Notes: generated by a model from the sequence alone, not told the origin. 64,000 bases of DNA from Natrinema thermotolerans DSM 11552 (GCA_000337115.1 AOIR01000005.1:51006-115005), one strand, 5' to 3'; counted from the stretch's first letter, positions 1 through 64,000 are shown. A program made the numbers and translations.

Positions 1-86
1 CTATAGTAGCCGCTGAAACGATTCACACACTGATCGCAACGCCGTCGTTCGATCAGGTGTGCAATGACTTTCAGTGGCTACTATAG
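1..86. repeat. Long imperfect palindrome (hairpin element)
   Basis: The two ends are inverted copies: positions 1-18 and 69-86 match at 17 of 18 bases as reverse complements (CTATAGTAGCC[G/A]CTGAAA). The pairing resumes inside (CTGATCG at about 30-36 against CGATCAG), so one hairpin of about 36 bp arms with a roughly 13-nt loop is possible. It lies 8 nt beyond the stop codon of the Tfx gene, so it could act as that gene's 3' hairpin or be a mobile palindromic (MITE- or REP-like) element. I found no second copy in the window. Sequence left of base 1 is not visible. Confidence 0.75.
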
Positions 87-94
87 CAACGCCG

Positions 95-553
95 TCACTC
101 CTGATGGCGAACGCGGACCATCCCCTCCGACGTGACGCCGACGATCAGCGGCGTCGAGATCTGCCGACCCGAAACGGCCGAGCCCGCGGCGTCGCTGACG
201 ATCTTCATCAGGTCCGGCGCAGTGTGGTCGACCTTGACGCCGGCCTCGTCGCAGGCGTCGTAGACCATCTGGGGAACGTCGTAGAGGTCCGTCCCGGCGG
301 CGACGCGAACCCGGACCGGTGCCCGAAGCGCCTCCGCGAACGCGACCGTCTCGCGGGCCTTCTCGACGTTCTCGCGGGCGCTCGATTCGATCGAGGAGAC
401 GTTCGCCCGCGAGGTTCCGAGTTCCGCGGCGATGTCGGCCTGCGAGACGCCCCGCTCGCGCAACGCGAGTACCTGTGCCTGCCGATAGGTCAACACGCTG
501 GTCTCGGGATCGAAGCCGATCTCCGCGAGGAGTTCCTCGACGTCGTCGATCAC
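95..553 (-). CDS. Tfx family DNA-binding transcriptional regulator
   Basis: This small protein (152 aa) fits the archaeal Tfx family, first described as a binder of the methanogen fmdE promoter. Residues about 15-60 form a sigma-70 region 4-like helix-turn-helix (LTYRQAQVLALRERG, then VSQADIAAELGTSRANVSS). The C-terminal half is the family's conserved second domain (TDLYDVPQMVYDACDEAGV). I chose the GTG start at 553 because a strong Shine-Dalgarno (GGAGGGGA on the minus strand, 559-566) sits 5 nt upstream. A longer GTG-initiated form from 631 is open but would add 26 residues beyond the usual family length. Its targets here are unknown. Confidence 0.85.
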   Translation of the reverse strand: MIDDVEELLAEIGFDPETSVLTYRQAQVLALRERGVSQADIAAELGTSRANVSSIESSARENVEKARETVAFAEALRAPVRVRVAAGTDLYDVPQMVYDACDEAGVKVDHTAPDLMKIVSDAAGSAVSGRQISTPLIVGVTSEGMVRVRHQE

Positions 554-558
554 GGCGA

Positions 559-566
559 TCCCCTCC
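559..566 (-). promoter_or_regulatory. Shine-Dalgarno site deciding the Tfx start
   Basis: The minus strand reads GGAGGGGA here, 5 nt before the GTG at 553. Clear Shine-Dalgarno sites are uncommon in haloarchaea, where many transcripts are leaderless, so this one favours the internal GTG over the upstream GTG at 631. Confidence 0.6.
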
Positions 567-676
567 CGCGGGAGCCGCAGGCTCGCGTGGACATACGGTG
601 AACTAATCGGCGGTGGGATCAAAGCTTCCACGGTCCCAGCGCGGGGTCACGGAACGAGGGAAGAACGAGCGGAGAC

Positions 677-1039
677 TCAGTCGGCTGACTGGCCGGCCGC
701 GACGCGGTCGTCGTCGGTCGGCGTCCCGGTGACGGCACTGTGGGCCTGGCGGGCCAGCGAGCGGACGAACCGGAGGACGTTCGCGGGGCCGTCGCGGGGA
801 CCGGGCGAGCGATAGCAGACGATCAGCGACCACATCGTCGCGACGCCCAGCGAGCCGAACGCGGAGAAGCGCATCCCCATCGTCGCGTAGGTCACCGCGT
901 AGATCGTCCCGATGGTCATCGAGGGGACGCTCGAGCCGAGCGGAACGTTCGCCGTCACGTCCCGAACCGTGGGCGCGAGAAAGACGATCGAGAGGATGCT
1001 ACCGGCGAGGAACACGAGGTCTTGCCACATCATACGCAT
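677..1039 (-). CDS. Small hypothetical membrane protein
   Basis: The product is 120 aa. It has a hydrophobic N-terminal segment (WQDLVFLAGSILSIVFLAP) and one or two more in the middle (SMTIGTIYAVTYATMGMRF and LGVATMWSLIVCY), then a polar acidic tail. I place the start at the ATG at 1039 because an AT-rich element (TATTTACT on the minus strand) lies about 25 nt upstream, as expected for a leaderless haloarchaeal transcript. The longer open frame to 1111 would run through that promoter. I recognise no domain; it resembles conserved haloarchaeal hypothetical proteins. It is co-directional with the hydrolase gene ending at 1118. Confidence 0.65.
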   Translation of the reverse strand: MRMMWQDLVFLAGSILSIVFLAPTVRDVTANVPLGSSVPSMTIGTIYAVTYATMGMRFSAFGSLGVATMWSLIVCYRSPGPRDGPANVLRFVRSLARQAHSAVTGTPTDDDRVAAGQSAD

Positions 1040-1117
1040 TCCTAACTCGGTGTCGAGTAAATACTTCTCGGTATTGCAGCGGCGACCGTACGGGGAAAAC
1101 AGGGACAGCAAACCGTC

Positions 1118-2110
1118 TCAGTACTCGAGGTCCCAGCGCTCCGCATCGGCCGCTGCGAGGCGTTCGCTCACGCCGTCGGCGAGTCGGTACTCCCCGCCCT
1201 CGCGGACGACGGTTCCCGCCCGTTCTACGTGTTCCAGATGCGCGTAGGACTCGCCGGGGCCATGGAGGATGTGGATCCCCTCGAGGTCGCCGAACAGGTC
1301 GGCGCTGACCGTCCAGGCGTCGCAGGGCCCCTTCCGGTCGAGGGCGTCGAGGACCCGCCAGGAGCGCTCCTCGTGGTGATCGATGATATGCCGAGCGCGG
1401 TCGGCGGGGTCGTCGATCGGATCGCGATGGCCCGGCCACGCGCGGTCGTAATCCGCGTCGACGATCCCCTGCAGCGCCCGGAGGTAGCGCTCGAGCGGCC
1501 GGTCGACGCGGACGTCCGCGCCGCCGACGTTCGGGGTATAGACCGGCAGCAAGGCGTCGCCGGAGAAGACCTCGTGGCCGCCCTCGAGGTCGGCCTCGAA
1601 CATGCTGAGCCCGGCCGCGTGGCCGGAGGTGTGGACCGCCGTGAGTTCGGTGCCGTTAATCGAGAACGTGTCCCCGTCCTCGAACGCCGTGACGGTCGGC
1701 GTCTCGACCGTCGTCTCGCCGTCGGCCATCCGCTCGAGCAATACCTCCTGTCGGTCCTCGGGCATCCCCCACTCCTCGAAGTACCCCCGCTGGCGGTCGT
1801 ACATCGCGTCCCAGGCGTCCTCGTCGCCCCCGACCAGCGCTGCGTCGTTCTCGTGAACGTATACGTCGGCCCCGCTCTCGGCCTGAATCTCGCCGGCCAG
1901 CCCGCAGTGATCGTGGTGCCAGTGAGTCAGGAAGATCCGGTCGATGTCGGAAAAGGCGAGCCCGCGGTCGGCAAGCGCCGCCTCGAGTTGCTCGCGCGTG
2001 GTCGCCATCCAGTCGCCGGTGTCGATCAGGGCCGTTTCGGGGCCGTCCGCGAAGAGGTACGCGTTGTTGTCGCCTTCGAACGCCGAGTTCGATAACGAGA
2101 TGCGTTCCAT
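1118..2110 (-). CDS. Metallo-beta-lactamase-fold hydrolase
   Basis: This 330-aa protein has the MBL-fold metal signature H63-W-H65-H-D67-H68 (HWHHDHCG), an upstream LIDTG strand at residues 29-33, and a later HTSGHAAG motif that supplies the third metal histidine. Such enzymes use one or two zinc (or iron) ions to hydrolyse thioesters, lactones, phosphodiesters or glutathione adducts; the substrate cannot be read from the sequence. The C-terminal part (DALDRKGPCDAWTVSADLFG, then HLEHVERAGTV) looks like the winged-helix domain seen in LACTB2-like members. I chose ATG 2110 rather than the GTG at 2125, since the fold begins directly after it. Confidence 0.85.
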   Translation of the reverse strand: MERISLSNSAFEGDNNAYLFADGPETALIDTGDWMATTREQLEAALADRGLAFSDIDRIFLTHWHHDHCGLAGEIQAESGADVYVHENDAALVGGDEDAWDAMYDRQRGYFEEWGMPEDRQEVLLERMADGETTVETPTVTAFEDGDTFSINGTELTAVHTSGHAAGLSMFEADLEGGHEVFSGDALLPVYTPNVGGADVRVDRPLERYLRALQGIVDADYDRAWPGHRDPIDDPADRARHIIDHHEERSWRVLDALDRKGPCDAWTVSADLFGDLEGIHILHGPGESYAHLEHVERAGTVVREGGEYRLADGVSERLAAADAERWDLEY

Positions 2111-2234
2111 GGGGTCATATCGCACGGGGGCCGAGAAAACGTTATCTGAAGCGGCACATGGGAAGGCCGGGGCTCAGCTATCGTCTCAACCGCGGCAAAA
2201 CCGCCGCCTCGGATCGACTGTCCACTCGCGGGGC

Positions 2235-2717
2235 TTATGAGCCCCAGAAGTTGTCGCGGCTGCCGAGTCGCTCGCGCTCGGGACCGCCGTCGGCGTCGTC
2301 GGCTGCGGCTTCGTCGGCAGCATCGCCGTCAGCGGCATCGCCATCAGTGGACGCGTCGTCGTCCACGTCGTCCTCGTCGGGTTCCATCGGCAGCAACTCG
2401 AGTTCCTCCGCACGGGCGTGATTGCTGTGAACGCGGGTGATCTCGACGCGAGCGCGAGCCTCCGGCAGGACGCCGTCGACCATGACGATGAAGCCGTCCT
2501 CGGTCCGCCCGACACCGGCACCGCTTTCGTGCATGTCGACGACGTCGATGACGACTTCCTGGCCCGCCTTGACCGGCTGGGTCTTGAGGTCCTCTATCGG
2601 CTGATTGTAGTGGTTACACCACTCCTTGCCACCCCGGTCACCGTAGTGTTGACACCCCATCCCCGAGATCCGTTCGGAGAACTCCGGGCAGTCGTCGGCG
2701 AGTGGACAGTCTGCCAT
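2235..2717 (-). CDS. TRAM domain protein with N-terminal cysteine cluster
   Basis: The 160-aa product starts with a cysteine-rich segment (C4, C10, C22 and C34, including GMGCQHYGDRGG), possibly a zinc or Fe-S site. A TRAM domain follows at about residues 50-110 (GQEVVIDVVDMHESGAGVGR ... GVLPEARARVEITRV). TRAM is a small RNA-binding beta-barrel also found in tRNA and rRNA methyltransferases; stand-alone TRAM proteins are common in archaea and are proposed RNA chaperones. The tail is a highly acidic Asp/Ala-rich stretch, probably disordered. The start is the ATG at 2717; a GTG three codons upstream is the alternative. No partner gene is adjacent. Confidence 0.85.
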   Translation of the reverse strand: MADCPLADDCPEFSERISGMGCQHYGDRGGKEWCNHYNQPIEDLKTQPVKAGQEVVIDVVDMHESGAGVGRTEDGFIVMVDGVLPEARARVEITRVHSNHARAEELELLPMEPDEDDVDDDASTDGDAADGDAADEAAADDADGGPERERLGSRDNFWGS

Positions 2718-2886
2718 GCACGCCACTACCAGCGGTGGCGTTAAACCGTTTCCGTCTCGTGGATCGACGGCGGGGCGAAACGTTGGAAGTAAAGAGCGGG
2801 GGGCGAGGCTGCACCACTAACAGTCACCGACGGAAAGTGAAAACATGGTAACGAAACGACGCCTGGGTGACGTGCGGTTTCGAAAA

Positions 2887-2895
2887 GGTTTACGG
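2887..2895 (+). promoter_or_regulatory. TATA-like box for etfBA
   Basis: GGTTTACGG is centred about 28 nt before the etfB ATG. That is the expected spacing for a short-leader or leaderless haloarchaeal transcript. Inferred from spacing and composition only. Confidence 0.5.
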
Positions 2896-2918
2896 TATGG
2901 ACGTAGCAGTGACAAACG

Positions 2919-3710
2919 ATGAAAATTCTCGTAACGGTCAAAGAGGTGGCGACCGTCGAAGACGAGTTCGAAATCGAGGGAACTGAAATCGCACAGCAGT
3001 ACCTCGGTGCCGACTTGAACGAGTGGGACGACTACGCGATCGAGGAGGCCGTCCAGCTCCAGGAGGACGGAATCGCCGACGAGGTCGTGACGGTCACGAT
3101 CGGGCCGGAAGACTGCGAACAGACCATCCGACAGGCGCTCGCGAAGGGCGCCGACCGCGCCGTCCGCGTCTGGGACGACGCGCTGGAAGACGTCGACCTG
3201 CTCGACGTCAACGCCAAGACGGAGATTCTGAGTGCCGTCATCGAGGAGGAAGACCCCGACCTCGTCCTCTCGGGCGTCCAGGCCGGCGACGACAGCTTCG
3301 CCGCGACCGGCGTCTCCGTCGCCGAGAACATCGGCTTCCAGTGGGGTGCCGTCGTCAACCACCTCGAACACGATCTCGACGACGGGATCGCCTCCGTGCG
3401 GCGCGAACTCGAGGGCGGCGTCGAGGAGCTGACCGACATCGAACTCCCCGCGGTGCTGACGATCCAGACCGGGATCAACGAGCCCCGCTACGCCAGCCTC
3501 CGTGGCATCCGACAGGCACAGCAGAAACCGATGGACGTCAAGGCACTCGCCGACATCGGCGTCGACGAGAGCACGATCGAGACCGAACTCGAGCTGACGG
3601 ACATGTACGAGCCCGAGAGCGAGAGCGACGTGACGACCTGGGAGGGAAGCGCCGACGAGACCGCCTCGGAGCTGGGTGAACTGCTCCGCGACAAGGGGGT
3701 GGCACAATGA
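2919..3710 (+). CDS. etfB: Electron transfer flavoprotein subunit beta
   Basis: This 263-aa protein is the beta subunit of the ETF heterodimer, which carries electrons from acyl-CoA dehydrogenases and related flavoenzymes towards the quinone pool. It has the family N-terminus (MKILVTVKEV), the conserved segment around SAVIEEEDPDLVLSGVQAGDD and the C-terminal region TGINEPRYASLRGIRQAQQK. The alpha-subunit gene follows with a 4-nt overlap (ATGA), so the two are translationally coupled. No ETF:quinone oxidoreductase (fixCX) gene lies beside it. The two acyl-CoA ligases elsewhere in the window fit the same fatty-acid oxidation theme, but not as one operon. Confidence 0.95.
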   Translation: MKILVTVKEVATVEDEFEIEGTEIAQQYLGADLNEWDDYAIEEAVQLQEDGIADEVVTVTIGPEDCEQTIRQALAKGADRAVRVWDDALEDVDLLDVNAKTEILSAVIEEEDPDLVLSGVQAGDDSFAATGVSVAENIGFQWGAVVNHLEHDLDDGIASVRRELEGGVEELTDIELPAVLTIQTGINEPRYASLRGIRQAQQKPMDVKALADIGVDESTIETELELTDMYEPESESDVTTWEGSADETASELGELLRDKGVAQ

Positions 3711-4663
3711 CGGACGTCCTCGCAGTCGCGGACCACCGCCGCGGCGAACTGCGCGACGTCAGCTACGAGATCATCACCGCCGGTCGCCAGCTCGCCGACG
3801 AGACCGGTGGCGACCTCCACCTCGCGGTCATCAGCGGCACCGTCGACGAGTTCGCCGACAAGCTCAACCGCGAGGGCGTCGACGCCATCCACACCGTTTC
3901 CCACGGTGAGGAGTTCAACCACGACGTCTACTCGCAGGCGATCACGCAGCTCTACGACGACCTCGCACCCCAGTTCGTCGTGACGCCCAACAGCGTCAAC
4001 GGGCTCGACTACGCGCCGGCCATCGCCAACGAACTCGACCTGCCGATCGTTACCGACACGGTCGATCTCGAGACCGACGGCGAGACCCTGATCGCGACCC
4101 GCGAGATGTACGGCGGCAAAGTCGAGACGACCAACGAACTCGAGGGCGACGCGATCGTCACGATCCGCGGCGCCGAGTGGCCCGCCGCCGAGGGCACCGG
4201 CGACGCCGCCATCGAAGCGTTCGACGCCGACATCGACGAGGACGCGGTCGGCTCGACCGTCACCGGCTTCGAGGAAGTCGGCGGCGGCGACGTCGACATC
4301 AGCGAGGCCGAACTGCTGGTCTCGATCGGCCGCGGGATCGAGGAAGAGGAGAACCTCGACCTCATTCGGGACCTGGCCGACGCGCTCGACGCGACGCTGT
4401 CCTCGTCCCGACCGATCGTCGACAACGGCTGGCTGCCCAAGAACCGCCAGGTCGGCCAGTCCGGGAAGGTCGTCACCCCCGACGTCTACATCGCCATCGG
4501 GATCTCCGGCGCGGTCCAGCACGTCGCCGGTATGAAGGGCTCCGATACGATCGTCGCGATCAACACGGACCCCAACGCGCCGATCATGGACATCGCCGAC
4601 TACGCGATCGTCGACGACCTCTTCGACGTCGTCCCTGAACTCATCGAAGAGTTCGAAGGCTGA
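3707..4663 (+). CDS. etfA: Electron transfer flavoprotein subunit alpha
   Basis: The product (318 aa) is the alpha subunit of ETF. The C-terminal FAD-binding domain is plain: SSRPIVDNGWLPKNRQVGQ, then the ETF-alpha signature region GISGAVQHVAGMKGSD and INTDPNAPI. The N-terminal part carries the Rossmann-like domain that packs on EtfB. It starts inside the last codons of etfB and is followed by a T-rich terminator-like repeat at 4764-4853, so the operon appears to be just the two genes. Length and order are typical for archaeal and bacterial ETFs. Confidence 0.95.
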   Translation: MTDVLAVADHRRGELRDVSYEIITAGRQLADETGGDLHLAVISGTVDEFADKLNREGVDAIHTVSHGEEFNHDVYSQAITQLYDDLAPQFVVTPNSVNGLDYAPAIANELDLPIVTDTVDLETDGETLIATREMYGGKVETTNELEGDAIVTIRGAEWPAAEGTGDAAIEAFDADIDEDAVGSTVTGFEEVGGGDVDISEAELLVSIGRGIEEEENLDLIRDLADALDATLSSSRPIVDNGWLPKNRQVGQSGKVVTPDVYIAIGISGAVQHVAGMKGSDTIVAINTDPNAPIMDIADYAIVDDLFDVVPELIEEFEG

Positions 4664-4763
4664 GCAGGCGTCAACCACGGTTTAGTTGATTTTTTGCGAG
4701 TGGGCGGAACACGCTGAACGGCTCTAACGGAGACTGTAGACTTTACCGGGGCAAGAAGTAGTA

Positions 4764-4853
4764 CCGCGAGCGAACGCAGTGAGCGAGCGGCCTTTTTTGG
4801 TCGAGATTTTTTGCGCGAGTGGTGAGCGAAGCGAACCCGAGCGGAAAAAAGGT
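4764..4853 (+). repeat. Dispersed terminator-like repeat after etfA
   Basis: A GAGCGA-rich stretch (4764-4790) leads into two T-runs about 10 nt apart (CTTTTTTGG, then GATTTTTTG) and closes with AAAAAAGG, which can pair with the first T-run. Related copies lie at 9738-9797, 9895-9954 and, shorter, near 49313-49335. All sit just downstream of genes, so transcription termination is the simplest role. The rest of the 4664-4914 gap holds no supported gene. Confidence 0.55.
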
Positions 4854-4914
4854 CGGTACAAAAGGTCGGTGTTGATCCGTTAGCTACTTTTTCACCCCAT
4901 CCTAAGCGCGGGTG

Positions 4915-5757
4915 ATGGAACTGCTGGAGCGGCGACGGGCGCTGATCGAAGAGCGTCTCGTCGAGATCGTCGAGGGGCTCGAGCCCGAGACGCTCAGCGA
5001 TGAGGTCCGCCACGTCGCGCTCTCCGGGGGGAAGCGCGTTCGACCGATGGTGACCCTGCTGGCCTGCGAGACGGTCGGCGGGCGGGCCGAGGACGCGGTC
5101 GAGTTCGGCGTCGGAATCGAACTCGTCCACACGGCCTCGCTGGTCGTCGACGACATCATCGATCGATCGGAACTCCGACGCGGGACGACCAGTGCGTGGG
5201 CCGAGTTCGGCCACGGACCGGCGATCATCACGAGTGACGGCCTGCTCGGGGAGGCGTTCGCACTGTTTTCGGCGGATCCCGACGCCACTCGCGTCGTCGC
5301 CGATGCGATGGTCGAACTCGGCGTCGGCGAGGCGACCGAACTCTCGGCCCAGCCGGAAAACGAGGACGAGTACATGACGCTGGCCCGCCGCAAGACCGGC
5401 GCACTCTTTCGGGCCGCAGCCGAACTCGGCGCGATCGCCGCCGACTCCGATCCCGTCACCGTCGAGGCGCTCGGCGAGTACGCCGAACGCGTCGGGGTCG
5501 CCTTCCAGATCAGAGACGACGTGTTAGACGCCGTCGCCGATCCGGAGGAACTCGGCAAGCCGACCGGCCACGACGCCGCTTTGGAGCGGCCGTCGGTCGT
5601 CCAAGTGACCGACCTCACGCCCGAAGCAGCCAATGCCCGCGCCCGGACCGAGGCCGATCGAGCGATCGATGCCCTCGAGCGGGTCGAGGTCGCCGATCCG
5701 GAGGCCCGAGAGTATCTGCTCGAGCTGGCGGAGTTCGTCGTCGAACGCGAGCGGTAA
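4915..5757 (+). CDS. Short polyprenyl synthetase (isoprenyl diphosphate synthase)
   Basis: This 280-aa protein has the hallmarks of trans-isoprenyl diphosphate synthases: GGKRVRP near residue 40 for IPP binding, the first Asp-rich motif DDIID, and a second Asp motif in IRDDVLD. These enzymes condense IPP with allylic diphosphates to make prenyl chains for archaeal lipids, carotenoids or quinones; chain length cannot be assigned. It is shorter than the usual 320-350 aa family members, and the region after the second Asp motif is compact. I start at ATG 4915 (a GTG precedes it directly); CTACTTTTT lies about 27 nt upstream. It converges with the next gene, leaving 5 nt between stops. Confidence 0.85.
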   Translation: MELLERRRALIEERLVEIVEGLEPETLSDEVRHVALSGGKRVRPMVTLLACETVGGRAEDAVEFGVGIELVHTASLVVDDIIDRSELRRGTTSAWAEFGHGPAIITSDGLLGEAFALFSADPDATRVVADAMVELGVGEATELSAQPENEDEYMTLARRKTGALFRAAAELGAIAADSDPVTVEALGEYAERVGVAFQIRDDVLDAVADPEELGKPTGHDAALERPSVVQVTDLTPEAANARARTEADRAIDALERVEVADPEAREYLLELAEFVVERER

Positions 5758-5762
5758 GGCGG

Positions 5763-6878
5763 TCAGACTCGCTCCGCGCCTCGCCTGTCTTCCTCCCGCT
5801 CTGAGTCCGAAAAGCGCGATTCCGCGACGGCGAAGGTAAGCGTACTGACGATACCCAGCAGCGTCCCTGCCGTCAGCGCCGTCGCGAGGAAGGTGAGTTC
5901 GACCCGGTCGAGGAAGAAGGCACTCACCGCCTGGAGAACGACGGCGATCGAGAGGACGTAGAAGGGGGCGTTGAGGTAGCGCCACTCGAGCGAGCCGGCG
6001 ATGTACTCGTCGGTGATCTGGCCGAGGCTGGTCGTCAGCCCCGCGACGGCGAACCAGCGGATCGAGCCGTTGAGAAGCGCGGCCAGCATGACCGGGACCC
6101 CGAGGTCGCCGGCGGTCGATTCCCGGACCGCCTCGAGGGTGTCGAGTCCGTTGACGCCCCCGAGGACGAACAGGGCGGCGGCGACGACGTAGGCGAGCAG
6201 GGTCGTCCGGCCGGCGTACAGCGACCGGCGGGCGCGTTCGACGCTCGCGTCGAGGCGATCGCCCAGCCCCAGCCCCCGCGAGATGAGATAGAGCCCGAGC
6301 AGGGCGGAGGTCGTCCCGAGGACGAACCCCGGCATATCGAGGACGGAGCCGAACAGGGCGAGGGGGTAGATCAACAGGAGGATACCAAGCGGAATGAGGA
6401 CCGTCCCGCGGGTCTCGGGGTCGTCCAGCACTTGCTTGATCGTGTAGTACATCGACTCGAGGTTCTGTGCCTGCCGGACGACGACGCGGCGGACGCCGTC
6501 GATCGGGACTCGCGAGCGGATGATCGGAATGACGGACTCGTCCTGTGCGCCGTCGGTAACGACCAAGGCGGTGACGTCTTCCCCGGTCGAGAGGCTCGCG
6601 AGAACGGTGTCGACCTCGTCCCCGACCTCGCGGTTGGCGCTGACGTCGCCCTCGTCGTTGCCGGTGACGACGGCGACCTCGACGCTCTCGTCGCGGTCGG
6701 CCAGATCGTCGTAGACGTGTAACCCCTGAAAGATCACGTTGACGTCCGAGTCCTCCGGGTCCGCGGTCGCGAGAGCGACGGCCGCCTCCTCGACGGGCTC
6801 GCGACCGATAACCGGCGTCGAAAAGCCGGTCTTGCGCCCGAGGTCATCGTCGAGGTCGACACAGAGGACCAGCAGCAT
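5763..6878 (-). CDS. DUF373 family multi-pass membrane protein
   Basis: The product (371 aa) begins MLLVLCVDLDDDLGRKTG, the typical start of the archaeal DUF373 family. An N-terminal soluble half (about residues 1-160) has a nucleotide-binding-like look (alternating strands, VAVVTGNDEGDVSANREVGD). It is followed by six or seven hydrophobic segments (GTVLIPLGILLLIYPLALFG through VSTLTFAVA) and a short charged tail. No biochemical function is known to me for the family. ATG 6878 is chosen because it starts the conserved domain; the open frame upstream to 7103 is Arg/Pro-rich and overlaps the kinase gene end. Confidence 0.85.
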   Translation of the reverse strand: MLLVLCVDLDDDLGRKTGFSTPVIGREPVEEAAVALATADPEDSDVNVIFQGLHVYDDLADRDESVEVAVVTGNDEGDVSANREVGDEVDTVLASLSTGEDVTALVVTDGAQDESVIPIIRSRVPIDGVRRVVVRQAQNLESMYYTIKQVLDDPETRGTVLIPLGILLLIYPLALFGSVLDMPGFVLGTTSALLGLYLISRGLGLGDRLDASVERARRSLYAGRTTLLAYVVAAALFVLGGVNGLDTLEAVRESTAGDLGVPVMLAALLNGSIRWFAVAGLTTSLGQITDEYIAGSLEWRYLNAPFYVLSIAVVLQAVSAFFLDRVELTFLATALTAGTLLGIVSTLTFAVAESRFSDSEREEDRRGAERV

Positions 6879-7015
6879 CAGTCGGACGTTCGAGGGCGGG
6901 GTATTTCCATCTTCTGGGGACGGAAGAATACGCTCGAGGGGCTCGAGGGCGGACGGGTGTCGTGGTCCGCGACTCCGCTCGAGGATCGGCGACCGACGCC
7001 CGTCGACCACCGACC

Positions 7016-8605
7016 CTACGTCGATCGGGCCGATGTCGTCCCGCCGGTCGGCACGGTGATGTCCCGGAACTCGAACCGCGCACCGCCGTTGTCGCCGTCG
7101 CACGCAGCGACGGTCCAGCCGTGGGCCTCGGCGATCCCCTCGACGATCGCCAGTCCGAACCCGGTCCCCTCCGCCGCGGTCGTGTGGCCGAACTCGAACA
7201 ACGACTCGCGATCGGCCGGCAGCCCCGGTCCCGTATCCTCGACGTAGAAGCCGTCGGGACGGTCGCCGCTGCCGGCAGACTGGGGCTCGCGCTCGAGCGG
7301 GCCGACGGTGACGGTCAGCCGATCGGCGTCGTCGCCGCCGTGTTCGACGGCGTCCTGACGAGGGCGGGAGTCAGGGCTCGTCGAGCCGTGTTCGACAGCG
7401 TTTCGAAAGAGGTTCTCGAGCAGCGATCGAACACGGGTCTCGTCGCCGTACAGCATCGGATCGGTTTCGATCTCGAGGCGGGCATCACCGGTGTCGACGG
7501 TCGCCCAGGCCGCTTGGGCCGTGTCCGCGAGCGAAAACCGCTCCTCGTCGCCGATCGCTTTTCCCTGTCGGGCCAGCTGGAGGAGTCCGTCGATGAGTTC
7601 CTCGATCCGGGCGAGCGACCGCTGTAGTTTCTCGACGTGGCGGTCGTCGGCCCCTTCCTCGATGAAATCGAGGTGCCCCTGGGCGACGTTCAGCGGGTTC
7701 CGCAGGTCGTGGCTAACGAGGCTCGCGAACTCCGACAACCGCTCGTTCTGGCGCTCGAGTTCGCGTCGGTAGCGTCGCCGGCGCGTGACGTCCCGAATCG
7801 CGTGTACCGTTCCGGTGAACTCCCCGTTCTCGAGCGGCAGGAGTCTGGTGTGGACGTCGTGGATTCGTTCCTCACCGTCCGGCGACTGAAACCGAACCTG
7901 ATACTTCGCCCGCTCGCGGTCGGTCGTCGAGGAGAGCAGGTCACGGACTTCCTCGATGTACTTGGTCGTCACCTGCCCGTCGTAGTAGCCGCGATCGATG
8001 AGATCCGGGAACGGCGTTCCGATCAGTTCCGTCCGTCCCTCGACGAAAGGGTCGGCGAACTCGTCGTTACACCAGTTGATGACGGCGTCAGCGTCGAGGG
8101 TAAACAGCGCGGTCGGCACGAGTTCGAGGATTCGATCGTTCTCGACGAGGGCCCGGTATCGCTCGAGTTGCCGTTCGCTCTCGCGGCGGGCCCGTTCGGC
8201 GCGGCGTTTCGCGACGGCGTTCTCGATCCGGTTTGCAAGCACGGTGTACTGGGCGGTTCCCGACCCCTTCCGGAGGTAGTCGGTAACGCCGGCCGAGATC
8301 GCCTCGCTCGCGATCTCGTCGGGAGCTGTGCCAGTAAAGAGAACGAACGGGATCGCCGGATCGCGCTCCCGTATCGCCGCGAACAGCTCGAGGCCATCCA
8401 TCCCCGGCAGCTCGTAGTCACTGACGACGCAGTCGATCGGTCGGTCGGTCCCGTCGCTCGCGCCGTCGAAGACCGCCAGCGCGTCGCGACCGTTCGCCGC
8501 GGTCGTCACGTCGATCTCGTCGGTCCGTCGCTCGAGAACGGTGGCGGTCAGCTCGCGCAGTTGGGGGTCGTCATCGACAGAGAGAACGCGGATCCCCGGA
8601 GACAT
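7016..8605 (-). CDS. Hybrid sensor histidine kinase (REC-PAS-HisKA-HATPase)
   Basis: The 529-aa protein starts with a response-regulator receiver domain (acidic triad DDD at 11-13, phospho-acceptor D63 in VVSDYELPGMDG, K113 in LRKGSG). A PAS domain follows at about 150-275, then HisKA with H299 in SLVSHDLRNPLN, and a HATPase_c domain (N-box LLENLFRNAVEHG, G1 DTGPGLP, G2 GTGFGLAIV). There is no membrane segment, so it is cytoplasmic. REC-PAS-kinase architectures are very common in haloarchaea and usually lack an obvious output partner. It is divergent from the radical SAM gene and the two share one AT-rich promoter region, which suggests co-regulation. Confidence 0.92.
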   Translation of the reverse strand: MSPGIRVLSVDDDPQLRELTATVLERRTDEIDVTTAANGRDALAVFDGASDGTDRPIDCVVSDYELPGMDGLELFAAIRERDPAIPFVLFTGTAPDEIASEAISAGVTDYLRKGSGTAQYTVLANRIENAVAKRRAERARRESERQLERYRALVENDRILELVPTALFTLDADAVINWCNDEFADPFVEGRTELIGTPFPDLIDRGYYDGQVTTKYIEEVRDLLSSTTDRERAKYQVRFQSPDGEERIHDVHTRLLPLENGEFTGTVHAIRDVTRRRRYRRELERQNERLSEFASLVSHDLRNPLNVAQGHLDFIEEGADDRHVEKLQRSLARIEELIDGLLQLARQGKAIGDEERFSLADTAQAAWATVDTGDARLEIETDPMLYGDETRVRSLLENLFRNAVEHGSTSPDSRPRQDAVEHGGDDADRLTVTVGPLEREPQSAGSGDRPDGFYVEDTGPGLPADRESLFEFGHTTAAEGTGFGLAIVEGIAEAHGWTVAACDGDNGGARFEFRDITVPTGGTTSARST

Positions 8606-8609
8606 TGGT

Positions 8610-8620
8610 TACGTTACGTA
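8610..8620. promoter_or_regulatory. 11-nt perfect palindrome, candidate operator
   Basis: TACGTTACGTA is self-complementary around its central base. It lies between the shared AT-rich promoter element and the kinase start codon, 5 nt upstream of that codon. The position would suit a repressor site, but no binding protein is known. Confidence 0.35.
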
Positions 8621-8632
8621 CAGTCTCATCGC

Positions 8633-8644
8633 ATAATAATATAT
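8633..8644. promoter_or_regulatory. Shared AT-rich core promoter, divergent pair
   Basis: ATAATAATATAT lies about 26 nt before the radical SAM ATG on the plus strand and about 31 nt before the kinase ATG on the minus strand. The intergenic space is only 60 bp, so the two TATA boxes must overlap or be the same element. Confidence 0.55.
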
Positions 8645-8665
8645 GGCTGTGTGGTGCCACGACAC

Positions 8666-9715
8666 ATGGGTCGGCGGTTTCGCACGGCTTTTGAGGCTCG
8701 GGAGGGTACGTACCCTCGAATGATCTCGAAGGGCTGTGAGCAGTGCGCGAAAGGCGGCAAGATGGTGCTGTTCGTCTACGGTTACTGCGACCAGCGCGAC
8801 TGCTTTTACTGCCCGCTCGGCGAAAATCGGAAAAACGTCACCGACATCTACGCCAACGAGCGACTCGTCGAAAGCGACGAGGACGTCCTGACCGAGGCCC
8901 ACCGCATGGATGCGCTGGGCACCTCGATCACCGGCGGCGAACCCCAAGAGGCCTTGGGCCGGACCTGCCACTATCTCGAACTGCTGAAAGACGAGTTCGG
9001 CGAGGACCACCACACTCACCTCTACACCGGCATCACCGGCGGCCGCGAGAACATGCGCCGCCTCTCGGAGGCCGGACTCGATGAGATCCGGTTCCACCCA
9101 CCCTACGAACAGTGGGGCGATCTCCACGGCACCGAGTGGGAGGAAATCCTCTACATCGCCCGCGAAGAGGGGCTGACCCCCGCGTTCGAAATCCCCGGTA
9201 TCCGCCCCGAGGAGGAGTTCCTCGAACTCATCGACGAGGGCGCGGCCGAGTTCTGTAACGTCAACGAGTTCGAGATGAGCGACGGGAACTACCGCCGGAT
9301 GCAGGAACAGGGGTACGAACTCAAGGAAGACCACATGAGCGCCGTCGACGGCGACCGCGAGGAGATCCTCGACGTGATGGGCGACCACGAGAAGGTCTAC
9401 TTCTGTACCTCCGTGTTCAAAGACGCCGCCCAACACCGCCGCCGCCTGAAACGCATGGCCCGCAACATCCGCCGCGAGTTCGACGACGTCACCGACGACG
9501 GGACGCTCGTCTACGGCAAGACGTACGCCGACCCCGACCGCTTCGAGGCACTGGGTGTCCCCGAGGAGTTCTACACCGTCAAGAGCGACCACGTCGAGGT
9601 CGCCTGGTGGCTTCTCGAGGAGATGATCGAGGAGGGTGACCTCGAGGACGGCGAAATCGTCGAGCAGTATCCGACCTACGACGGACAGGTCGTCGAACGG
9701 ACGCCACTAGCGTAA
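8666..9715 (+). CDS. Radical SAM protein (PflA-related, COG2108-like)
   Basis: This 349-aa protein carries a radical SAM cluster motif at C41, C46 and C49 (CDQRDCFYCP), preceded by a CEQC pair (C24, C27) that may bind a second metal. GGEPQEAL follows as the SAM-binding GGE motif. It resembles, from memory, archaeal proteins annotated as related to pyruvate formate-lyase activating enzyme; the substrate is unknown. The spacing CX4CX2C differs from the canonical CX3CX2C. ATG 8666 is chosen for its spacing to the TATA element at 8633-8644; the frame is open far upstream only because it runs antisense through the kinase gene. The last 20 codons are duplicated downstream. Confidence 0.85.
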   Translation: MGRRFRTAFEAREGTYPRMISKGCEQCAKGGKMVLFVYGYCDQRDCFYCPLGENRKNVTDIYANERLVESDEDVLTEAHRMDALGTSITGGEPQEALGRTCHYLELLKDEFGEDHHTHLYTGITGGRENMRRLSEAGLDEIRFHPPYEQWGDLHGTEWEEILYIAREEGLTPAFEIPGIRPEEEFLELIDEGAAEFCNVNEFEMSDGNYRRMQEQGYELKEDHMSAVDGDREEILDVMGDHEKVYFCTSVFKDAAQHRRRLKRMARNIRREFDDVTDDGTLVYGKTYADPDRFEALGVPEEFYTVKSDHVEVAWWLLEEMIEEGDLEDGEIVEQYPTYDGQVVERTPLA

Positions 9716-9737
9716 GGGCCGCGAGCGAAGCGAGCGG

Positions 9738-9797
9738 TCTTTTTGGTGCAGATTTTTCGAGGAGTGGTGAGCATCGCGAACCCGACGAGAAAAAGGT
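9738..9797 (+). repeat. Terminator-like repeat, copy A in tandem array
   Basis: TCTTTTTGG and GATTTTTCG, then GAGTGGTGAGC, CGCGAACCCGA and AAAAAGGT match the element after etfA (4791-4853) in order and spacing. The leading CTTTTT and closing AAAAAG can pair. It follows the real stop codon of the radical SAM gene directly and probably terminates its transcript. Confidence 0.6.
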
Positions 9798-9894
9798 GCG
9801 CGCAGATCGTCGAGCAGTATCCGACCTACGACGGGCAAGTCGTCGAGCGGACGCCACTGGCGTAAAGACCGTGAACGAGCGCCGCGAGTGAGCG

Positions 9895-9954
9895 GCTTTT
9901 TGGTGCAGATTTTTCGAGGAGCGGTGAGCATCGCGAACCCGACGAGAAAAAGGT
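9895..9954 (+). repeat. Terminator-like repeat, copy B in tandem array
   Basis: This copy is nearly identical to 9738-9797 and follows the second gene-tail copy. After the third tail, a degenerate version at about 10099-10122 keeps only GATGCAGGTTTTTGCAT, a small hairpin with a T-run. The stretch 9716-10258 contains these repeats and otherwise no supported gene. Confidence 0.6.
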
Positions 9955-10258
9955 GCGCGCAGATCGTTGAGCAGTATCCGACCTATGACGGACAGGTCGT
10001 CGAACGGATGCCACTAGCGTAAGGACCGCGAGGCTGCGCAGTTCGAAACGGGCGAAGCGAGTGAGGGCCAGGAACGAGTGGCCCGCGAGCGAGCGGCCGT
10101 CTTGATGCAGGTTTTTGCATGGGATAAGGATCGTTTCGCATCGTTCAACACCACGGGACCGCCGACTCGGAACCGTACTGACGCGTCGGTCGTCGAATGA
10201 GTCACCGACGCTTATCCGGGCTGTAATAATGGTCTCCCCGTCGGAAGCGGGAGCCACG

Positions 10259-10981
10259 ATGGAACTTCGAAACGTCGCCGTCGTCGCGGTTGCGCTGCTC
10301 GTGGCCCTCTCGGGGTGCAGCGCCCTCGGGGGATCGCAAGCGGAGCCGTCGAACGACACCGAGACGGACACGAACGGCATAGCAGACGATGAATCCGAGC
10401 CCCCCGGCGATGACGTCGAGTCGAGCGGAAGCGAGAACGAAACGGACCCGGACGGCGGAGACGATACCGGGGACACAGACACCACCGCAGAGTGGTCTCC
10501 GCCGGAAGAACCGAACCGACCCCTCGAGGACAAACGCGAGGACCGAATCGAGAGCGTCGAGTTCGTCGACAAAGAGCCGGCGGAGAACGGGGAGGGGTAC
10601 TCGAACTTCAACCTCGAGGTCGTCGCCAACACCAGCATGGAGAACGTCGATCCACCGGAACACGGTGACGTAGAGGGCGAGCCGTACTTCTTCGTCAAGA
10701 TCAACGAGGACGAACAGAAGCTCGTCGAGCGGACGGGCGAGGTTCGGATGGAAGAAAACGGCACGTTCCACATCGAGGTTCGCCCGGCCGGACTCGAGGA
10801 GTTCGACTCGGGGTCGCTAACCGTCGAGGTCTTCCTGATGGACGAGGACAAGGACTGGGACGATATCTACGACGCCGTCGGCAAGGACGTTCAGTTCAAT
10901 CCGAAGACGGGCGACGGCGACTCGAGTTCGACCGACGGTGACTCGGAATCGGGCGAGAACTACTCGGTAGCCGTGCGGTAG
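10259..10981 (+). CDS. Acidic secreted lipoprotein, unknown function
   Basis: The 240-aa product has a lipoprotein signal peptide (MELRNVAVVAVALLVALSGC, lipobox cysteine C20). A long Asp/Glu/Ser/Thr-rich linker of about 55 residues follows, then a folded domain (about 80-215) with alternating strands, and a Ser/Asp-rich tail ending in NYSVAVR. It is expected on the outer face of the membrane, tethered by lipid. I recognise no domain family. The ATG at 10259 gives a compact signal peptide; an in-frame ATG at 10229 would add ten residues. It converges with the regulator gene at 11011, with 29 bp between them. Confidence 0.75.
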   Translation: MELRNVAVVAVALLVALSGCSALGGSQAEPSNDTETDTNGIADDESEPPGDDVESSGSENETDPDGGDDTGDTDTTAEWSPPEEPNRPLEDKREDRIESVEFVDKEPAENGEGYSNFNLEVVANTSMENVDPPEHGDVEGEPYFFVKINEDEQKLVERTGEVRMEENGTFHIEVRPAGLEEFDSGSLTVEVFLMDEDKDWDDIYDAVGKDVQFNPKTGDGDSSSTDGDSESGENYSVAVR

Positions 10982-11010
10982 CCGCGGATCGGCTACTTCG
11001 GGCCGAACGA

Positions 11011-12339
11011 TCAGTCGACTTCGGTCGGATCGACGCCCGGCAGCGTAATGAGATTCTCCCGGCCGATCCGGAGTTTCTCGATCTCGTCGTCGTCGTCCAT
11101 CTGCGAGAGCAGTTGCGACACCTTGGCGTTGGACCAGCCGGTCTCCGAGACGATCGAGGCCTGTTTCATCCGGCCGCCGTTTTGCTTGAGCATTCGAAGG
11201 ACACGCTCCTCGTCGCTCAGCAGTTCCGGATCGACCGCGTCCCCGACCGGTTCCTCGAACTCGAGGTGAGTACCGGACTCGGTCCCGGCAGCGACCGTCG
11301 GTTCCGCGGCGGGCTCGGGTGTGGCATCGGTCTCCTTCGTCTCGTCGGTTATCTCCCCGGGTGTGTCGGTCGGACGCTCGCGACGACCGAGCCACGCGCT
11401 CGGTTCAATACGTTCGAGAGACGGAACCACGGCGGACGGGTTGACGCGATCCGTCCGTCTGACGACGAAATAACCACCGGCGGCGAGAACGACGAGAACG
11501 ATGCCGACGGCGATCAGCCAGCCCCACATGCCGGTCGGTAACAGCGAGTTCGATCCATCGGTTCCCGGTGACTCGGGGTTCGTATCGGCCCCACGGAGGA
11601 TCGTAATCTCGAGTCCGGTTTCATCGAATTCGTACGGCCCGTTCCAGACGAGCGCGCCGTTCTCGGTTCCCGTCGGGACGTCAACGAAGCCGTAGTTGTC
11701 CGGCGGCTCGATAACGAGCCGCTGCCAGGAGTTCAATACGCTGAACAGCAGCGTATCGTCCGTCCGGAAGGCGTCACCGACGTAGATACGGTCGCCGTCA
11801 ACGACTGCGAAGTTCGTCCAGGTAAACGAGTACGAGATGACGCCGACCCGAGCGTTCCCGTCCGACGACTGCTCCCCGTCGGCCTCGAGGGGTTCGATCC
11901 GGGGGTCGTCCCAGCCCGCGTTCTCGACCGACATGTCACGGCCGGTTGAGTCGGCCACGTCGTCGACTGTTCGTTCGAACGCCCGGAGATCGTACGGTTC
12001 CTCATGGTCACCGGAGACGACGGCGTCGGAGTAGTTGCGGAACGTCTCGGCTTCCGTGTCGTTCGTCACGAGAAAGCGATTCTCGATCGTCCACCTCGCG
12101 TTACCGTCGTCGGTGATGCGGACTCGGATCACCTGTCGAGTGGCCGGTTCGTCGAGTGGAGGGCTAACGGCCGACGAGACGGAGCGAAACTGCTCGAGCG
12201 CTGGGGCGGAAGGCGATGAAGGCCGCTCGACGACCGCCGGTATGGGTTCGGGGTCCGGCGGTCTGGCAGCCACTGCCCCCAGCGTACTGGTGACGAGGAG
12301 GACTGTGAGGGCAAGTGAGGCGGCAGTGGAAATCCGCAT
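11011..12339 (-). CDS. Membrane-anchored winged-helix protein with large ectodomain
   Basis: The 442-aa protein has an N-terminal signal (MRISTAASLALTVLLVTSTL) and an extracellular domain of about 250 residues (VIRVRITDDGNARWTIENRF onward). One transmembrane helix follows (WGWLIAVGIVLVVLAAGGYF), then a linker and a C-terminal winged helix inside the cell (SDEERVLRMLKQNGGRMKQA ... WSNAKVSQLLSQMDDDDEI). This is the layout of haloarchaeal one-component membrane regulators, of the DUF7345/DUF7343 type from memory. It could sense an outside signal and bind DNA directly. It is divergent from the secreted protein at 12508. ATG 12339 fits the signal peptide. Confidence 0.8.
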   Translation of the reverse strand: MRISTAASLALTVLLVTSTLGAVAARPPDPEPIPAVVERPSSPSAPALEQFRSVSSAVSPPLDEPATRQVIRVRITDDGNARWTIENRFLVTNDTEAETFRNYSDAVVSGDHEEPYDLRAFERTVDDVADSTGRDMSVENAGWDDPRIEPLEADGEQSSDGNARVGVISYSFTWTNFAVVDGDRIYVGDAFRTDDTLLFSVLNSWQRLVIEPPDNYGFVDVPTGTENGALVWNGPYEFDETGLEITILRGADTNPESPGTDGSNSLLPTGMWGWLIAVGIVLVVLAAGGYFVVRRTDRVNPSAVVPSLERIEPSAWLGRRERPTDTPGEITDETKETDATPEPAAEPTVAAGTESGTHLEFEEPVGDAVDPELLSDEERVLRMLKQNGGRMKQASIVSETGWSNAKVSQLLSQMDDDDEIEKLRIGRENLITLPGVDPTEVD

Positions 12340-12507
12340 GCGTACCAACGGGTGGTTTCCCGGGGGAAAAAACACTTTCCATAGAAAAATAAGTCGTTAC
12401 CGATGACTGTGGCCGTCTCGGGGATGGGAAACAACTTGATACCGACTCGTCCGAGCGGCGATCGATAGACGACCGGTTTTTGTATCAAGAGTTCGTACGA
12501 TGGGGCG

Positions 12508-13722
12508 ATGAACAAGGCGACGCCCGGTTTCCTCGCGTTACTCCTCCTCCTCTCGCTGCCCGCGATGACCGCTCTCGCAGCGAGTCCGGTTGGGACCAAC
12601 GAGGCGTCCGATCCGGTCCTCCGACAAGTGTCCACGTCGCAAACGACGCCGACCGAGGTCGATGGGACGACGAACCGCCTCCAGATCGCCGGTGACGTCA
12701 GGAGCGAGACCACGGCGTATCGCTCCGACTTCGGAACGATGCTCGCGAACGCCGACGACGAACTCCGAATCGACCACGAACAGTACACCGTCGTCGACGA
12801 CGGGTTCGACGACGCGACCACTGAAGAACGGGAACGACTGATTCGGACGGCGTACAAACGGCTCATGGAACGAGCCGATCAGCTCGAGCAGCGCGAACGC
12901 GAGGCGGTACGGGAACACGCGGCCGGCGAGCGGTCGACGGCTGAACTGCTCCAAACACTGTTACGAAACTACAACGAAGCGGAGCAGCTGTCCAACAGCC
13001 TCACCGAACTCGAAGCCCGTGCGGCAGAGGTAACAGGCTATTCACTGCCCGCCAGCCGCGCTGACGTGAAGACGTTCAACGCCCACCGAACGCCGGTCCG
13101 AGACCAGCTCGAGCAGCGGTCCGAGCGACCGAGCGATAACTACCATGACGTGGTAATTTCGACCTCACAGACCGGATACAGCCTGTCCGTGATGGACGGC
13201 AGTCGCTATCTCGTCGAAACAACCCGATTCGACAACCGGGACAAGACGGCATCCGCACAGTTCGAGAACCGGGAGGCGTTCGACCATACGATGGAACTCT
13301 ACCCGTGGGCAGGAGAACACGGCAAGCCGTACTATCAGGACAACAGTCCCGATCACTATTGGACCGAGTTCGTCCTCGGGCAGGATCGGCTCGAGATTTA
13401 CCTCGACAGCGGAACCGGAAGCGTCTACCGCGAGATACAGGAACTGAGCGTGTCGTCGCTGCCCGAAGAAACGGCCGGGACGTGGACGAATGACGGGCTC
13501 TCGATAGCGGTAAACGAGACGCCGGCAAACGGGCCGATCGAGGTGAGTGTGACCGAAACGGGGACGGACGACCCCGCCCCGGCGACGATCTCGATCAACG
13601 GTGATGTCGTCGGCGAGACGGGCGAGGACGGAACGCTGTGGATCGTTCCGCCGGCCGGCGATTACGAGGTGACGGCGGAAACGGGGAACAGATACATTAG
13701 TACTACCCGGATCGGCAGTTGA
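12508..13722 (+). CDS. Secreted coiled-coil and beta-domain protein
   Basis: This 404-aa protein has a Sec-type signal peptide (MNKATPGFLALLLLLSLPAM, then TALAAS). A helical region at about 95-195 rich in Glu/Arg/Gln (ERADQLEQREREAVREHAAG) is probably coiled coil. A central beta-rich domain and a C-terminal Ig-like or carboxypeptidase-regulatory-like segment follow (PATISINGDVVGETGEDGT ... AGDYEVTAETG). It has no C-terminal anchor. It resembles uncharacterised haloarchaeal proteins (a DUF7096-like assignment is tentative). The divergent neighbour is a membrane-anchored winged-helix protein and the next gene is a pilin, so a shared role at the cell surface is plausible. Confidence 0.7.
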   Translation: MNKATPGFLALLLLLSLPAMTALAASPVGTNEASDPVLRQVSTSQTTPTEVDGTTNRLQIAGDVRSETTAYRSDFGTMLANADDELRIDHEQYTVVDDGFDDATTEERERLIRTAYKRLMERADQLEQREREAVREHAAGERSTAELLQTLLRNYNEAEQLSNSLTELEARAAEVTGYSLPASRADVKTFNAHRTPVRDQLEQRSERPSDNYHDVVISTSQTGYSLSVMDGSRYLVETTRFDNRDKTASAQFENREAFDHTMELYPWAGEHGKPYYQDNSPDHYWTEFVLGQDRLEIYLDSGTGSVYREIQELSVSSLPEETAGTWTNDGLSIAVNETPANGPIEVSVTETGTDDPAPATISINGDVVGETGEDGTLWIVPPAGDYEVTAETGNRYISTTRIGS

Positions 13723-13789
13723 GAACGACGCCGAAACCGAATTGCATGGCCGCGATTGAGAGGGGCTCCCGCCGAGAGGTCCGCTGACG

Positions 13790-13797
13790 TTTATACG
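13790..13797 (+). promoter_or_regulatory. TATA box of the pilin gene
   Basis: TTTATACG is centred 28 nt before the pilin ATG at 13821. This is a near-ideal haloarchaeal TATA box and predicts a leaderless transcript, so the pilin is transcribed separately from the gene ending at 13722. Confidence 0.7.
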
Positions 13798-13820
13798 GGA
13801 AGGAACGGCCAGGTCGGTTC

Positions 13821-14321
13821 ATGACCGAACAGTGGCACCACCGCTCCGGCAGCGAAAGGAGAGACACTGCTATCAGTCCGATCATCGGTGTTCTCACGCT
13901 ACTCGTCCTGACGGTCTGTCTTGCGGCAGTCGTCGCCGTTGGTGTCGGGGCGTGGTCGGTCGCGTCGCCGGGCCCGACGGCGACGTTCGATCTCGTGGCG
14001 GACGGGTCGGCGTCGACCATCAGCATCGAACACCTTGCCGGCGACCCGATCGACGTCGACGAACTGTCGGTAACGATCGAAGTCGACGGGAGAGAACTCG
14101 CCGACCAACCGCCGGTGCCGTTCGTCGGCGCGAGCGGGTTCGATGGCACACCGGCGGGGCCGTTCAACGCCGAGTCGGATTCCGAGTGGACGAGTGGCGA
14201 ACGGGCAGGCCTTTCGCTCGCGACGACGAATCGGCCGGCGCTTTCGCCGGGCGATTCGGTCACCGTCACGCTCGCTGTCGACGGACAGCAGATAGCTGCT
14301 CTCGAGGCGACGGCGACCTGA
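13821..14321 (+). CDS. Type IV pilin-like protein (archaeal class III signal peptide)
   Basis: The 166-aa product has the archaeal pilin N-terminal domain: a charged leader (RRDTAISPIIGV), then a hydrophobic helix of about 22 residues (LTLLVLTVCLAAVVAVGVGA). The prepilin peptidase PibD would cut in front of the SPIIG segment. The rest is a beta-rich head domain (TFDLVADGSASTISIEHLAG ... GDSVTVTLAVDGQQ). Such pilins build adhesive type IV pili or stay as pseudopilins. No pilB or pilC genes are nearby, so assembly must use a machine encoded elsewhere. It converges with the methyltransferase gene. Confidence 0.88.
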   Translation: MTEQWHHRSGSERRDTAISPIIGVLTLLVLTVCLAAVVAVGVGAWSVASPGPTATFDLVADGSASTISIEHLAGDPIDVDELSVTIEVDGRELADQPPVPFVGASGFDGTPAGPFNAESDSEWTSGERAGLSLATTNRPALSPGDSVTVTLAVDGQQIAALEATAT

Positions 14322-14333
14322 ATCGGGATCGGA

Positions 14334-14957
14334 CTACTCGGGCGCGCGACCGATCGTCGTGATCGCGACGTCGGGTTCGTAGGACGGCCCCATGAAGGCG
14401 TGTTTCACGTCCTCGAAGCCGGCAGCCTTGAACATCCGGTCGGCTTCATACTCGTCGTAAAAGAGCATGATCGAGTCGGCAAGCAGCTGGCTGACGACGT
14501 TGTCGGGATAGTTCGGGCCGACGACCAGTACCTGCCCGCCGGGTTTGAGGACGCGGCGGAACTCCCGGAGCGCGAGGATCGGGTTCGGCCAGTACTCGAT
14601 CGAGCCCGACGACCAGACGACATCGAACGTGTCCGTCGCGAAGGGCAGCCGTTCGGCGTCGCCGCGGTGGAAGTGGACCGGCGGCCCGCGTTTGCCGAAC
14701 TTCTCGTAGGCCTGTTCGAGTTGGTGTTCGCTCTGGTCGAGCGCGTAGACCTCGTCGACGTGTTCGAGCAGTCCCTCGGTGGCGAACCCGGTGCCACAGC
14801 CGACGTCGAGTACCGTCATGTCCGCTTCTAACTCGAGCAGGGACAGGGCCTCGGTGCGCATCTCTTCGGTCCAGACGAACGGATTGACCTGGTCGTAGAC
14901 CCGCGAGAGGTACTTATAGAACAGTCGAGCGCGGGCCTTGTTCTCGAGAAGTCCCAT
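14334..14957 (-). CDS. Quinone-type SAM methyltransferase (VTE3/MPBQ-MT-like)
   Basis: This 207-aa class I methyltransferase has motif I VLDVGCGTGFATEGLL, an acidic residue for SAM ribose (YALDQSEHQ), DAERLPFATDTFDVVWS, and RVLKPGGQVLVVGPNYPDN. Its N-terminus (KARARLFYKYLSRVYDQVNP, then WTEEMR) closely recalls plant VTE3, the methyl-6-phytylbenzoquinol methyltransferase, which is known to be of archaeal type. A role in methylating menaquinone or a related quinone is therefore likely but not proved. ATG 14957 starts the conserved domain; upstream codons fall in the promoter region shared with the divergent ATPase operon. Confidence 0.85.
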   Translation of the reverse strand: MGLLENKARARLFYKYLSRVYDQVNPFVWTEEMRTEALSLLELEADMTVLDVGCGTGFATEGLLEHVDEVYALDQSEHQLEQAYEKFGKRGPPVHFHRGDAERLPFATDTFDVVWSSGSIEYWPNPILALREFRRVLKPGGQVLVVGPNYPDNVVSQLLADSIMLFYDEYEADRMFKAAGFEDVKHAFMGPSYEPDVAITTIGRAPE

Positions 14958-15076
14958 TAGGAGCGAGTTTCGGTCGGATCGGCATATGTCTGCCGTTCCC
15001 GGGGGCTCGCGGCTGGAACGTAAGCCGTTATTATCCGCGATCGGTCCGGTTCCCGCTGAGGGACTTTCGCAACTAC

Positions 15077-15085
15077 CATATACGC
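15077..15085 (+). promoter_or_regulatory. TATA-like box of the A-ATPase operon
   Basis: CATATACGC lies about 34 nt before the atpH start codon in the 157-bp divergent intergenic region shared with the methyltransferase. Assigned by position and composition. Confidence 0.5.
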
Positions 15086-15114
15086 GCTCTGGCAAACGTC
15101 CGGTTGCTTAGAGT

Positions 15115-15447
15115 ATGCCGAGGCCAGAGGTTCTCGAACGAATTAAGTCGGCGGAAGAGGAGGCCGACGAGATCGTCGCATTGGCAGAGAACGACCGCGA
15201 CGAGCGAATAGCCGAGGCCCGGGAACGTGCCGAGGAGATTCGCACGGAAGCGGAACAGGAGGCCCAGGAGTTGCGGGAGCGCCGCCTGGAGGAAGCTCGC
15301 GAGGAGATCGATGCGGAATGTGAGCAGGTCCTCGAAGAAGGCGAACAGGAGCGCGAGGAACTCGCCGAGCGCGCCCGGGAGCGGGTCGACGAAGTGACCG
15401 ACCACGTCGTCGAACTGTTCCAGGAGGACGTCCATGCTCAGACCTGA
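15115..15447 (+). CDS. atpH: A-type ATP synthase subunit H
   Basis: The 110-aa product is almost entirely a charged coiled coil (AEEEADEIVALAENDRDERI and repeated AEEIRTEAEQEAQELRERR), as expected for subunit H. In the archaeal A1AO ATP synthase, H pairs with E to form the peripheral stalks linking the catalytic head to subunit I. It is the first gene of the operon, and its stop overlaps the start of subunit I by 14 nt. This gene and order are standard for haloarchaea. Confidence 0.9.
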   Translation: MPRPEVLERIKSAEEEADEIVALAENDRDERIAEARERAEEIRTEAEQEAQELRERRLEEAREEIDAECEQVLEEGEQEREELAERARERVDEVTDHVVELFQEDVHAQT

Positions 15448-17671
15448 GCAGATGAGCAAGGTCTCGGTGACCGGATCCAGAGCCGTCATGGCTCCGGTCA
15501 TCGAGACGATCCACGAGCTGAACCTGGTTCATCTCTCGGACTACGACGGCTCGTGGGAGGGGTTCGATAACGGCAACCCCATCGAAGGGGCCGATCAGGC
15601 GTCGGAAAAGCTCGTGACCGTCCGAGCCCTCGAAAACACCCTCGAGCTGTCGGCCGACGAGGCCGAGCCGGGGCGACTCGAGACAGGCTGGGAGGATCGA
15701 CTCGAGGAGATCCGCACGCGGATCAACGAACTCGACGACCAACGCGGTGAGGTCACCGACGAACTGCGACAGGTCAACGAGAAGATCGACCGCGTCGCGC
15801 CCTTCGCGGAACTCGGGATCGACCTCGACCTGCTGTCGGGGTACGAGTCGGTCGACGTGGCCGTCGTCGAAGGTCCCGTCGGTGCGATCGAGGACGCCAT
15901 CGCGGCGTCCGACGACGTGCGGGCGTTCGAGACGTTCACCGGCGGAGACGTCGTGGCGATCGTCGCCGCGCCGACCGCGGACGCCGACGACGCGCCGATC
16001 GACGACGCCCTGGTCGGCGTCGACGTCACGCGCCACTCGGTGCCCGAGACCGAACAGAGTCCGGAGGCGTACGTCGCCGACCTCGAGGACGAGAAGGCGG
16101 ACCTCGAGAGCAGACGCGAGGAGATCGACGCGGAACTCGCGGAGATCAAGCGGGAGGAAGCCGGCTTCCTCCTGCGGGTCGAAGAGGAGCTGACGGTCGA
16201 GGTCCAGCAAGCGGAAGCGCCGCTGCAGTTCGCGACGACCGATCGCGCCTTCATCGCGGAGGGCTGGATCCCGACCGACGAGTACGACCGACTCGTCGCC
16301 GCGCTGGACGACGCCGTCGGCGACAGCGTCGAGATCGAAGAACTCGAGCGGGCGGACTACGACCGCCACGGGGCACACTCGCATACGGAGGACGTACAGG
16401 AGGGTGCGCCGTCGGCAGCGGACGAAGACGACGAGGCGGCCGCCGACGCGGACGATCAGCAACAGAAGGCGGTCACCGACGGTGGCTCGACGGTCACGAT
16501 GGGCGACGAGCCGCCGACGGTCCAGAACAATCCGGGCGTGGCCAAGCCGTTCGAACTGCTCGTACAGGCAGTCAACCGACCGAAATACAGCGAGCTGGAT
16601 CCGACGATCTTCCTGTTCCTGACGTTCCCGGCGTTCTTCGGGTTCATGATCGGGGACGTTGGTTACGGAATAATGTACGTCGCCATCGGCGCGTACATGG
16701 CCACGCAGTTCGATAGCAAGGGAGTCACCAGTCTCGGCGGCGTCGCCATCTGGGCGGGGCTGTTCACGATCCTCTTCGGGATCATCTACGGCGAGATATT
16801 CGGCCTGCACATCCTCGGCGAGGTCATCTGGCACGACGTGTTCCACTCGGAACTCCTGCCGCTGAACAAAGGCCTCGAGCCGGCCGCGAGTGACTTCGCG
16901 CTCGGCTGGATGGTCGTGAGCGTGCTGGCCGGGATCGTCCACCTGAACATCGGGTACATCCTGGACTTCTACGAGAATCTCAGCCACGGATTCAAGGACG
17001 CCCTCTTCCACAGCGGTTCCTGGATCCTCATGATCAACGGGATCTGGGTCTGGATCTTCTCGGCTCAGGCCGAGGGCTCGAAGCCCGACTTCCTGTTCGA
17101 GACGTTCGCCAGCGACGGGCCGTTCCCGATCGGCTTCACCGGGTTCCCCGAGTGGGTACTCGTTACCGTTCCTGGGATCGAGTTCCCGCTGACGGCTCCG
17201 CTGCTCGTCTTCCTGATCGGGCTCGTCATGCTGATCGTCAGCGAACCCGTCGAGGCAGTCGAATCGCTCGACGTCGTCGTGAACGTCTTCTCGTACACCC
17301 GGATGGGCGCAGTGTTGCTCGCGAAGGCCGGCATGGCCTTCGTCGTCAACCTGCTGTTCTTCGGTGCCTACGAGGACCCCGACGGCGAGTTCCACTTCCT
17401 TCGGAACCACGAACCGAGCTACGTCGCCGAACACTACGGCGAGGGTGCCGAGGTCATCTTCAACGGTCTCATGCACTCGGGCACCGCGGCCCTGCTCGGT
17501 GGACTTGTTATCCTCGTACTCGGACACATCGTCGTGTTAGTTCTTGGCGTGACAAGCGCCGGCTTACAGGGCGTACGCCTCGAGTACGTCGAATTCTTTA
17601 ACAAGTTTTATGAAGGCGGTGGGGAGAACTACGAACCGTTCGGAACCGATCGAGATCACATCGAGGACTAA
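15434..17671 (+). CDS. atpI: A-type ATP synthase subunit I (a)
   Basis: This 745-aa membrane subunit has a cytoplasmic N-terminal half (to about residue 370) with coiled-coil stretches (ERL-rich segment near 210-240), and a C-terminal half with seven or eight membrane helices starting at DPTIFLFLTFPAFFGFMIGD. Subunit I provides the half-channels for ion translocation against the K ring and anchors the peripheral stalks. FSYTRMGAVLLAKAGMAFVV holds the conserved arginine helix of the family. An acidic, Ala-rich insert at about 315-350 is typical of halophiles. ATG 15434 overlaps atpH; a second ATG lies six codons on. Confidence 0.95.
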   Translation: MLRPEQMSKVSVTGSRAVMAPVIETIHELNLVHLSDYDGSWEGFDNGNPIEGADQASEKLVTVRALENTLELSADEAEPGRLETGWEDRLEEIRTRINELDDQRGEVTDELRQVNEKIDRVAPFAELGIDLDLLSGYESVDVAVVEGPVGAIEDAIAASDDVRAFETFTGGDVVAIVAAPTADADDAPIDDALVGVDVTRHSVPETEQSPEAYVADLEDEKADLESRREEIDAELAEIKREEAGFLLRVEEELTVEVQQAEAPLQFATTDRAFIAEGWIPTDEYDRLVAALDDAVGDSVEIEELERADYDRHGAHSHTEDVQEGAPSAADEDDEAAADADDQQQKAVTDGGSTVTMGDEPPTVQNNPGVAKPFELLVQAVNRPKYSELDPTIFLFLTFPAFFGFMIGDVGYGIMYVAIGAYMATQFDSKGVTSLGGVAIWAGLFTILFGIIYGEIFGLHILGEVIWHDVFHSELLPLNKGLEPAASDFALGWMVVSVLAGIVHLNIGYILDFYENLSHGFKDALFHSGSWILMINGIWVWIFSAQAEGSKPDFLFETFASDGPFPIGFTGFPEWVLVTVPGIEFPLTAPLLVFLIGLVMLIVSEPVEAVESLDVVVNVFSYTRMGAVLLAKAGMAFVVNLLFFGAYEDPDGEFHFLRNHEPSYVAEHYGEGAEVIFNGLMHSGTAALLGGLVILVLGHIVVLVLGVTSAGLQGVRLEYVEFFNKFYEGGGENYEPFGTDRDHIED

Positions 17672-17678
17672 GTAAACC

Positions 17679-17990
17679 ATGACTGAAATCGCACTCACAG
17701 AACTGCCGGCGTTCGTCGAGACGGCAAGTATCGCACTTCAGAACAACGGATCTGCCGCAATGGGCCCGGAGGCAGCCCAGAACATGGCAGACGGGTACGG
17801 AGCCGCCGCAGCAGGGATCGCTGTCGGTCTGGCGGCGCTCGCAGCGGGGTATGCAGAGCGAGGTATCGGTGCCGCAGCAGTCGGCGCGATCGCCGAGGAC
17901 GACGACATGTTCGTCCCGGGCCTGATCATGACCGTCCTTCCTGAGACGCTCGTGATCCTGGCCCTGGTCGTCGTCTTCATCCTCGGATAA
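17679..17990 (+). CDS. atpK: A-type ATP synthase subunit K (rotor ring proteolipid)
   Basis: The 103-aa proteolipid has two membrane helices. The first is rich in Gly and Ala (YGAAAAGIAVGLAALAAGYA); the second contains the ion-carrying glutamate (LIMTVLPETLVILALVVVFI). Copies form the c-ring that rotates with ion flow. The N-terminal 40 residues before the first helix are longer than in bacterial c subunits, as is usual in haloarchaea, and may include a cleaved leader. It lies 7 nt after atpI in the operon. Confidence 0.93.
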   Translation: MTEIALTELPAFVETASIALQNNGSAAMGPEAAQNMADGYGAAAAGIAVGLAALAAGYAERGIGAAAVGAIAEDDDMFVPGLIMTVLPETLVILALVVVFILG

Positions 17991-18011
17991 CCACTTCCCC
18001 CTTCTCCCACA

Positions 18012-18593
18012 ATGAGTTTGGACACAGTCGTCAAAGACATTCGAGAAGAGGCCAACGCGCGTGCGGAGGACATCCGCAGTGAGGGCGAGACGCGCGCCGA
18101 GGAGATCGAATCGGCGGCCGAGGCCGACGCCGAGGAGATCCGCGCCGATGCGGAAGCCGAGGTCGACCGCGAGATCGACCAGCTCCGCGAACAGCGCCTC
18201 TCCAGTGCGAAGCTGGAGGCGAAACAGAAGCGTCTGGAGGCCCGCCGCGACGTCCTCGGGGAGGTCCGTGAGGCCGTCGAGGACGAACTCGCCGCCCTCG
18301 AGGGAGACGTCCGCGAGGAACTCACTCGCGACCTGCTCGAGGCCGCGAGCGAGGAGTTCGACGAGGGCAACGACGTCAACGTCTACGGTCGAAGCGACGA
18401 CGCGGAGCTGCTCGAGTCGATCGTCGCGGACTACGACGGCTACGAGTACGCCGGCGAAGTCGACTGTCTCGGCGGCGTCGTCGTCGAGAGCGACCAGTCC
18501 CGGGTCCGAGTCAACAACACGTTCGACTCGGTCCTGGAAGACGTCTGGGAAGACAACCTCCAGGGGATCAGCAACCGACTCTTCGAGCAATGA
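18012..18593 (+). CDS. atpE: A-type ATP synthase subunit E
   Basis: This 193-aa peripheral-stalk subunit begins with a long Ala/Glu/Arg coiled coil (about residues 10-80, EEIESAAEADAEEIRADAE). A globular C-terminal domain follows (NVYGRSDDAELLESIVADYD ... YAGEVDCLGGVVVESDQSRV), which contacts the catalytic head. E pairs with H. Its stop overlaps the start of subunit C by 4 nt (ATGA), consistent with coupled translation. Confidence 0.93.
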   Translation: MSLDTVVKDIREEANARAEDIRSEGETRAEEIESAAEADAEEIRADAEAEVDREIDQLREQRLSSAKLEAKQKRLEARRDVLGEVREAVEDELAALEGDVREELTRDLLEAASEEFDEGNDVNVYGRSDDAELLESIVADYDGYEYAGEVDCLGGVVVESDQSRVRVNNTFDSVLEDVWEDNLQGISNRLFEQ

Positions 18594-19657
18594 GCGCAGG
18601 TGCCTCGAATCCGGAATACGTGAACGCTCGCGTTCGGTCGCGCCGAGCCTCGCTGTTCTCGGACGAAGACTACCGCAAGCTGATCCGGATGGGGCCGAGC
18701 GAGATCGCGCGGTTCATGGAGGAGACCGAGTACGAACGCGAGATCAACGAACTCGGCGCGCGGTTCTCGGGCGTCGACCTGATCGAGTACGCGCTGAACC
18801 GCAACCTCGCGAAGCACTTCGAAGACCTGATCGACTGGGCCGACGGTCGCCTCTACGACCTCATCGCCCGCTACCTGCGGAAGTTCGACGTCTGGAACCT
18901 GAAGACGATCATCCGCGGGATCTACACCGATACCGCCCCCGATGACATCCGGACCGACCTCATCCGAGCCGGCGAACTCGAGGAGCGGACGATCGATCGG
19001 CTCCTCGAGACCGACGACATCGAGGACGCGATCGAAGTGCTGTACGGGACGATCTACTACGAGCCGCTGACCGTCGCCTACGAGGAGTTCGAGGAGACCG
19101 GCGCGCTCGTCCCCCTCGAGAACGCCCTCGACCGTGAGTTCTACGAGAACCTGCTGGCGGACGTCTCGGGCGGCCCGGGCAACGAGCCACAGGAGGGCCC
19201 GGAAGCGAAATACATCGAGTTCCTGCAGGCCGAGATCGACTTCCGGAACGCCCGGAACGCGCTGCGGCTCGCCCGCAGTGGGGCCGATCTCGATCCCGCG
19301 ACCTACTACATCGACGGCGGCGTCCTGTTCGACGAGTCGGAACTGAGCCGACTGGTCGGCGATTACGATGCGCTGGTCGATCACATCGCCGAGAACCGTC
19401 GGTACGGTGACCGACTTTCCGAGGCACTCGGTCGGCTCCGCGAGGCTGACAGCCTTATCCAGTTCGAACACGCACTAGACGCTGCGTTGCTCGAGTACGC
19501 CGATACGCTCTCGAGCATCTATCCGGCCTCGGTGTCGGCCGTGTTGTCGTACATCCTCGCGAAGGAACGGGAGGTCGAGAACATCCGCGCGATCGCGCGT
19601 GGTCGCGAGGTCGGACTCGACGAGAACGAGATCGAAGAGGAGCTGGTGATCCTATGA
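18590..19657 (+). CDS. atpC: A-type ATP synthase subunit C
   Basis: The 355-aa protein matches the archaeal V/A-ATPase C (yeast Vma6-like) family, the funnel-shaped connector between the central stalk and the K ring. Typical segments are YVNARVRSRRASLFSDEDYR at the start, KFDVWNLKTIIRGIY in the middle, and YILAKEREVENIRAIARGRE near the end. It overlaps subunit E upstream and subunit F downstream by 4 nt each. Confidence 0.94.
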   Translation: MSAGASNPEYVNARVRSRRASLFSDEDYRKLIRMGPSEIARFMEETEYEREINELGARFSGVDLIEYALNRNLAKHFEDLIDWADGRLYDLIARYLRKFDVWNLKTIIRGIYTDTAPDDIRTDLIRAGELEERTIDRLLETDDIEDAIEVLYGTIYYEPLTVAYEEFEETGALVPLENALDREFYENLLADVSGGPGNEPQEGPEAKYIEFLQAEIDFRNARNALRLARSGADLDPATYYIDGGVLFDESELSRLVGDYDALVDHIAENRRYGDRLSEALGRLREADSLIQFEHALDAALLEYADTLSSIYPASVSAVLSYILAKEREVENIRAIARGREVGLDENEIEEELVIL

Positions 19658-19986
19658 GCCAGGAGATCGCAGTCGTCGGCAGCCCGGAATTCACGACCGG
19701 CTTCCGCCTCGCTGGCGTCCGCCGGTTCGAGAACGTCCCGGACGACGAGAAAGACGAGCGACTCGACGACGCTGCAACGGCAGCCCTCGAGGACGAGGGC
19801 GTCGGCATCGTCGTCATGCACGACGACGACCTCGAGTACCTGTCGCGCAACGTACGCCAGGAAGTCGAGACGAGCGTCGAGCCGGTCGTCGTCACCATCG
19901 GCAGCGGCACCGGTGGCGGCGGGCTTCGCGACCAGATCAAGCGTGCGATCGGTATCGACCTGATGGACGAGGACGAAGACAGCTAA
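19654..19986 (+). CDS. atpF: A-type ATP synthase subunit F
   Basis: The 110-aa subunit F has the family's Rossmann-like fold (EIAVVGSPEFTTGFRLAGVR ... GVGIVVMHDDDLEYLSRNVR). F is a small central-stalk regulator that associates with subunit D. The C-terminal tail (RDQIKRAIGIDLMDEDEDS) is the helix thought to touch the catalytic head. It sits 3 nt before atpA. Confidence 0.94.
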   Translation: MSQEIAVVGSPEFTTGFRLAGVRRFENVPDDEKDERLDDAATAALEDEGVGIVVMHDDDLEYLSRNVRQEVETSVEPVVVTIGSGTGGGGLRDQIKRAIGIDLMDEDEDS

Positions 19987-19989
19987 ACT

Positions 19990-21753
<1,764 letters not shown>

Positions 21754-21755
21754 CG

Positions 21756-23165
21756 ATGAAAGAGTACCAGACTATCACGGAAATCAGCGGTCCGCTGGTG
21801 TTCGCCGAGGTCGACGAGCCCGTCGGGTACGACGAGATCGTCGAGATCGAGACCGAGGACGGACGGACGCTGCGCGGCCAGGTGCTGGAATCGAGCGAGG
21901 GTATCGTCTCGATCCAGGTGTTCGAAGGGACGGGCGGGATCGACCGCAACGCCTCCGTTCGCTTCCTGGGCGAGACGATGAAGATGCCCGTCACCGAGGA
22001 CCTCCTCGGGCGGGTGCTGGACGGTTCCGGGAACCCGATCGACGGCGGTCCGGAAATCGTCCCCGACAAGCGACAGGACATCGTCGGCAAGGCGATCAAC
22101 CCATACTCCCGGGAGTACCCCGAGGAGTTCATCCAGACCGGCGTCTCCGCCATCGACGGCATGAACACGCTGGTCCGGGGTCAGAAGCTGCCGATCTTCT
22201 CCGGGTCGGGGCTGCCCCACAACGAACTCGCCCTGCAGATCGCCCGTCAGGCGACGGTGCCCGAGGAAGACGAAGAAGGCGAGGGCTCGGAGTTCGCCGT
22301 CATCTTCGGCGCGATGGGGATCACCCAGGAAGAGGCAAACGAGTTCATGGACGACTTCGAGCGCACCGGCGCGCTCGAGCGGTCGGTCGTCTTCATGAAC
22401 CTCGCGGACGACCCGGCAGTCGAGCGCCAGGTCACCCCGCGACTCGCCTTGACCACGGCCGAGTACCTGGCCTTCGAGAAGGACTACCACGTGCTGGTCA
22501 TCCTGACGGACATGACCAACTACTGTGAGGCACTGCGCGAGATCGGTGCCGCACGTGAGGAGGTCCCGGGCCGCCGTGGCTACCCCGGCTACATGTACAC
22601 CGACCTGGCACAGCTCTACGAGCGCGCCGGTCGAATCGAGGGTAAAGAGGGCTCGGTCACGCAGATCCCGATCCTGACGATGCCCGGCGACGACGACACG
22701 CACCCGATTCCGGACCTGACTGGCTACATTACCGAGGGCCAGATCATGATGGATCGGGACTTAAACAGTCAGGGCATCGAACCGCCGGTCAACGTCCTCC
22801 CCAGCCTCTCGCGGCTGATGGACGACGGGATCGGCGAGGGCCTGACCCGCGAAGACCACGGCGACGTCTCCGACCAGATGTACGCCGCCTACGCGGAGGG
22901 TGAGGACCTGCGCGACCTCGTGAACATCGTCGGTCGCGAGGCGCTGTCCGAGCGTGACAACAAGTTCCTCGACTTCGCCGACCGCTTCGAGGCGGAGTTC
23001 GTCCAGCAGGGGTACGACACCAACCGCTCGATCGACGACACCCTCGAACTCGGCTGGGACCTCCTCTCGGACCTCCCGAAGGAGGAACTCAACCGGATCG
23101 ACGAGGACCTCATCGCGGAACACTACCGCGAAGACGAATCGGCCGAAGCCGTGCAGGCCGACTGA
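21756..23165 (+). CDS. atpB: A-type ATP synthase subunit B
   Basis: The 469-aa non-catalytic nucleotide-binding subunit has family landmarks [20 protein letters not shown] at the start, [20 protein letters not shown] replacing a classic P-loop, and [20 protein letters not shown]. The frame is open for 85 codons upstream, but that is antisense-like read-through of the atpA end; the ATG at 21756 follows the atpA stop by 2 nt. It ends this gene cluster: the subunit D gene, often the next one in haloarchaea, is not here but at 30020. Confidence 0.96.
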
Positions 23166-23497
23166 CGACCACCTGCGTTTCACCGCCGCCTCCGTTTCTT
23201 CGACTCGAGCCACCGGGGAATCGCTGGTACTCGAGCAATACACCAGTTTCCGCGCACGCGGGCGACACGCTCGAACAGGCAACGGAACAGACAACGCCGT
23301 CGTCGACGAGTCGATAAACGCCCTCGCAGCCGTGGCTGCAGGGGCCGGGAATCGCACCGGTCGTCCCCAACGGCGGGACCGATTCGACGGACGACCTCGA
23401 GCGGGCGAAACCGATTCCGATCAGTCAGGTTTCTTGACTATCACTGCGTGCAATAGGGGGAAAGGATCGTATGGATCGTCGGTAAAGCGTGTTATGT
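23166..23497. other. Intergenic stretch after atpB with no supported gene
   Basis: The 332 bp hold only short frames without a convincing start or codon pattern. A small hairpin (GCAGCC/GGCTGC, around 23326-23340) is visible. AT-rich blocks near 23430-23490 (TTTCTTGACTATC and GTAAAGCG) are the likely promoter of the acyl-CoA ligase gene. Confidence 0.5.
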
Positions 23498-25111
23498 ATG
23501 CACAAACCACTGCTCGTTCCGGAGTTCCTCGACCGGGCGCGGACCCATTACGGCGACGACGAGGCCGTCGTGGCGACGACGGGCGAACGGTTCACCTACG
23601 ACGAACTCGGGGAGCGCGCCGATCGGTTTGCGGCGGCGCTGCAAGCACGGGGGATCGAGAAGGGCGACCGCGTGGCCGTGCTGGATCCGAACACCCACTA
23701 CCACCTCGAGGCGGCGTACGGAAGCATGCAGATCGGGGCGGTCCACACGCCGCTGAACTATCGGCTCACGCCCGATGACTTCGAGTACATCCTCTCGGAC
23801 GCGGGCGTGGATGCGATCTACGCCGACTACGAGTACGCCGACAGGATCGAGGCGATCCGCGACGACGTGCCGACGGAGACGTTCGTCACGAACGATGCGG
23901 CTGCCGTGGAAGGCGACTGGGAGGATTTCGATACGCTTCTCGAGGACGCCGGCCCCGGGTACGACCGGCCGGAGATGAGCGAGGACGAGATCATCACGAT
24001 CAACTACACGTCGGGGACGACGGGGGATCCGAAGGGGGTCTGCCGAACGCATCGCTGCGAGACGATCCACGCCTACTTGCTGGTCGGCCACCAGGAGATC
24101 ACCGACGACGACACCTATCTGTGGACGCTGCCGATGTTCCACGCGAACGGCTGGGGCCATATCTTCGCGGTAACGGGCATCGGCGCGACCCACGTCTGTA
24201 CGCGCGGGGTCGACGCCGCGGAGATCTTCGAGACGGTCCGAGCCGAGGACGTCTCCTACATGTGCGGCGCGCCGACGGTGTTGAACATGCTGATCGATTA
24301 CTATCGGGACCACGAACCCGAGACGACCGGCGACACCGACGTCCGGCTCGCGACCGCCGGCTCGGCTCCGCCGGAGGCGACAATCCGGACCGTCGAGGAC
24401 GAGTTCGGCTGGTACCTGAAACACGTCTACGGCGCGACCGAGACGGGGCCGCTGATCACCACCTCCGACGCGCGCCGCCACTTCGAGGCAGACAGCGACG
24501 ACCGGTTCCGGATCAAGAAACGCCAGGGACTGGCCTATCTGGGCACCGAGATCCGCGTCGTCGACGAGGACGGCGAGGACGTTCCCCGGGACGACGAGAC
24601 GCTCGGCGAAGTCGTCGTCCGGGGCAACCAGATCATGGAGAAGTACTGGAACAAGCCCGAGGCGACCGAGGAGGCCTTCACTGACCGCGTCGAGGGCTAC
24701 TACCACACCGGTGACCTCGCGACCGTCGACGAGAACGGCATGATCGCGATTCAGGACCGCAAGAAGGACATCATCATCTCGGGTGGGGAGAACATCTCGA
24801 GCATCGAACTCGAGGACGCCCTGTTCGATCACGAAGCGGTTGCGGACGCGGCGGTAATCCCTGCACCCAGCGACGAGTGGGGCGAGACGCCGAAGGCCTT
24901 CGTCGTGCCGTCGAACGGCGATCCGACCGACCCGCCGGTGTCACCCGAGGAACTGACCGCGTTCACCCGCGAGCAGCTCGCGGGCTATAAAGCCGTCCGC
25001 CGGGTGGAGTTCGTCGCGGAACTGCCGACGACCGCGACCGGCAAGGTCCAGAAGTACGAACTCCGCCAGGAGGAGTGGGACGACGAAGAACGGATGGTCG
25101 GACAGGGATAA
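23498..25111 (+). CDS. AMP-forming acyl-CoA ligase (fatty-acid type), copy 1
   Basis: This 537-aa member of the acyl-adenylate superfamily has the P-loop-like motif NYTSGTTGDPKGV, YGATETGPL, the GYYHTGD motif, DRKKDIIISGGENIS, and the C-terminal catalytic lysine in TATGKVQKYELR. It activates a carboxylic acid with ATP and couples it to CoA; a medium- or long-chain fatty acid is the usual substrate of this type, but specificity is not readable here. A close paralog lies at 55023-56633, including a 62-bp stretch identical at the DNA level. ATG 23498 follows an in-frame GTG three codons earlier. Confidence 0.9.
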   Translation: MHKPLLVPEFLDRARTHYGDDEAVVATTGERFTYDELGERADRFAAALQARGIEKGDRVAVLDPNTHYHLEAAYGSMQIGAVHTPLNYRLTPDDFEYILSDAGVDAIYADYEYADRIEAIRDDVPTETFVTNDAAAVEGDWEDFDTLLEDAGPGYDRPEMSEDEIITINYTSGTTGDPKGVCRTHRCETIHAYLLVGHQEITDDDTYLWTLPMFHANGWGHIFAVTGIGATHVCTRGVDAAEIFETVRAEDVSYMCGAPTVLNMLIDYYRDHEPETTGDTDVRLATAGSAPPEATIRTVEDEFGWYLKHVYGATETGPLITTSDARRHFEADSDDRFRIKKRQGLAYLGTEIRVVDEDGEDVPRDDETLGEVVVRGNQIMEKYWNKPEATEEAFTDRVEGYYHTGDLATVDENGMIAIQDRKKDIIISGGENISSIELEDALFDHEAVADAAVIPAPSDEWGETPKAFVVPSNGDPTDPPVSPEELTAFTREQLAGYKAVRRVEFVAELPTTATGKVQKYELRQEEWDDEERMVGQG

Positions 25112-25167
25112 CCGGGCCGGTAGTCAGGTACGGATCGAACCCGACCGTTTCGTGTCGCTACGGCCCA

Positions 25168-25176
25168 TTATATAGG
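25168..25176 (+). promoter_or_regulatory. TATA box of the ABC importer operon
   Basis: TTATATAGG lies 57 nt before the binding-protein ATG, so a leader of about 30 nt is predicted. That is too short for a TPP riboswitch, and I saw no conserved riboswitch sequence in it. Confidence 0.55.
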
Positions 25177-25228
25177 TCAGTGTTCTTAACATAGCAACGG
25201 ATTAGTAGTTTTTGGCGGATTCTCGGGT

Positions 25229-26374
25229 ATGTCCGACCCGACAGGGACGACACGACGCGCAGTACTTTCGACTGGGGCCGCCGCCGGGACCGCCGCGGTC
25301 GCCGGTTGTCTGAGCGACCTCACCGGCGGGGGAAGTGGCGAAACCTACACCGTCGGCTACGGCGAGTACGAAACCGAGGTCGACTCCTCGGCGTTTCCCG
25401 ACGAACTGCAGATCTACTGCGTCCAGACCGGCTGGTCGAACTGGGGGGCCGTCATGGAGGCGTTCGAAGACGAGTACGACCTCCCGCTGTACGACGCACA
25501 GGGCTCCTCCGGCGAGGCCCTCGAGGACATGCGGGCCAACGCTCGGAACCCAACCCACTCGGCGTACAACGGCGGCTACTCGTTCGGCCTCGAGGCGATG
25601 AACGACGAACTGACGACCGACTACAAGCCGGCCAACTGGGACGTCGTTCCGGACGATCTGAAGACCGACAACGGTCACGTGACCGCGACCCGGCAGATGA
25701 CGACCGCGGTGACCTATCGGGCCGACATCTACGAGGAGCGGGGACTGGATGCCCCCGAAACGTGGGAAGACCTGAAACACCCCGACATCGCGAAGGACCT
25801 CGCGTTCACGCCGCCCCACACTGCCAACGGGCAGGCCTCCGCGCTGTCGGTCAACCGGGCCTACGGCGGGGATCTGGACGACCTCGATCCGGTCATCGAG
25901 TACCACGAGGCGATCGCCGAGCATGGCGCGGACTTCCGGCGCAACGTCGAGGGACCGATGACCGCCGGCGAGATTTCGACCGTCGTCGAGTACGACTACA
26001 CCGGCCTCAATCTCAAGTACAACAACGACGAGTTCGACGAGGACCAGATCGAGGTCGCGGTCCTCGAGGGACCCGACGGCGAGCCGGGCGCGATGAACGT
26101 CCCCTACGGCTACGCCCTCCTGCGGAACGCGCCCAATCCCGAGGCGGCGAAGCTGTTCATGGACTACGTCCTGACCGAGGACTGTCAGGGGCTGTTCTTC
26201 GACGCCTACGTCCGCCCGATCCGGGCGAACGAACTCGACCAGCCCGACGAGTTCCCCGACCAGTCGTCCTACGAGGCGGCCGGATTCACCGTCGATCAGC
26301 AGACCCTCGTCGAGAAGCAAGCCGACATTCAGGAGGAACTCGTCGACCGAACCCCGCTGCAGGGAGCCCAGTGA
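25229..26374 (+). CDS. ABC importer substrate-binding lipoprotein (family 1)
   Basis: The 381-aa protein has a twin-arginine signal (TTRRAVLSTGAAAGTAAVAG) with a lipobox cysteine in VAGCLS, so it should be exported by Tat and lipid-anchored outside. The body is a family 1 solute-binding protein like those for iron(III), thiamine, polyamines or aminoethylphosphonate (YCVQTGWSNWGAVMEAFEDE ... GPDGEPGAMNVPYGYALL ... EAAKLFMDYVLTE). The substrate is not readable from the sequence. It leads an operon with two permeases and an ATPase, in the usual order. Confidence 0.9.
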   Translation: MSDPTGTTRRAVLSTGAAAGTAAVAGCLSDLTGGGSGETYTVGYGEYETEVDSSAFPDELQIYCVQTGWSNWGAVMEAFEDEYDLPLYDAQGSSGEALEDMRANARNPTHSAYNGGYSFGLEAMNDELTTDYKPANWDVVPDDLKTDNGHVTATRQMTTAVTYRADIYEERGLDAPETWEDLKHPDIAKDLAFTPPHTANGQASALSVNRAYGGDLDDLDPVIEYHEAIAEHGADFRRNVEGPMTAGEISTVVEYDYTGLNLKYNNDEFDEDQIEVAVLEGPDGEPGAMNVPYGYALLRNAPNPEAAKLFMDYVLTEDCQGLFFDAYVRPIRANELDQPDEFPDQSSYEAAGFTVDQQTLVEKQADIQEELVDRTPLQGAQ

Positions 26375-26380
26375 TCGCGG

Positions 26381-27304
26381 ATGTCGGTCCGGAAATCGGC
26401 GACGGCGTCGGTCCGTCGAATCGCGACGCTCGCGTCGACGACCGCCCGTCCGACGACCGAACGCGAGCGCGAGCGCCGGCGGATCGTGGTCCTCTGTCTC
26501 CCCTTCTTCGCGCTGGCGGTCGTGGCGGGGTTCGTCCCGCTGGCGATGCTCGTCCGAATCAGCCTCGCGGAGGACACGATCTGGATGGAGGGCTGGTCGC
26601 TCGAGGCCTGGGAGACGCTCGCGACGACCCCGGCGTACCGGCGGGTCGCCTGGAACACGCTGTGGTTCGTCGGGCTGGCGACGGGAGTCAGCGTCGCGCT
26701 CGGCGTCGCCGTCGCACACGCCCTCGAGAAGTACGACCTGCCCGCGGAGCGGATCGTCGTCGCGGCGGTGTCGTTCCCCATCGCGCTGCCGGGGATCGTC
26801 GTCGCCTACCTCATCACGGTCCTGCTCGGCCGACAGGGGCTGGTAACGAACGCGATCGCGGTCGCGACGGGCCAGGGGGCACACGGGCTCGCGAGCGCGA
26901 CCGCGATCACCGGCCTCTTCCTCGGCTACGTCTACTCACTGCTGCCACGGGCGACGATGGTGCTTCGTGGCACCTACGCCGAGGTCAACGAACAGGCCGA
27001 GGAGGCGGCCCGTGCGCTGGGTGCCAGCCGTTGGGAGACGTTCTATCACGTGACGCTCCCCGAGATCAGGCCGGGCATCGCCGCCGCCGCGATCCTCACC
27101 TTCCGCTCCGGCCTCGCGATCTTCGGGACGGTACTCATCCTCCAGAGCCACCAGGTGGTCACGCTGCAAATACACAACGAGATCAGCGTCGGCTCGTACG
27201 CCCCCGACGTGGCGGCCGCGATCGGGCTCGTCTACGTGGTCTTCATCGTCGCGTTCACGTTCGTCGGGCTGCGGTTCGTCGACGACGACGCGGTGGAGGT
27301 CTGA
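26381..27304 (+). CDS. ABC importer permease 1
   Basis: The 307-aa protein has about six membrane helices, the first at IVVLCLPFFALAVVAGFVPL. It carries the EAA loop that docks on the ATPase (EEAARALGASRWETFYHVTL, then PEIRPGI). It belongs to the binding-protein-dependent permease family and forms a heterodimer with the next gene product. It begins 6 nt after the binding-protein stop. Confidence 0.9.
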   Translation: MSVRKSATASVRRIATLASTTARPTTERERERRRIVVLCLPFFALAVVAGFVPLAMLVRISLAEDTIWMEGWSLEAWETLATTPAYRRVAWNTLWFVGLATGVSVALGVAVAHALEKYDLPAERIVVAAVSFPIALPGIVVAYLITVLLGRQGLVTNAIAVATGQGAHGLASATAITGLFLGYVYSLLPRATMVLRGTYAEVNEQAEEAARALGASRWETFYHVTLPEIRPGIAAAAILTFRSGLAIFGTVLILQSHQVVTLQIHNEISVGSYAPDVAAAIGLVYVVFIVAFTFVGLRFVDDDAVEV

Positions 27305-27305
27305 G

Positions 27306-28256
27306 ATGACCGGGAACACGTCACCGCGAGCCGACGACGGCTCGACTGCGGCCGAGAACGCGGACGCCGCATTGACGACTCGTCCCGACGGCGGCTCGGT
27401 AACGGCGTCAGGGAACCGCCGGTGGTCGCGGTCCGGCAGGGCCTTCTCGACGCTGCTCGGTCGGCCGATCGTCGCCGGCGTCGTCGCCGTCGTGACCGCG
27501 TTCCTGACGGTTCCGGTACTCGTCGCGTTCGTCTCCTCGTTCGCGGAGAGCGGCAGCGGCGTCCTGCCCACGGGGTTCGTCACGTTCGATCACTGGCGGA
27601 AGGTACTCGGGTTCGGCGAATACGGCGTCCGAAAGAACGCGATTCCGGGGCTGACGTACAGCCTCCTGATCGCGACCGGGGGGATGGTGTTGAACGTAGT
27701 GATCGGCGTCCCGGTCGCGTACGCGCTCGCCCGATACGATTTCTACGCACGGGACTGGGTCAACACGTTCGCGATCTTGCCGCTCGTCCCGGGGCTGATC
27801 CTGGGAATCGCCTTCGTCCAGACCTACCCCCAGCACGGCCGATCCGCACTCGGACTGTTGGCCGGCTACTGTCTGCTCAAATCACCGTACATGGTGTTGA
27901 CCGTCCAGAGTTCGTTCCAGTCGATGGACCTCGTTCGCCTCGAGGAGAGCGCCCGATCGCTCGGCGCTTCGTGGCCACGGACGTTCCTGACGGTCGTCGT
28001 CCCGCACGCGAAACGTGGAATCATCGCCGGCGCGATCATCACCTGGACGCTCGCGGCCGCGGAGTTCAACTTCACACACATGGTCGCCAGCGGCAGCCCC
28101 GACCCGTTCGCGATGTTTCTCTACGATAACATCGCGAACAACGCCCTCTACCTCCAGTCGGCCGCGGCAGTGTCGGTGTACTTCCTGATCGTCGCCGGCG
28201 CGATCATCAGTCTGCAACTGCTCGGCAAACGGGGGTTCTCGACCGCACACCAATGA
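27306..28256 (+). CDS. ABC importer permease 2
   Basis: This 316-aa permease starts with a polar tail of about 50 residues, followed by six membrane helices (VAGVVAVVTAFLTVPVLVAF onward). It has its own EAA loop (EESARSLGASWPRTFLTVVV, then PHAKRGI). It begins 1 nt after permease 1. Its stop codon overlaps the start of a 28-codon ORF (see 28253-28339) that separates it from the ATPase gene. Confidence 0.9.
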   Translation: MTGNTSPRADDGSTAAENADAALTTRPDGGSVTASGNRRWSRSGRAFSTLLGRPIVAGVVAVVTAFLTVPVLVAFVSSFAESGSGVLPTGFVTFDHWRKVLGFGEYGVRKNAIPGLTYSLLIATGGMVLNVVIGVPVAYALARYDFYARDWVNTFAILPLVPGLILGIAFVQTYPQHGRSALGLLAGYCLLKSPYMVLTVQSSFQSMDLVRLEESARSLGASWPRTFLTVVVPHAKRGIIAGAIITWTLAAAEFNFTHMVASGSPDPFAMFLYDNIANNALYLQSAAAVSVYFLIVAGAIISLQLLGKRGFSTAHQ

Positions 28257-28339
28257 GACACGCTACGAACGGAGTACGGCGTCGAATCGCTCGCACACCG
28301 ATCGACCGGAGCGCGCTCGAGGGAGGTGAGCAACCGTGA
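28253..28339 (+). CDS. Candidate 28-aa small ORF between permease 2 and ATPase
   Basis: An ATG overlaps the permease 2 stop (ATGA), and the frame ends in a TGA that overlaps the ATPase start (GTGA). The ORF thus fits the gap exactly and could relay translating ribosomes between the two genes. The peptide begins MRHATNGVRRRIARTPIDRS and is basic, unlike the acidic halophile proteome, and it has no membrane segment. It may be a translated coupling ORF, a small real protein, or coincidence. Its last codons contain the Shine-Dalgarno site of the ATPase gene. Confidence 0.35.
   Translation: MRHATNGVRRRIARTPIDRSALEGGEQP
28321..28330 (+). promoter_or_regulatory. Strong Shine-Dalgarno before the ABC ATPase GTG start
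   Basis: GGGAGGTGAG precedes the GTG at 28336 by 5 nt. It fits anti-Shine-Dalgarno pairing very well and decides the non-ATG start of the ATPase. Confidence 0.75.
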
Positions 28340-29349
28340 GCGACGTCACCCTCGAGTCGCTGACCAAGACCTACGGCGACGAGGTGGCCGTCGACGGGAT
28401 CGACCTGACGATCCGGGACGGCGAAATCCTCGGGGTCGTCGGTCCCTCCGGTTGCGGGAAGACGACCACGTTGCGGACCATCGCCGGCTTCGAGACGCCG
28501 ACCCACGGCCGGGTGCTGTTCGACGGGGTCGACGTGACACACGTCCCGCCGGAAGAGCGCAACGTCGGCCTGGTCTTCCAGTCGTATGCCCTGTTCGACA
28601 CCATGACCGTCCGCGAGAACGTCGCGTTCGGGCCGAAGATGCAGGGGGTCCCGAAAGCCAAGCGCCGCGAGCGGGCCGACGACCTGCTCGCCATGCTCGA
28701 CATCGCCGAACTGGCCGACCGGCGGCCGACAACGCTGTCGGGCGGCCAGCAACAGCGGGTCGGCCTCGCGCGGGCGCTCGCGATCGAACCCCACGTCCTG
28801 CTTCTCGACGAACCGATGACGGGGCTGGACGCCGAACTCAAGACCCGACTGCGCGAGGAGATCGGCGACCTGCTTGCCGACCTCGAGGTGACCGCCCTCT
28901 ACGTCACCCACGACCAGGAAGAGGCGATGGCGATGTGCGATCGGATCGCGGTGCTGGCGGACGGCACGCTCGAGCAGGTGGGCCCGCCCGCGGAGATCTA
29001 CCGCCGGCCCGCCAACCCCTTCGTCGCGAACTTCGTCGGGAGTTCGACCCTCCTCGAGGGCGTCGCCGAGAACGGCCACGTCGATCTGGGCTTTACCGAA
29101 CTGCCCGTGGCGGCCGAGACGGACGGCTCGGTCCGGGTCGCGGCCCGGCCCGCCGCCTTCGAACTCGGCGAGGGGTCGCTCGAGGCCGACGTCACCGACG
29201 TGACCTACCTCGGGGACCGGACCCGGCTCACGGCGACGCTGCCCGACGACACGACAGTGACGCTACACGCCGACGGGATCGACGGCTACCGGGTCGGCGA
29301 CTCGGTCCCGCTCTCGATCGACGAACAGCGGGTCCACCTCCTCGAGTAG
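28336..29349 (+). CDS. ABC importer ATP-binding protein (PotA/FbpC-type)
   Basis: The 337-aa ATPase has Walker A GPSGCGKTT, Q-loop LVFQSYALF, signature LSGGQQQRVGLARAL, Walker B HVLLLDEPMTGLD and H-switch YVTHDQEEAM. A C-terminal TOBE-like domain follows (about 240-337, VRVAARPAAFELGEGSLEAD). This architecture is shared by importers for iron, polyamines, sugars and thiamine, so the ATPase does not settle the substrate. It energises the permease pair encoded upstream. The GTG start is supported by a strong Shine-Dalgarno site. Confidence 0.93.
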   Translation: MSDVTLESLTKTYGDEVAVDGIDLTIRDGEILGVVGPSGCGKTTTLRTIAGFETPTHGRVLFDGVDVTHVPPEERNVGLVFQSYALFDTMTVRENVAFGPKMQGVPKAKRRERADDLLAMLDIAELADRRPTTLSGGQQQRVGLARALAIEPHVLLLDEPMTGLDAELKTRLREEIGDLLADLEVTALYVTHDQEEAMAMCDRIAVLADGTLEQVGPPAEIYRRPANPFVANFVGSSTLLEGVAENGHVDLGFTELPVAAETDGSVRVAARPAAFELGEGSLEADVTDVTYLGDRTRLTATLPDDTTVTLHADGIDGYRVGDSVPLSIDEQRVHLLE

Positions 29350-29392
29350 GGATGTCGTCGGTTCGGGTCGGCTCCTAGCGCGTGAAGCGGCG

Positions 29393-29662
29393 TCACCGGT
29401 CGTCGTGACGGGTTCCGAATCCCCGCGAGCCGTCGTCCCGTTCGTCGCGATCCGAGCGGGTACTCCCGTGGCGGTCGTCGGCCAGACGATCCGGCTCCCC
29501 CGCCGAACGCGACGGCTCGCGGCCGCCGCGCTCTTTCGCGATCCGTTCGGCCTCGCGTCGATCCACGACGGTCGGGTCCGACGTTTCCCGACTGATCGCC
29601 AGCCACAGCACCAGCGGGATCGCGAGGGAGACTACCAACAGGATCACGACGGTAACGGCCAT
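29393..29662 (-). CDS. Small single-pass membrane protein
   Basis: The 89-aa product is one membrane helix at the very N-terminus (MAVTVVILLVVSLAIPLVLW) followed by a strongly charged Arg/Asp/Glu tail (EAERIAKERGGREPSRSAGE), likely cytoplasmic. No domain is recognised. It is divergent from the zinc-ribbon gene at 29727, with 64 bp between the start codons. ATG 29662 puts the helix at the start; the frame is open ten codons further upstream from a GTG. Confidence 0.6.
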   Translation of the reverse strand: MAVTVVILLVVSLAIPLVLWLAISRETSDPTVVDRREAERIAKERGGREPSRSAGEPDRLADDRHGSTRSDRDERDDGSRGFGTRHDDR

Positions 29663-29726
29663 GGTTCGGTCGATACTCGAGGGGGCGAACACAAAAGATT
29701 TGTTGGAAAAGATGAAAGAACCCGCT

Positions 29727-29930
29727 ATGCGAGACGACGAGCGCGGCTGTCCGAAGTGCGGTCACACCGAAACGGAAATCGACGAGATCTCGACGACCGG
29801 CGGCGGGCTCTCCAAGATGTTCGACATCCAGAACCGGCGGTTTCACGTCGTGAGCTGTACAAGTTGTGGCTACTCGGAACTCTACAAGGGCCAGTCGTCC
29901 GGCGATATGATCGATCTGTTCCTCGGCTGA
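29727..29930 (+). CDS. Zinc-ribbon nucleic-acid-binding-like protein
   Basis: This 67-aa protein has two CxxC knuckles (CPKCGHTE near residue 8 and CTSCGYSELYKG near 48), which would bind one zinc as a ribbon. Between them lies GGGLSKMFDIQNRRFHVVS. It matches the compact YpzJ/COG3478-like zinc-ribbon family, whose function is not established. ATG 29727 is preferred over an in-frame ATG at 29661 because the family starts just before the first CxxC. Confidence 0.8.
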   Translation: MRDDERGCPKCGHTETEIDEISTTGGGLSKMFDIQNRRFHVVSCTSCGYSELYKGQSSGDMIDLFLG

Positions 29931-29984
29931 GACGGCGGTTGCGGCGTCACGCCGTCGACACCGTCGCTCACGGAAAACTGTAAA

Positions 29985-29993
29985 CAGTTATCC
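29985..29993 (+). promoter_or_regulatory. TATA-like box of displaced atpD
   Basis: CAGTTATCC is centred about 31 nt before the atpD ATG. It indicates that atpD is transcribed from its own promoter, separately from the rest of the ATPase operon 6.9 kb upstream. Confidence 0.5.
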
Positions 29994-30019
29994 GACTGGG
30001 GGCGTTACCCCTCGACAAG

Positions 30020-30733
30020 ATGGCCAACGACGTCAAGCCCACCCGCAAGAACTTGATGGCGATCGAGGATCGCATCGAGCTCTCCGAGCGGGGTCACGGC
30101 ACGCTCGAGAAGAAACGCGACGGGCTGATCATGGAGTTCATGGACATTCTGGACAAGGCCCAGGACGTCCGCGGCGACCTCGCACAGGACTACGAGGACG
30201 CCCAGAAGAAGATCAACATGGCCCGGGCGATGGAAGGCGACGTCGCAGTCCGCGGTGCCGCGGCGGCGCTGCAGGAACACCCCGAGATCACCACCGAATC
30301 GAAGAACATCATGGGTGTCGTCGTCCCCCAGATCGAGTCCTCGAAGGTCACCAAGAGCCTCGATCAGCGCGGCTACGGGATCATGGGGACCTCCGCCCGC
30401 ATCGACGAGGCCGCCGAGGCCTACGAGGACCTCTTAGAGAGCATCATCCTCGCCGCCGAGGTCGAGACGGCGATGAAGAAGATGCTCCGCGAGATCGAGA
30501 CCACCAAGCGCCGCGTCAACGCCCTCGAGTTCAAGCTCCTGCCCGAACTCTACGAGAACCAGGAGTACATCGAGCAGAAACTCGAGGAACAGGAACGCGA
30601 GGAGACGTTCCGCCTGAAGAAGATCAAGGAGAAGAAAGAAGCCGAGGAAGCCGCCGAACGGGAGGCCGAAGCGGCCGCCGAAGCCGAGGCCGAAGCGGAC
30701 GACGAACTCGAGCAGGCAACCGCGGACGACTGA
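30020..30733 (+). CDS. atpD: A-type ATP synthase subunit D (central stalk)
   Basis: The 237-aa protein is the rotor shaft of the A1 head. It has two long helices that pair as a coiled coil ([20 protein letters not shown] near the start, and [20 protein letters not shown] near 155-175), with the conserved segment [20 protein letters not shown] between. The tail is a Glu/Ala-rich extension (about 200-237) beyond the usual end, common in halophiles. It is separated from atpB by an acyl-CoA ligase, an ABC importer operon and two small genes, and has its own promoter. Confidence 0.95.
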
Positions 30734-30776
30734 CTCCGCCGGGCCGTCGCGTTTGCAGCCCTCTCTTCCCTGACCG

Positions 30777-31184
30777 ATGAACTGTCCCGAGTGTGACACG
30801 CCGACGCTTTCGATGGCCGTCCCCGCCGAGTACCGCGACTATGTTCCCGAGACGGCCGCAACCGTTGCCGTTTGTCCACGCTGTCTGACGCTCGAGCCGA
30901 TCGACGACGGAGCCACGGCGGCCGCGGGCAACGACACCGACGTCTCGCGGATCAGCGACGCGTTCCCGACCGATCCCGAGGGCGCCGTCCCGCTGGTGCT
31001 TGCGATCGGGCTGTGTTCCTCGCTCGCGACGAACCGCGCTGCCATCGAGGAACTCCTCGAGTCGGTCGAACGGGCCGGGACGGACCCGCTGCTCGTCTTC
31101 GATCGCCTCGTCGCGGACCCATCGGTCGAGCCCACGATCGATCTCGAGCGGCGACGCCACCAGCTCGAGGAACTGCTGTACTGA
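30777..31184 (+). CDS. Conserved haloarchaeal protein with two CxxC pairs (DUF6276-like)
   Basis: The 135-aa product opens with MNCPECDTPTLSMAVP and has a second pair in VAVCPRCLTL, so residues 3-36 probably bind zinc. The rest is a helical domain (AVPLVLAIGLCSSLATNRAA ... LERRRHQLEELLY). It resembles the haloarchaeal DUF6276 family from memory; function unknown. It follows atpD by 43 bp in the same direction and could be co-transcribed. Confidence 0.7.
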   Translation: MNCPECDTPTLSMAVPAEYRDYVPETAATVAVCPRCLTLEPIDDGATAAAGNDTDVSRISDAFPTDPEGAVPLVLAIGLCSSLATNRAAIEELLESVERAGTDPLLVFDRLVADPSVEPTIDLERRRHQLEELLY

Positions 31185-31218
31185 CGGCGGCGAAAACGGG
31201 AGTGTGCGGATCGACTGA

Positions 31219-31617
31219 CTACTTCCCGGTCGGCGTGACGTTGTTGCTGACGGCCTGTTTGACCTGCAAGGCAGCGCTTGCGGCCAGTCCGCGGGCGACC
31301 TCGTCGCGTTCGTCCGCGGTGATGGCCTCCTCGGCGGCCGCCGCGTCCTCCAGATCGGGCGTGAAGCCGGCGGAGACGGCGTGGCCGACCGGCGGGCGGA
31401 CGGCGACGGTGACCTGTGGGCCGCTCATCCCGCTCGAGATATCCGAATCGACGACGTATTCGTTGGGAAGAAACTCCCGCGTGCGGGCGGCGATCCGCGA
31501 GACGTCGCGGTGGAGGAGCCGCTTTTGCGCGTTCGAGAGGTCCGGAACGTCCGCCGCGGCTCGCTGCCCAGCCCCAGTCTCGCCCGGTAGCCCTGCGTAC
31601 GGCGTGTTTCCGTTCAT
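31219..31617 (-). CDS. Conserved haloarchaeal hypothetical protein (DUF5811-like)
   Basis: This 132-aa soluble protein starts MNGNTPYAGLPGETGAGQRA and contains LSNAQKRLLHRDVSRIAART and a beta segment SGPQVTVAVRPPVGHAVSAG. It has no membrane segment or known catalytic motif. It looks like the haloarchaeal DUF5811 family from memory; no function is known to me. It converges with the preceding gene (34 bp between stops). Confidence 0.7.
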   Translation of the reverse strand: MNGNTPYAGLPGETGAGQRAAADVPDLSNAQKRLLHRDVSRIAARTREFLPNEYVVDSDISSGMSGPQVTVAVRPPVGHAVSAGFTPDLEDAAAAEEAITADERDEVARGLAASAALQVKQAVSNNVTPTGK

Positions 31618-31744
31618 GAGAAGTGTGTGCCAGTAGCAACGAGCCGACCGGTCAAAAGGGTTCGCTTTGGGACAATCCCGTGGGGCTGGTGTCGCGGTTC
31701 CCGGCTACCTACGGGAGTGTCCCGGCACCGACTGACAGTCCGGA

Positions 31745-32224
31745 CTAGATGATCGGCTCGCTGTCACCGTACACGGCGAGGACGACCGCCGTCGTGTGCT
31801 GGCCCGAGTCGGCCTGCCGACTCTCGACGGTCACCCGCGGGTCGGCAAACGCCCAGTCGCGAAGCTCCTGCCCTGCGGCCAGTCCTTCCCGGACCCCCCG
31901 CTCGACGTCTTCGCGATCCATCTCGCCGGCGGTCTCATAGAACAGTCCCGGGCCGTCGTCGGCGGACTGGGCCCACGCGAGCGCCGCACTCACGCGGCCG
32001 GGGCCGGCGGTCGTAGCGCGTGCTTCGACGACGGTCAGGCGCTCGCCGGTGGGGCCGAGATCGGGTGCGGTGCCGACGGCCTCGACCACGGCATCGGCCG
32101 GGATCACCGAGGAGACCGAGACGAGGTTGTAGTTCTCGATGCCGGCCTCGGCCAGCGCCGCGTCGTAGGAAGCCATCGCCGTGGGCGCCGACGCGGCACC
32201 CCAGACGACTCGGATCGTACTCAT
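31745..32224 (-). CDS. pdaD: Pyruvoyl-dependent arginine decarboxylase
   Basis: The 159-aa proenzyme contains the self-cleavage region NLVSVSSVIPADA, where cutting between S38 and S39 would convert Ser39 to the pyruvoyl cofactor, as known for the Methanocaldococcus enzyme. It decarboxylates arginine to agmatine, used in archaea for polyamines and for agmatidine in tRNA-Ile2. Other family landmarks are GPGRVSAALAWAQSADDGPG and a C-terminal segment with an acidic residue near AVYGDSEPII. ATG 32224 is the natural start; the open frame upstream is Pro/Arg-rich non-coding DNA. Confidence 0.88.
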   Translation of the reverse strand: MSTIRVVWGAASAPTAMASYDAALAEAGIENYNLVSVSSVIPADAVVEAVGTAPDLGPTGERLTVVEARATTAGPGRVSAALAWAQSADDGPGLFYETAGEMDREDVERGVREGLAAGQELRDWAFADPRVTVESRQADSGQHTTAVVLAVYGDSEPII

Positions 32225-32466
32225 ACCCGAACTCGGAGACGGGCAGCGTAAGGGCTTGCGATCCGGACCCGAGCGGAAACGGACCGGTTCTGTGGCCACG
32301 AGCGGAGCCCGAAGAACCGAGGGCTCCGCGAGTCGGGGGAGGGCAGGCGGTTTACTGACACTCACCGCGAGCGAGGACACAGGCCGAGCGAGCGGGCCGA
32401 CGACTGACTCGAAGTGAGCAATGCGAACGGAGAGGAAAGAGGAGTGCTTTTAATCGAATTTTTGCC

Positions 32467-32491
32467 GCGGGCGCGGCTTCGCCGCGCCCGC
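32467..32491. terminator. GC-rich perfect hairpin downstream of pan
   Basis: GCGGGCGCGGC and GCCGCGCCCGC form an 11-bp perfect stem with a 3-nt loop. GCAAAA and TTTTGC on the two flanks can extend it with a small bulge. It lies 17 bp past the pan stop codon on the minus strand and also faces T-rich DNA on the plus strand (AATTTTTGCC at 32458-32467), so it could stop transcripts from either side. Confidence 0.6.
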
Positions 32492-32508
32492 AGAGCAAAA
32501 CTTCGCGC

Positions 32509-33741
32509 TTATTGGTAGAAGTAGCCGGCCGAGGAGACCACGTCGCTCGAGTCGTCTTCCTCGATCTTCTCTAAGGCCTCGGTGAAGTCCTGATGGGAGA
32601 CCTCGTCGCGGTCGTTACGGATGGCGAACATGCCGGCCTCGGTAGCGAGACTTTCGATATCGGCTCCGGAGTAGCCGTCGGTGTCGGCCGCCAGCGCGGC
32701 GAAGTTGACGTCGTCGGAGACGTTCATGGTCCGCGTGTGGATCTCGAGGATCTGTTCGCGGCCCTCGGCGTCGGGCTCGGGGACCTCGATCAGGCGGTCG
32801 AACCGGCCGGGACGAAGGATGGCGCGGTCGAGCATGTCGAAGCGGTTGGTCGCGGCGATGATGCGGACCTCACCGCGGGCCTCGAAGCCGTCCATCTCGC
32901 TGAGTAGTTGCATCATCGTCCGCTGGACCTCGGCGTCGCCGGAGGTCTTCGATTCGGTGCGACGCGTGGCGATCGCGTCGATCTCGTCGATGAAGATGAT
33001 GGCGGGCTGGCGTTCACGGGCCATCTCGAAGAGGTCGCGGACGAGCCGCGAGCCCTCGCCGATGAACTTCCGGACGAGTTCCGAGCCGGCCATCTTGATG
33101 AAAGTGGCGTCGGTCTCGTTGGCGACGGCCTTCGCGAGCATCGTCTTGCCCGTCCCCGGCGGGCCGTACAGTAGCACGCCGCTTGGCGGATCGATCCCGA
33201 CCTCGTCGAAGAGTTCGGGCTCGGCGAGCGGCTGCTCGACGGCTTCCCGGACCTCACGGACCTGTTCGTCGATGCCGCCGATGTCCGTGTATGCGACCGC
33301 CGGCTTCTCGGTGATCTCCATCGACTGGGCGCGGGCGTCGGTCTCGGCGTTGAGGATAGTCTGGATCGCGAAGGAATCATTGACCGCGACGCGGTCGCCG
33401 GGCTCGAGGTCGTCGACGAGTCGGGAAGAGACCTCGGTCAGCACCTCCTGGTTGTTGCCGTGTTGCTTGACGATGACTTCCTCGTCGTCGAGGACGCCCT
33501 CGACGGTGGCGATATACAGCGAGGAGCTTTTCAGCGTCTCGTTTTCGCGTTCGACGCGGTCGACTTTCTCCCGCAGGCGCTCGCGGCGGTCCTCGGCGTC
33601 GTCGAGCTGGTCGGACAGTTGCTCGTTGACGTCGACGAGGTCCTCGTAGTGTCCCCGAAGCGCCTCGAGCCGTTCGTCGTCAGGGAGATCCGAGTCGATA
33701 TCGCGGTGAGGTCGGTCGGGAATAGACGGGCTTCGAGACAT
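32509..33741 (-). CDS. pan: Proteasome-activating nucleotidase PAN (AAA+ ATPase)
   Basis: The 410-aa protein has an N-terminal coiled coil (about 24-72), an OB domain (about 75-135) and an AAA+ module. The latter shows Walker A GPPGTGKT at 193-200, Walker B IIFIDEID at 248-255, and the second region of homology ([20 protein letters not shown]). The C-terminus YFYQ ends in an HbYX motif (FYQ), which docks PAN on the 20S proteasome and opens its gate. It unfolds substrates for proteasomal degradation in the cytoplasm. ATG 33741 starts the coiled coil. Confidence 0.96.
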
Positions 33742-33957
33742 CCTGATGTACGCCGATAGGATTTCGACGGTAAATGTGCCTTTGGGTCCCGGAGGGTTTT
33801 CTGACGCGACTGGGAAACAGAACCCGCAGTTTGACGGTTTCGGCCCGAGCAGCCTCCGGCGTGAGAAGCGGTGATCGCGCATGGACCGCTGGAAGTCATG
33901 TCCGGAACAACCGCAACCGTCCCGCGGGTCGCCGGGAAACCGGTAGAAGGGATCGTC

Positions 33958-35751
33958 TCAGTCGAGCAGCGATTCGAACTCCTCGAGGCGCTGGCCGTAG
34001 GTCTCGAGGGCGCGATCGATCGGGGCCGAGGAACTCATATCGACGCCGGCGATCCGCAGGAGGTCGAGGGGGTACTCCCGGGAGCCGTGCCGGAGGAACT
34101 CGAGGTAGTCCTCGGCGGCGGATTGGCCGTTCTCGAGAACGTCGTCGACGATCGCCAGCGCCGCCGAGATGCCGGTGGCGTACTGGTAGACGTAGAAGGC
34201 CCGATAGAAGTGGGGGATTCGCATCCACTCGCGGGCGATCCGGTCGTCGATCGTAGCGGGCGCGTAGTAGTCTTCTTTCAGCCCGCGGTAGAGGTCGTCC
34301 AGCCGGTCCGCGGTCAGGGGCTCGCCCGCCTCCTCGAGGCGGTGGGTCTCGTGTTCGAACTCGGCGAAGAGGGTCTGCCGATAGAGGGTCGAGCGAACCC
34401 GCTCTAAGAACTCGTTCAGGACGTGCTTGCGGAACTCGGGATCGTCGACGGTTTCCAGCAGGTGGTTGGTCAACAGGGCCTCGTTGACCGTACTGGCGAC
34501 CTCGGCCACGAAGATCTCGTAGTTCGAGTAGATGTAGGGCTGTTCGTCCTTCGTGAGTTCCGAGTGCATCGAGTGGCCGAGTTCGTGGGCCAGCGTGTAC
34601 ATCGAGGCGATATCCTGCTGGTAGTTCAGGAGGATGAACGGCTGGGTGTCGTAGGTGCCGCCGGAGTAGGCACCCGACTGTTTGCCCTCGTTCTCGTAGA
34701 CGTCGATCCACTGGGAGTCGAGGCCGTCCGCGACGCGGGACTGGTACTCCTCACCGAGCGGCGCGAGCGCGTCGACGACGTACTCGGTGGCCTGGTCGTA
34801 CTCGAGGTCGGGGCCCTCGTCGCCGGTCAGCGGCATGTAGAGGTCCCACATCTGCAGGTCGTCGACGCCGAGCGCCCGCTCTTTGAGTTCGGCGTGGTGG
34901 TGGAGCTTGTCGAGGTTGTCGTGGACGGTATCGACGAGCGTATCGTAGACCTCGACGGGGACGTTCGGCCCGTCGAGGGCGGCCTCGCGGGCGGTGTCGT
35001 AGTTGCGCGCTCGAGCGGTCTTGACGTCGGCCTTGACGCTGTTCTTGTAGCTGGCCGCAACGGTGTTGCGAACCGACTCCCACTCGTCGAAGTAGCCCTC
35101 GTAGACCCGTTTGCGAAAGTCGCGGTCGGGCCGTTTGAGCAGGTTCGTGAAGTTGCTCTGGGTGATCTCGACGGCCTCGCCCTCGGGATCCTCGACGGTC
35201 GGGAACGCCATGTCCGCGTTCGAGAGCATGTTGTAGACCTCGCCGGTCGCCCCGGTCACCTCGCTCAGGTCGGCCAACAGCGCCTCGACATCGGCCGAGC
35301 GCGTGTGGGGTTTCATCCGGAGAACGTCGTCGACGTAGTGGTCGTAGGTCTCGAGGGCCGGCTCCTCGTCGACCAGCTCGTCGAAGGCCTCGCGAGTCAG
35401 GTCCTGGAGTTCGGGTTCGATAAAGGAGGCGGCGGACTGGGCGTCGGCCGCCAGCGACTGGGCGCGGGCGGTCAGGGCCTGGTACTGCTGGTTCGTCGTG
35501 TCCTCGTCGCGGCGCATCCGGGCGTAGGCCGAGACCGTCGACACCTCGCGCATGATCTCGTCGCGTAACTCGAGGGTCTCGAGGAGGGTCTCGGCGTCGT
35601 CGGTGACCTGTCCCTCGTAAGCCTCGAGGTCGTCGACGCGCTCGGCGACGGCCTCGTAGGCCGCCTCCCAGTCGTCGTCGGTCGCGTAGATGCTCTCGAG
35701 GTCCCACGTATACTGCTCGTCGACCTCCGAGCGTTCGGGTACGGAACTCAT
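33958..35751 (-). CDS. pepF: Oligoendopeptidase F (M3 family zinc peptidase)
   Basis: The 597-aa cytoplasmic peptidase has the zinc motif HELGH at residues 389-393 (MYTLAHELGHSMHSELTKDE) and the downstream glutamate in NYEIFVAEVASTVNEALL. The N-terminal helical lobe starts MSSVPERSEVDEQYTWDLES. M3B enzymes cleave short peptides, and here it may trim peptides released by the proteasome, although the pan gene next door has its own promoter region. Length is normal. ATG 35751 is chosen because the family N-terminus begins there. Confidence 0.95.
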   Translation of the reverse strand: MSSVPERSEVDEQYTWDLESIYATDDDWEAAYEAVAERVDDLEAYEGQVTDDAETLLETLELRDEIMREVSTVSAYARMRRDEDTTNQQYQALTARAQSLAADAQSAASFIEPELQDLTREAFDELVDEEPALETYDHYVDDVLRMKPHTRSADVEALLADLSEVTGATGEVYNMLSNADMAFPTVEDPEGEAVEITQSNFTNLLKRPDRDFRKRVYEGYFDEWESVRNTVAASYKNSVKADVKTARARNYDTAREAALDGPNVPVEVYDTLVDTVHDNLDKLHHHAELKERALGVDDLQMWDLYMPLTGDEGPDLEYDQATEYVVDALAPLGEEYQSRVADGLDSQWIDVYENEGKQSGAYSGGTYDTQPFILLNYQQDIASMYTLAHELGHSMHSELTKDEQPYIYSNYEIFVAEVASTVNEALLTNHLLETVDDPEFRKHVLNEFLERVRSTLYRQTLFAEFEHETHRLEEAGEPLTADRLDDLYRGLKEDYYAPATIDDRIAREWMRIPHFYRAFYVYQYATGISAALAIVDDVLENGQSAAEDYLEFLRHGSREYPLDLLRIAGVDMSSSAPIDRALETYGQRLEEFESLLD

Positions 35752-35906
35752 AGCCACGCGTTCGAAGCGGTGGCGGTAAAGCGTGTCGGACCCCTTCAGG
35801 GTACGGGAAGCCGGGATCAACCCGATCCTGTCCGCCGAGCGTTCGCGGCGGGTGCCCCGACCGGAAGAACGAACGGCTTTTCACTCTCATTTCCCGAATC
35901 GCCAGT

Positions 35907-36452
35907 ATGAACCGGCTCCTCGAGTCGTTAGACGACGCGCCGATCATCGACAAGGACGGGTACGAGTACCTCGTCCATCCGATCAGCAACGGGGTCCCAC
36001 AGCTCGATCCCGCCCTGTTGCGGGAGGTCGTCGTCGAAGTGATGCGAACCGCGGACCTCGACGTGGACAAGATCGTCGCGCCGGAGGCGATGGGCATCCA
36101 CCTCGCGACCGCACTCTCCCTGCAGGCCGACGTGCCGTTGGTCGTCATCCGAAAGCGGGCCTATGGGCTCGACGGCGAGGTCTCCCTGCATCAGGAGACG
36201 GGCTACTCGGAGTCGGAGATGTACATCAACGACGTCGAGGCGGGCGATCGCGTCCTGATCGTCGACGACATGCTCTCGACCGGCGGCACGCTGGCGGCCA
36301 TCTGCACCGCGCTGGACGATATCGGTGCCGACATCGTCGACATCGTGGTCGTCCTTCGAAAGGTCGGCGACTCCGCGCTCGATGACACGAAGTTCGACGC
36401 GACGAGCCTCCTCGACATCACCGTCGAGGACGGTGAGGTAACGGTTCACTGA
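35907..36452 (+). CDS. hpt: Hypoxanthine/adenine-type purine phosphoribosyltransferase
   Basis: This 181-aa enzyme carries the PRPP-binding motif [13 protein letters not shown] at about 113-125 and family segments [20 protein letters not shown] and [20 protein letters not shown]. It matches the archaeal HGPRTase-like family that salvages purine bases to nucleotides with PRPP. Base preference cannot be fixed from sequence. The downstream gene is an NCS2 purine/uracil permease, which fits uptake plus salvage. Confidence 0.9.
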
Positions 36453-36626
36453 TCGCCCCCGTTGGTTTCCGTTGTTGTCCTACAAGAGTAGTGGGTAGCG
36501 GCGGCTCCCCGTCGCCGCTCCCCGAAATATATGCACGATTGTGGATATAGTCGGCCCCAATCGACCGCTCGATAAGCGCATATACGAGATTTTTTGTACA
36601 TCGATTCGCTACGGGGTGGGTATAGT

Positions 36627-38036
36627 ATGTCGAACGGAACTGACGGGGGCATTCGGATCGAATACGGCGTCGACGAAAAACCGCCGTTACCGAAGTCCAT
36701 CCTGCTGGGCTTGCAACACGTCGCGGTCATGATCGTGCCGGCGACGGCAGTGGCGTACGTCGTCGCAAACGGGGTCGGTGCCGAAGCCGACGCGGCCTAC
36801 CTCGTCCAGATGGTCCTGCTGTTTTCCGGACTGGCGACGATGGTCCAGGCGTACACCGTCGGCCCGGTCGGTGCGCGGCTGCCGATCGTCATGGGCTCGA
36901 GTTTTACCTTCGTCGGCGCGACGATCGATATCGGCGCTAGCTTCGGGCTGGCCGCCGTCTTCGGTGCGATCCTCGTGACCGGCTTCGTCGTCGAGGGCCT
37001 GATCGGCTGGCAGTTCAAACGTATCAAGCCGTTCTTCCCGCCGCTGGTGACCGGCCTCGTCGTCGTCATCATCGGCCTCTACCTCGTGCCGGTCGCGATG
37101 GACTACGCCGCCGGCGGGGTCGGCGCGTCGGACTTCGGTGCCTTGCACCACATCGGACTCGCCGCGCTCGTGCTGGCGATCGCCGTCGGTCTCAACATGT
37201 TCACGCGCGGCGTCACACGACTGTTGTCCGTGCTGTTTGCGATCATCGTCGGCTACGTGACCGCCATCGCTCTCACGTTCGCGACCGGGCTCGAACTCGT
37301 CGACTTCTCGGACGTCGGGAGCGCCGCGTGGATCGCGCTCCCGTCGCCGACGCGCTTTGGCTTCGAGTTCGAGCCGATCGCGATCGCCACCTTCGCCGTC
37401 CTCTTTCTCGTCTCCTCGATGGAGACCGTCGGCGACATGTCCGGCGTCACGGCCGCCGAGGGGCGCAATCCGACGAACGAGGAGTTCCGCGGCGGGCTGT
37501 TCAACGACGGCCTGTTGAGTTCGATCGGCGCCGTCTTCAGTGCGTTCCCGATCACGTCGTTCTCTCAGAACGTCGGCATCGTCAACTTCACCGGCGTGAT
37601 GAGCCGTCACGTCGTCGGCATCGGCGGCGTCTTCCTCGCCGTCCTCGGACTGAGTCCCAAAGTCGGCGCTGCCGTCACGACGATCCCCAGCGCGGTCTTT
37701 GGCGGCGCTGTCCTGCTAATGGCCGGGATGGTCGCCGCCAGCGGGTTCCGTCTGGTCGTCACGCACGTCGACCTCGATCGTCGGAACACGGTCATCGTCG
37801 CCGTCTCGCTCGGCCTTGGACTCGGCGTCGCGACGACGCCCGAGGCACTGTCGGGACTCCCGAGCGGCGCGGAGCTGTTCTTCGGACAGTCGGTCATCGT
37901 GACCGCGCTGTCGGCACTGGTCCTCAACACGTTCGTCCCCGGCGCGGCGAGTCCGCTGTTCGACGCCCCGCCGACCGACGCGGAGCCGGCTGCGGACGCC
38001 GTCGACGCCGAACCCGCCGGCTCCGTAGACGACTGA
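36627..38036 (+). CDS. NCS2 family nucleobase permease (xanthine/uracil type)
   Basis: The 469-aa transporter has about 14 membrane helices and the NCS2 motif region (SSMETVGDMSGVTAAEGRNP, with ITSFSQNVGIVNFTGVMSRH after it). The N-terminal motif PLPKSILLGLQHVAVMIVPA is typical. It imports a purine or pyrimidine base by proton symport; location next to hpt favours a purine. ATG 36627 is used; an ATG 33 nt upstream would add eleven residues. A TATA-like CATATACG lies at about 36577-36585. The 174-bp gap to hpt holds a small hairpin (AGCGGCG/CGCCGCT, about 36498-36521). Confidence 0.9.
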   Translation: MSNGTDGGIRIEYGVDEKPPLPKSILLGLQHVAVMIVPATAVAYVVANGVGAEADAAYLVQMVLLFSGLATMVQAYTVGPVGARLPIVMGSSFTFVGATIDIGASFGLAAVFGAILVTGFVVEGLIGWQFKRIKPFFPPLVTGLVVVIIGLYLVPVAMDYAAGGVGASDFGALHHIGLAALVLAIAVGLNMFTRGVTRLLSVLFAIIVGYVTAIALTFATGLELVDFSDVGSAAWIALPSPTRFGFEFEPIAIATFAVLFLVSSMETVGDMSGVTAAEGRNPTNEEFRGGLFNDGLLSSIGAVFSAFPITSFSQNVGIVNFTGVMSRHVVGIGGVFLAVLGLSPKVGAAVTTIPSAVFGGAVLLMAGMVAASGFRLVVTHVDLDRRNTVIVAVSLGLGLGVATTPEALSGLPSGAELFFGQSVIVTALSALVLNTFVPGAASPLFDAPPTDAEPAADAVDAEPAGSVDD

Positions 38037-38187
38037 GCCACGCGCCGGTCTCGACGACGTGCTTGCGGCGGTCGGGGACGGATCGATGCGGGCGGGCGAC
38101 GAACCCGACCGCCATCAGAACTGATTCGATCGCGTGATTGTCAGGTCTGCGAACTACTTTTGACGGATCGGTCCCGAAACGGGGACG

Positions 38188-39501
38188 ATGCGACCGATCT
38201 CACGCCGCGGGGTACTCGGAACGTGCGGGGCGGCCCTCGCGTTCGGGGCCGGCTGTCTCGGGGACGGAACGGACGACGAAGCGAACGGGGACGGCGACGG
38301 ATCGGCGGCCGAAAGCGGGACGTGGCCGTCGTTTCGCGGCGGCCCGTCCAACGCGGCGGTCGCCGACGTGGACGGGTTCGACGAGGAGCCGGCGGAACGC
38401 TGGACGGTCGACCTGCCGACCACTCCGGGAACGGCCGCGATCGCCGACGGCACGGCCTACCTCGCGGCCGGCTCGAGGCTGTCCGCGATCGATCTCTCGA
38501 ACGGCGACGAGCGCTGGACGGTCGCCCTCGAGGGGGCCCGAACCGGATCGCCGGCAACCGCCGAGGACGCCGTGGTCTGTCCCGACGCCGAGGGGCTACT
38601 CGTCGTCGACCACGAGGGGAACGACCGGCGTCACGTCCCGTACGACGGTGCGACGACTGCTCGGCTGACCGCACAGCAACAGGCCGGGCCGTCAGTACCG
38701 TCCTCACCGACCGTAGTCGACGGCACGGCGTACGTTGGGACGCCGGCCGGCGACCTCGTCGCGATCGGGCTCGCGGACGGCGCGGTGACGTGGCGCTCGC
38801 CGGCGACCGACGGCTGGGCGTCGCTAGCACTGCAGCGCCAGACGGCCGGCGGAGTCACTTCCCCGGCCGTCGCCGACGGCCGCGTCGTCGTCGGAACGGA
38901 AGCCGGGATTGCCGCGTTCGACGCCGCCGACGGCTCGAGCGAGTGGACCCACGACACAGAGCGTGCGGTCCGGTCCGCGCCGGCGGTGGTCGACGGGACC
39001 GTCTACGTCGGGGGAGCGACGCCGGTCGCGCTGGCGGCCGAAAGCGGCCAGCTCCAGTGGGGCGGCAAGGGGGCTGCGTCGCTGTCCCTGCAAGGCACCG
39101 GGGAGAGCGTTCGCCGACAGGAACTCCCACCGATGGCCCCCTCAGTGGCTGTCGGCGACGAACGGGTCGTGCGTCATGACTCCGACGAGCGACTGGTCGC
39201 GCTGGATCGGAGCGATGGGAGCGAGCGATGGGGAGCCCCGCTCGAGGAAGTCGAGTCGCTCTCGCGATCGGTCGGCAGCGCCGGGACGGCCCAGTACGCG
39301 CCGAGTTGGTCGTCACCGGTCATCGCGGGCGATGCGGTCGTCGTCGGAACCACGGCGGGCGTCGTCGCCGTCTCGCTGGCCGACGGGACGGGGCTGTGGC
39401 GGCTCCCGACCGACAGTCGCGTGGTCGCATCGCCGGCGGTCGCGGACGGCGCGATCGTCGTCGGTGACGGGAGCGGGACGGTCCGGGCGCTCGAGACCTA
39501 G
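38188..39501 (+). CDS. PQQ-like beta-propeller lipoprotein
   Basis: The 437-aa protein has a Tat-type signal (ISRRGVLGTCGAALAFGAG) with lipobox GAGCLG, so it is anchored outside. After an Asp/Gly-rich linker come seven or eight blade repeats of the PQQ/YVTN type (DGTAYLAAGSRLSAIDLSNG, DGTVYVGGATPVALAAESGQ, ADGAIVVGDGSGTVRALET). Haloarchaeal proteins of this kind are usually non-enzymatic scaffold or BamB-like propellers. No PQQ-dehydrogenase active-site motif is visible. Its stop overlaps the stop of the convergent small gene by 3 nt. Confidence 0.88.
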   Translation: MRPISRRGVLGTCGAALAFGAGCLGDGTDDEANGDGDGSAAESGTWPSFRGGPSNAAVADVDGFDEEPAERWTVDLPTTPGTAAIADGTAYLAAGSRLSAIDLSNGDERWTVALEGARTGSPATAEDAVVCPDAEGLLVVDHEGNDRRHVPYDGATTARLTAQQQAGPSVPSSPTVVDGTAYVGTPAGDLVAIGLADGAVTWRSPATDGWASLALQRQTAGGVTSPAVADGRVVVGTEAGIAAFDAADGSSEWTHDTERAVRSAPAVVDGTVYVGGATPVALAAESGQLQWGGKGAASLSLQGTGESVRRQELPPMAPSVAVGDERVVRHDSDERLVALDRSDGSERWGAPLEEVESLSRSVGSAGTAQYAPSWSSPVIAGDAVVVGTTAGVVAVSLADGTGLWRLPTDSRVVASPAVADGAIVVGDGSGTVRALET

Positions 39502-39734
39502 GTCTCCGCGTCGACGGCGGTCCGGACGACGCGGGCGAGCCCGAGCGTGGCGAGATAGGTACCGACGAGGACCAGCAAGACGAACAGGACGACGCCGAGC
39601 GCGGACGCGCCGATCTCCGGATGGGTCCGCAGCGGCGTGGTCAGCCGCGTCCCGAAGAAGATCACGAGCGCGCCCGCGGCGACGCGGATCGACGCGCGCC
39701 AGTAGGTTCCGTACTCTTCCGGCGAGAGTTCCAT
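39498..39734 (-). CDS. Small two-helix membrane protein
   Basis: This 78-aa product has a short acidic start (MELSPEEYGTYWRASIR), then two hydrophobic helices (VAAGALVIFFGTRL and SALGVVLFVLLVLVGTYLA), and ends TAVDAET. Function unknown. ATG 39734 fits the compact form; the frame is open upstream to 39812. It is convergent with the propeller lipoprotein and follows truA in the same direction. Confidence 0.65.
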   Translation of the reverse strand: MELSPEEYGTYWRASIRVAAGALVIFFGTRLTTPLRTHPEIGASALGVVLFVLLVLVGTYLATLGLARVVRTAVDAET

Positions 39735-39808
39735 GCGCCGAGATGTGCGTTCGGGGGCCAAAAGCACTGGTACGTAGGCTGCGACGAGCAGGGCCACGTG
39801 GCCGCCGG

Positions 39809-40648
39809 TCACCGCATTCCGTCAGTGAGCTGTCCGGCGACCCGCGCACCCGTTCGCCGGTCGATACGGCGGCGATCGAACACCGAACGAGCGCTCTGGG
39901 CCGCCTCATCGTCGATCTCGAACTCGAGGTCGGGATATCGAACGTCGGTCAGGACGAGCGGTTCCGGCGAGGCGGGTGCGATCCCCTCGTGGCCGGGCAG
40001 CGGCTCGGGCTCGAGGACGCGGTCGATCTTCTCGCGGGGGGCGTCGCCGGTTCCGACCGCGCGGGCGAGCGAGACGAGCCGACGGACGAGTTCGCGGGAG
40101 AACCCGCCCGCGGCGACCGTGAGGACGAGGTAGTCGCCGTCCCGCTCGGCTGCGAGGGCCAGCGAGCGCTCGGTGTTGTGATCGTCCGGCGTCAGATTGC
40201 GAACGTCGTGTGTCCCGGACAGCGCCTCGCAGGCCGCGTGGAACCGGTCGTCGTCGACGGCCGGCGCGCCGTCCGTCTCGGTGAGCGGCGCGTACAGGTG
40301 ATAGGTGTACTCCCGGCGGGTCGCGTGGTGGGTCGCGTGAAAGTCCGGGGGCGCGTCGGCCGCCGCCCACGCCCGAACGTCGGCCGGGAGACGGCCGTTC
40401 AACGCCCGCGGCGCGAGCCAGTCGGGGGCCTCGAGCGCGATCGTCTGGGCGAGCGCGGAGACGCCCGCGTCGGTCCGCCCGGCCGCGGCGTAGCCCGCCG
40501 GTTTGTCGGCGTCGGGCTCGAGGACCGAGAGGTCGCGGAGGGCGTCGAAGATGGCGTCCTCGACGGTCGGCACGTCGGGCTGGGGCTGGCGCTGAAACCC
40601 GTGATAGTCGGTCCCGTCGTAGGCGATCCGGAACGCGCGGCGTGGCAT
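39809..40648 (-). CDS. truA: tRNA pseudouridine(38-40) synthase TruA
   Basis: The 279-aa enzyme has the catalytic aspartate in the conserved motif GRTDAGVSA and the family start FRIAYDGTDYHGFQRQPQ. It isomerises uridines in the tRNA anticodon arm at positions 38-40. The C-terminal region (GGFSRELVRRLVSLARAVGT, then PLVLTDVRYPDLEFE) is typical. Length is normal for archaeal TruA. Confidence 0.93.
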   Translation of the reverse strand: MPRRAFRIAYDGTDYHGFQRQPQPDVPTVEDAIFDALRDLSVLEPDADKPAGYAAAGRTDAGVSALAQTIALEAPDWLAPRALNGRLPADVRAWAAADAPPDFHATHHATRREYTYHLYAPLTETDGAPAVDDDRFHAACEALSGTHDVRNLTPDDHNTERSLALAAERDGDYLVLTVAAGGFSRELVRRLVSLARAVGTGDAPREKIDRVLEPEPLPGHEGIAPASPEPLVLTDVRYPDLEFEIDDEAAQSARSVFDRRRIDRRTGARVAGQLTDGMR

Positions 40649-40846
40649 TTGCTCGATTCGATCCAGCGGGGCCAGCGTGTTATACGGTTCGCTGTGTCCG
40701 GTCGGCGGACCACCGGGGCTACCGCTCGCGCTCGAAAGTCGCCAGCGAACTGTTCCGCGACCGTGATATCGGTTCGGGTCGGCGGCAAAATAAGGGCCGC
40801 AAACGGCGACGCCACCGGAGTCGCTCGGGGAGCTATCGGTGGCGAG

Positions 40847-41338
40847 TTACAGTTCGTCGTCGGTATCGAACCCGCCGCCGTCGACGTCATCGGATTCGGG
40901 TTCATCGATGTCGAACGCGTCGGTCTCGAGGGGAGCGCCCGCGGCACTGACGGCACCGTCCTGAATCTCGATGGTGACGCCGTCGTCGCCGTCGGCCATG
41001 CCGAGCAGTTGCCCGGTCGCCGACTCCACTTCCCGATTGACCGACCAGACGAACCGTAACACCGACTCGAGTTCGGTGCCGGCCTCGCCGACGCCGCGGC
41101 GATGGGAAAGATCGCCCAGACTCCGCGCGCCTTCGGGGTGGAGATACTGGATCGGGTGGTCGGTCGGCACCTCCCGTAAGTCGACGTCGAACGACCAGAG
41201 GTACGGCAGGGCCTGCAGGGCGTACCCCTGGGGTTTCGGCGCGCGGCGGCCGGCGGCGGTCAGGGCGACGTTGATCGCCAGCGGTTCCGCATCGGTGTCG
41301 AAGTAGACGCCCGGAGCGCCGGGGATGGAGAGTCGCAT
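40847..41338 (-). CDS. Haloarchaeal hypothetical protein
   Basis: This 163-aa soluble protein begins MRLSIPGAPGVYFDTDAEPL and has a mixed alpha/beta core (YALQALPYLWSFDVDLREVP ... LESVLRFVWSVNREVE), with an acidic tail (DIDEPESDDVDGGGFDTDDE). I recognise no family. It lies upstream of truA on the same strand with a 198-bp gap, so co-transcription is uncertain. ATG 41338 is the first good start. Confidence 0.65.
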   Translation of the reverse strand: MRLSIPGAPGVYFDTDAEPLAINVALTAAGRRAPKPQGYALQALPYLWSFDVDLREVPTDHPIQYLHPEGARSLGDLSHRRGVGEAGTELESVLRFVWSVNREVESATGQLLGMADGDDGVTIEIQDGAVSAAGAPLETDAFDIDEPESDDVDGGGFDTDDEL

Positions 41339-41434
41339 ACTCGAGGGAGGGGGCCGGGGACGGGTGAGTTCCCACCCGGCACTCACAGCCCGATTTTATA
41401 CGGGTCGCGGGCGGCTCCGGTCGCCGGCGTTCGG

Positions 41435-42178
41435 TCAGTGGAAGGTGTCGGCGAACTTGTCCCGGCGGTTGATGTCGAGTTCGCTGATGCTCGAGCCCTC
41501 ACGGCTCGCGGCGAAGCGGATCGCTTGCGCGACCTCCTCGGGTTCGCTGACCTCGCCTTCCTCGAACCGCTCGGCGAAGCTCTCGCCGTCGGCCGCCCCG
41601 AACTCCGAGCGGACCTCGGCGGGGTTGACGATCGAGATGCCGACGCCGTCGTCGCCGACCTGGGCTGCGAGGCTCTTGGCGAAGCCCCGAACCCACCACT
41701 TCGTGGCCGCGTAGACCGGATTGGACGGCCGCGGATGTCGGCCGGCGAAGCTGGCGACGAAAACGAGGTGGCCCTCACGCTCACGGAGGTGCGGCAACGC
41801 CGCTCGAGACGCGTAGAAGACGCCGTCGACGTTGGTCTCCTGCATCGTCTCGTATGCCTCGGTCGTCATCGATTCGATGTCGCTGCTTCGGGCCAGTCCC
41901 GCGTTGTTCACCAGCACGTCGATCCCGCCGAATCGGTCGACGGCGGCCGCGAGGAGCGCGTCGACGGCGCTCTCCTCGCGGACATCCGTCGGTACGGCGA
42001 GGGCTTCGACGCCGTGGTCGGCCTCGAGATCGGCCGCGAGGTCGGACAGGCGCTCCTCGCTGCGGGCCGCGAGGACGACGTTCGCACCGCCGTCGGCGAG
42101 TTCGTGACAGGTCGCCGCGCCGATACCGGAACTCGCACCGGTGACGATGGCCGTCTTCGACTCGAGTGTCGCTGACAT
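41435..42178 (-). CDS. Short-chain dehydrogenase/reductase (SDR)
   Basis: The 247-aa enzyme has the classical SDR features: cofactor motif TGASSGIG near residue 14, VLVNNAG, the catalytic serine in FVASFAG, and YxxxK in YAATKWW. The Arg in LAARSEERL suggests NADP over NAD. The substrate is unknown. The C-terminal motif SSISELDINRRDKFADTF is like that of many haloarchaeal YdfG/clavaldehyde-type SDRs. ATG 42178 begins right at the Rossmann fold. Confidence 0.88.
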   Translation of the reverse strand: MSATLESKTAIVTGASSGIGAATCHELADGGANVVLAARSEERLSDLAADLEADHGVEALAVPTDVREESAVDALLAAAVDRFGGIDVLVNNAGLARSSDIESMTTEAYETMQETNVDGVFYASRAALPHLREREGHLVFVASFAGRHPRPSNPVYAATKWWVRGFAKSLAAQVGDDGVGISIVNPAEVRSEFGAADGESFAERFEEGEVSEPEEVAQAIRFAASREGSSISELDINRRDKFADTFH

Positions 42179-42269
42179 CGTCCGACGGCTAGACGGGCAG
42201 CGACCTAAAATCGAGGGTCGCGGATCGTGAGGGCACGAATCGCCGGGAGCGGAGTCCGGCCGAAGAGGG

Positions 42270-43796
42270 TCAGTATTCCTCGAGATCGTACAGCTCACCG
42301 TACTTCGACTCGACGTACTCGAGGAAGTAGTCGGCGGTCAGGCCCTCGCCGGTGGCCCGCTCGATCAGGTCGGGCGTGACGTATCGCTTGCCGTGCTGAT
42401 GGACGTTCTCGCGGAGCCAGCCGTTGAGGTCGTCGAACTCGCCCTCTCGGATGGCGTCGTCGAACGGGCCGCGGTCGGCCTCGGCGGCGGCGTACAGCTG
42501 TGCCGCGAGTACCGAGCCCAGCGAGTACGTCGAGAAGTAGCCGAAGTCACCGTGAGACCAGTGGATGTCCTGCAGACAGCCCTCCGCGTCCGTCTCCGGC
42601 CGGACGCCGAGATACTCCTCGTACTTGTCGTTCCAGACCTGCGGGACCTCCGCGACCTCGAGGTCGCCCCGGATCAGATCGCGCTCGATCTCGAAGCGGA
42701 TCACGATGTGGAGGTGGTAGGTGAGTTCGTCCGCCTCGACCCGGATGAGGTTGTCGTCGTGGACCTGATTGGCCGACTCGTAGGCCTCCTCGGGGGTCAC
42801 GTCCGCGAGTTCGGGGAACCGCTCGCGGGCGATCGGCAGGAAGTGGTCCCAGAAGGGCCGCGAGCGGCCGACGTGGTTCTCCCAGAGACGCGACTGGGAC
42901 TCGTGGACCGAGAGGTCCCGTGCTTCGCCAAGCGGCGTGCCGTAGCCGTCGTCGGGAAGCCCTTGCGTGTAGTTGGCGTGGCCGAACTCGTGGATGGTCG
43001 AGGTGATCGAGCCCAGCAGATCGTCTTCCTCGAAGCGGGTCGTCACGCGGGCATCGAACTGCGTGCCCGAGGAGAACGGATGCGGCGCGGTGTCGAGCCG
43101 CCCGCGGTCCCAGTCGTAGCCCAGCGAGTCCAGCACGTCCCGCGCCAGCGCCTCCTGATCGTCGTCGTCGAACTCGCCGGCGAAGGCGTCGGTCGTCAGC
43201 TCGACGTCGCTGTCCTGAACGGCGTCGATCAGCGGCACGAGGGTCTCACGTAGGCGCTCGAGGACGCGCTCGGCGGTCTCGAGGTCGATGTAGGGCTCGT
43301 AGTCCGCGAAGAGAACGGCGTAGGGATCGGCGTCGGGATCGATGTGATTCGCGTACTCGCGTTTGAGATCGACCAGTTGCTCGAGGGTGGGCGCGAACTG
43401 CTCGAAGTCGTCTTCCTCCTTGGCCCGTTTCCACGTGGGATGGGCGTTCGACGCCGTCGCAGAGATCTCCTCGACGAGGTCCTGTGGGACGCTGGTCTCG
43501 CGGTCGTACCGGCGGCGGATCTCGCGGACGACCGCTGCCCGCTCGTCCGCCAGGGCCGTCTCCTCTAACTCCGCGAGCAAGTCACCGGTCTCGTCGGCGG
43601 TCAGGAGTTCGTGACTGAGCGAGGACAGCGTCGAGAGTTGCTGTGCCCGGGCCGGGGTGCCCTCGTCGGGCATTACGACTTCCTGGTCCCACCGGAGGAC
43701 GCCGGCCGCGTTCCCGACGTTCGAAATCCGCTGGACTCGCGTTTCGAACTGCTCGTAGGTGTCGGCCTCGCTCGCGTCGGCCTGATCGGTCGCCAT
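42270..43796 (-). CDS. M32 family metallocarboxypeptidase (Taq type)
   Basis: This 508-aa enzyme has the zinc motif HEFGH at 269-273, the upstream HPFSSG (239-244) typical of M32, and HESQSRLWENHVGRS downstream with the third ligand. M32 enzymes remove C-terminal residues from peptides in the cytoplasm. Together with pepF and an M20 peptidase it adds to a local set of peptide-degrading enzymes, though each has its own gene context. Length matches the family. Confidence 0.94.
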   Translation of the reverse strand: MATDQADASEADTYEQFETRVQRISNVGNAAGVLRWDQEVVMPDEGTPARAQQLSTLSSLSHELLTADETGDLLAELEETALADERAAVVREIRRRYDRETSVPQDLVEEISATASNAHPTWKRAKEEDDFEQFAPTLEQLVDLKREYANHIDPDADPYAVLFADYEPYIDLETAERVLERLRETLVPLIDAVQDSDVELTTDAFAGEFDDDDQEALARDVLDSLGYDWDRGRLDTAPHPFSSGTQFDARVTTRFEEDDLLGSITSTIHEFGHANYTQGLPDDGYGTPLGEARDLSVHESQSRLWENHVGRSRPFWDHFLPIARERFPELADVTPEEAYESANQVHDDNLIRVEADELTYHLHIVIRFEIERDLIRGDLEVAEVPQVWNDKYEEYLGVRPETDAEGCLQDIHWSHGDFGYFSTYSLGSVLAAQLYAAAEADRGPFDDAIREGEFDDLNGWLRENVHQHGKRYVTPDLIERATGEGLTADYFLEYVESKYGELYDLEEY

Positions 43797-44032
43797 GGGC
43801 GTACCGTTCGACCGGAATCGGTATCAACGTCGGGGTTCCGGACAGCGCGACCCACCCACGAACCACCCGTCAGGGTGTGGGACAACCCGAGGTGTCGGGT
43901 CTCGAGACGGTACGTACTCGGTATCGATGCCGCCGTCAGTGGCTCGCGGGCCCGCATCGGGGAACGGATGCGAACGCTGCGGAACGTGCAAGCAGCGAAC
44001 TGTTCCGCCGACCTGACGTACGTCGAGCCACC

Positions 44033-44401
44033 ATGGCCCTCGCTTCGCCAATCGCGGCAGCCGTCGTGTTCGTCGTGAGTCTGCTGATCGGCGCCCTCGG
44101 CATCTACGCCGGGGCGCGGGTCATCGTCGGCCGCGGGGACTACGACCACGCCATCGTCACCGCGTTGATCGGCGCGATCGTCTGGGCGATCGTCGGCTTC
44201 GTCGTCGGCTGGATCCCCCTTCTCGGCCCGCTGCTGGCGCTGGTCGCCTACGTCGGCGTCATCAACTGGCGGTATCCCGGCGACTGGACCGCCGCGGCGA
44301 TGATCGGCCTCGTCGCCTGGGTCACCGTCCTGCTCGTCCTCTATGCCCTCGCCGCGGTCGGGGTCACCGGCTTCGAAGCGGTCGGAGTCCCGGGGCTCTG
44401 A
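44033..44401 (+). CDS. Small hypothetical multi-pass membrane protein
   Basis: The 122-aa product is strongly hydrophobic, with four predicted helices (IAAAVVFVVSLLIGALGIYA; AIVTALIGAIVWAIVGFVVG; LLGPLLALVAYVGVI; MIGLVAWVTVLLVLYALAAV). No domain is recognised. It is convergent with the M20 peptidase gene. The ATG at 44033 is the first in-frame start that gives the membrane protein; the frame is open further upstream without coding character. Confidence 0.7.
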   Translation: MALASPIAAAVVFVVSLLIGALGIYAGARVIVGRGDYDHAIVTALIGAIVWAIVGFVVGWIPLLGPLLALVAYVGVINWRYPGDWTAAAMIGLVAWVTVLLVLYALAAVGVTGFEAVGVPGL

Positions 44402-44427
44402 GTCGCGGACGCACTGCAAACCACCGG

Positions 44428-45540
44428 TCACTCCCCCGGCCACTGCTCCGCCGCCCGCCGGTAGGTCTCCCGACACCGCTCGAGGACGTCGATCGAGACG
44501 CTCTCGTCGTCGGTGTGAGCCTCGCCGGGCTCGGAGGGCCCGTAGATCACGCATTCCGTCCCGGCCTCGGCGAGCCAGCCCGCGTCCGTCGCGTGGGGTT
44601 TCGTCACGAGTTCTGGCTCGCCGGCCTGCGCGGCGTCGGCGGCCGCACGCACCGCGTCGGCGAAGGCCCGGTCCTCGCAGCGCATCGGCGGCAGGTCCTG
44701 GTCGACCACCCACTCGACCCCCTCGAGGTCGGCGACCCGCTCGAGGGCGGCGCGCTCGCCGGGGACCGTCCGCTCGTCGACGGTGACCGTACAGCGGGCG
44801 GGAACGACGTTCATCGCCGACCCGCCCTCGATCTCCGTGACGGTGAGCCGTCCCTCGAGGGTCTCGCCCGCGACGTCGACCGCGGGGACCGCGAGATCGC
44901 GGACCCGATCGACGGCGGCAGTGGCCCGATAGATGGCGTTCTCGCCGGCGTCGGCCTCGCTGGCGTGGGCGGCGGTGCCGCGGGCGGTGATCGTACTCCC
45001 GCGCCGGCCCTTGTGGGCGACGGCGACGTCGGTGACGTCGGGGCCGGAGTAGTTCGTCGAGCCCTCGCCGACCACGGCGTAGTCGGGAGCGAACCCCTCG
45101 TCGATCGCGTATCGGGCACCGACGCCGCCGACCTCCTCGCCGACGAAACTCGCGAAGACGAGTTCCCCGGCCGGGTCGGCCTCGCGGAAGGCCAGCAGGG
45201 CGGCCGCGAGTGCCCCCTTCATGTCAGCCGTACCGCGGCCGTAGAGCCGGCCGTCGCGTTCCTCGACGACGTACTCGCCCGCGTCGTGGCGGGCTCCGGC
45301 GGCGTTCGAGTCCGCATTCGCGACCTGCGACGCCGCCGGCTCCACGACGTCGTGGTGGCCCACCAGCGCCAGCGTCTCCGCACCCGTTCCCGTTCGGGCG
45401 ATGACGTTCCCGGCCTCGTCTCGAGTCACGGCCGCGTCGGTTTCCGTGCGGAGCCAGTCCTCGAGGAAGTCGCCGGCGGCGGTCGCGTCCTCGTGGCTCG
45501 GGATCGCGGCGAGGTCGCGGGTCAGTTCGACGAGCGTCAT
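44428..45540 (-). CDS. M20 family metallopeptidase (ArgE/DapE type)
   Basis: The 370-aa enzyme has M20 di-zinc motifs: GHHDVVEP with the first metal histidine, GRGTADMKG with the bridging aspartate, and FVGEEVGG with the catalytic and metal glutamates. It also has the dimerisation domain (about 165-270). Members deacylate N-acyl amino acids or cleave dipeptides; succinyl-diaminopimelate or acetyl-lysine/ornithine deacylase activity is possible but unassigned. A catalytic set near KPHATDAGWLAEAGTECVIY completes the fold. Confidence 0.88.
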   Translation of the reverse strand: MTLVELTRDLAAIPSHEDATAAGDFLEDWLRTETDAAVTRDEAGNVIARTGTGAETLALVGHHDVVEPAASQVANADSNAAGARHDAGEYVVEERDGRLYGRGTADMKGALAAALLAFREADPAGELVFASFVGEEVGGVGARYAIDEGFAPDYAVVGEGSTNYSGPDVTDVAVAHKGRRGSTITARGTAAHASEADAGENAIYRATAAVDRVRDLAVPAVDVAGETLEGRLTVTEIEGGSAMNVVPARCTVTVDERTVPGERAALERVADLEGVEWVVDQDLPPMRCEDRAFADAVRAAADAAQAGEPELVTKPHATDAGWLAEAGTECVIYGPSEPGEAHTDDESVSIDVLERCRETYRRAAEQWPGE

Positions 45541-45603
45541 GGCCGATCAGTCGACGGCGTCGCTGTTCAGTGCATCGGAACCGGCGGGCGAGTCAGTCGG
45601 GCG

Positions 45604-47250
45604 TTAGTCCATCCGCTCGTAGACCGGTTGCTCCGGCTCGGCCTCCTCGTCGGTGAGCCGGGCGACCGACTGCTGTACCTCACGCAGGCTGGCGGTCTGT
45701 TGCTGGCTCGCCGCCGCGACCGATTCCGCGGCGCTGGCGACCTTATCGGCCGACTGCGAGAGATCCGCGAGCGTCTCGGCCGTCGTCTCGACCCCGTGGG
45801 CCTGCTGGTCGGCCGCGCTCGCGACGTCTTCCATGCCGGTGGCCGTCGATTCGGCCGCATCGTGGATCTCCTCGAGCGAGTCGATCGTCTCCCGAACGCG
45901 ATCGGTCCCGGTGTCGACGCGAGCGACGGTTTCCTCCGTCGTCGCAACCGTCGCCGCCGCGTCCTCGCGGACGGCTTCGACGGCGTCTTCGATCTCCGCG
46001 AGGTCGTCTTTCGTCTGCTCGGCGAACGACCGCACTTCCCCCGCGATGACGCCCATGGTCTCGCTGGCCTGGTCGCCCGACCGGGAGGACTCGATCTTGG
46101 CGTTGGCCGCCAGCACCGTCGTTCGCTCGGCGAGGTCGTCGAGCCGATCGACGATCTCGTCGATCTGGTCGGTCCGGGCCGCGAGCCCGTCGACCGCCTC
46201 GGCGACGCGGTCGGTCGCGTCCTCGATGGCCTCGAGTTCGTCCAACGCGTCGTCGGCCGCCTCGACGCCCTCGGCCGCGAGGCGCTCGGTCCGGTCGCTC
46301 TCCTCGCTGACCTCGTCGGCGACGCTTGCGACCTCCTCGACGGCGGCGCTGACCTCGTCGAGTTCGCGGGCGGCCTGCGTGATGCCCGCGGCCTGGGACT
46401 CCGTGTGGTCGCTGATCGCTTCGGCGCGTTTCGAAACGGCTTCGCTGGCATCGTACAGCTCTCCGAGCGGCGTCTGCACGTCCGTTTCGACCTCCTCGGC
46501 GAGGCGCTTCCGGCGCTCGATCGACTCCTCGAGGCGCTGTGCGTAGGAGTCGACGTACGTGTCGGTCGCGACCTGCATATCGAGGTTGATGATCCGCAAC
46601 AGCGAGAGGACGTCCATCATGCCCTCGTCGATGGCGTCCCTGACGGCCCGCTCGAACGACTCCTCGAGGCCGTCGTCATTGTCCCCGTCCTCGCCGCCCA
46701 GTCCGAGTGCGCCGACGAACCGGCCGAGGCCGCCCCCGTCCTGTTCGGCCTCGCGCTCGGCGGCCCACTCCTCGATGGCGTCGACGACCTGTGCCTGGAC
46801 GCGCTCGTTCATCCGCGACAGGAGGAGATCGTAGTAGACACCGTACTGCCCCACGTAGTGTTTCAGGGGCATATCGAGCATCTCGTGGAGCTTGCCGATC
46901 CGGGTCCGGTTCTCGAAGTACGACTGATCGTAGTCGCCGGTCGCCAGCGAGACGAGATACGCCTGCTGGGTCCGTTTGAGCGCGTCGATCCCCTTCGGCG
47001 AGCGGTCGACGATCCCCCGGGTCTGCTCGTACTCGAGGACGTTGTCGTAGAAGTCGTCGGCGATCGTCTCCGAATTGGCCCGCAAGAGCGGCTCGAGGTC
47101 GGCCAGCCGGCGCTCGTCGGCCTCGTCGAACCCGATGAACTCCTTGCGCCACGCGATTTCGTCTTCGTCGAGCCCGATCCGATCGATGAGGTCGTCGACG
47201 TCGAGAAAGCCGTTGAGTCCACCCTGGCCGAACGTCTCCTGCGGTTGCAT
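45604..47250 (-). CDS. hemAT: HemAT-type globin-coupled aerotaxis transducer
   Basis: The 548-aa protein joins a globin sensor domain (about 1-190) to an MCP signalling domain and has no membrane segment, the known layout of HemAT. H122 in RIGKLHEMLD aligns with the proximal heme histidine of HemAT (His123 in Bacillus). The C-terminal half contains the conserved hairpin tip (VLAANAKIESSRSGDQASET ... AGEVRSFAEQTKDDLAEIED) that contacts CheA/CheW. It senses oxygen and steers swimming; the genes for the chemotaxis core are outside the window. ATG 47250 is preferred over an upstream open stretch. Confidence 0.9.
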   Translation of the reverse strand: MQPQETFGQGGLNGFLDVDDLIDRIGLDEDEIAWRKEFIGFDEADERRLADLEPLLRANSETIADDFYDNVLEYEQTRGIVDRSPKGIDALKRTQQAYLVSLATGDYDQSYFENRTRIGKLHEMLDMPLKHYVGQYGVYYDLLLSRMNERVQAQVVDAIEEWAAEREAEQDGGGLGRFVGALGLGGEDGDNDDGLEESFERAVRDAIDEGMMDVLSLLRIINLDMQVATDTYVDSYAQRLEESIERRKRLAEEVETDVQTPLGELYDASEAVSKRAEAISDHTESQAAGITQAARELDEVSAAVEEVASVADEVSEESDRTERLAAEGVEAADDALDELEAIEDATDRVAEAVDGLAARTDQIDEIVDRLDDLAERTTVLAANAKIESSRSGDQASETMGVIAGEVRSFAEQTKDDLAEIEDAVEAVREDAAATVATTEETVARVDTGTDRVRETIDSLEEIHDAAESTATGMEDVASAADQQAHGVETTAETLADLSQSADKVASAAESVAAASQQQTASLREVQQSVARLTDEEAEPEQPVYERMD

Positions 47251-47374
47251 GGCGGAAACGTGTTCGGTCGGTTCATTAAGTTCCGTGAGTGTTCCCGCGG
47301 AATAGGAATTGGACGCGAGTTCCGAAGAAAGCGTGGGGAACGGGATCGAACGGCACGGAGCCGCTGTGAACACC

Positions 47375-47382
47375 CTTATAGG
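47375..47382 (+). promoter_or_regulatory. TATA box of the PIN-ATPase gene
   Basis: CTTATAGG is centred 26 nt upstream of the ATG at 47404, as for a leaderless transcript. It lies in the 153-bp region shared with divergent hemAT. Confidence 0.65.
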
Positions 47383-47403
47383 CGTACGTCGACCAGTTTA
47401 CGT

Positions 47404-49278
47404 ATGAACGTCGTGCCGGATACGAGCGTGGTCATCGACGGCCGCGTCTCGGCGACAATCGAAGACGGGCAGTTCGAGGGAGCGACGATCTGTGTCCCCG
47501 AGGCAGTCGTCGCGGAACTCGAGGCGCAGGCAAACGACGGGATCGACAGCGGCTGGGACGGTCTCGAGGAACTCCAGCGGCTGGCCGAGTTGGCCGACGA
47601 CGGCGTCGTCGACCTCGAGTACGTCGGCGAGCGGCCCAACGCCATCGAGCGGGGCCACGCCTCCGAGGGCGAGATCGACGCCCTCATCCGGGACCTCGCG
47701 GAGGAGCTGGAGGCGACCTTCGTCACTAGCGACGTCGTCCAGGCCGAGGTCGCACAGGCCAAAGGGCTCGACGTCGAACACGTCTCCCCCGAGGTACGGG
47801 AAGTCGGGACGCTCGCCGTCGAGGAGTTCTTCGACGAGCAGACGATGAGCGTCCACCTCAAGACCGACACCGTCCCCAAAGCAAAGCGGGGCGAACTCGG
47901 CGCGATGGTCTACGAGCCGATCGCCGACGAACCCACCGACGAGGCGACGATGGACGAGTACGCCCGCGAGGTCGTCGACGGTGCCAAGGAGTCCCCGGAC
48001 GGCTTCATCGAACTCTCCGAACCGGGCATGAAGATCGTCCAGTTCCGCGACTACCGGATCGCGATCGGCCGACCGCCGTTCTCGGACGGCATCGAGATCA
48101 CCGCCGTCCGGCCGATCGCACAGACCGACATCGAGGACTACGAACACGCCGACGAACTCAAAGAACGACTGCTCGAGCGCCAGCGCGGCGTCCTGATCTC
48201 GGGGGCACCCGGGGCGGGGAAGTCGACGTTCGCGCAGGCGGTCGCCCGCTACATCGCGGATCACGACTACTCGGTCAAGACCATGGAGAAGCCGCGTGAC
48301 CTGCAGGTCGGCCCCGACATCACCCAGTACACGGAACTGGGCGGCGAGATGGCCAAGACCGCCGACGCCCTGCTGATGGTCCGACCGGACTACACGATCT
48401 ACGACGAGGTCCGCAAGACCGACGACTTCGAGGTCTTCGCGGACATGCGCCTGGCCGGCGTCGGCATGCTCGGCGTCGTCCACGCGACGCGGCCGATCGA
48501 CGCCCTCCAGCGCCTGGTCGGCCGGGTCGAACTCGGGATGATTCCACAGGTCGTCGACACCGTCGTCTACATCGAGGCCGGCGAGGTCGAGACGGTCTAC
48601 GACGTGAAGACGGAGGTCAAGGTCCCCGCGGGGCTCACGGAAGAGGACCTCGCGCGGCCGGTCATTCAGGTCACGAACTTCCGGACCGGCGAGCCCGAGT
48701 ACGAGATCTACACCTTCAACCGCCAGGTCGTCACCGTCCCGCTGAACGACGAGGACGGCGGCCCCGGCACCGAGTCCGGCGTCGACCGGATCGCGAAACA
48801 GGAGATCGAGCGCGAGATCCGCTCGATCGCGCGGGGCTACGTCGACGTCGAACTCAAGAGCCAGGACAAGGCCGTCGTCTACGTCGAGGAGGACGACATC
48901 TCGAGCGTCATCGGCAAGGGCGGCGGTCGGATCACCGACGTCGAGAACCGGCTGGGGATCGACATCGACGTCCGGACCCACGACGAGAACCCCAACTACG
49001 GCGCGGGCGGCGGTGGCGGCGGTGCCAGCGCGAACGGCGGCGGTGGCGGCTCCCAGGCCGGCCAGATGGTGCAGCCGGAGATCACCTCCCGGCACATCGT
49101 CATCCCGGTCGACGGCAACCACGGCGAAACCGTCGAGATTCAGGCCGGCGGCGAGTACCTGTTTACAGCGACGGTGAGCCGCGGCGGCGAGATTCAGGTC
49201 TCGAGAGGGAGCGGGATCGCGGAGGAACTCGAGCGGGCGATCGACCGGAAGGATCCAGTGACGGTCGTTCCCTCGTAG
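47404..49278 (+). CDS. PIN domain-ATPase-KH protein (PINA family)
   Basis: The 624-aa protein joins three parts: a PIN nuclease-like domain (1-140, with acidic residues D6, E39, D92 and D110), a type II/IV secretion-like ATPase with Walker A GAPGAGKST at 267-275, and a KH RNA-binding domain (SSVIGKGGGRITDVENRLGI, about 505-530). A Gly-rich linker and a further beta domain follow. The archaeal PINA family is reported to form hexamers with ATPase activity and to work with the Holliday junction resolvase Hjc. Only the last 624 codons of a much longer open frame are the gene. Confidence 0.92.
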   Translation: MNVVPDTSVVIDGRVSATIEDGQFEGATICVPEAVVAELEAQANDGIDSGWDGLEELQRLAELADDGVVDLEYVGERPNAIERGHASEGEIDALIRDLAEELEATFVTSDVVQAEVAQAKGLDVEHVSPEVREVGTLAVEEFFDEQTMSVHLKTDTVPKAKRGELGAMVYEPIADEPTDEATMDEYAREVVDGAKESPDGFIELSEPGMKIVQFRDYRIAIGRPPFSDGIEITAVRPIAQTDIEDYEHADELKERLLERQRGVLISGAPGAGKSTFAQAVARYIADHDYSVKTMEKPRDLQVGPDITQYTELGGEMAKTADALLMVRPDYTIYDEVRKTDDFEVFADMRLAGVGMLGVVHATRPIDALQRLVGRVELGMIPQVVDTVVYIEAGEVETVYDVKTEVKVPAGLTEEDLARPVIQVTNFRTGEPEYEIYTFNRQVVTVPLNDEDGGPGTESGVDRIAKQEIEREIRSIARGYVDVELKSQDKAVVYVEEDDISSVIGKGGGRITDVENRLGIDIDVRTHDENPNYGAGGGGGGASANGGGGGSQAGQMVQPEITSRHIVIPVDGNHGETVEIQAGGEYLFTATVSRGGEIQVSRGSGIAEELERAIDRKDPVTVVPS

Positions 49279-49335
49279 GGAACCGACCGTGAACGAGCGG
49301 AGCGAGTGAGCGGCTTTTGGGTCTAGATTTTTTCG
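49261..49335 (+). terminator. Hairpin across the stop codon plus T-rich terminator repeat
   Basis: ACGGTCGTTCCCT (49261-49273) pairs with AGGGAACCGACCGT (49277-49290) as 13 bp with one bulge; the TAG stop (49276-49278) lies in the loop and stem edge. It is followed by a GAGCGA-rich stretch and the T-runs CTTTTGGG and GATTTTTTCG (49313-49334), a shortened copy of the terminator-like repeat seen after etfA and the radical SAM gene. Confidence 0.65.
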
Positions 49336-49355
49336 CGAGCGACCGGCGTCTCGAC

Positions 49356-50417
49356 TCAGGGTGACCAGATCCCCGCTTCTCGATCGAGCAGCGCGACCAC
49401 GACGACGTGGGGAAGCGTCAGCACGGCGATCGCGACTAGATAGACCGCGAGGACGTCGGGGACGGTTGCGGGCGTCCGGGGGACGGCGAACCAGATACCG
49501 ACGAGGACGCCCAGCGCGGCGACGGTCAGCGGCGTCGCGTCCCTGGCGAAACACCGGAAGGCGGTCCGGGTCGCTCCGCGCTCGAGGGCCGCGCTGGCGA
49601 CGGGATCAACGAGCATCGTTCTGAGGACGTGCCGGAGCGAGTGCCAGAAACAGAAATAGAGCCCGATGGCGAGGATCGGCGGGACGGTGGCGAAGAAGCC
49701 GACGAGGCCGATCGTCTCCGCGGCGTCGACGAGCCACGGCCGCCGCTCGCCGGGGCTCGTTCGGCCGAGTCCGAGGGCGAGCGAGAGTGCAATCAGGGAT
49801 CCGAATCCGACCGCCACGGCCGCCCGAACCGGCGGTTCGAAGAGGGGCTCGAGCGCGGTCGCCGCGCCGGGGTCGAACAGTCCGACGATCGTCTCGGCGA
49901 CGAACGCGTACTGTGCCGGAAAGGCGACCAGCGGGACGAGCATCGGGAGACCGCCCCTGACGAGGAGGGCAAGCAGTCGACTGGCCCGCGTCTCGAGGTG
50001 GTCGGCACCGAGGAACTCGAGAAGCACATAGACGTCACCCTGCCCCCAGTGGACGAGCGTGACGAGGAGAAACAGGACGAACGCGGCGACGGGCGCGAGA
50101 ACCCAGACGAGGGCGTAGGCGGATCCGAAGAGCAGGTAGAGGACGCCGATGGACGCGAGCGATCGCGGCGTTACCGGGTTGTCTCGAGCCCGCGGTACCA
50201 CGAGGTGGTCGACGGCACCGTGGGGGAGTCCGAGAACGAGGACGCTGAGCGCCAGCGGCACGTACTGGTAGACGAGCGGCGGCGACCCAAACGCGATCGT
50301 CGCTACGGCAGCGACGGCAAGCGACGAACCGAAACCGAGGGTCAGCCGAGCGGCTCGCGATCGGCTTTCGGCGCTCGCTCGCAGGTCGGCGCGCCGATCG
50401 ATCGCGTCACCGGTCAT
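49356..50417 (-). CDS. blh: Brp/Blh family beta-carotene 15,15'-dioxygenase (retinal synthesis)
   Basis: This 353-aa membrane enzyme has about ten helices and the family's iron-binding histidines in GLPHGAVDHL, TLVHWGQGD, CFWHSLRHVL and LTLPHVVVV. Brp/Blh enzymes cleave beta-carotene into two retinals, the chromophore of the rhodopsin encoded at 51444. It overlaps the lycopene cyclase gene by 11 nt, so the two are translationally coupled. An Ala/Arg-rich stretch of about 25 residues leads the protein. Confidence 0.93.
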   Translation of the reverse strand: MTGDAIDRRADLRASAESRSRAARLTLGFGSSLAVAAVATIAFGSPPLVYQYVPLALSVLVLGLPHGAVDHLVVPRARDNPVTPRSLASIGVLYLLFGSAYALVWVLAPVAAFVLFLLVTLVHWGQGDVYVLLEFLGADHLETRASRLLALLVRGGLPMLVPLVAFPAQYAFVAETIVGLFDPGAATALEPLFEPPVRAAVAVGFGSLIALSLALGLGRTSPGERRPWLVDAAETIGLVGFFATVPPILAIGLYFCFWHSLRHVLRTMLVDPVASAALERGATRTAFRCFARDATPLTVAALGVLVGIWFAVPRTPATVPDVLAVYLVAIAVLTLPHVVVVALLDREAGIWSP

Positions 50418-51189
50418 CGGAATTCGTCGGAAGCCGCGGTGATGCGCTCGGCCACGCCGAAGCGGCGCCGATTCGATCGAGGAGCCAGACGTACATGGTG
50501 ATCCCCTGGACGACGAAGAGGTTGGTCACGAGGAAAAACAGCGCCTCCTCGATCGGGAGCCCGAGGAGTGCGTACCCGGTAGTGTGGGTATCGGAAATGA
50601 CCCAGACGCCGAGTTCGATCGCGATCCGGTCGACGACCCAGAGGTACAGCGTCGGGACGGCGATCGCGACCAGCAGCGACCGGCGAACGTCCCACAGGTA
50701 CGTCAGCCCGAACCCCCACTGGATGGCGAGGACCGGCCCGGCCCAGAGGAACAACCAACCGAGATAGGACGTCGAGATATCGCCGAGCAGCAGCAGGCCG
50801 ACGACGGCGATCGCCAGCCCGCCGGCGACGCCGAGCAGGCGATGGAGTCGGGGGATCGCCAGCGATCGATCGGCGCTCGGTCGTACCTGAAACAGCCAGA
50901 GCGCCGTCAGTATCGGCTGAAGAACGAAAAAGAGGTACTCCTCGATCGGCGTATACCAGACGGTCGCGAGGACGGCACCGTCCCCGTACCACCAGACGCC
51001 GGCGGGGATGAGGCGGTTCGTAAACGGTGTCGTATAGACGACGGCGAGGGCGATCATGATCACGAGACCCGAGAGGGGGCGAACGCCCCACCAGGCGCGA
51101 TCACGCCGAACCGCGAGCCATCCCAGAATCAGGATTGGCGGTAGCAGCAAGGTGAGGTGGATTCCGAAGTACGTAAGCGGGGAGATCAT
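50407..51189 (-). CDS. crtY: Lycopene beta-cyclase (CrtYcd-type)
   Basis: The 260-aa protein has seven or so membrane helices and two copies of the cyclase domain signature, TPIEEYLFF in the first half and LPIEEALFF in the second, as in archaeal cyclases in which CrtYc and CrtYd are fused. It converts lycopene to beta-carotene, the substrate of the Brp/Blh enzyme encoded by the overlapping next gene. This links carotenoid supply to retinal formation and then to the opsin 254 bp upstream on the same strand. Confidence 0.93.
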   Translation of the reverse strand: MISPLTYFGIHLTLLLPPILILGWLAVRRDRAWWGVRPLSGLVIMIALAVVYTTPFTNRLIPAGVWWYGDGAVLATVWYTPIEEYLFFVLQPILTALWLFQVRPSADRSLAIPRLHRLLGVAGGLAIAVVGLLLLGDISTSYLGWLFLWAGPVLAIQWGFGLTYLWDVRRSLLVAIAVPTLYLWVVDRIAIELGVWVISDTHTTGYALLGLPIEEALFFLVTNLFVVQGITMYVWLLDRIGAASAWPSASPRLPTNSDDR

Positions 51190-51443
51190 GGGCGTATCGG
51201 CGGTCTCTGTCAGTGACCAGCGGGAGCCGGGACCGCCGTGACCGACATTACGGACGGGAGCGGAATACTGCCGCGTCCATACTGGTTAGGGTCGATCGGC
51301 CGTCGTCGTACCCGCGGCCGCATAGCTCCGCTCGAGGGCGTCGTCCGGCGGGAACTCGCGTTCGAACCGGCAAACGAAACCGACCGCGGGTCGGCCACGG
51401 GACAGCCCCGCGAAGCCGACCATCAGGCGTCGATGCTGTGTTC
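51190..51443. other. Gap between bop and crtY
   Basis: These 254 bp hold no convincing gene; open frames here look like shadows without a start context. No clear TATA box directly precedes crtY on the minus strand, so crtY and blh may be read from the bop promoter, or from a weak promoter I cannot identify. Confidence 0.4.
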
Positions 51444-52196
51444 TCAGGCCGGCGCGGCCGTCGGCGTAACGACCCGCTCGAGGACGGAGCGGCTCCGGAG
51501 CAGGACCACGCCGAATCCGACCTTCGCCGAGAGGTCGAGTACCATGAACGCGGCGGTCTCCCAGTACAGCGGGAGGATGCCGAACGTCCCCTCCGTACCG
51601 AGGATCCAGACCACCGGGTAGAGGAGCCACAGCACGATGACCAGGTTGCGCAGCCGACCGAACAGCGACGCGACTTCGGGGGACTGACCGCGCGCGTCCT
51701 TAGAGAGCGTTCCGACGAGGACGTACAGCAGGGCGAGCAGGGCGCCGGTGCTGATACCCCACCAGGCGATCCGGGTGCCCGGGGTGGCGGCGAACGCCGC
51801 GATCATGCCGGTCCCGATCATGAACACGTCGAGTCCGATCAGCGTCGCGATCGTGTTTCGGTTCGCCCCTGCCAGCAGTCCGAGGTCGAGCAGCAGCAAC
51901 GGCGTCGTGAACAGCCAATCGGCGTAGCGCGCCCAGTAGATCGTGAGCGCCTCGTCGCCGACTACGACTTCGGTGACGCCGAAGCCGGTCGCCATCGCGA
52001 AGTACATCGCAGCGGCGATGGTCGTAATGAAGGTCGTAATGATGTAGAACTCCTGCATCTTCCGGTCGCGAACGCCACGTCCGCGCCCGACGAAGTACAG
52101 GGTTCCGAGGGTCATTCCGATCGTGCCGATCCACAGCCAAATGGATTCTGGGCCAACTGTTGCGGCCATGGTGATTGCTATGAAGGGACAATACAT
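51444..52196 (-). CDS. bop: Bacteriorhodopsin-type proton pump (deltarhodopsin-like)
   Basis: The 250-aa seven-helix retinal protein keeps all proton-pump residues: D93 and D104 in [18 protein letters not shown] (BR Asp85 and Asp96), release glutamates E202 and E213, and Schiff-base lysine K225 in [10 protein letters not shown]. With retinal it pumps protons outward in light, feeding the A-ATPase. From memory it is nearly identical to Haloterrigena deltarhodopsin. I start at ATG 52196 because nine residues (MYCPFIAIT) then precede [11 protein letters not shown], the same length of leader as in that protein; ATG 52169 is the alternative. Confidence 0.95.
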
Positions 52197-52211
52197 ACCG
52201 CTTGAGCCTAA

Positions 52212-52220
52212 CGAAAATAA
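52212..52220 (-). promoter_or_regulatory. Probable TATA box of bop
   Basis: TTATTTTCG on the minus strand is the only AT-rich core element close to the start codons. Its spacing (about 21 nt to ATG 52196, 48 nt to ATG 52169) fits neither start perfectly. I did not find the ACTAGTTGGG-like upstream activator known from Halobacterium bop. Confidence 0.45.
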
Positions 52221-52335
52221 CACCCATCGTAGCGTGTATGTCAAGAAATTCGACGTGGAGAGTGAAACCGCAGCGTATTTTGGGGTGTTCTGTGTCCGAT
52301 CGCATACCCCGAGACCGAAACACCCGCCACAACCG

Positions 52336-52935
52336 ATGACTTCGCCTGATCCGAACGATCCGATCGCGGACGCACTCCTCGGTGAATCAACGTACGAACG
52401 ACTCAGAGTCGAGCGATACGCGCTGATCAAGCGCCGAATTCCGCAAAAGCTCGTCTATCAGAGCGGCCTGCTGTTTGCGATCGCACTCGTCGTTCCGATC
52501 GTCGCCACCTATCCGTCGTCGGTACAAGCGACGTTTCCGGGCGGCGACCCGTTATGGTCGTCGCCGCTGGTCCTCTGGGTCGGTGTCTACGCCGGCGGCA
52601 TCGAATTGGGGACTGCAGCCTGTCTCGTCGCGGTAGCGATCGCACGTCGGCGGTACGAACACTCACTCTCGGAGTCGCAGGTACATGCGCTGCTAAACGT
52701 CGAGGACGTGGCCTCGATGTTCGGACTGGCAACTGGCGGCTTCGCGATCCTGATCACGGTTGGGTTCTTCCTGCTCGGCCACGCCGGCGCCGAGACCGTC
52801 AGCGCGGTCGTCGAATCCGCGCCGCGAAACCCCTACGGACAGACCGGCATCTCGGTCCCCGTAATCGTCGTCGGTGCCGCGGCGGCGATCAGTTCCTGTG
52901 TCGTCTACGCCGTCGGTCGATATCTCTCCTCGTAG
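52336..52935 (+). CDS. Four-helix membrane protein divergent from bop
   Basis: The 199-aa product has an acidic/basic N-terminal region ([20 protein letters not shown], then [10 protein letters not shown]) and four membrane helices ([75 protein letters not shown]). Its start is 140 bp from the bop start, back to back. Halobacterium bop also has small linked genes of unclear role (blp, bap), but I cannot establish homology by eye. A TATA-like GTATTTTGG lies at about 52272-52280. ATG 52336 gives a clean N-terminus. Confidence 0.7.
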
Positions 52936-53165
52936 GAAGCGACGACCCTCCCGACCGGTGACCATCGGTCCGGTCGAGTGGGAGACTACGATCGGACGAA
53001 ACGGAGACGCCTGCGTGGGGAAAGTGGACACATGATCATCCGATTCCCCAGATGCCAGACCATGTGCATCGACGACACGGACATTGTAACTAGGTGTTTA
53101 AGGATTAGATTCATATAGAAGACAATCGTCTGCATTCGGTGTGAACAACGGAGTGATTCCAACGG

Positions 53166-54056
53166 ATGAGTGCAGATAGGACGACGTTCGTCTATTCGGG
53201 AATCGAGCGATCGAACGGGCCGTTTCTGACGGATCACCGGTCGCTCGAGGCGATGCACGAGCGGATCGTCGCGGACATCGAGACGAGAGTCGACGAGGCG
53301 GATGCAAGCGGCGTCGTCGTGGCGATGAGCGGCGGGATCGATTCGACGGTAACGACGGCACTAGCGGTCGAAGCCGTCGGGGCCGAGAACGTTCTCGGAC
53401 TGGGACTGCCCTGTCACAAGACCGAGGCGACACACGTCAGTGATGCCCGTACCCTCGCGGAGGGGATGGGCATCGAGTTCGAGGAGATCCAGTTACGGCC
53501 GCTGCTCGAGGCCTTCGAGGAAACGGTCGCGGGCGGACTCGGGACCGCCGACGAGGGGGACGACGATCGGCCCCACGATATTGGCAACGCCGTCGCGCGG
53601 CTACGGATGGTCACCGCCTACTACGCCGCGAACTGCCAGTCACGGCTCGTGATCGGGACCGCGAACCGCTCGGAGCGGCTGCTGGGCTATTTCACCAAGT
53701 ACGGCGACGGCGCCGCCGACAGCTATCCGCTCGGCGACTGCTACAAGACGGAGGTTCGCGCGCTCGCGAAACACCTCGGCCTTCCCCGCCGGATCGTCAG
53801 CAAGGAGCCGACAGCGGGCTTTTGGGCCACCCAGACCGACGCCGGCGAACTCGGTGCGAGCTACGACGTCATCGATCCCCTGCTCGTCCGGCTGGTCGAC
53901 GAGGGTCGTCCGCTCGAGGAGGCAATGAAGGGGTTGCGGATCGACCGCGAGACCGCGGCCGACATCGCGTCGCTGTACGTCGCTACCGATCACAAGCGGG
54001 CGACGCCGCCGACGCCGGGACTCGCCGGTCGCGGTGACGACCGCTCGGCGGGCTGA
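53166..54056 (+). CDS. nadE: NH3-dependent NAD(+) synthetase
   Basis: This 296-aa enzyme has the ATP-pyrophosphatase P-loop SGGIDST at 55-61 and family landmarks RLVIGTANRSERLLGYFTKY, GDGAADSYPLGDCYKTEVRA and ATQTDAGELGASYDVIDPLL. It adenylates nicotinate adenine dinucleotide and amidates it with ammonia to NAD. There is no nitrilase-type glutaminase domain, so it uses ammonia. The 230-bp region upstream has TTTAAGG and CATATAGAAG at about 53096-53120, suggesting a leader of about 40 nt. Confidence 0.95.
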   Translation: MSADRTTFVYSGIERSNGPFLTDHRSLEAMHERIVADIETRVDEADASGVVVAMSGGIDSTVTTALAVEAVGAENVLGLGLPCHKTEATHVSDARTLAEGMGIEFEEIQLRPLLEAFEETVAGGLGTADEGDDDRPHDIGNAVARLRMVTAYYAANCQSRLVIGTANRSERLLGYFTKYGDGAADSYPLGDCYKTEVRALAKHLGLPRRIVSKEPTAGFWATQTDAGELGASYDVIDPLLVRLVDEGRPLEEAMKGLRIDRETAADIASLYVATDHKRATPPTPGLAGRGDDRSAG

Positions 54057-54088
54057 TCGCGCTCGGCGGTGACACAGTCCGCTGCGGT

Positions 54089-54502
54089 TCAGCGCTCGTC
54101 GTCGGTGCTGTACAGATCCGGATTCCGCCACCAGAACAGCCCCCACGAGAGCAGGAAACCGGCACCCATCGCGAGGACGTCGAGCAGGAACGGCGGCAGC
54201 CCCCGATCGACCAGCGCCACGAGGACGATCGCCGACCCGATCGCGGCCCCCGTGACGACGTAGAGGACATCGCCGACGATCCGCGCCCGCGAGTGTCGCC
54301 AGTAGCCTTGCCGATCCTCGTCGTACCAGACGCCGACGTAGATCAACACCGGCGACATGGTCGTGATGACCGTGATCGATCGGTACGCCTCGGGGAAGAC
54401 GGTCGGCACTAACACGACGAGATTGAGTAGGTTGGCGACCAGCGCCGCGAGAAACAGGCCGATCAACAGCCAGCCCCAGCGTGGGAGCCGCTCTTTGTCC
54501 AT
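54089..54502 (-). CDS. Small four-helix membrane protein
   Basis: The 137-aa product starts MDKERLPRWGWLLIGLFLAA and has four hydrophobic helices with short loops (SITVITTMSPVLIYVGVWYD; VLYVVTGAAIGSAIVLVALV; LLDVLAMGAGFLLSWGLFWW). The last segment ends RNPDLYSTDDER. No function is recognised. It converges with nadE and follows the winged-helix regulator in the same direction. ATG 54502 is used; a GTG five codons upstream is possible. Confidence 0.7.
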   Translation of the reverse strand: MDKERLPRWGWLLIGLFLAALVANLLNLVVLVPTVFPEAYRSITVITTMSPVLIYVGVWYDEDRQGYWRHSRARIVGDVLYVVTGAAIGSAIVLVALVDRGLPPFLLDVLAMGAGFLLSWGLFWWRNPDLYSTDDER

Positions 54503-54547
54503 ATCGGGGACGGTCACGGCTGGAAAATAAGACTGCCGTTTGACCGA

Positions 54548-54841
54548 TTACTCCGCGCAGCAGGCGTCCTTTTTCGGGGACTCCTCGACGCCGTTACCGT
54601 CGGCGGCGACCGGTTCCTCGAGCCGATAGAGGCTCTGACGGGCGTCAGCGAAGTAGATGTCCTCGTCGACGATCCCGATCTCCTCGAGGCGCTCGAGCGC
54701 GTACCGTACCGTCCGGGCCGAGAGCATCGATTCCTCGACGATCTGTTTCTGCGTCAGCGGCCCGTCGTACTCGAGAACCTTGAAGACGAGTTTCGCGCTC
54801 GGTGGCAAGTCTTCGATTTCCTCCCCGTCGGTCTCTGCCAT
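54548..54841 (-). CDS. Small winged-helix transcriptional regulator
   Basis: The 97-aa protein is essentially one winged helix: PPSAKLVFKVLEYDGPLTQK, QIVEESMLSARTVRYALERL as the recognition helix, and IGIVDEDIYFADARQSLYRL as the wing. It ends in KKDACCAE, whose two adjacent cysteines might sense metal or redox state. MarR/ArsR-like single-domain regulators of this size are frequent in haloarchaea. The target is unknown; the acyl-CoA ligase gene upstream on the same strand is a candidate. ATG 54841 is supported by an ideal TATA box 28 nt upstream. Confidence 0.82.
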   Translation of the reverse strand: MAETDGEEIEDLPPSAKLVFKVLEYDGPLTQKQIVEESMLSARTVRYALERLEEIGIVDEDIYFADARQSLYRLEEPVAADGNGVEESPKKDACCAE

Positions 54842-54863
54842 ATTACGATTCGAAAGGCCCCAG

Positions 54864-54874
54864 AAGTATAAAAG
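54864..54874 (-). promoter_or_regulatory. TATA box of the winged-helix regulator
   Basis: CTTTTATACTT on the minus strand is centred 28 nt upstream of the ATG at 54841. This is a textbook haloarchaeal core promoter for a leaderless mRNA. Confidence 0.7.
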
Positions 54875-55022
54875 TTGAGCCTTACCCTGGATCGAACCAC
54901 GATAGGATTCTATATATATCGCCGAGTAAAGTGCCCCGTGAGTCGCTACAGCGGATGATATGCGTGTCGTCACCGATCGATCGAAACGCGTCAAAAAAGA
55001 CGTGAATCAACGGGACGAGACG

Positions 55023-56633
55023 TTACCCCTCGCCGATCATTCGGTCCTCGTCGGCCCACTCCTGCTGGCGGAGTTCGTACTTCTGGGTCTTGCCGGTCGC
55101 AGTCTTGGGGAGTTCCTTGACGTACTCGACCCGGCGAACGACCTTGTAGCCCGCGAGTTGCTCGCGGGTGAACGCGGTCAGTTCTTCAGCCGAGACCGGC
55201 GGATCGGTCGGATCGCCGTTCGACGGCACGACGAAGGCCTTCGGCGTCTCGCCCCACTCGTCGCTCGGAGCCGGGATTACCGCCGCGTCCGCGACCGCCT
55301 CGTGATCGAACAGCGTGTCCTCGAGTTCGATGCTCGAGATGTTCTCCCCGCCGGAGATGATGATGTCTTTCTTCCGATCGCGGAGCGCGATCATGCCGTT
55401 CTCGTCGATCGTGGCGAGGTCACCGGTGTGGTAGTAGCCCTCGACGCGATCGTTGAAGGCTTCCTCTGTCGCCTCGGGCTTGTTCCAGTAGCGGTCCATG
55501 ATCTGGTTGCCCCGGACGACGACCTCGCCCAGCGTCTGATCGTCGCGGGGGACGTCGTTTCCATCCTCGTCGACGACGCGGACGTCGGTCCCGAGGACGC
55601 CCATGCCCTGCCGTTTCTTGATCTCGAAGCGGTTCCCATCGTCGATCAGCCGCTTCGCGTCGGAGATGGTGATCAGCGGTCCCGTCTCGGTCGCTCCGTA
55701 GAGGTGCTTGAGATACCAGCCGAAGCGGTCCTCGACGGCACGGATCGTCGCTTCCGGCGGTGCCGAGCCCGCGGTCGTGACCCGGACCGGATTCGCCCCC
55801 GTCATCTCGGGTTCGCCCTCGGTCTCGTAGTAATCGATCAACTGATTGAGTACCGCCGGGGCCGCACAGAGCAGGGAGACGTCCTCATCACGGATCGACG
55901 ACACGACGTCGTCGGCGTTGACCCCGCGCGTACAGACGTGGGTCGCGCCCATCCCGGTCACCGCGTAAATGTGGCCCCACCCGTTGACGTGGAACATCGG
56001 CAGCGTCCACAGGTAGGTGTCGTCGTCGGTGATCTCGTGATAGATCGACATCAGGTAGGCGTGGATCGTCTCCGTCCGATGGGTGCGACAGACCCCCTTC
56101 GGATCCCCCGTCGTCCCTGAGGTGTAGTTGATCGTAATGACCTCGTCTTCGGCCATCTCGGGGCGGTCATACTCCGGAGCCGTATCCTCGAGGACGGCGT
56201 CGAAGCTCTCCCAGTCGCCCTCGACAGCATCAGCGTCGTTCGTAATGAACGTCTCGGTCGGCACGTCGTCGCGGATCGCCTCGATCTTCTCGGCGTACTC
56301 GTAGTCGGCATAAATGGCGTCGACGCCCGCGTCCGAGAGGATGTACTCGTAGTCGTCGGGCTCGAGCCGGTAGTTCAGCGGCGTATGCACGGCACCGATC
56401 CCCATCGCGCCGTGGGCCGCCTCGAGGTGGTAGTGGGTATTCGGATCCAGCACGGCCACGCGGTCGCCCTTCTCGATCCCCCGGTCCTGCAGCGCCGCCG
56501 CGAAGCGATCGACTCGGTCGCCGAACTCGGCGTAGGTAAACCGTTCGCCGTCCGCCCCGACGATCGCCTCCTCGTCCCCGTAATGGGAACGGGCCTGCTC
56601 GAGAAAGTCCGTGACAATGAGTGGCGTTTCCAT
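55023..56633 (-). CDS. AMP-forming acyl-CoA ligase (fatty-acid type), copy 2
   Basis: This 536-aa paralog of the ligase at 23498 keeps all adenylation motifs (NYTSGTTGDPKGV, YGATETGPL, YYHTGD, DRKKDIIISGGENIS and the C-terminal lysine in TATGKTQKYELR). The two proteins look about 80% identical overall and share a 62-bp block of identical DNA (55204-55265 here). Differences cluster in the middle (about 180-340), which lines the acyl pocket, so substrate range may differ. It has its own promoter with a palindromic TATA element. Confidence 0.9.
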   Translation of the reverse strand: METPLIVTDFLEQARSHYGDEEAIVGADGERFTYAEFGDRVDRFAAALQDRGIEKGDRVAVLDPNTHYHLEAAHGAMGIGAVHTPLNYRLEPDDYEYILSDAGVDAIYADYEYAEKIEAIRDDVPTETFITNDADAVEGDWESFDAVLEDTAPEYDRPEMAEDEVITINYTSGTTGDPKGVCRTHRTETIHAYLMSIYHEITDDDTYLWTLPMFHVNGWGHIYAVTGMGATHVCTRGVNADDVVSSIRDEDVSLLCAAPAVLNQLIDYYETEGEPEMTGANPVRVTTAGSAPPEATIRAVEDRFGWYLKHLYGATETGPLITISDAKRLIDDGNRFEIKKRQGMGVLGTDVRVVDEDGNDVPRDDQTLGEVVVRGNQIMDRYWNKPEATEEAFNDRVEGYYHTGDLATIDENGMIALRDRKKDIIISGGENISSIELEDTLFDHEAVADAAVIPAPSDEWGETPKAFVVPSNGDPTDPPVSAEELTAFTREQLAGYKVVRRVEYVKELPKTATGKTQKYELRQQEWADEDRMIGEG

Positions 56634-56656
56634 ACGGATCAAATTTTGCAGAACGG

Positions 56657-56666
56657 CCATATATGG
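56657..56666 (-). promoter_or_regulatory. Palindromic TATA element before acyl-CoA ligase 2
   Basis: CCATATATGG is a perfect 10-bp palindrome centred 28 nt upstream of the ATG at 56633. It serves as TATA box by position and, being symmetric, might also bind a dimeric repressor. Confidence 0.6.
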
Positions 56667-56814
56667 ATTTCGTTTATGATCAATAGGGAGGAATTCGGTT
56701 CAGATACAGAATCGGTGTCGGACCGAAAACGTTCGGTCGTATGCAAACGGTAGCCAGTTCGATGCGACGGCGCGATAAGAACAGCGACACCGTCACGACG
56801 AAACGGTGGGATCC

Positions 56815-57999
56815 TCAGAGCTGTTCCCAGACCTCTTCATCGTCCTCGAACCCGTCCGGGTCGTCGGGCGCGGCGAACTCGTTGCTCGTGTCGAGTTCCG
56901 ACAGATCCTGCGTGGGGAGGTCGCCGTCGCCGTCGATGACGGCCGGACTCGCCTCCAGGTCCATCTCCGGCCACGCAGTCTCCTCCCAGAGCCCGCGGTC
57001 GCTGTAGTAGTAGACCACTCCGTCGTTGACCACCGCGAACAGTCCGCGCTGGGTGTCGTGAACGACGCGCTCGTTCGTGTCGATCGCGACGTCGACGACG
57101 TCCTCGAGCGTATCGAGCGAGACGTGGTAGTCGCCGATCCACATCGGGATCGATCCCCGCGAGATCCACTCGGCGTACCGCCGTTCGTGAAGCGCCCGGC
57201 GGGCGGCCTCGATGTCGCCCGACGAGCGGCGCACGACCAGTGCCGCGCCGGCGAGCGACAGCGTCCCCAGCAGCGACAGGCCGCCGATCATCGCCGGACT
57301 GCGGGACGTGGTCGTCCGCTCGGTCCCGCTGCGGTAGCGGTGTGGCGTCGACTCCGACAGCTCGCCCTCGAGCCAGTAGGCCTCGTCGGTGATCGTCATC
57401 GGGGCAGTGGTCGTGAGCGTCCCCTGATGGGTTCCGGTATCGTACTCGGTGCGAAGCACTACGGCCAGTTCGACCGATCCGATCCCGCCGAGTTCGCGCT
57501 CGAGTTGGCGCTGTTGTCGGCGGTAGGATTCGACGTCGATCGTCGCGTTCGACGTGGCGACGCCGTTCTCGACCGACGGCGACTCGCGCAATACCGTCGT
57601 CGTCTCGTTCCAGAACGGAGAGCCGTCACGGGTCGCCTGGAAGCGCAGTCCCAGTTCGTGTGTCACGTCCCCCGACTCGACGGGGGCCCCGCCGGTCTCG
57701 TTTCGTAGTCGGGTTTCGGCCTCGAGCGTCAGCTCCGGTGTCGCGTTCAGCAGGTAGACGGCACTGTCCGAGAGCCGCTGGCCCTCCATCCACAGCGTCC
57801 CGCTCTCGGTGACGACGGCGCTGGTACTCCCGTCGGTCGTCACGCGTTCCTCGGTGTACTGTGGGGCGGTCGTCGTGTCCGGATTAGCGACGGCCCACCC
57901 CGTCGCGGCGATCGACAGCACGCCGACCGCGATCAGTGCGATCACGATGGTCCGACCGTGCTTGGCCAACAGCAACTCGAGACGCGGGTTATCGGTCAT
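56815..57999 (-). CDS. DUF5305-like membrane protein of the surface module
   Basis: The 394-aa protein has a membrane helix near the N-terminus (GRTIVIALIAVGVLSIAATG), an outside domain of about 200 residues with many Thr/Ser and paired strands (VVTESGTLWMEGQRLSDSAV ... GTHQGTLTTTAPMTITDEAY), and a second helix (MIGGLSLLGTLSLAGAALVV). A cytoplasmic domain (YAEWISRGSIPMWIGDYHVS) and an acidic tail follow. From memory this is the haloarchaeal DUF5305 family, often found next to a signal peptidase as here. Function unknown; a role in assembling or anchoring exported proteins is inferred from neighbours. Confidence 0.78.
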   Translation of the reverse strand: MTDNPRLELLLAKHGRTIVIALIAVGVLSIAATGWAVANPDTTTAPQYTEERVTTDGSTSAVVTESGTLWMEGQRLSDSAVYLLNATPELTLEAETRLRNETGGAPVESGDVTHELGLRFQATRDGSPFWNETTTVLRESPSVENGVATSNATIDVESYRRQQRQLERELGGIGSVELAVVLRTEYDTGTHQGTLTTTAPMTITDEAYWLEGELSESTPHRYRSGTERTTTSRSPAMIGGLSLLGTLSLAGAALVVRRSSGDIEAARRALHERRYAEWISRGSIPMWIGDYHVSLDTLEDVVDVAIDTNERVVHDTQRGLFAVVNDGVVYYYSDRGLWEETAWPEMDLEASPAVIDGDGDLPTQDLSELDTSNEFAAPDDPDGFEDDEEVWEQL

Positions 58000-58161
58000 C
58001 CCTGTGTCCCCCGGTGTCCCGGCCGGCCAGTCGACCACTCGGCTCCGTACGAGCCGATCGGGGTCGAACTGGTCGGCCTTCGGGACAATACATGACTAAG
58101 TGAAAGAAACAGACCATTATAAGGATAGTGGCCTTTCCGTGGTATTTGCAACAACGAAACG

Positions 58162-59340
58162 TTATTTCCAATCACGGAACCATCGCCGAGCGCGACGCTT
58201 GAGACGGGTCGACAGCGGGACGTGACTCCCCGCAGACCGAACTCGGATGTCGTCGCTGCCGAACAGCAGCAGTACGATCGCGACCGCGATCCCGACGATG
58301 ACGACGTTGACCGCCGCGATGGCCGCGAGCGGATGGAGGCCGTGGAGCCAGAGCAGTACCGATGGTGGCAACACGGCGAGATACCGGTACTCGCCGAGGT
58401 GACGCGTGTACTCGCCCGTCTGCTCGGGTGCCGACAGCGTTACCGTCGCCTCCCCGCTGTCACGAATCCCGATCGTCTGCGACCGCGGCTCGACGCCGAT
58501 CCCGCCGCTCTCGGGCTCGTGGGCGACCACGATCGGCAGGTAGCCGGCGTTGTCGATCGTCCGGGTCAGTTCCGACGTTTCGCCGGGCGCGACGATCTGT
58601 GGATCGTCGGTGGGCGACTCGGAACTGATGAGACCGTACTCGGTGGTGCCCGACGGAACGACCATCGCCGCAGTCGCGAAGGTCACGAACACGAGCAAGA
58701 CGAGCCCCAGCGCCGTCCAGAACGCGATCACGTTCTCCCGCGAGCGGGACCGGCTCGTCTCGCGGCGGCCCGGCCCGAGCCGCTCGAGGAGGGTCCCGAA
58801 CCCGAGCATCGCGACCCCGACCCCGACCAGCAAGGCACCGAGCCCGTTCGAGGAGCCGGTCGTCACGCCGAACACCGACGTGACCGTCTCGACGCCGCTC
58901 TGGACGGCGCTCTGGAATCCCATGATCGCGGTACCCAGATGCGGGATCGTCACGACCTTCCCGTTGACTTGCCAGGCTTCGGCGACGATCTGTCCCTCCG
59001 TGACGTGGGGTTCGCCGCCGTCCTGATCGGTAAAGGGGTTGGCGTCCCCTTTCGTGACGTACCCTTCTTCAGTCTCGTCGACGACGCGGTGGGTCGTCAG
59101 CCCGCCGCCGTTGAGATCCCGTGCCTGAAACACGACCACGTCCCCCTCCTCGACCGGGCCAGTCACGACGCTGGGCACGGCGACGAAGCCGTCGCCGGCG
59201 TCGATTTCCGGCTCCATACTGCCGGTCGCGACGTAGCCGAGCAGGATCGGCTGGCCCAGCAGCTGGCCGACCACCAGCAGGATGACGACCAGCGCGAGGA
59301 GGGCTCCGAGCCCCCGCGTGACGAGCGTCGAGTTTGTCAT
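58162..59340 (-). CDS. ER-type signal peptidase I with long C-terminal extension
   Basis: The 392-aa protein starts with a membrane helix (LGALLALVVILLVVGQLLGQ) followed by the catalytic motif GSMEP (S41) and HRVV (H84), the Ser-His pair of the Sec11/SipW class. The peptidase domain ends near 140. Two more helices and a Ser/Thr-rich outer domain follow (about 240-330, ELTRTIDNAGYLPIVVAHEP), then a last helix and a basic tail (KRRARRWFRDWK). This is over twice the usual archaeal length. Its place between a TasA-like secreted protein and DUF5305 suggests a dedicated processing enzyme. Confidence 0.88.
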   Translation of the reverse strand: MTNSTLVTRGLGALLALVVILLVVGQLLGQPILLGYVATGSMEPEIDAGDGFVAVPSVVTGPVEEGDVVVFQARDLNGGGLTTHRVVDETEEGYVTKGDANPFTDQDGGEPHVTEGQIVAEAWQVNGKVVTIPHLGTAIMGFQSAVQSGVETVTSVFGVTTGSSNGLGALLVGVGVAMLGFGTLLERLGPGRRETSRSRSRENVIAFWTALGLVLLVFVTFATAAMVVPSGTTEYGLISSESPTDDPQIVAPGETSELTRTIDNAGYLPIVVAHEPESGGIGVEPRSQTIGIRDSGEATVTLSAPEQTGEYTRHLGEYRYLAVLPPSVLLWLHGLHPLAAIAAVNVVIVGIAVAIVLLLFGSDDIRVRSAGSHVPLSTRLKRRARRWFRDWK

Positions 59341-59451
59341 CGGTGAGTGACGGTCATCGGTAGCAGACGCCTCGATCCAAGTATATGTCCGGTGAAGTAT
59401 AAAACTCGCGAGAGTCGTCGAGTCGCGCTCGCGGCGGCTCGAGTTCGCGAC

Positions 59452-60597
59452 CTACCGGACGAACGACCAGCGCCGGTTCGCAGCGATCGCCAGGAACAGC
59501 AATCCGGCCGTCGCCGGCGGCGCGAGCGCCGCCGTCGTCATCGGCGACAGTTCGCGGTTCCGGATGTCGAACCCGGCCCGCTCCTCGACGGTTACCGTCC
59601 CCGCGTCGACGCCGCTGACCGCGATCGCGTAGGTTCCCGGCTCGTCGAACGACCGCCGGAAGGAGACCGTCCGCTCGCCGTTGGCCGGGATCGAGACGGT
59701 TCGGGTATCGACGACGATCCCGTCGACCGACAGCTCGAGCGTGCGCTCGATCCGCCTGTCGGACGGGTTTCGAACCGTCGCCCGGACGTCCGCGGTCTCG
59801 CCGGCGGTGATCGTGGCGTCGTCGATGGTGGCGCTCGAGACCTCGAGCTGCGGGCCCGCGACGGTCACGGACTGGTACCCGACCCCCTCGATCCCGACCT
59901 CGTACGTGCCGGGCCACTCCATGCGCCGCTCGAAGCTGACCGTTTGTTTCTCGCCCGACGAGAGGGCGACCGTCCGCTGGTCGACGACGGTCCCGTCGAC
60001 CGTCAGCCGGGCCGTTTCCACTCCCCACCCGTCACCGTCGTTTCGGTAGGTCGCGTTGACGGTCACTGTCTCGCCCGCCTCGACGGTCGTCGGCGAGACG
60101 CTGACGGTCGAACCGCGGATATCGGACTCGGTTTCGTCCTCGTCCTCGTACTGCGCGACGACCGTGAACGTCTCCGTCCCGCTGACCGCCTCGTGCGTGT
60201 CGACCGCGACGCCAATGCTGGTCCTCGAGCCCGGCATCGGCGTGAGCGGGCGCGATTTACTGATCGTCGCGCTCGGATCACCGTCCCGGTAGAAGGAGAG
60301 GCCAGGAACGTCGTTCTCGATCCAGAGGCGTTCGACGTCGTCGACAGTGACCGAGATCGTGAAGACGTTGTCCGCGCGGGTTATCGCGCGATCGTTGAGT
60401 TTCTTAAGGTTGAGCCGGAGTTCACCATCCTGAACTGAAGCATACCGGGCGTCAGTCAGCTCGAGGACTACGTTACTGCTCGCCTGATCCTCACCCAACG
60501 TGAGTGCCGCAGTCGGGACTATGAATGCAGAAGAAAAACAGATCACTGCGATGCCGATTAGGATTTCAGTTGATATCAGTTGGACAGAGGTATTCAT
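59452..60597 (-). CDS. Membrane-anchored surface protein: TasA-like domain plus CARDB repeats
   Basis: The 381-aa protein has an N-terminal signal helix (EILIGIAVICFSSAFIVPTA). A domain of about 120 residues (ADNVFTISVTVDDVERLWIE ... TETFTVVAQYED) resembles the C-terminal part of DUF1102/TasA-like proteins. Two CARDB-type Ig-like repeats follow (VEAGETVTVNATYRNDGDGW and ITAGETADVRATVRNPSDRR), then a C-terminal membrane helix (TTAALAPPATAGLLFLAIAA) with a short basic tail. It should sit anchored on the cell surface. The resemblance to TasA-like domains is by eye and needs profile searches. Confidence 0.75.
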   Translation of the reverse strand: MNTSVQLISTEILIGIAVICFSSAFIVPTAALTLGEDQASSNVVLELTDARYASVQDGELRLNLKKLNDRAITRADNVFTISVTVDDVERLWIENDVPGLSFYRDGDPSATISKSRPLTPMPGSRTSIGVAVDTHEAVSGTETFTVVAQYEDEDETESDIRGSTVSVSPTTVEAGETVTVNATYRNDGDGWGVETARLTVDGTVVDQRTVALSSGEKQTVSFERRMEWPGTYEVGIEGVGYQSVTVAGPQLEVSSATIDDATITAGETADVRATVRNPSDRRIERTLELSVDGIVVDTRTVSIPANGERTVSFRRSFDEPGTYAIAVSGVDAGTVTVEERAGFDIRNRELSPMTTAALAPPATAGLLFLAIAANRRWSFVR

Positions 60598-60662
60598 ATA
60601 TTCTTCTCCGTTTGTGCGTCTTCTCGAGGTGAGATATCGATACCTGTCGTCGGTTAGGAATT

Positions 60663-61220
60663 TTAGTTTGCTACCAACGTCAGATCCTCAGTACTCGTAC
60701 CAGTTTCAGTGGTCTCGCTACCTGTTCTCACAGCCACATTTACATCGACCGTTTCAGAAGTATCAGCAAGTGTTGCTGACCCATTACTACTGCTGGCAAG
60801 TGTAAACTGGGCTTCAGCTATAACGTTATCATTGCTGTCCGTTTCGACAATGATAGTAGTTTGATCAGTTTGATCAATTCCGGTAGTAGTTTTGTCGTCG
60901 AATCCAACAGTTATCGAAGGGTTACTGGTATCCGCAGAATTATTTGAAAGAGTGAGAACACTGTTAACGGTAGTCACTGCATCATCGTTGAAACCATTGG
61001 AATCACCACCAAGATCAATACTGACTGCATTCTCGCTGCTCGCACCGTCAGTCGCGTAGGTTCCATCCACGCTAATGCCGAGATATGCACTGTCATCACC
61101 GGCAGTATTGACCGACACGGTCCGATCTGCCTGCACACTACTAAACGCGCCCGTTCCGAGCGCGGCGCCGCCGCCAGCGACGATCGTACCCAATCCAACT
61201 AACACGTTGCGTCGATTCAT
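60663..61220 (-). CDS. DUF1102 secreted protein, TasA/camelysin-like filament candidate
   Basis: The 185-aa protein begins MNRRNVLVGLGTIVAGGGAA and continues LGTGAFSSVQADRTVSV. This pattern (hydrophobic stretch, then GTGAFSS just after it) echoes the SipW-dependent signal (GTxAxFSD) of bacterial TasA and camelysin. The mature part is a Ser/Thr/Asn/Asp-rich beta protein ending in STEDLTLVAN. Base composition is clearly lower in GC than the neighbours. It is the first of four co-directional genes with a signal peptidase third. ATG 61220 and ATG 61226 are both possible; a GGAG lies 9 nt before the latter. Confidence 0.78.
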   Translation of the reverse strand: MNRRNVLVGLGTIVAGGGAALGTGAFSSVQADRTVSVNTAGDDSAYLGISVDGTYATDGASSENAVSIDLGGDSNGFNDDAVTTVNSVLTLSNNSADTSNPSITVGFDDKTTTGIDQTDQTTIIVETDSNDNVIAEAQFTLASSSNGSATLADTSETVDVNVAVRTGSETTETGTSTEDLTLVAN

Positions 61221-61226
61221 TCTCAT

Positions 61227-61670
61227 GATTATGGTCTCCGTTCCGCGCCCCAGCACCACCCTGTGAGGGGTGCCGGAACGCAGTTCCTACTCCCGTCTAT
61301 GAACGTCACCCACTTTGTATTGAGTATCCAGAACGGGCGCAAGACCGGCCATACGATGGTTCAAGGCCGTCTTGAACACAGGTAGCAGCCACTCGAGACC
61401 AACAAGTGCCGCCTGAAACATCACAATCAGCCCCGAATGTGACGTGGCTCGTCACCGATATCGAGACTGCACATCTCCGCCAAGCAGGACCCACTTCGCT
61501 CGAGATTACTGAGAGAACGCTCAGTCCCGTTTACTTCGGATTTCAACGATCGGTTGGTGCCGCTCGACAGCACTCAAGATGTACTTGTAACTCCTCCCCA
61601 GGTTACGATATTTCAACGACGATGCGCATTTTTATAGTAGGAAAGTAGTTACTGAGTAAGAGATTCAGTA
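61227..61670. other. Divergent intergenic region, low GC, no supported gene
   Basis: The 444 bp separate the DUF1102 gene (minus) from the long pilin-like protein (plus). There is one perfect hairpin, GTTCAAG-GCCGT-CTTGAAC at 61359-61377, and only short frames on both strands, none with a recognisable product. A TATA box TTTATAG at 61630-61636 serves the plus-strand gene, giving a leader of roughly 10 nt. The region may hold decayed insertion DNA, but I cannot identify it. Confidence 0.5.
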
Positions 61671-64000
61671 ATGGTGGGAGAAAGAAATCGGGATGGTTCC
61701 CAGCGGGAGGACTCGGAGGACCGTGGCGCGAGTCCGCTCGTTGGAATCGTCCTGTTGTTCGCACTCGTAATAATGGGTGCGATGCTCGTCTTCGTCGCCG
61801 GTTCGGCGATGCTCGATGCAATCAAATCGGAAGCGAACAGTGAACGGACCCAGCAGTTCGCAATGGAGATCGATCACAGGCTAACGACCGTCGCGACGAC
61901 GGGATCGGACCAGCCACTGCCGATCGATGAGATGCAGGGGAACGAACCGACGATCACCGATGACGGGAATATCTCCGTCAGGTGGTATAACGCGTCGAGC
62001 GGGAGTCGTACTTGTGCCCCCGTCGAGGGAGAACTCCGCGCACTCGAGTTCGAACTCGACGATCGAACGATCGCCCATCAGGGTGGCGGTATCTGGGAGA
62101 AAACCGATCGCAGCGTCAGCACTGTCTCGGAACCCAATATCGGATACGATGGAGATTCGTTGCAGCTCCAGATCATGGAACTCGAGGAGGACGACTTCGG
62201 ATCGAGCGGCACGGTTGCGAGAGCGAACCACAGCCGGTCGACGGAGCTAACCGAGACGATCAACACTCGTGCCAGAGCCTGTAGCGACGCGACCTCGATC
62301 GAGTTCCGCATCGAAGACAGTACGTACCACGAGGGATGGGCGACGTATCTCGAGGACGCAGTCGGTGCGGACGAGTACAGTGAGGTGTCCGTAACCCACA
62401 AACCGGCCACCGAAGACGTCATCGTCCAAATCGAGAACGTCAGGACGCCGGTCGATAGCGCATCGCTGCTGATCGAGTCCGACAACGGGATCAAACACAC
62501 GAGCGGAAACACGCAGCCGGTCAAATTCGGGGACGATCTCCAGTTCCAAGCAACGCTGAATAACACCGGAAGCGACAGGGTCACCCCACCGACAATGCGC
62601 GTCGCAATTGATGGTGGGACAGTCGTCTCGGAAAACAGTGGCAAGGGTGGCAATGGTGCTGTTCCCGGCAACAAGGAAAAAAACCGGTCAGTCAAAATCG
62701 ACTCGGACAACTACGAGGATCACCTCTCGCCCGGCGAGACATACGAGTATACGCTCCAAACACTCGATGAGTCCGGTGATATCGACGACACGCTCGAGGA
62801 CCCCGGCGAGTTCTACCTCGGCGAACCAGGATCGAACTTTACCGTCAACGACATCGAAACAACGCCCGCTGATGGCGACAACGCGACTATTAGCGCCGAA
62901 ATAACGAACATCGGTATCGAGGAGGGCGACCGCACCGTGACCATCGATTTCGATGAGTTCGATGTTACTGCTAGCGAGGAGTTGACCCTCGACTACGGGG
63001 CAACCGGGACAGTCACCTGGACGGTCAACAAATCCGCACTACCCTACGAGCCAAACGAGTTTGAAGTTCGGACCGGTGACGACACTGCAACCGGAACCAT
63101 CGTCGGAGGAGCCACTGGAGAGGCAGAAAACGCGTTCACGGTCGTCAAGGACAACGGCGTCGGGGACGATCAGATCGTCACCGACGAGAACTCGTTCACC
63201 GTCGAAGCCGTCGTCGAGAACACGTACGCCGACGAGCAGTCACGAGATGTCACGTTGACGGTTCCGGATGCCGGAATCACTATGCCCGAACCAACGACAC
63301 TCGAAAGCGGCGAGCAAGAGACGGTCTCGTTTACCGTCGATCCCGACGAACACAACCTCGAGGCCGGGACGGTCTACGAGTACAACGTCACGGCCGGCGA
63401 GGAAGGCTTGAGCGAGCCGGGATCGTTCTACGTCGGCAAGCCGGGAACGAACTTCGAACTGTCGAACGAGAACGTCACGGTCGATGAGAACGTCACCGTC
63501 ACGGCCGACTTGGCAAACATCGGTGTCGAGTCCGGCTCACAGACCGTGGCGCTCGATATCGAATATCTCGATGAGATGCCGGCCGACCTCGAGGGAGAGA
63601 GTCCGTACGGACGGATCTTTGAAGGAGAAGTTAACCGGTCGTTTGGCGAATCGGATACCATCGAACTGAACTTCAACGGGACCAAACTGCTCGATGGAGA
63701 GTATCAGGCAACGATTCAAACTGAGGACGGAGTTAAAACGACAAACTTCACCGTTGATGCTGGGATCGATCCTGGCCGAGTCGGTCTGGGTGAGGTCGAC
63801 GACGCGAACGTGAGTGTCGATGTCGTTGGCTCACAGGTGTCTGGAAACTACAGCGATGACTGGCACCTGCTCTCGCCGATGACTCTGGATGTAGTCACGA
63901 ACGGCGAAACTGAACATACTTTTAGCAATCCTAATGGCGGCACCAACATCAATACAGGAACAACATGGCAGGACAAAAGTAGTGATAGTTATACACACAA
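61671..64000 (+). CDS. Long pilin-like surface protein with CARDB-type repeats (3' end outside window)
   Basis: The frame starts at ATG 61671 and stays open to the last base (776 codons), so the gene is partial. The N-terminus is a class III (prepilin-like) signal: RGASPLVGIVLLFALVIMGA after a charged leader. This matches the haloarchaeal DUF7289 type from memory. After about 200 residues of mixed domain come beta repeats; FYLGEPGSNFTV and FYVGKPGTNFEL mark one repeat 615 nt (205 codons) apart, each followed by a TxxxxNIGxE(x)G CARDB strand pattern. Asn/Thr-rich with many N-glycosylation sequons. Likely exposed on the cell surface and divergent from the TasA-like module. Confidence 0.8.
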   Translation, partial: MVGERNRDGSQREDSEDRGASPLVGIVLLFALVIMGAMLVFVAGSAMLDAIKSEANSERTQQFAMEIDHRLTTVATTGSDQPLPIDEMQGNEPTITDDGNISVRWYNASSGSRTCAPVEGELRALEFELDDRTIAHQGGGIWEKTDRSVSTVSEPNIGYDGDSLQLQIMELEEDDFGSSGTVARANHSRSTELTETINTRARACSDATSIEFRIEDSTYHEGWATYLEDAVGADEYSEVSVTHKPATEDVIVQIENVRTPVDSASLLIESDNGIKHTSGNTQPVKFGDDLQFQATLNNTGSDRVTPPTMRVAIDGGTVVSENSGKGGNGAVPGNKEKNRSVKIDSDNYEDHLSPGETYEYTLQTLDESGDIDDTLEDPGEFYLGEPGSNFTVNDIETTPADGDNATISAEITNIGIEEGDRTVTIDFDEFDVTASEELTLDYGATGTVTWTVNKSALPYEPNEFEVRTGDDTATGTIVGGATGEAENAFTVVKDNGVGDDQIVTDENSFTVEAVVENTYADEQSRDVTLTVPDAGITMPEPTTLESGEQETVSFTVDPDEHNLEAGTVYEYNVTAGEEGLSEPGSFYVGKPGTNFELSNENVTVDENVTVTADLANIGVESGSQTVALDIEYLDEMPADLEGESPYGRIFEGEVNRSFGESDTIELNFNGTKLLDGEYQATIQTEDGVKTTNFTVDAGIDPGRVGLGEVDDANVSVDVVGSQVSGNYSDDWHLLSPMTLDVVTNGETEHTFSNPNGGTNINTGTTWQDKSSDSYTH

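Follow-up and report, generated by a model that had tools for sequence, protein, structure and literature searches.

A probable Tat-fimbria (Tafi) gene cluster and the probable replacement of its pilin in Natrinema thermotolerans DSM 11552

Introduction

Tafi are haloarchaeal fimbriae exported through the Tat pathway, with TafA as the core subunit (Galeva et al. 2025, iScience 28:111793, as represented by its citation in PMC12687288). A filament of this kind has been solved within the genus Natrinema: PDB entry 9p0a, with the chain name 'Pilin', is titled 'Structure of Natrinema sp. J7-2 Tafi pilus' in Foldseek. Canonical clusters encoding TafA, TafC and TafE also hold a long signal peptidase, a DUF5305 protein, a DUF7344 HTH protein and TafF; in one such cluster (L109), TafA, TafC and TafE score 246, 552 and 223 bits, above the NCBIfam cut-offs. 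NCBIfam names A, C and E only, and the letters B, D, F and G are guesses from gene position. More distant parallels are the archaeal bundling pilus of Pyrobaculum calidifontis (AbpA, 7ueg), a donor-strand beta filament, and TasA of Bacillus, which polymerises by donation of a freed N-terminal strand (PMC9674648).

The stretch of DNA analysed here, termed the window, comprises 64,000 nucleotides of Natrinema thermotolerans DSM 11552 (GCA_000337115.1 AOIR01000005.1:51006-115005). A preliminary description read positions 56815–61226 as a TasA-like surface-filament module with its own signal peptidase. The locus is very probably a haloarchaeal Tat-fimbria cluster that encodes Tafi. The genes do not make up a new haloarchaeal TasA module, because they belong to the described Tafi (NCBIfam TafA/C/E; PDB 9p0a), a system already known and solved in the same genus.

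Organization of the locus

The four co-directional genes described at 56815–61226 are confirmed; all lie on the minus strand and encode proteins of 187, 381, 392 and 394 aa, in an order strongly conserved across Natrialbaceae. The features of the locus and its surroundings are as follows.

60663..61226, minus strand: probable Tafi pilin, a TafE/TafA-like subunit of 187 aa (NCBIfam, PDB 9p0a, gene position, AF2)
61149..61226, minus strand: stretch coding for the Tat-type signal peptide, residues 1–26, as far as GTG|AF; a conserved flank for recombination
59452..60597, minus strand: TafF-like anchor/adaptor of 381 aa with two CARDB domains (Pfam, profile comparison, hydropathy)
58162..59340, minus strand: long ER-type signal peptidase I of 392 aa (TIGR02228, residues, hydropathy)
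56815..57999 (alternative GTG start at 58038), minus strand: DUF5305 membrane protein of 394 aa, TafG-like by position and domain (PF17231)
60179..61116, minus strand: apparent exchanged cassette that holds the mature pilin and the anchor N-domain (DNA comparison with genome G080, GC)
61671..64000, plus strand: start of the divergent arm, a DUF7289/type-IV-pilin-N-like protein of 1024 aa cut by the window end
55023..56660, minus strand: AMP-binding enzyme (PF00501, 1e-81)

The subunit gene probably starts at ATG 61226 (MRMNRR), a choice favoured because the solved homologue begins MKMNRR. The AMP-binding gene adjoins the block in most Natrinema loci and is missing from many other genera; as a neighbour that is often, not always, conserved, the enzyme is probably not part of the pilus system.

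The pilin and its relation to the solved Tafi pilus

The first protein had been assigned to DUF1102, and neither that family nor TasA/camelysin (Peptidase_M73) is matched in Pfam up to E=1. Its homology is instead clearly to the Tafi subunits, judged by NCBIfam matches to TafE (NF052522; E 4e-19, 69 bits) and TafA (NF052520; E 5e-16, 59 bits). Both scores fall below the equivalog cut-offs, 155 and 190 respectively, and the protein is therefore placed in the broader group of Tafi subunits and not under TafA or TafE proper.

The pilin begins MRMNRRNVLVGLG, a Tat-type signal with the twin-arginine stretch NRRNVLVG, and the GTGAFSS motif previously described stands at the signal end. Cleavage would fall at GTGA|FSS and leave a mature beta protein of ~160 aa. 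Of 155 subunit-like proteins that carry the cut-site motif, 151 have RR ahead of the hydrophobic stretch and the remaining four RK, which makes export via Tat probable. Conservation continues past the predicted cut: across 37 aligned subunits, AF..V.A.R at the start and, further on, D18 and N54 (mature numbering) are invariant.

At E up to 10, the pilin has a single sequence match in the PDB, 9p0a (E 9e-19), to which it is 44% identical. The two share the genus, the gene slot and a near-identical signal and N-terminal strand, whereas beyond residue 20 the mature part of the window pilin is only ~27% identical. In genome G089, the gene that fills this slot, ahead of the orthologous peptidase gene, encodes a product 100% identical to residues 1–205 of 9p0a as taken from the alignment. 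An 80-residue stretch of 9p0a is likewise matched in Natrinema gari JCM 14663 (L145:5860-6537), where a CARDB gene (6577) and a peptidase gene (8001) follow immediately downstream, with DUF5305 also in the block. Of the 215 residues of 9p0a, 188 are modelled, a number consistent with the loss of 27 at GTGA|FSS, provided that the rest of the chain is ordered.

The rod could be formed by another protein, for instance an orphan subunit encoded on contig C53 of the same genome, leaving the product of 60663–61226 as an adapter. This is improbable: a subunit homologue does exist elsewhere in the genome, and the best family match of the pilin is TafE, which NCBIfam names 'fimbrial adapter', but the protein of the 9p0a Natrinema pilus, which occupies the same slot, is likewise TafE-like by score (77 bits) and does not rate as TafA (53 bits, from the N-terminal part alone). 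The orphan (L003:7927-8568, minus strand) scores 59 bits against TafE and lies near the contig end, with no peptidase called nearby; it could be a second pilin.

The identification of the four genes as a Tafi locus extends to their partners. As in canonical tafi clusters, a Tat-type subunit signal is accompanied by what appear, from domain and profile matches, to be a long ER-type signal peptidase, DUF5305 and DUF7344 proteins, a TafF-like anchor and TafC-like proteins. The locus differs from canonical tafi in a subunit below the TafA/TafE cut-offs, an anchor with CARDB, another gene order and the absence of a TafA-proper gene from the window's block. In two Natrinema relatives (sister species), full TafA genes (176 and 212 bits) stand within the same block.

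The anchor, the signal peptidase and the DUF5305 protein

The second protein had been described as TasA-like with CARDB and a membrane anchor. Its CARDB content (PF07705, 2.6e-14, two stretches) and two hydrophobic segments, at residues 12–30 (signal or TM) and 355–373 (C-terminal TM), are borne out. Between them, at about residues 31–140, lies the subunit-like N-terminal beta domain that had been noted for its similarity to the first protein; profile comparison relates it to the pilin (96.9%, E 1.7e-10) and, with HHalign, to TafF (98.7%, E 4.6e-16).

The reading of the third protein as a long ER-type signal peptidase with S41 and H84 holds. It scores 55.8 bits against TIGR02228 (archaeal/ER-type signal peptidase I), above the cut-off of 51.85, and 38.7 bits against the SipW equivalog NF046067, short of the cut-off of 190. 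S41, H84, D99 and D105 are present and invariant in nine homologues, and hydropathy indicates a C-terminal extension of ~250 residues with three more hydrophobic segments. The enzyme is 95% identical to that of the nearest named locus, in N. mahii, and 42% identical over 362 aa to the peptidase of a canonical taf cluster. Since the other two signal peptidases of the genome stand in tandem on another contig, C33 (L008:8538-9524 and L008:9590-10684), where they are presumably the housekeeping enzymes, the cluster peptidase, an ER-type enzyme of the SipW/archaeal group, is plausibly dedicated to the pilus, in agreement with the earlier proposal of a dedicated peptidase. The fourth protein is a DUF5305 member as described (PF17231, 1.7e-50), with weak direct similarity to its counterpart in a canonical taf cluster (E 9e-7).

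Long signal peptidases also form another, paralogous group (L059–L078; 43–51% identity), accompanied by separate subunit genes and a TafG-like gene, and some genomes hold several such clusters. One haloarchaeal long signal peptidase is encoded on a contig (L178) of a 'Mollicutes bacterium' MAG, which is probably mis-binned.

Conservation and extent of the cluster

Relatives of the peptidase (E up to 1e-10) occur in 110 of the 121 genomes of the family. At 38 named loci with an orthologous peptidase, the synteny survey proposed earlier finds the subunit gene upstream in 36 and the CARDB protein in 33; DUF5305 follows downstream in all 38, and DUF7344 is present as a divergent gene in 32. The association of the four genes is not due to chance. 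A plasmid search also located the peptidase on a few haloarchaeal megaplasmids, and clusters of this kind are therefore not confined to chromosomes.

Beyond the window end (G000:C5:115.9-119.9 kb), the cluster goes on with a TafC-N-like protein of 173 aa, a DUF7344 regulator and proteins of 554 and 322 aa that share a similar kind of signal end. Three proteins of this divergent arm match the pilin profile in a search of the whole genome (3.9 Mb), which returned six places, five of them within 8.1 kb of the locus. The DUF7289 protein at 61671–64000 is very large, has an archaeal type-IV-pilin-like N-terminus and, at many Natrinema loci, is encoded within the Tafi cluster. The 554-aa protein (L128:5662-7326) is secreted; it has a Tafi-like signal, and its C-terminus consists of a series of G-D-V-like repeats. 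A relative in L119 matches bactofilin (Polymer-forming cytoskeletal). The DUF7344 domain has 28 above-cut-off matches in the genome, one of them within the Tafi cluster.

Probable replacement of the pilin cassette

Compared with the closest genome (G080), the window is 94.8% identical in DNA over 50001–60178 and 90.0% over 61117–63625. Over 60179–61116, there is no detectable DNA similarity to G080 apart from the subunit signal region. The missing stretch corresponds to the mature pilin and the anchor N-domain, and G080 has three subunit genes in place of the single one of the window. The left break falls at 60177/60178 in three separate comparisons. Most of 60179–61116 has a GC of 0.39–0.57, as against 0.67–0.73 downstream, and pilin GC is lower than peptidase GC in 66 of 66 genes.

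The same pattern recurs among relatives, where the mature pilin is often just 34–61% identical at loci whose neighbouring genes are 90–98% identical. In the 20 closest single-pilin pairs (peptidase identity at least ~0.90), pilin identity is 0.89–0.98 in six and 0.34–0.61 in 14. Within Natrinema, the signal is 88–100% identical and mature residues from 21 onwards 23–57%. The type of anchor N-domain changes 9–10 times on the peptidase tree and once on its own tree. Break points, identities, GC and tree changes together make replacement of the pilin well supported. The subunit gene appears to have been exchanged between species more than once, with the surrounding assembly genes unchanged.

Rapid ordinary divergence with no cassette replacement would also give a variable pilin; surface proteins evolve fast, and relatives with pilin identity near 0.6 exist. 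That account is nonetheless unlikely, given sharp DNA breaks at the same place in three comparisons, a subunit number that shifts from one to three, a GC shift across the variable segment and identities that are mostly bimodal in the 20 pairs above.

A matched exchange of the anchor domain with the pilin is suggested. In an exploratory comparison, anchor N-domain type was associated with pilin number (9/10 versus 3/40, Fisher 8e-7, for a pattern defined post hoc). In a held-out set with two multi-pilin loci, the figures are 1/2 versus 2/21 (p 0.25); because this small set did not confirm the link, it is suggestive only. Co-divergence of single pilins and anchor N-domains beyond phylogeny was considered separately and is not supported (partial Mantel r 0.05, with 123 of 1000 permutations as high).

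With replacement of the pilin as the preferred account, there is an even chance that Tafi loci serve for the exchange of pilin cassettes. Recombination events between the conserved DNA of the signal peptide and the anchor gene would swap the mature pilin, or a set of one to three pilins, sometimes with the matching anchor N-domain, and the peptidase and DUF5305 genes would be kept. Viruses or kin recognition would be possible drivers of such exchange.

Fold and proposed assembly

AF2 gives moderately confident models for the pilin (pLDDT 76) and the anchor N-domain (pLDDT 79), and both are nearly all beta with a low-confidence N-terminus. The structure prediction proposed earlier, against TasA and AbpA, ranks the latter higher. 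In Foldseek against the PDB, the pilin model has 7ueg at rank 1 (E 6.5e-3) and the TasA fibre 8aur at rank 33 (E 1.9); the fold score for AbpA is itself weak (TM 0.30), and the window pilin has no sequence match to it. For the anchor N-domain model, FimI/FimA, CssA and 9p0a are in the top four fold matches, with weak scores. Most of the best PDB matches of the two models are donor-strand pilins, at low TM-scores of 0.3–0.4.

Assembly may be envisaged as follows. The 187-aa pilin would fold in the cytoplasm and then be exported by Tat, a step suggested by the twin-arginine signal and the published Tat dependence of tafi. The ER-type signal peptidase of the cluster would cut the signal at GTGA|FSS. 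The freed N-terminal strand, FSSVxADRxVxV, would then enter the groove of the next subunit to form a filament of donor-strand-complemented beta-sandwiches, as conservation and the relatives of the pilin suggest. The anchor, with its pilin-related N-domain and C-terminal membrane anchor, may cap and hold the filament base, for which a TapA-like role offers a parallel (PMC10151520). The DUF5305 protein would be a membrane accessory, and the divergent arm probably supplies minor subunits or tip adhesins together with the DUF7344 regulator.

Comparison with the Bacillus TasA system

The functional analogy to Bacillus drawn in the preliminary description is good. Both systems combine a secreted beta filament, an accessory initiator, a dedicated ER-type peptidase and an aromatic residue right after the cut site. 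Unlike TasA/TapA/SipW, the locus probably uses Tat and not Sec export, and it has no TasA family match and a CARDB/TafF-like anchor in place of TapA. The proposal of an archaeal TasA counterpart thus stands for the architecture and fails for a new module, the system being the known Tafi; kinship to TasA is weakly supported by fold. A true TasA/TapA system in archaea, inherited along with SipW, with Sec-exported TasA filaments and the CARDB protein as initiator, is very unlikely: the beta fold, the SipW-like motif at the signal end, the weak SipW similarity of the peptidase and the published donor-strand scheme for TasA/TapA (PMC9674648, PMC10151520) are parallels, against which stand the Tat-type signal of the pilin, a SipW score far under its cut-off, the lack of a TasA-family match in Pfam, the low rank of the TasA structure and the fact that a TapA-like protein is not recognised at the locus.

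Significance

An unannotated haloarchaeal locus is here tied to a solved pilus, with a likely role for each gene, including the peptidase and the anchor. The new elements are a gene-by-gene assignment for Natrialbaceae and the well-supported replacement of the pilin cassette. The cassette pattern makes it testable whether archaeal surface filaments vary by allelic replacement, as in bacteria with pilins. If true, cassette exchange would be a means of archaeal surface-filament diversification akin to bacterial pilin antigenic variation.
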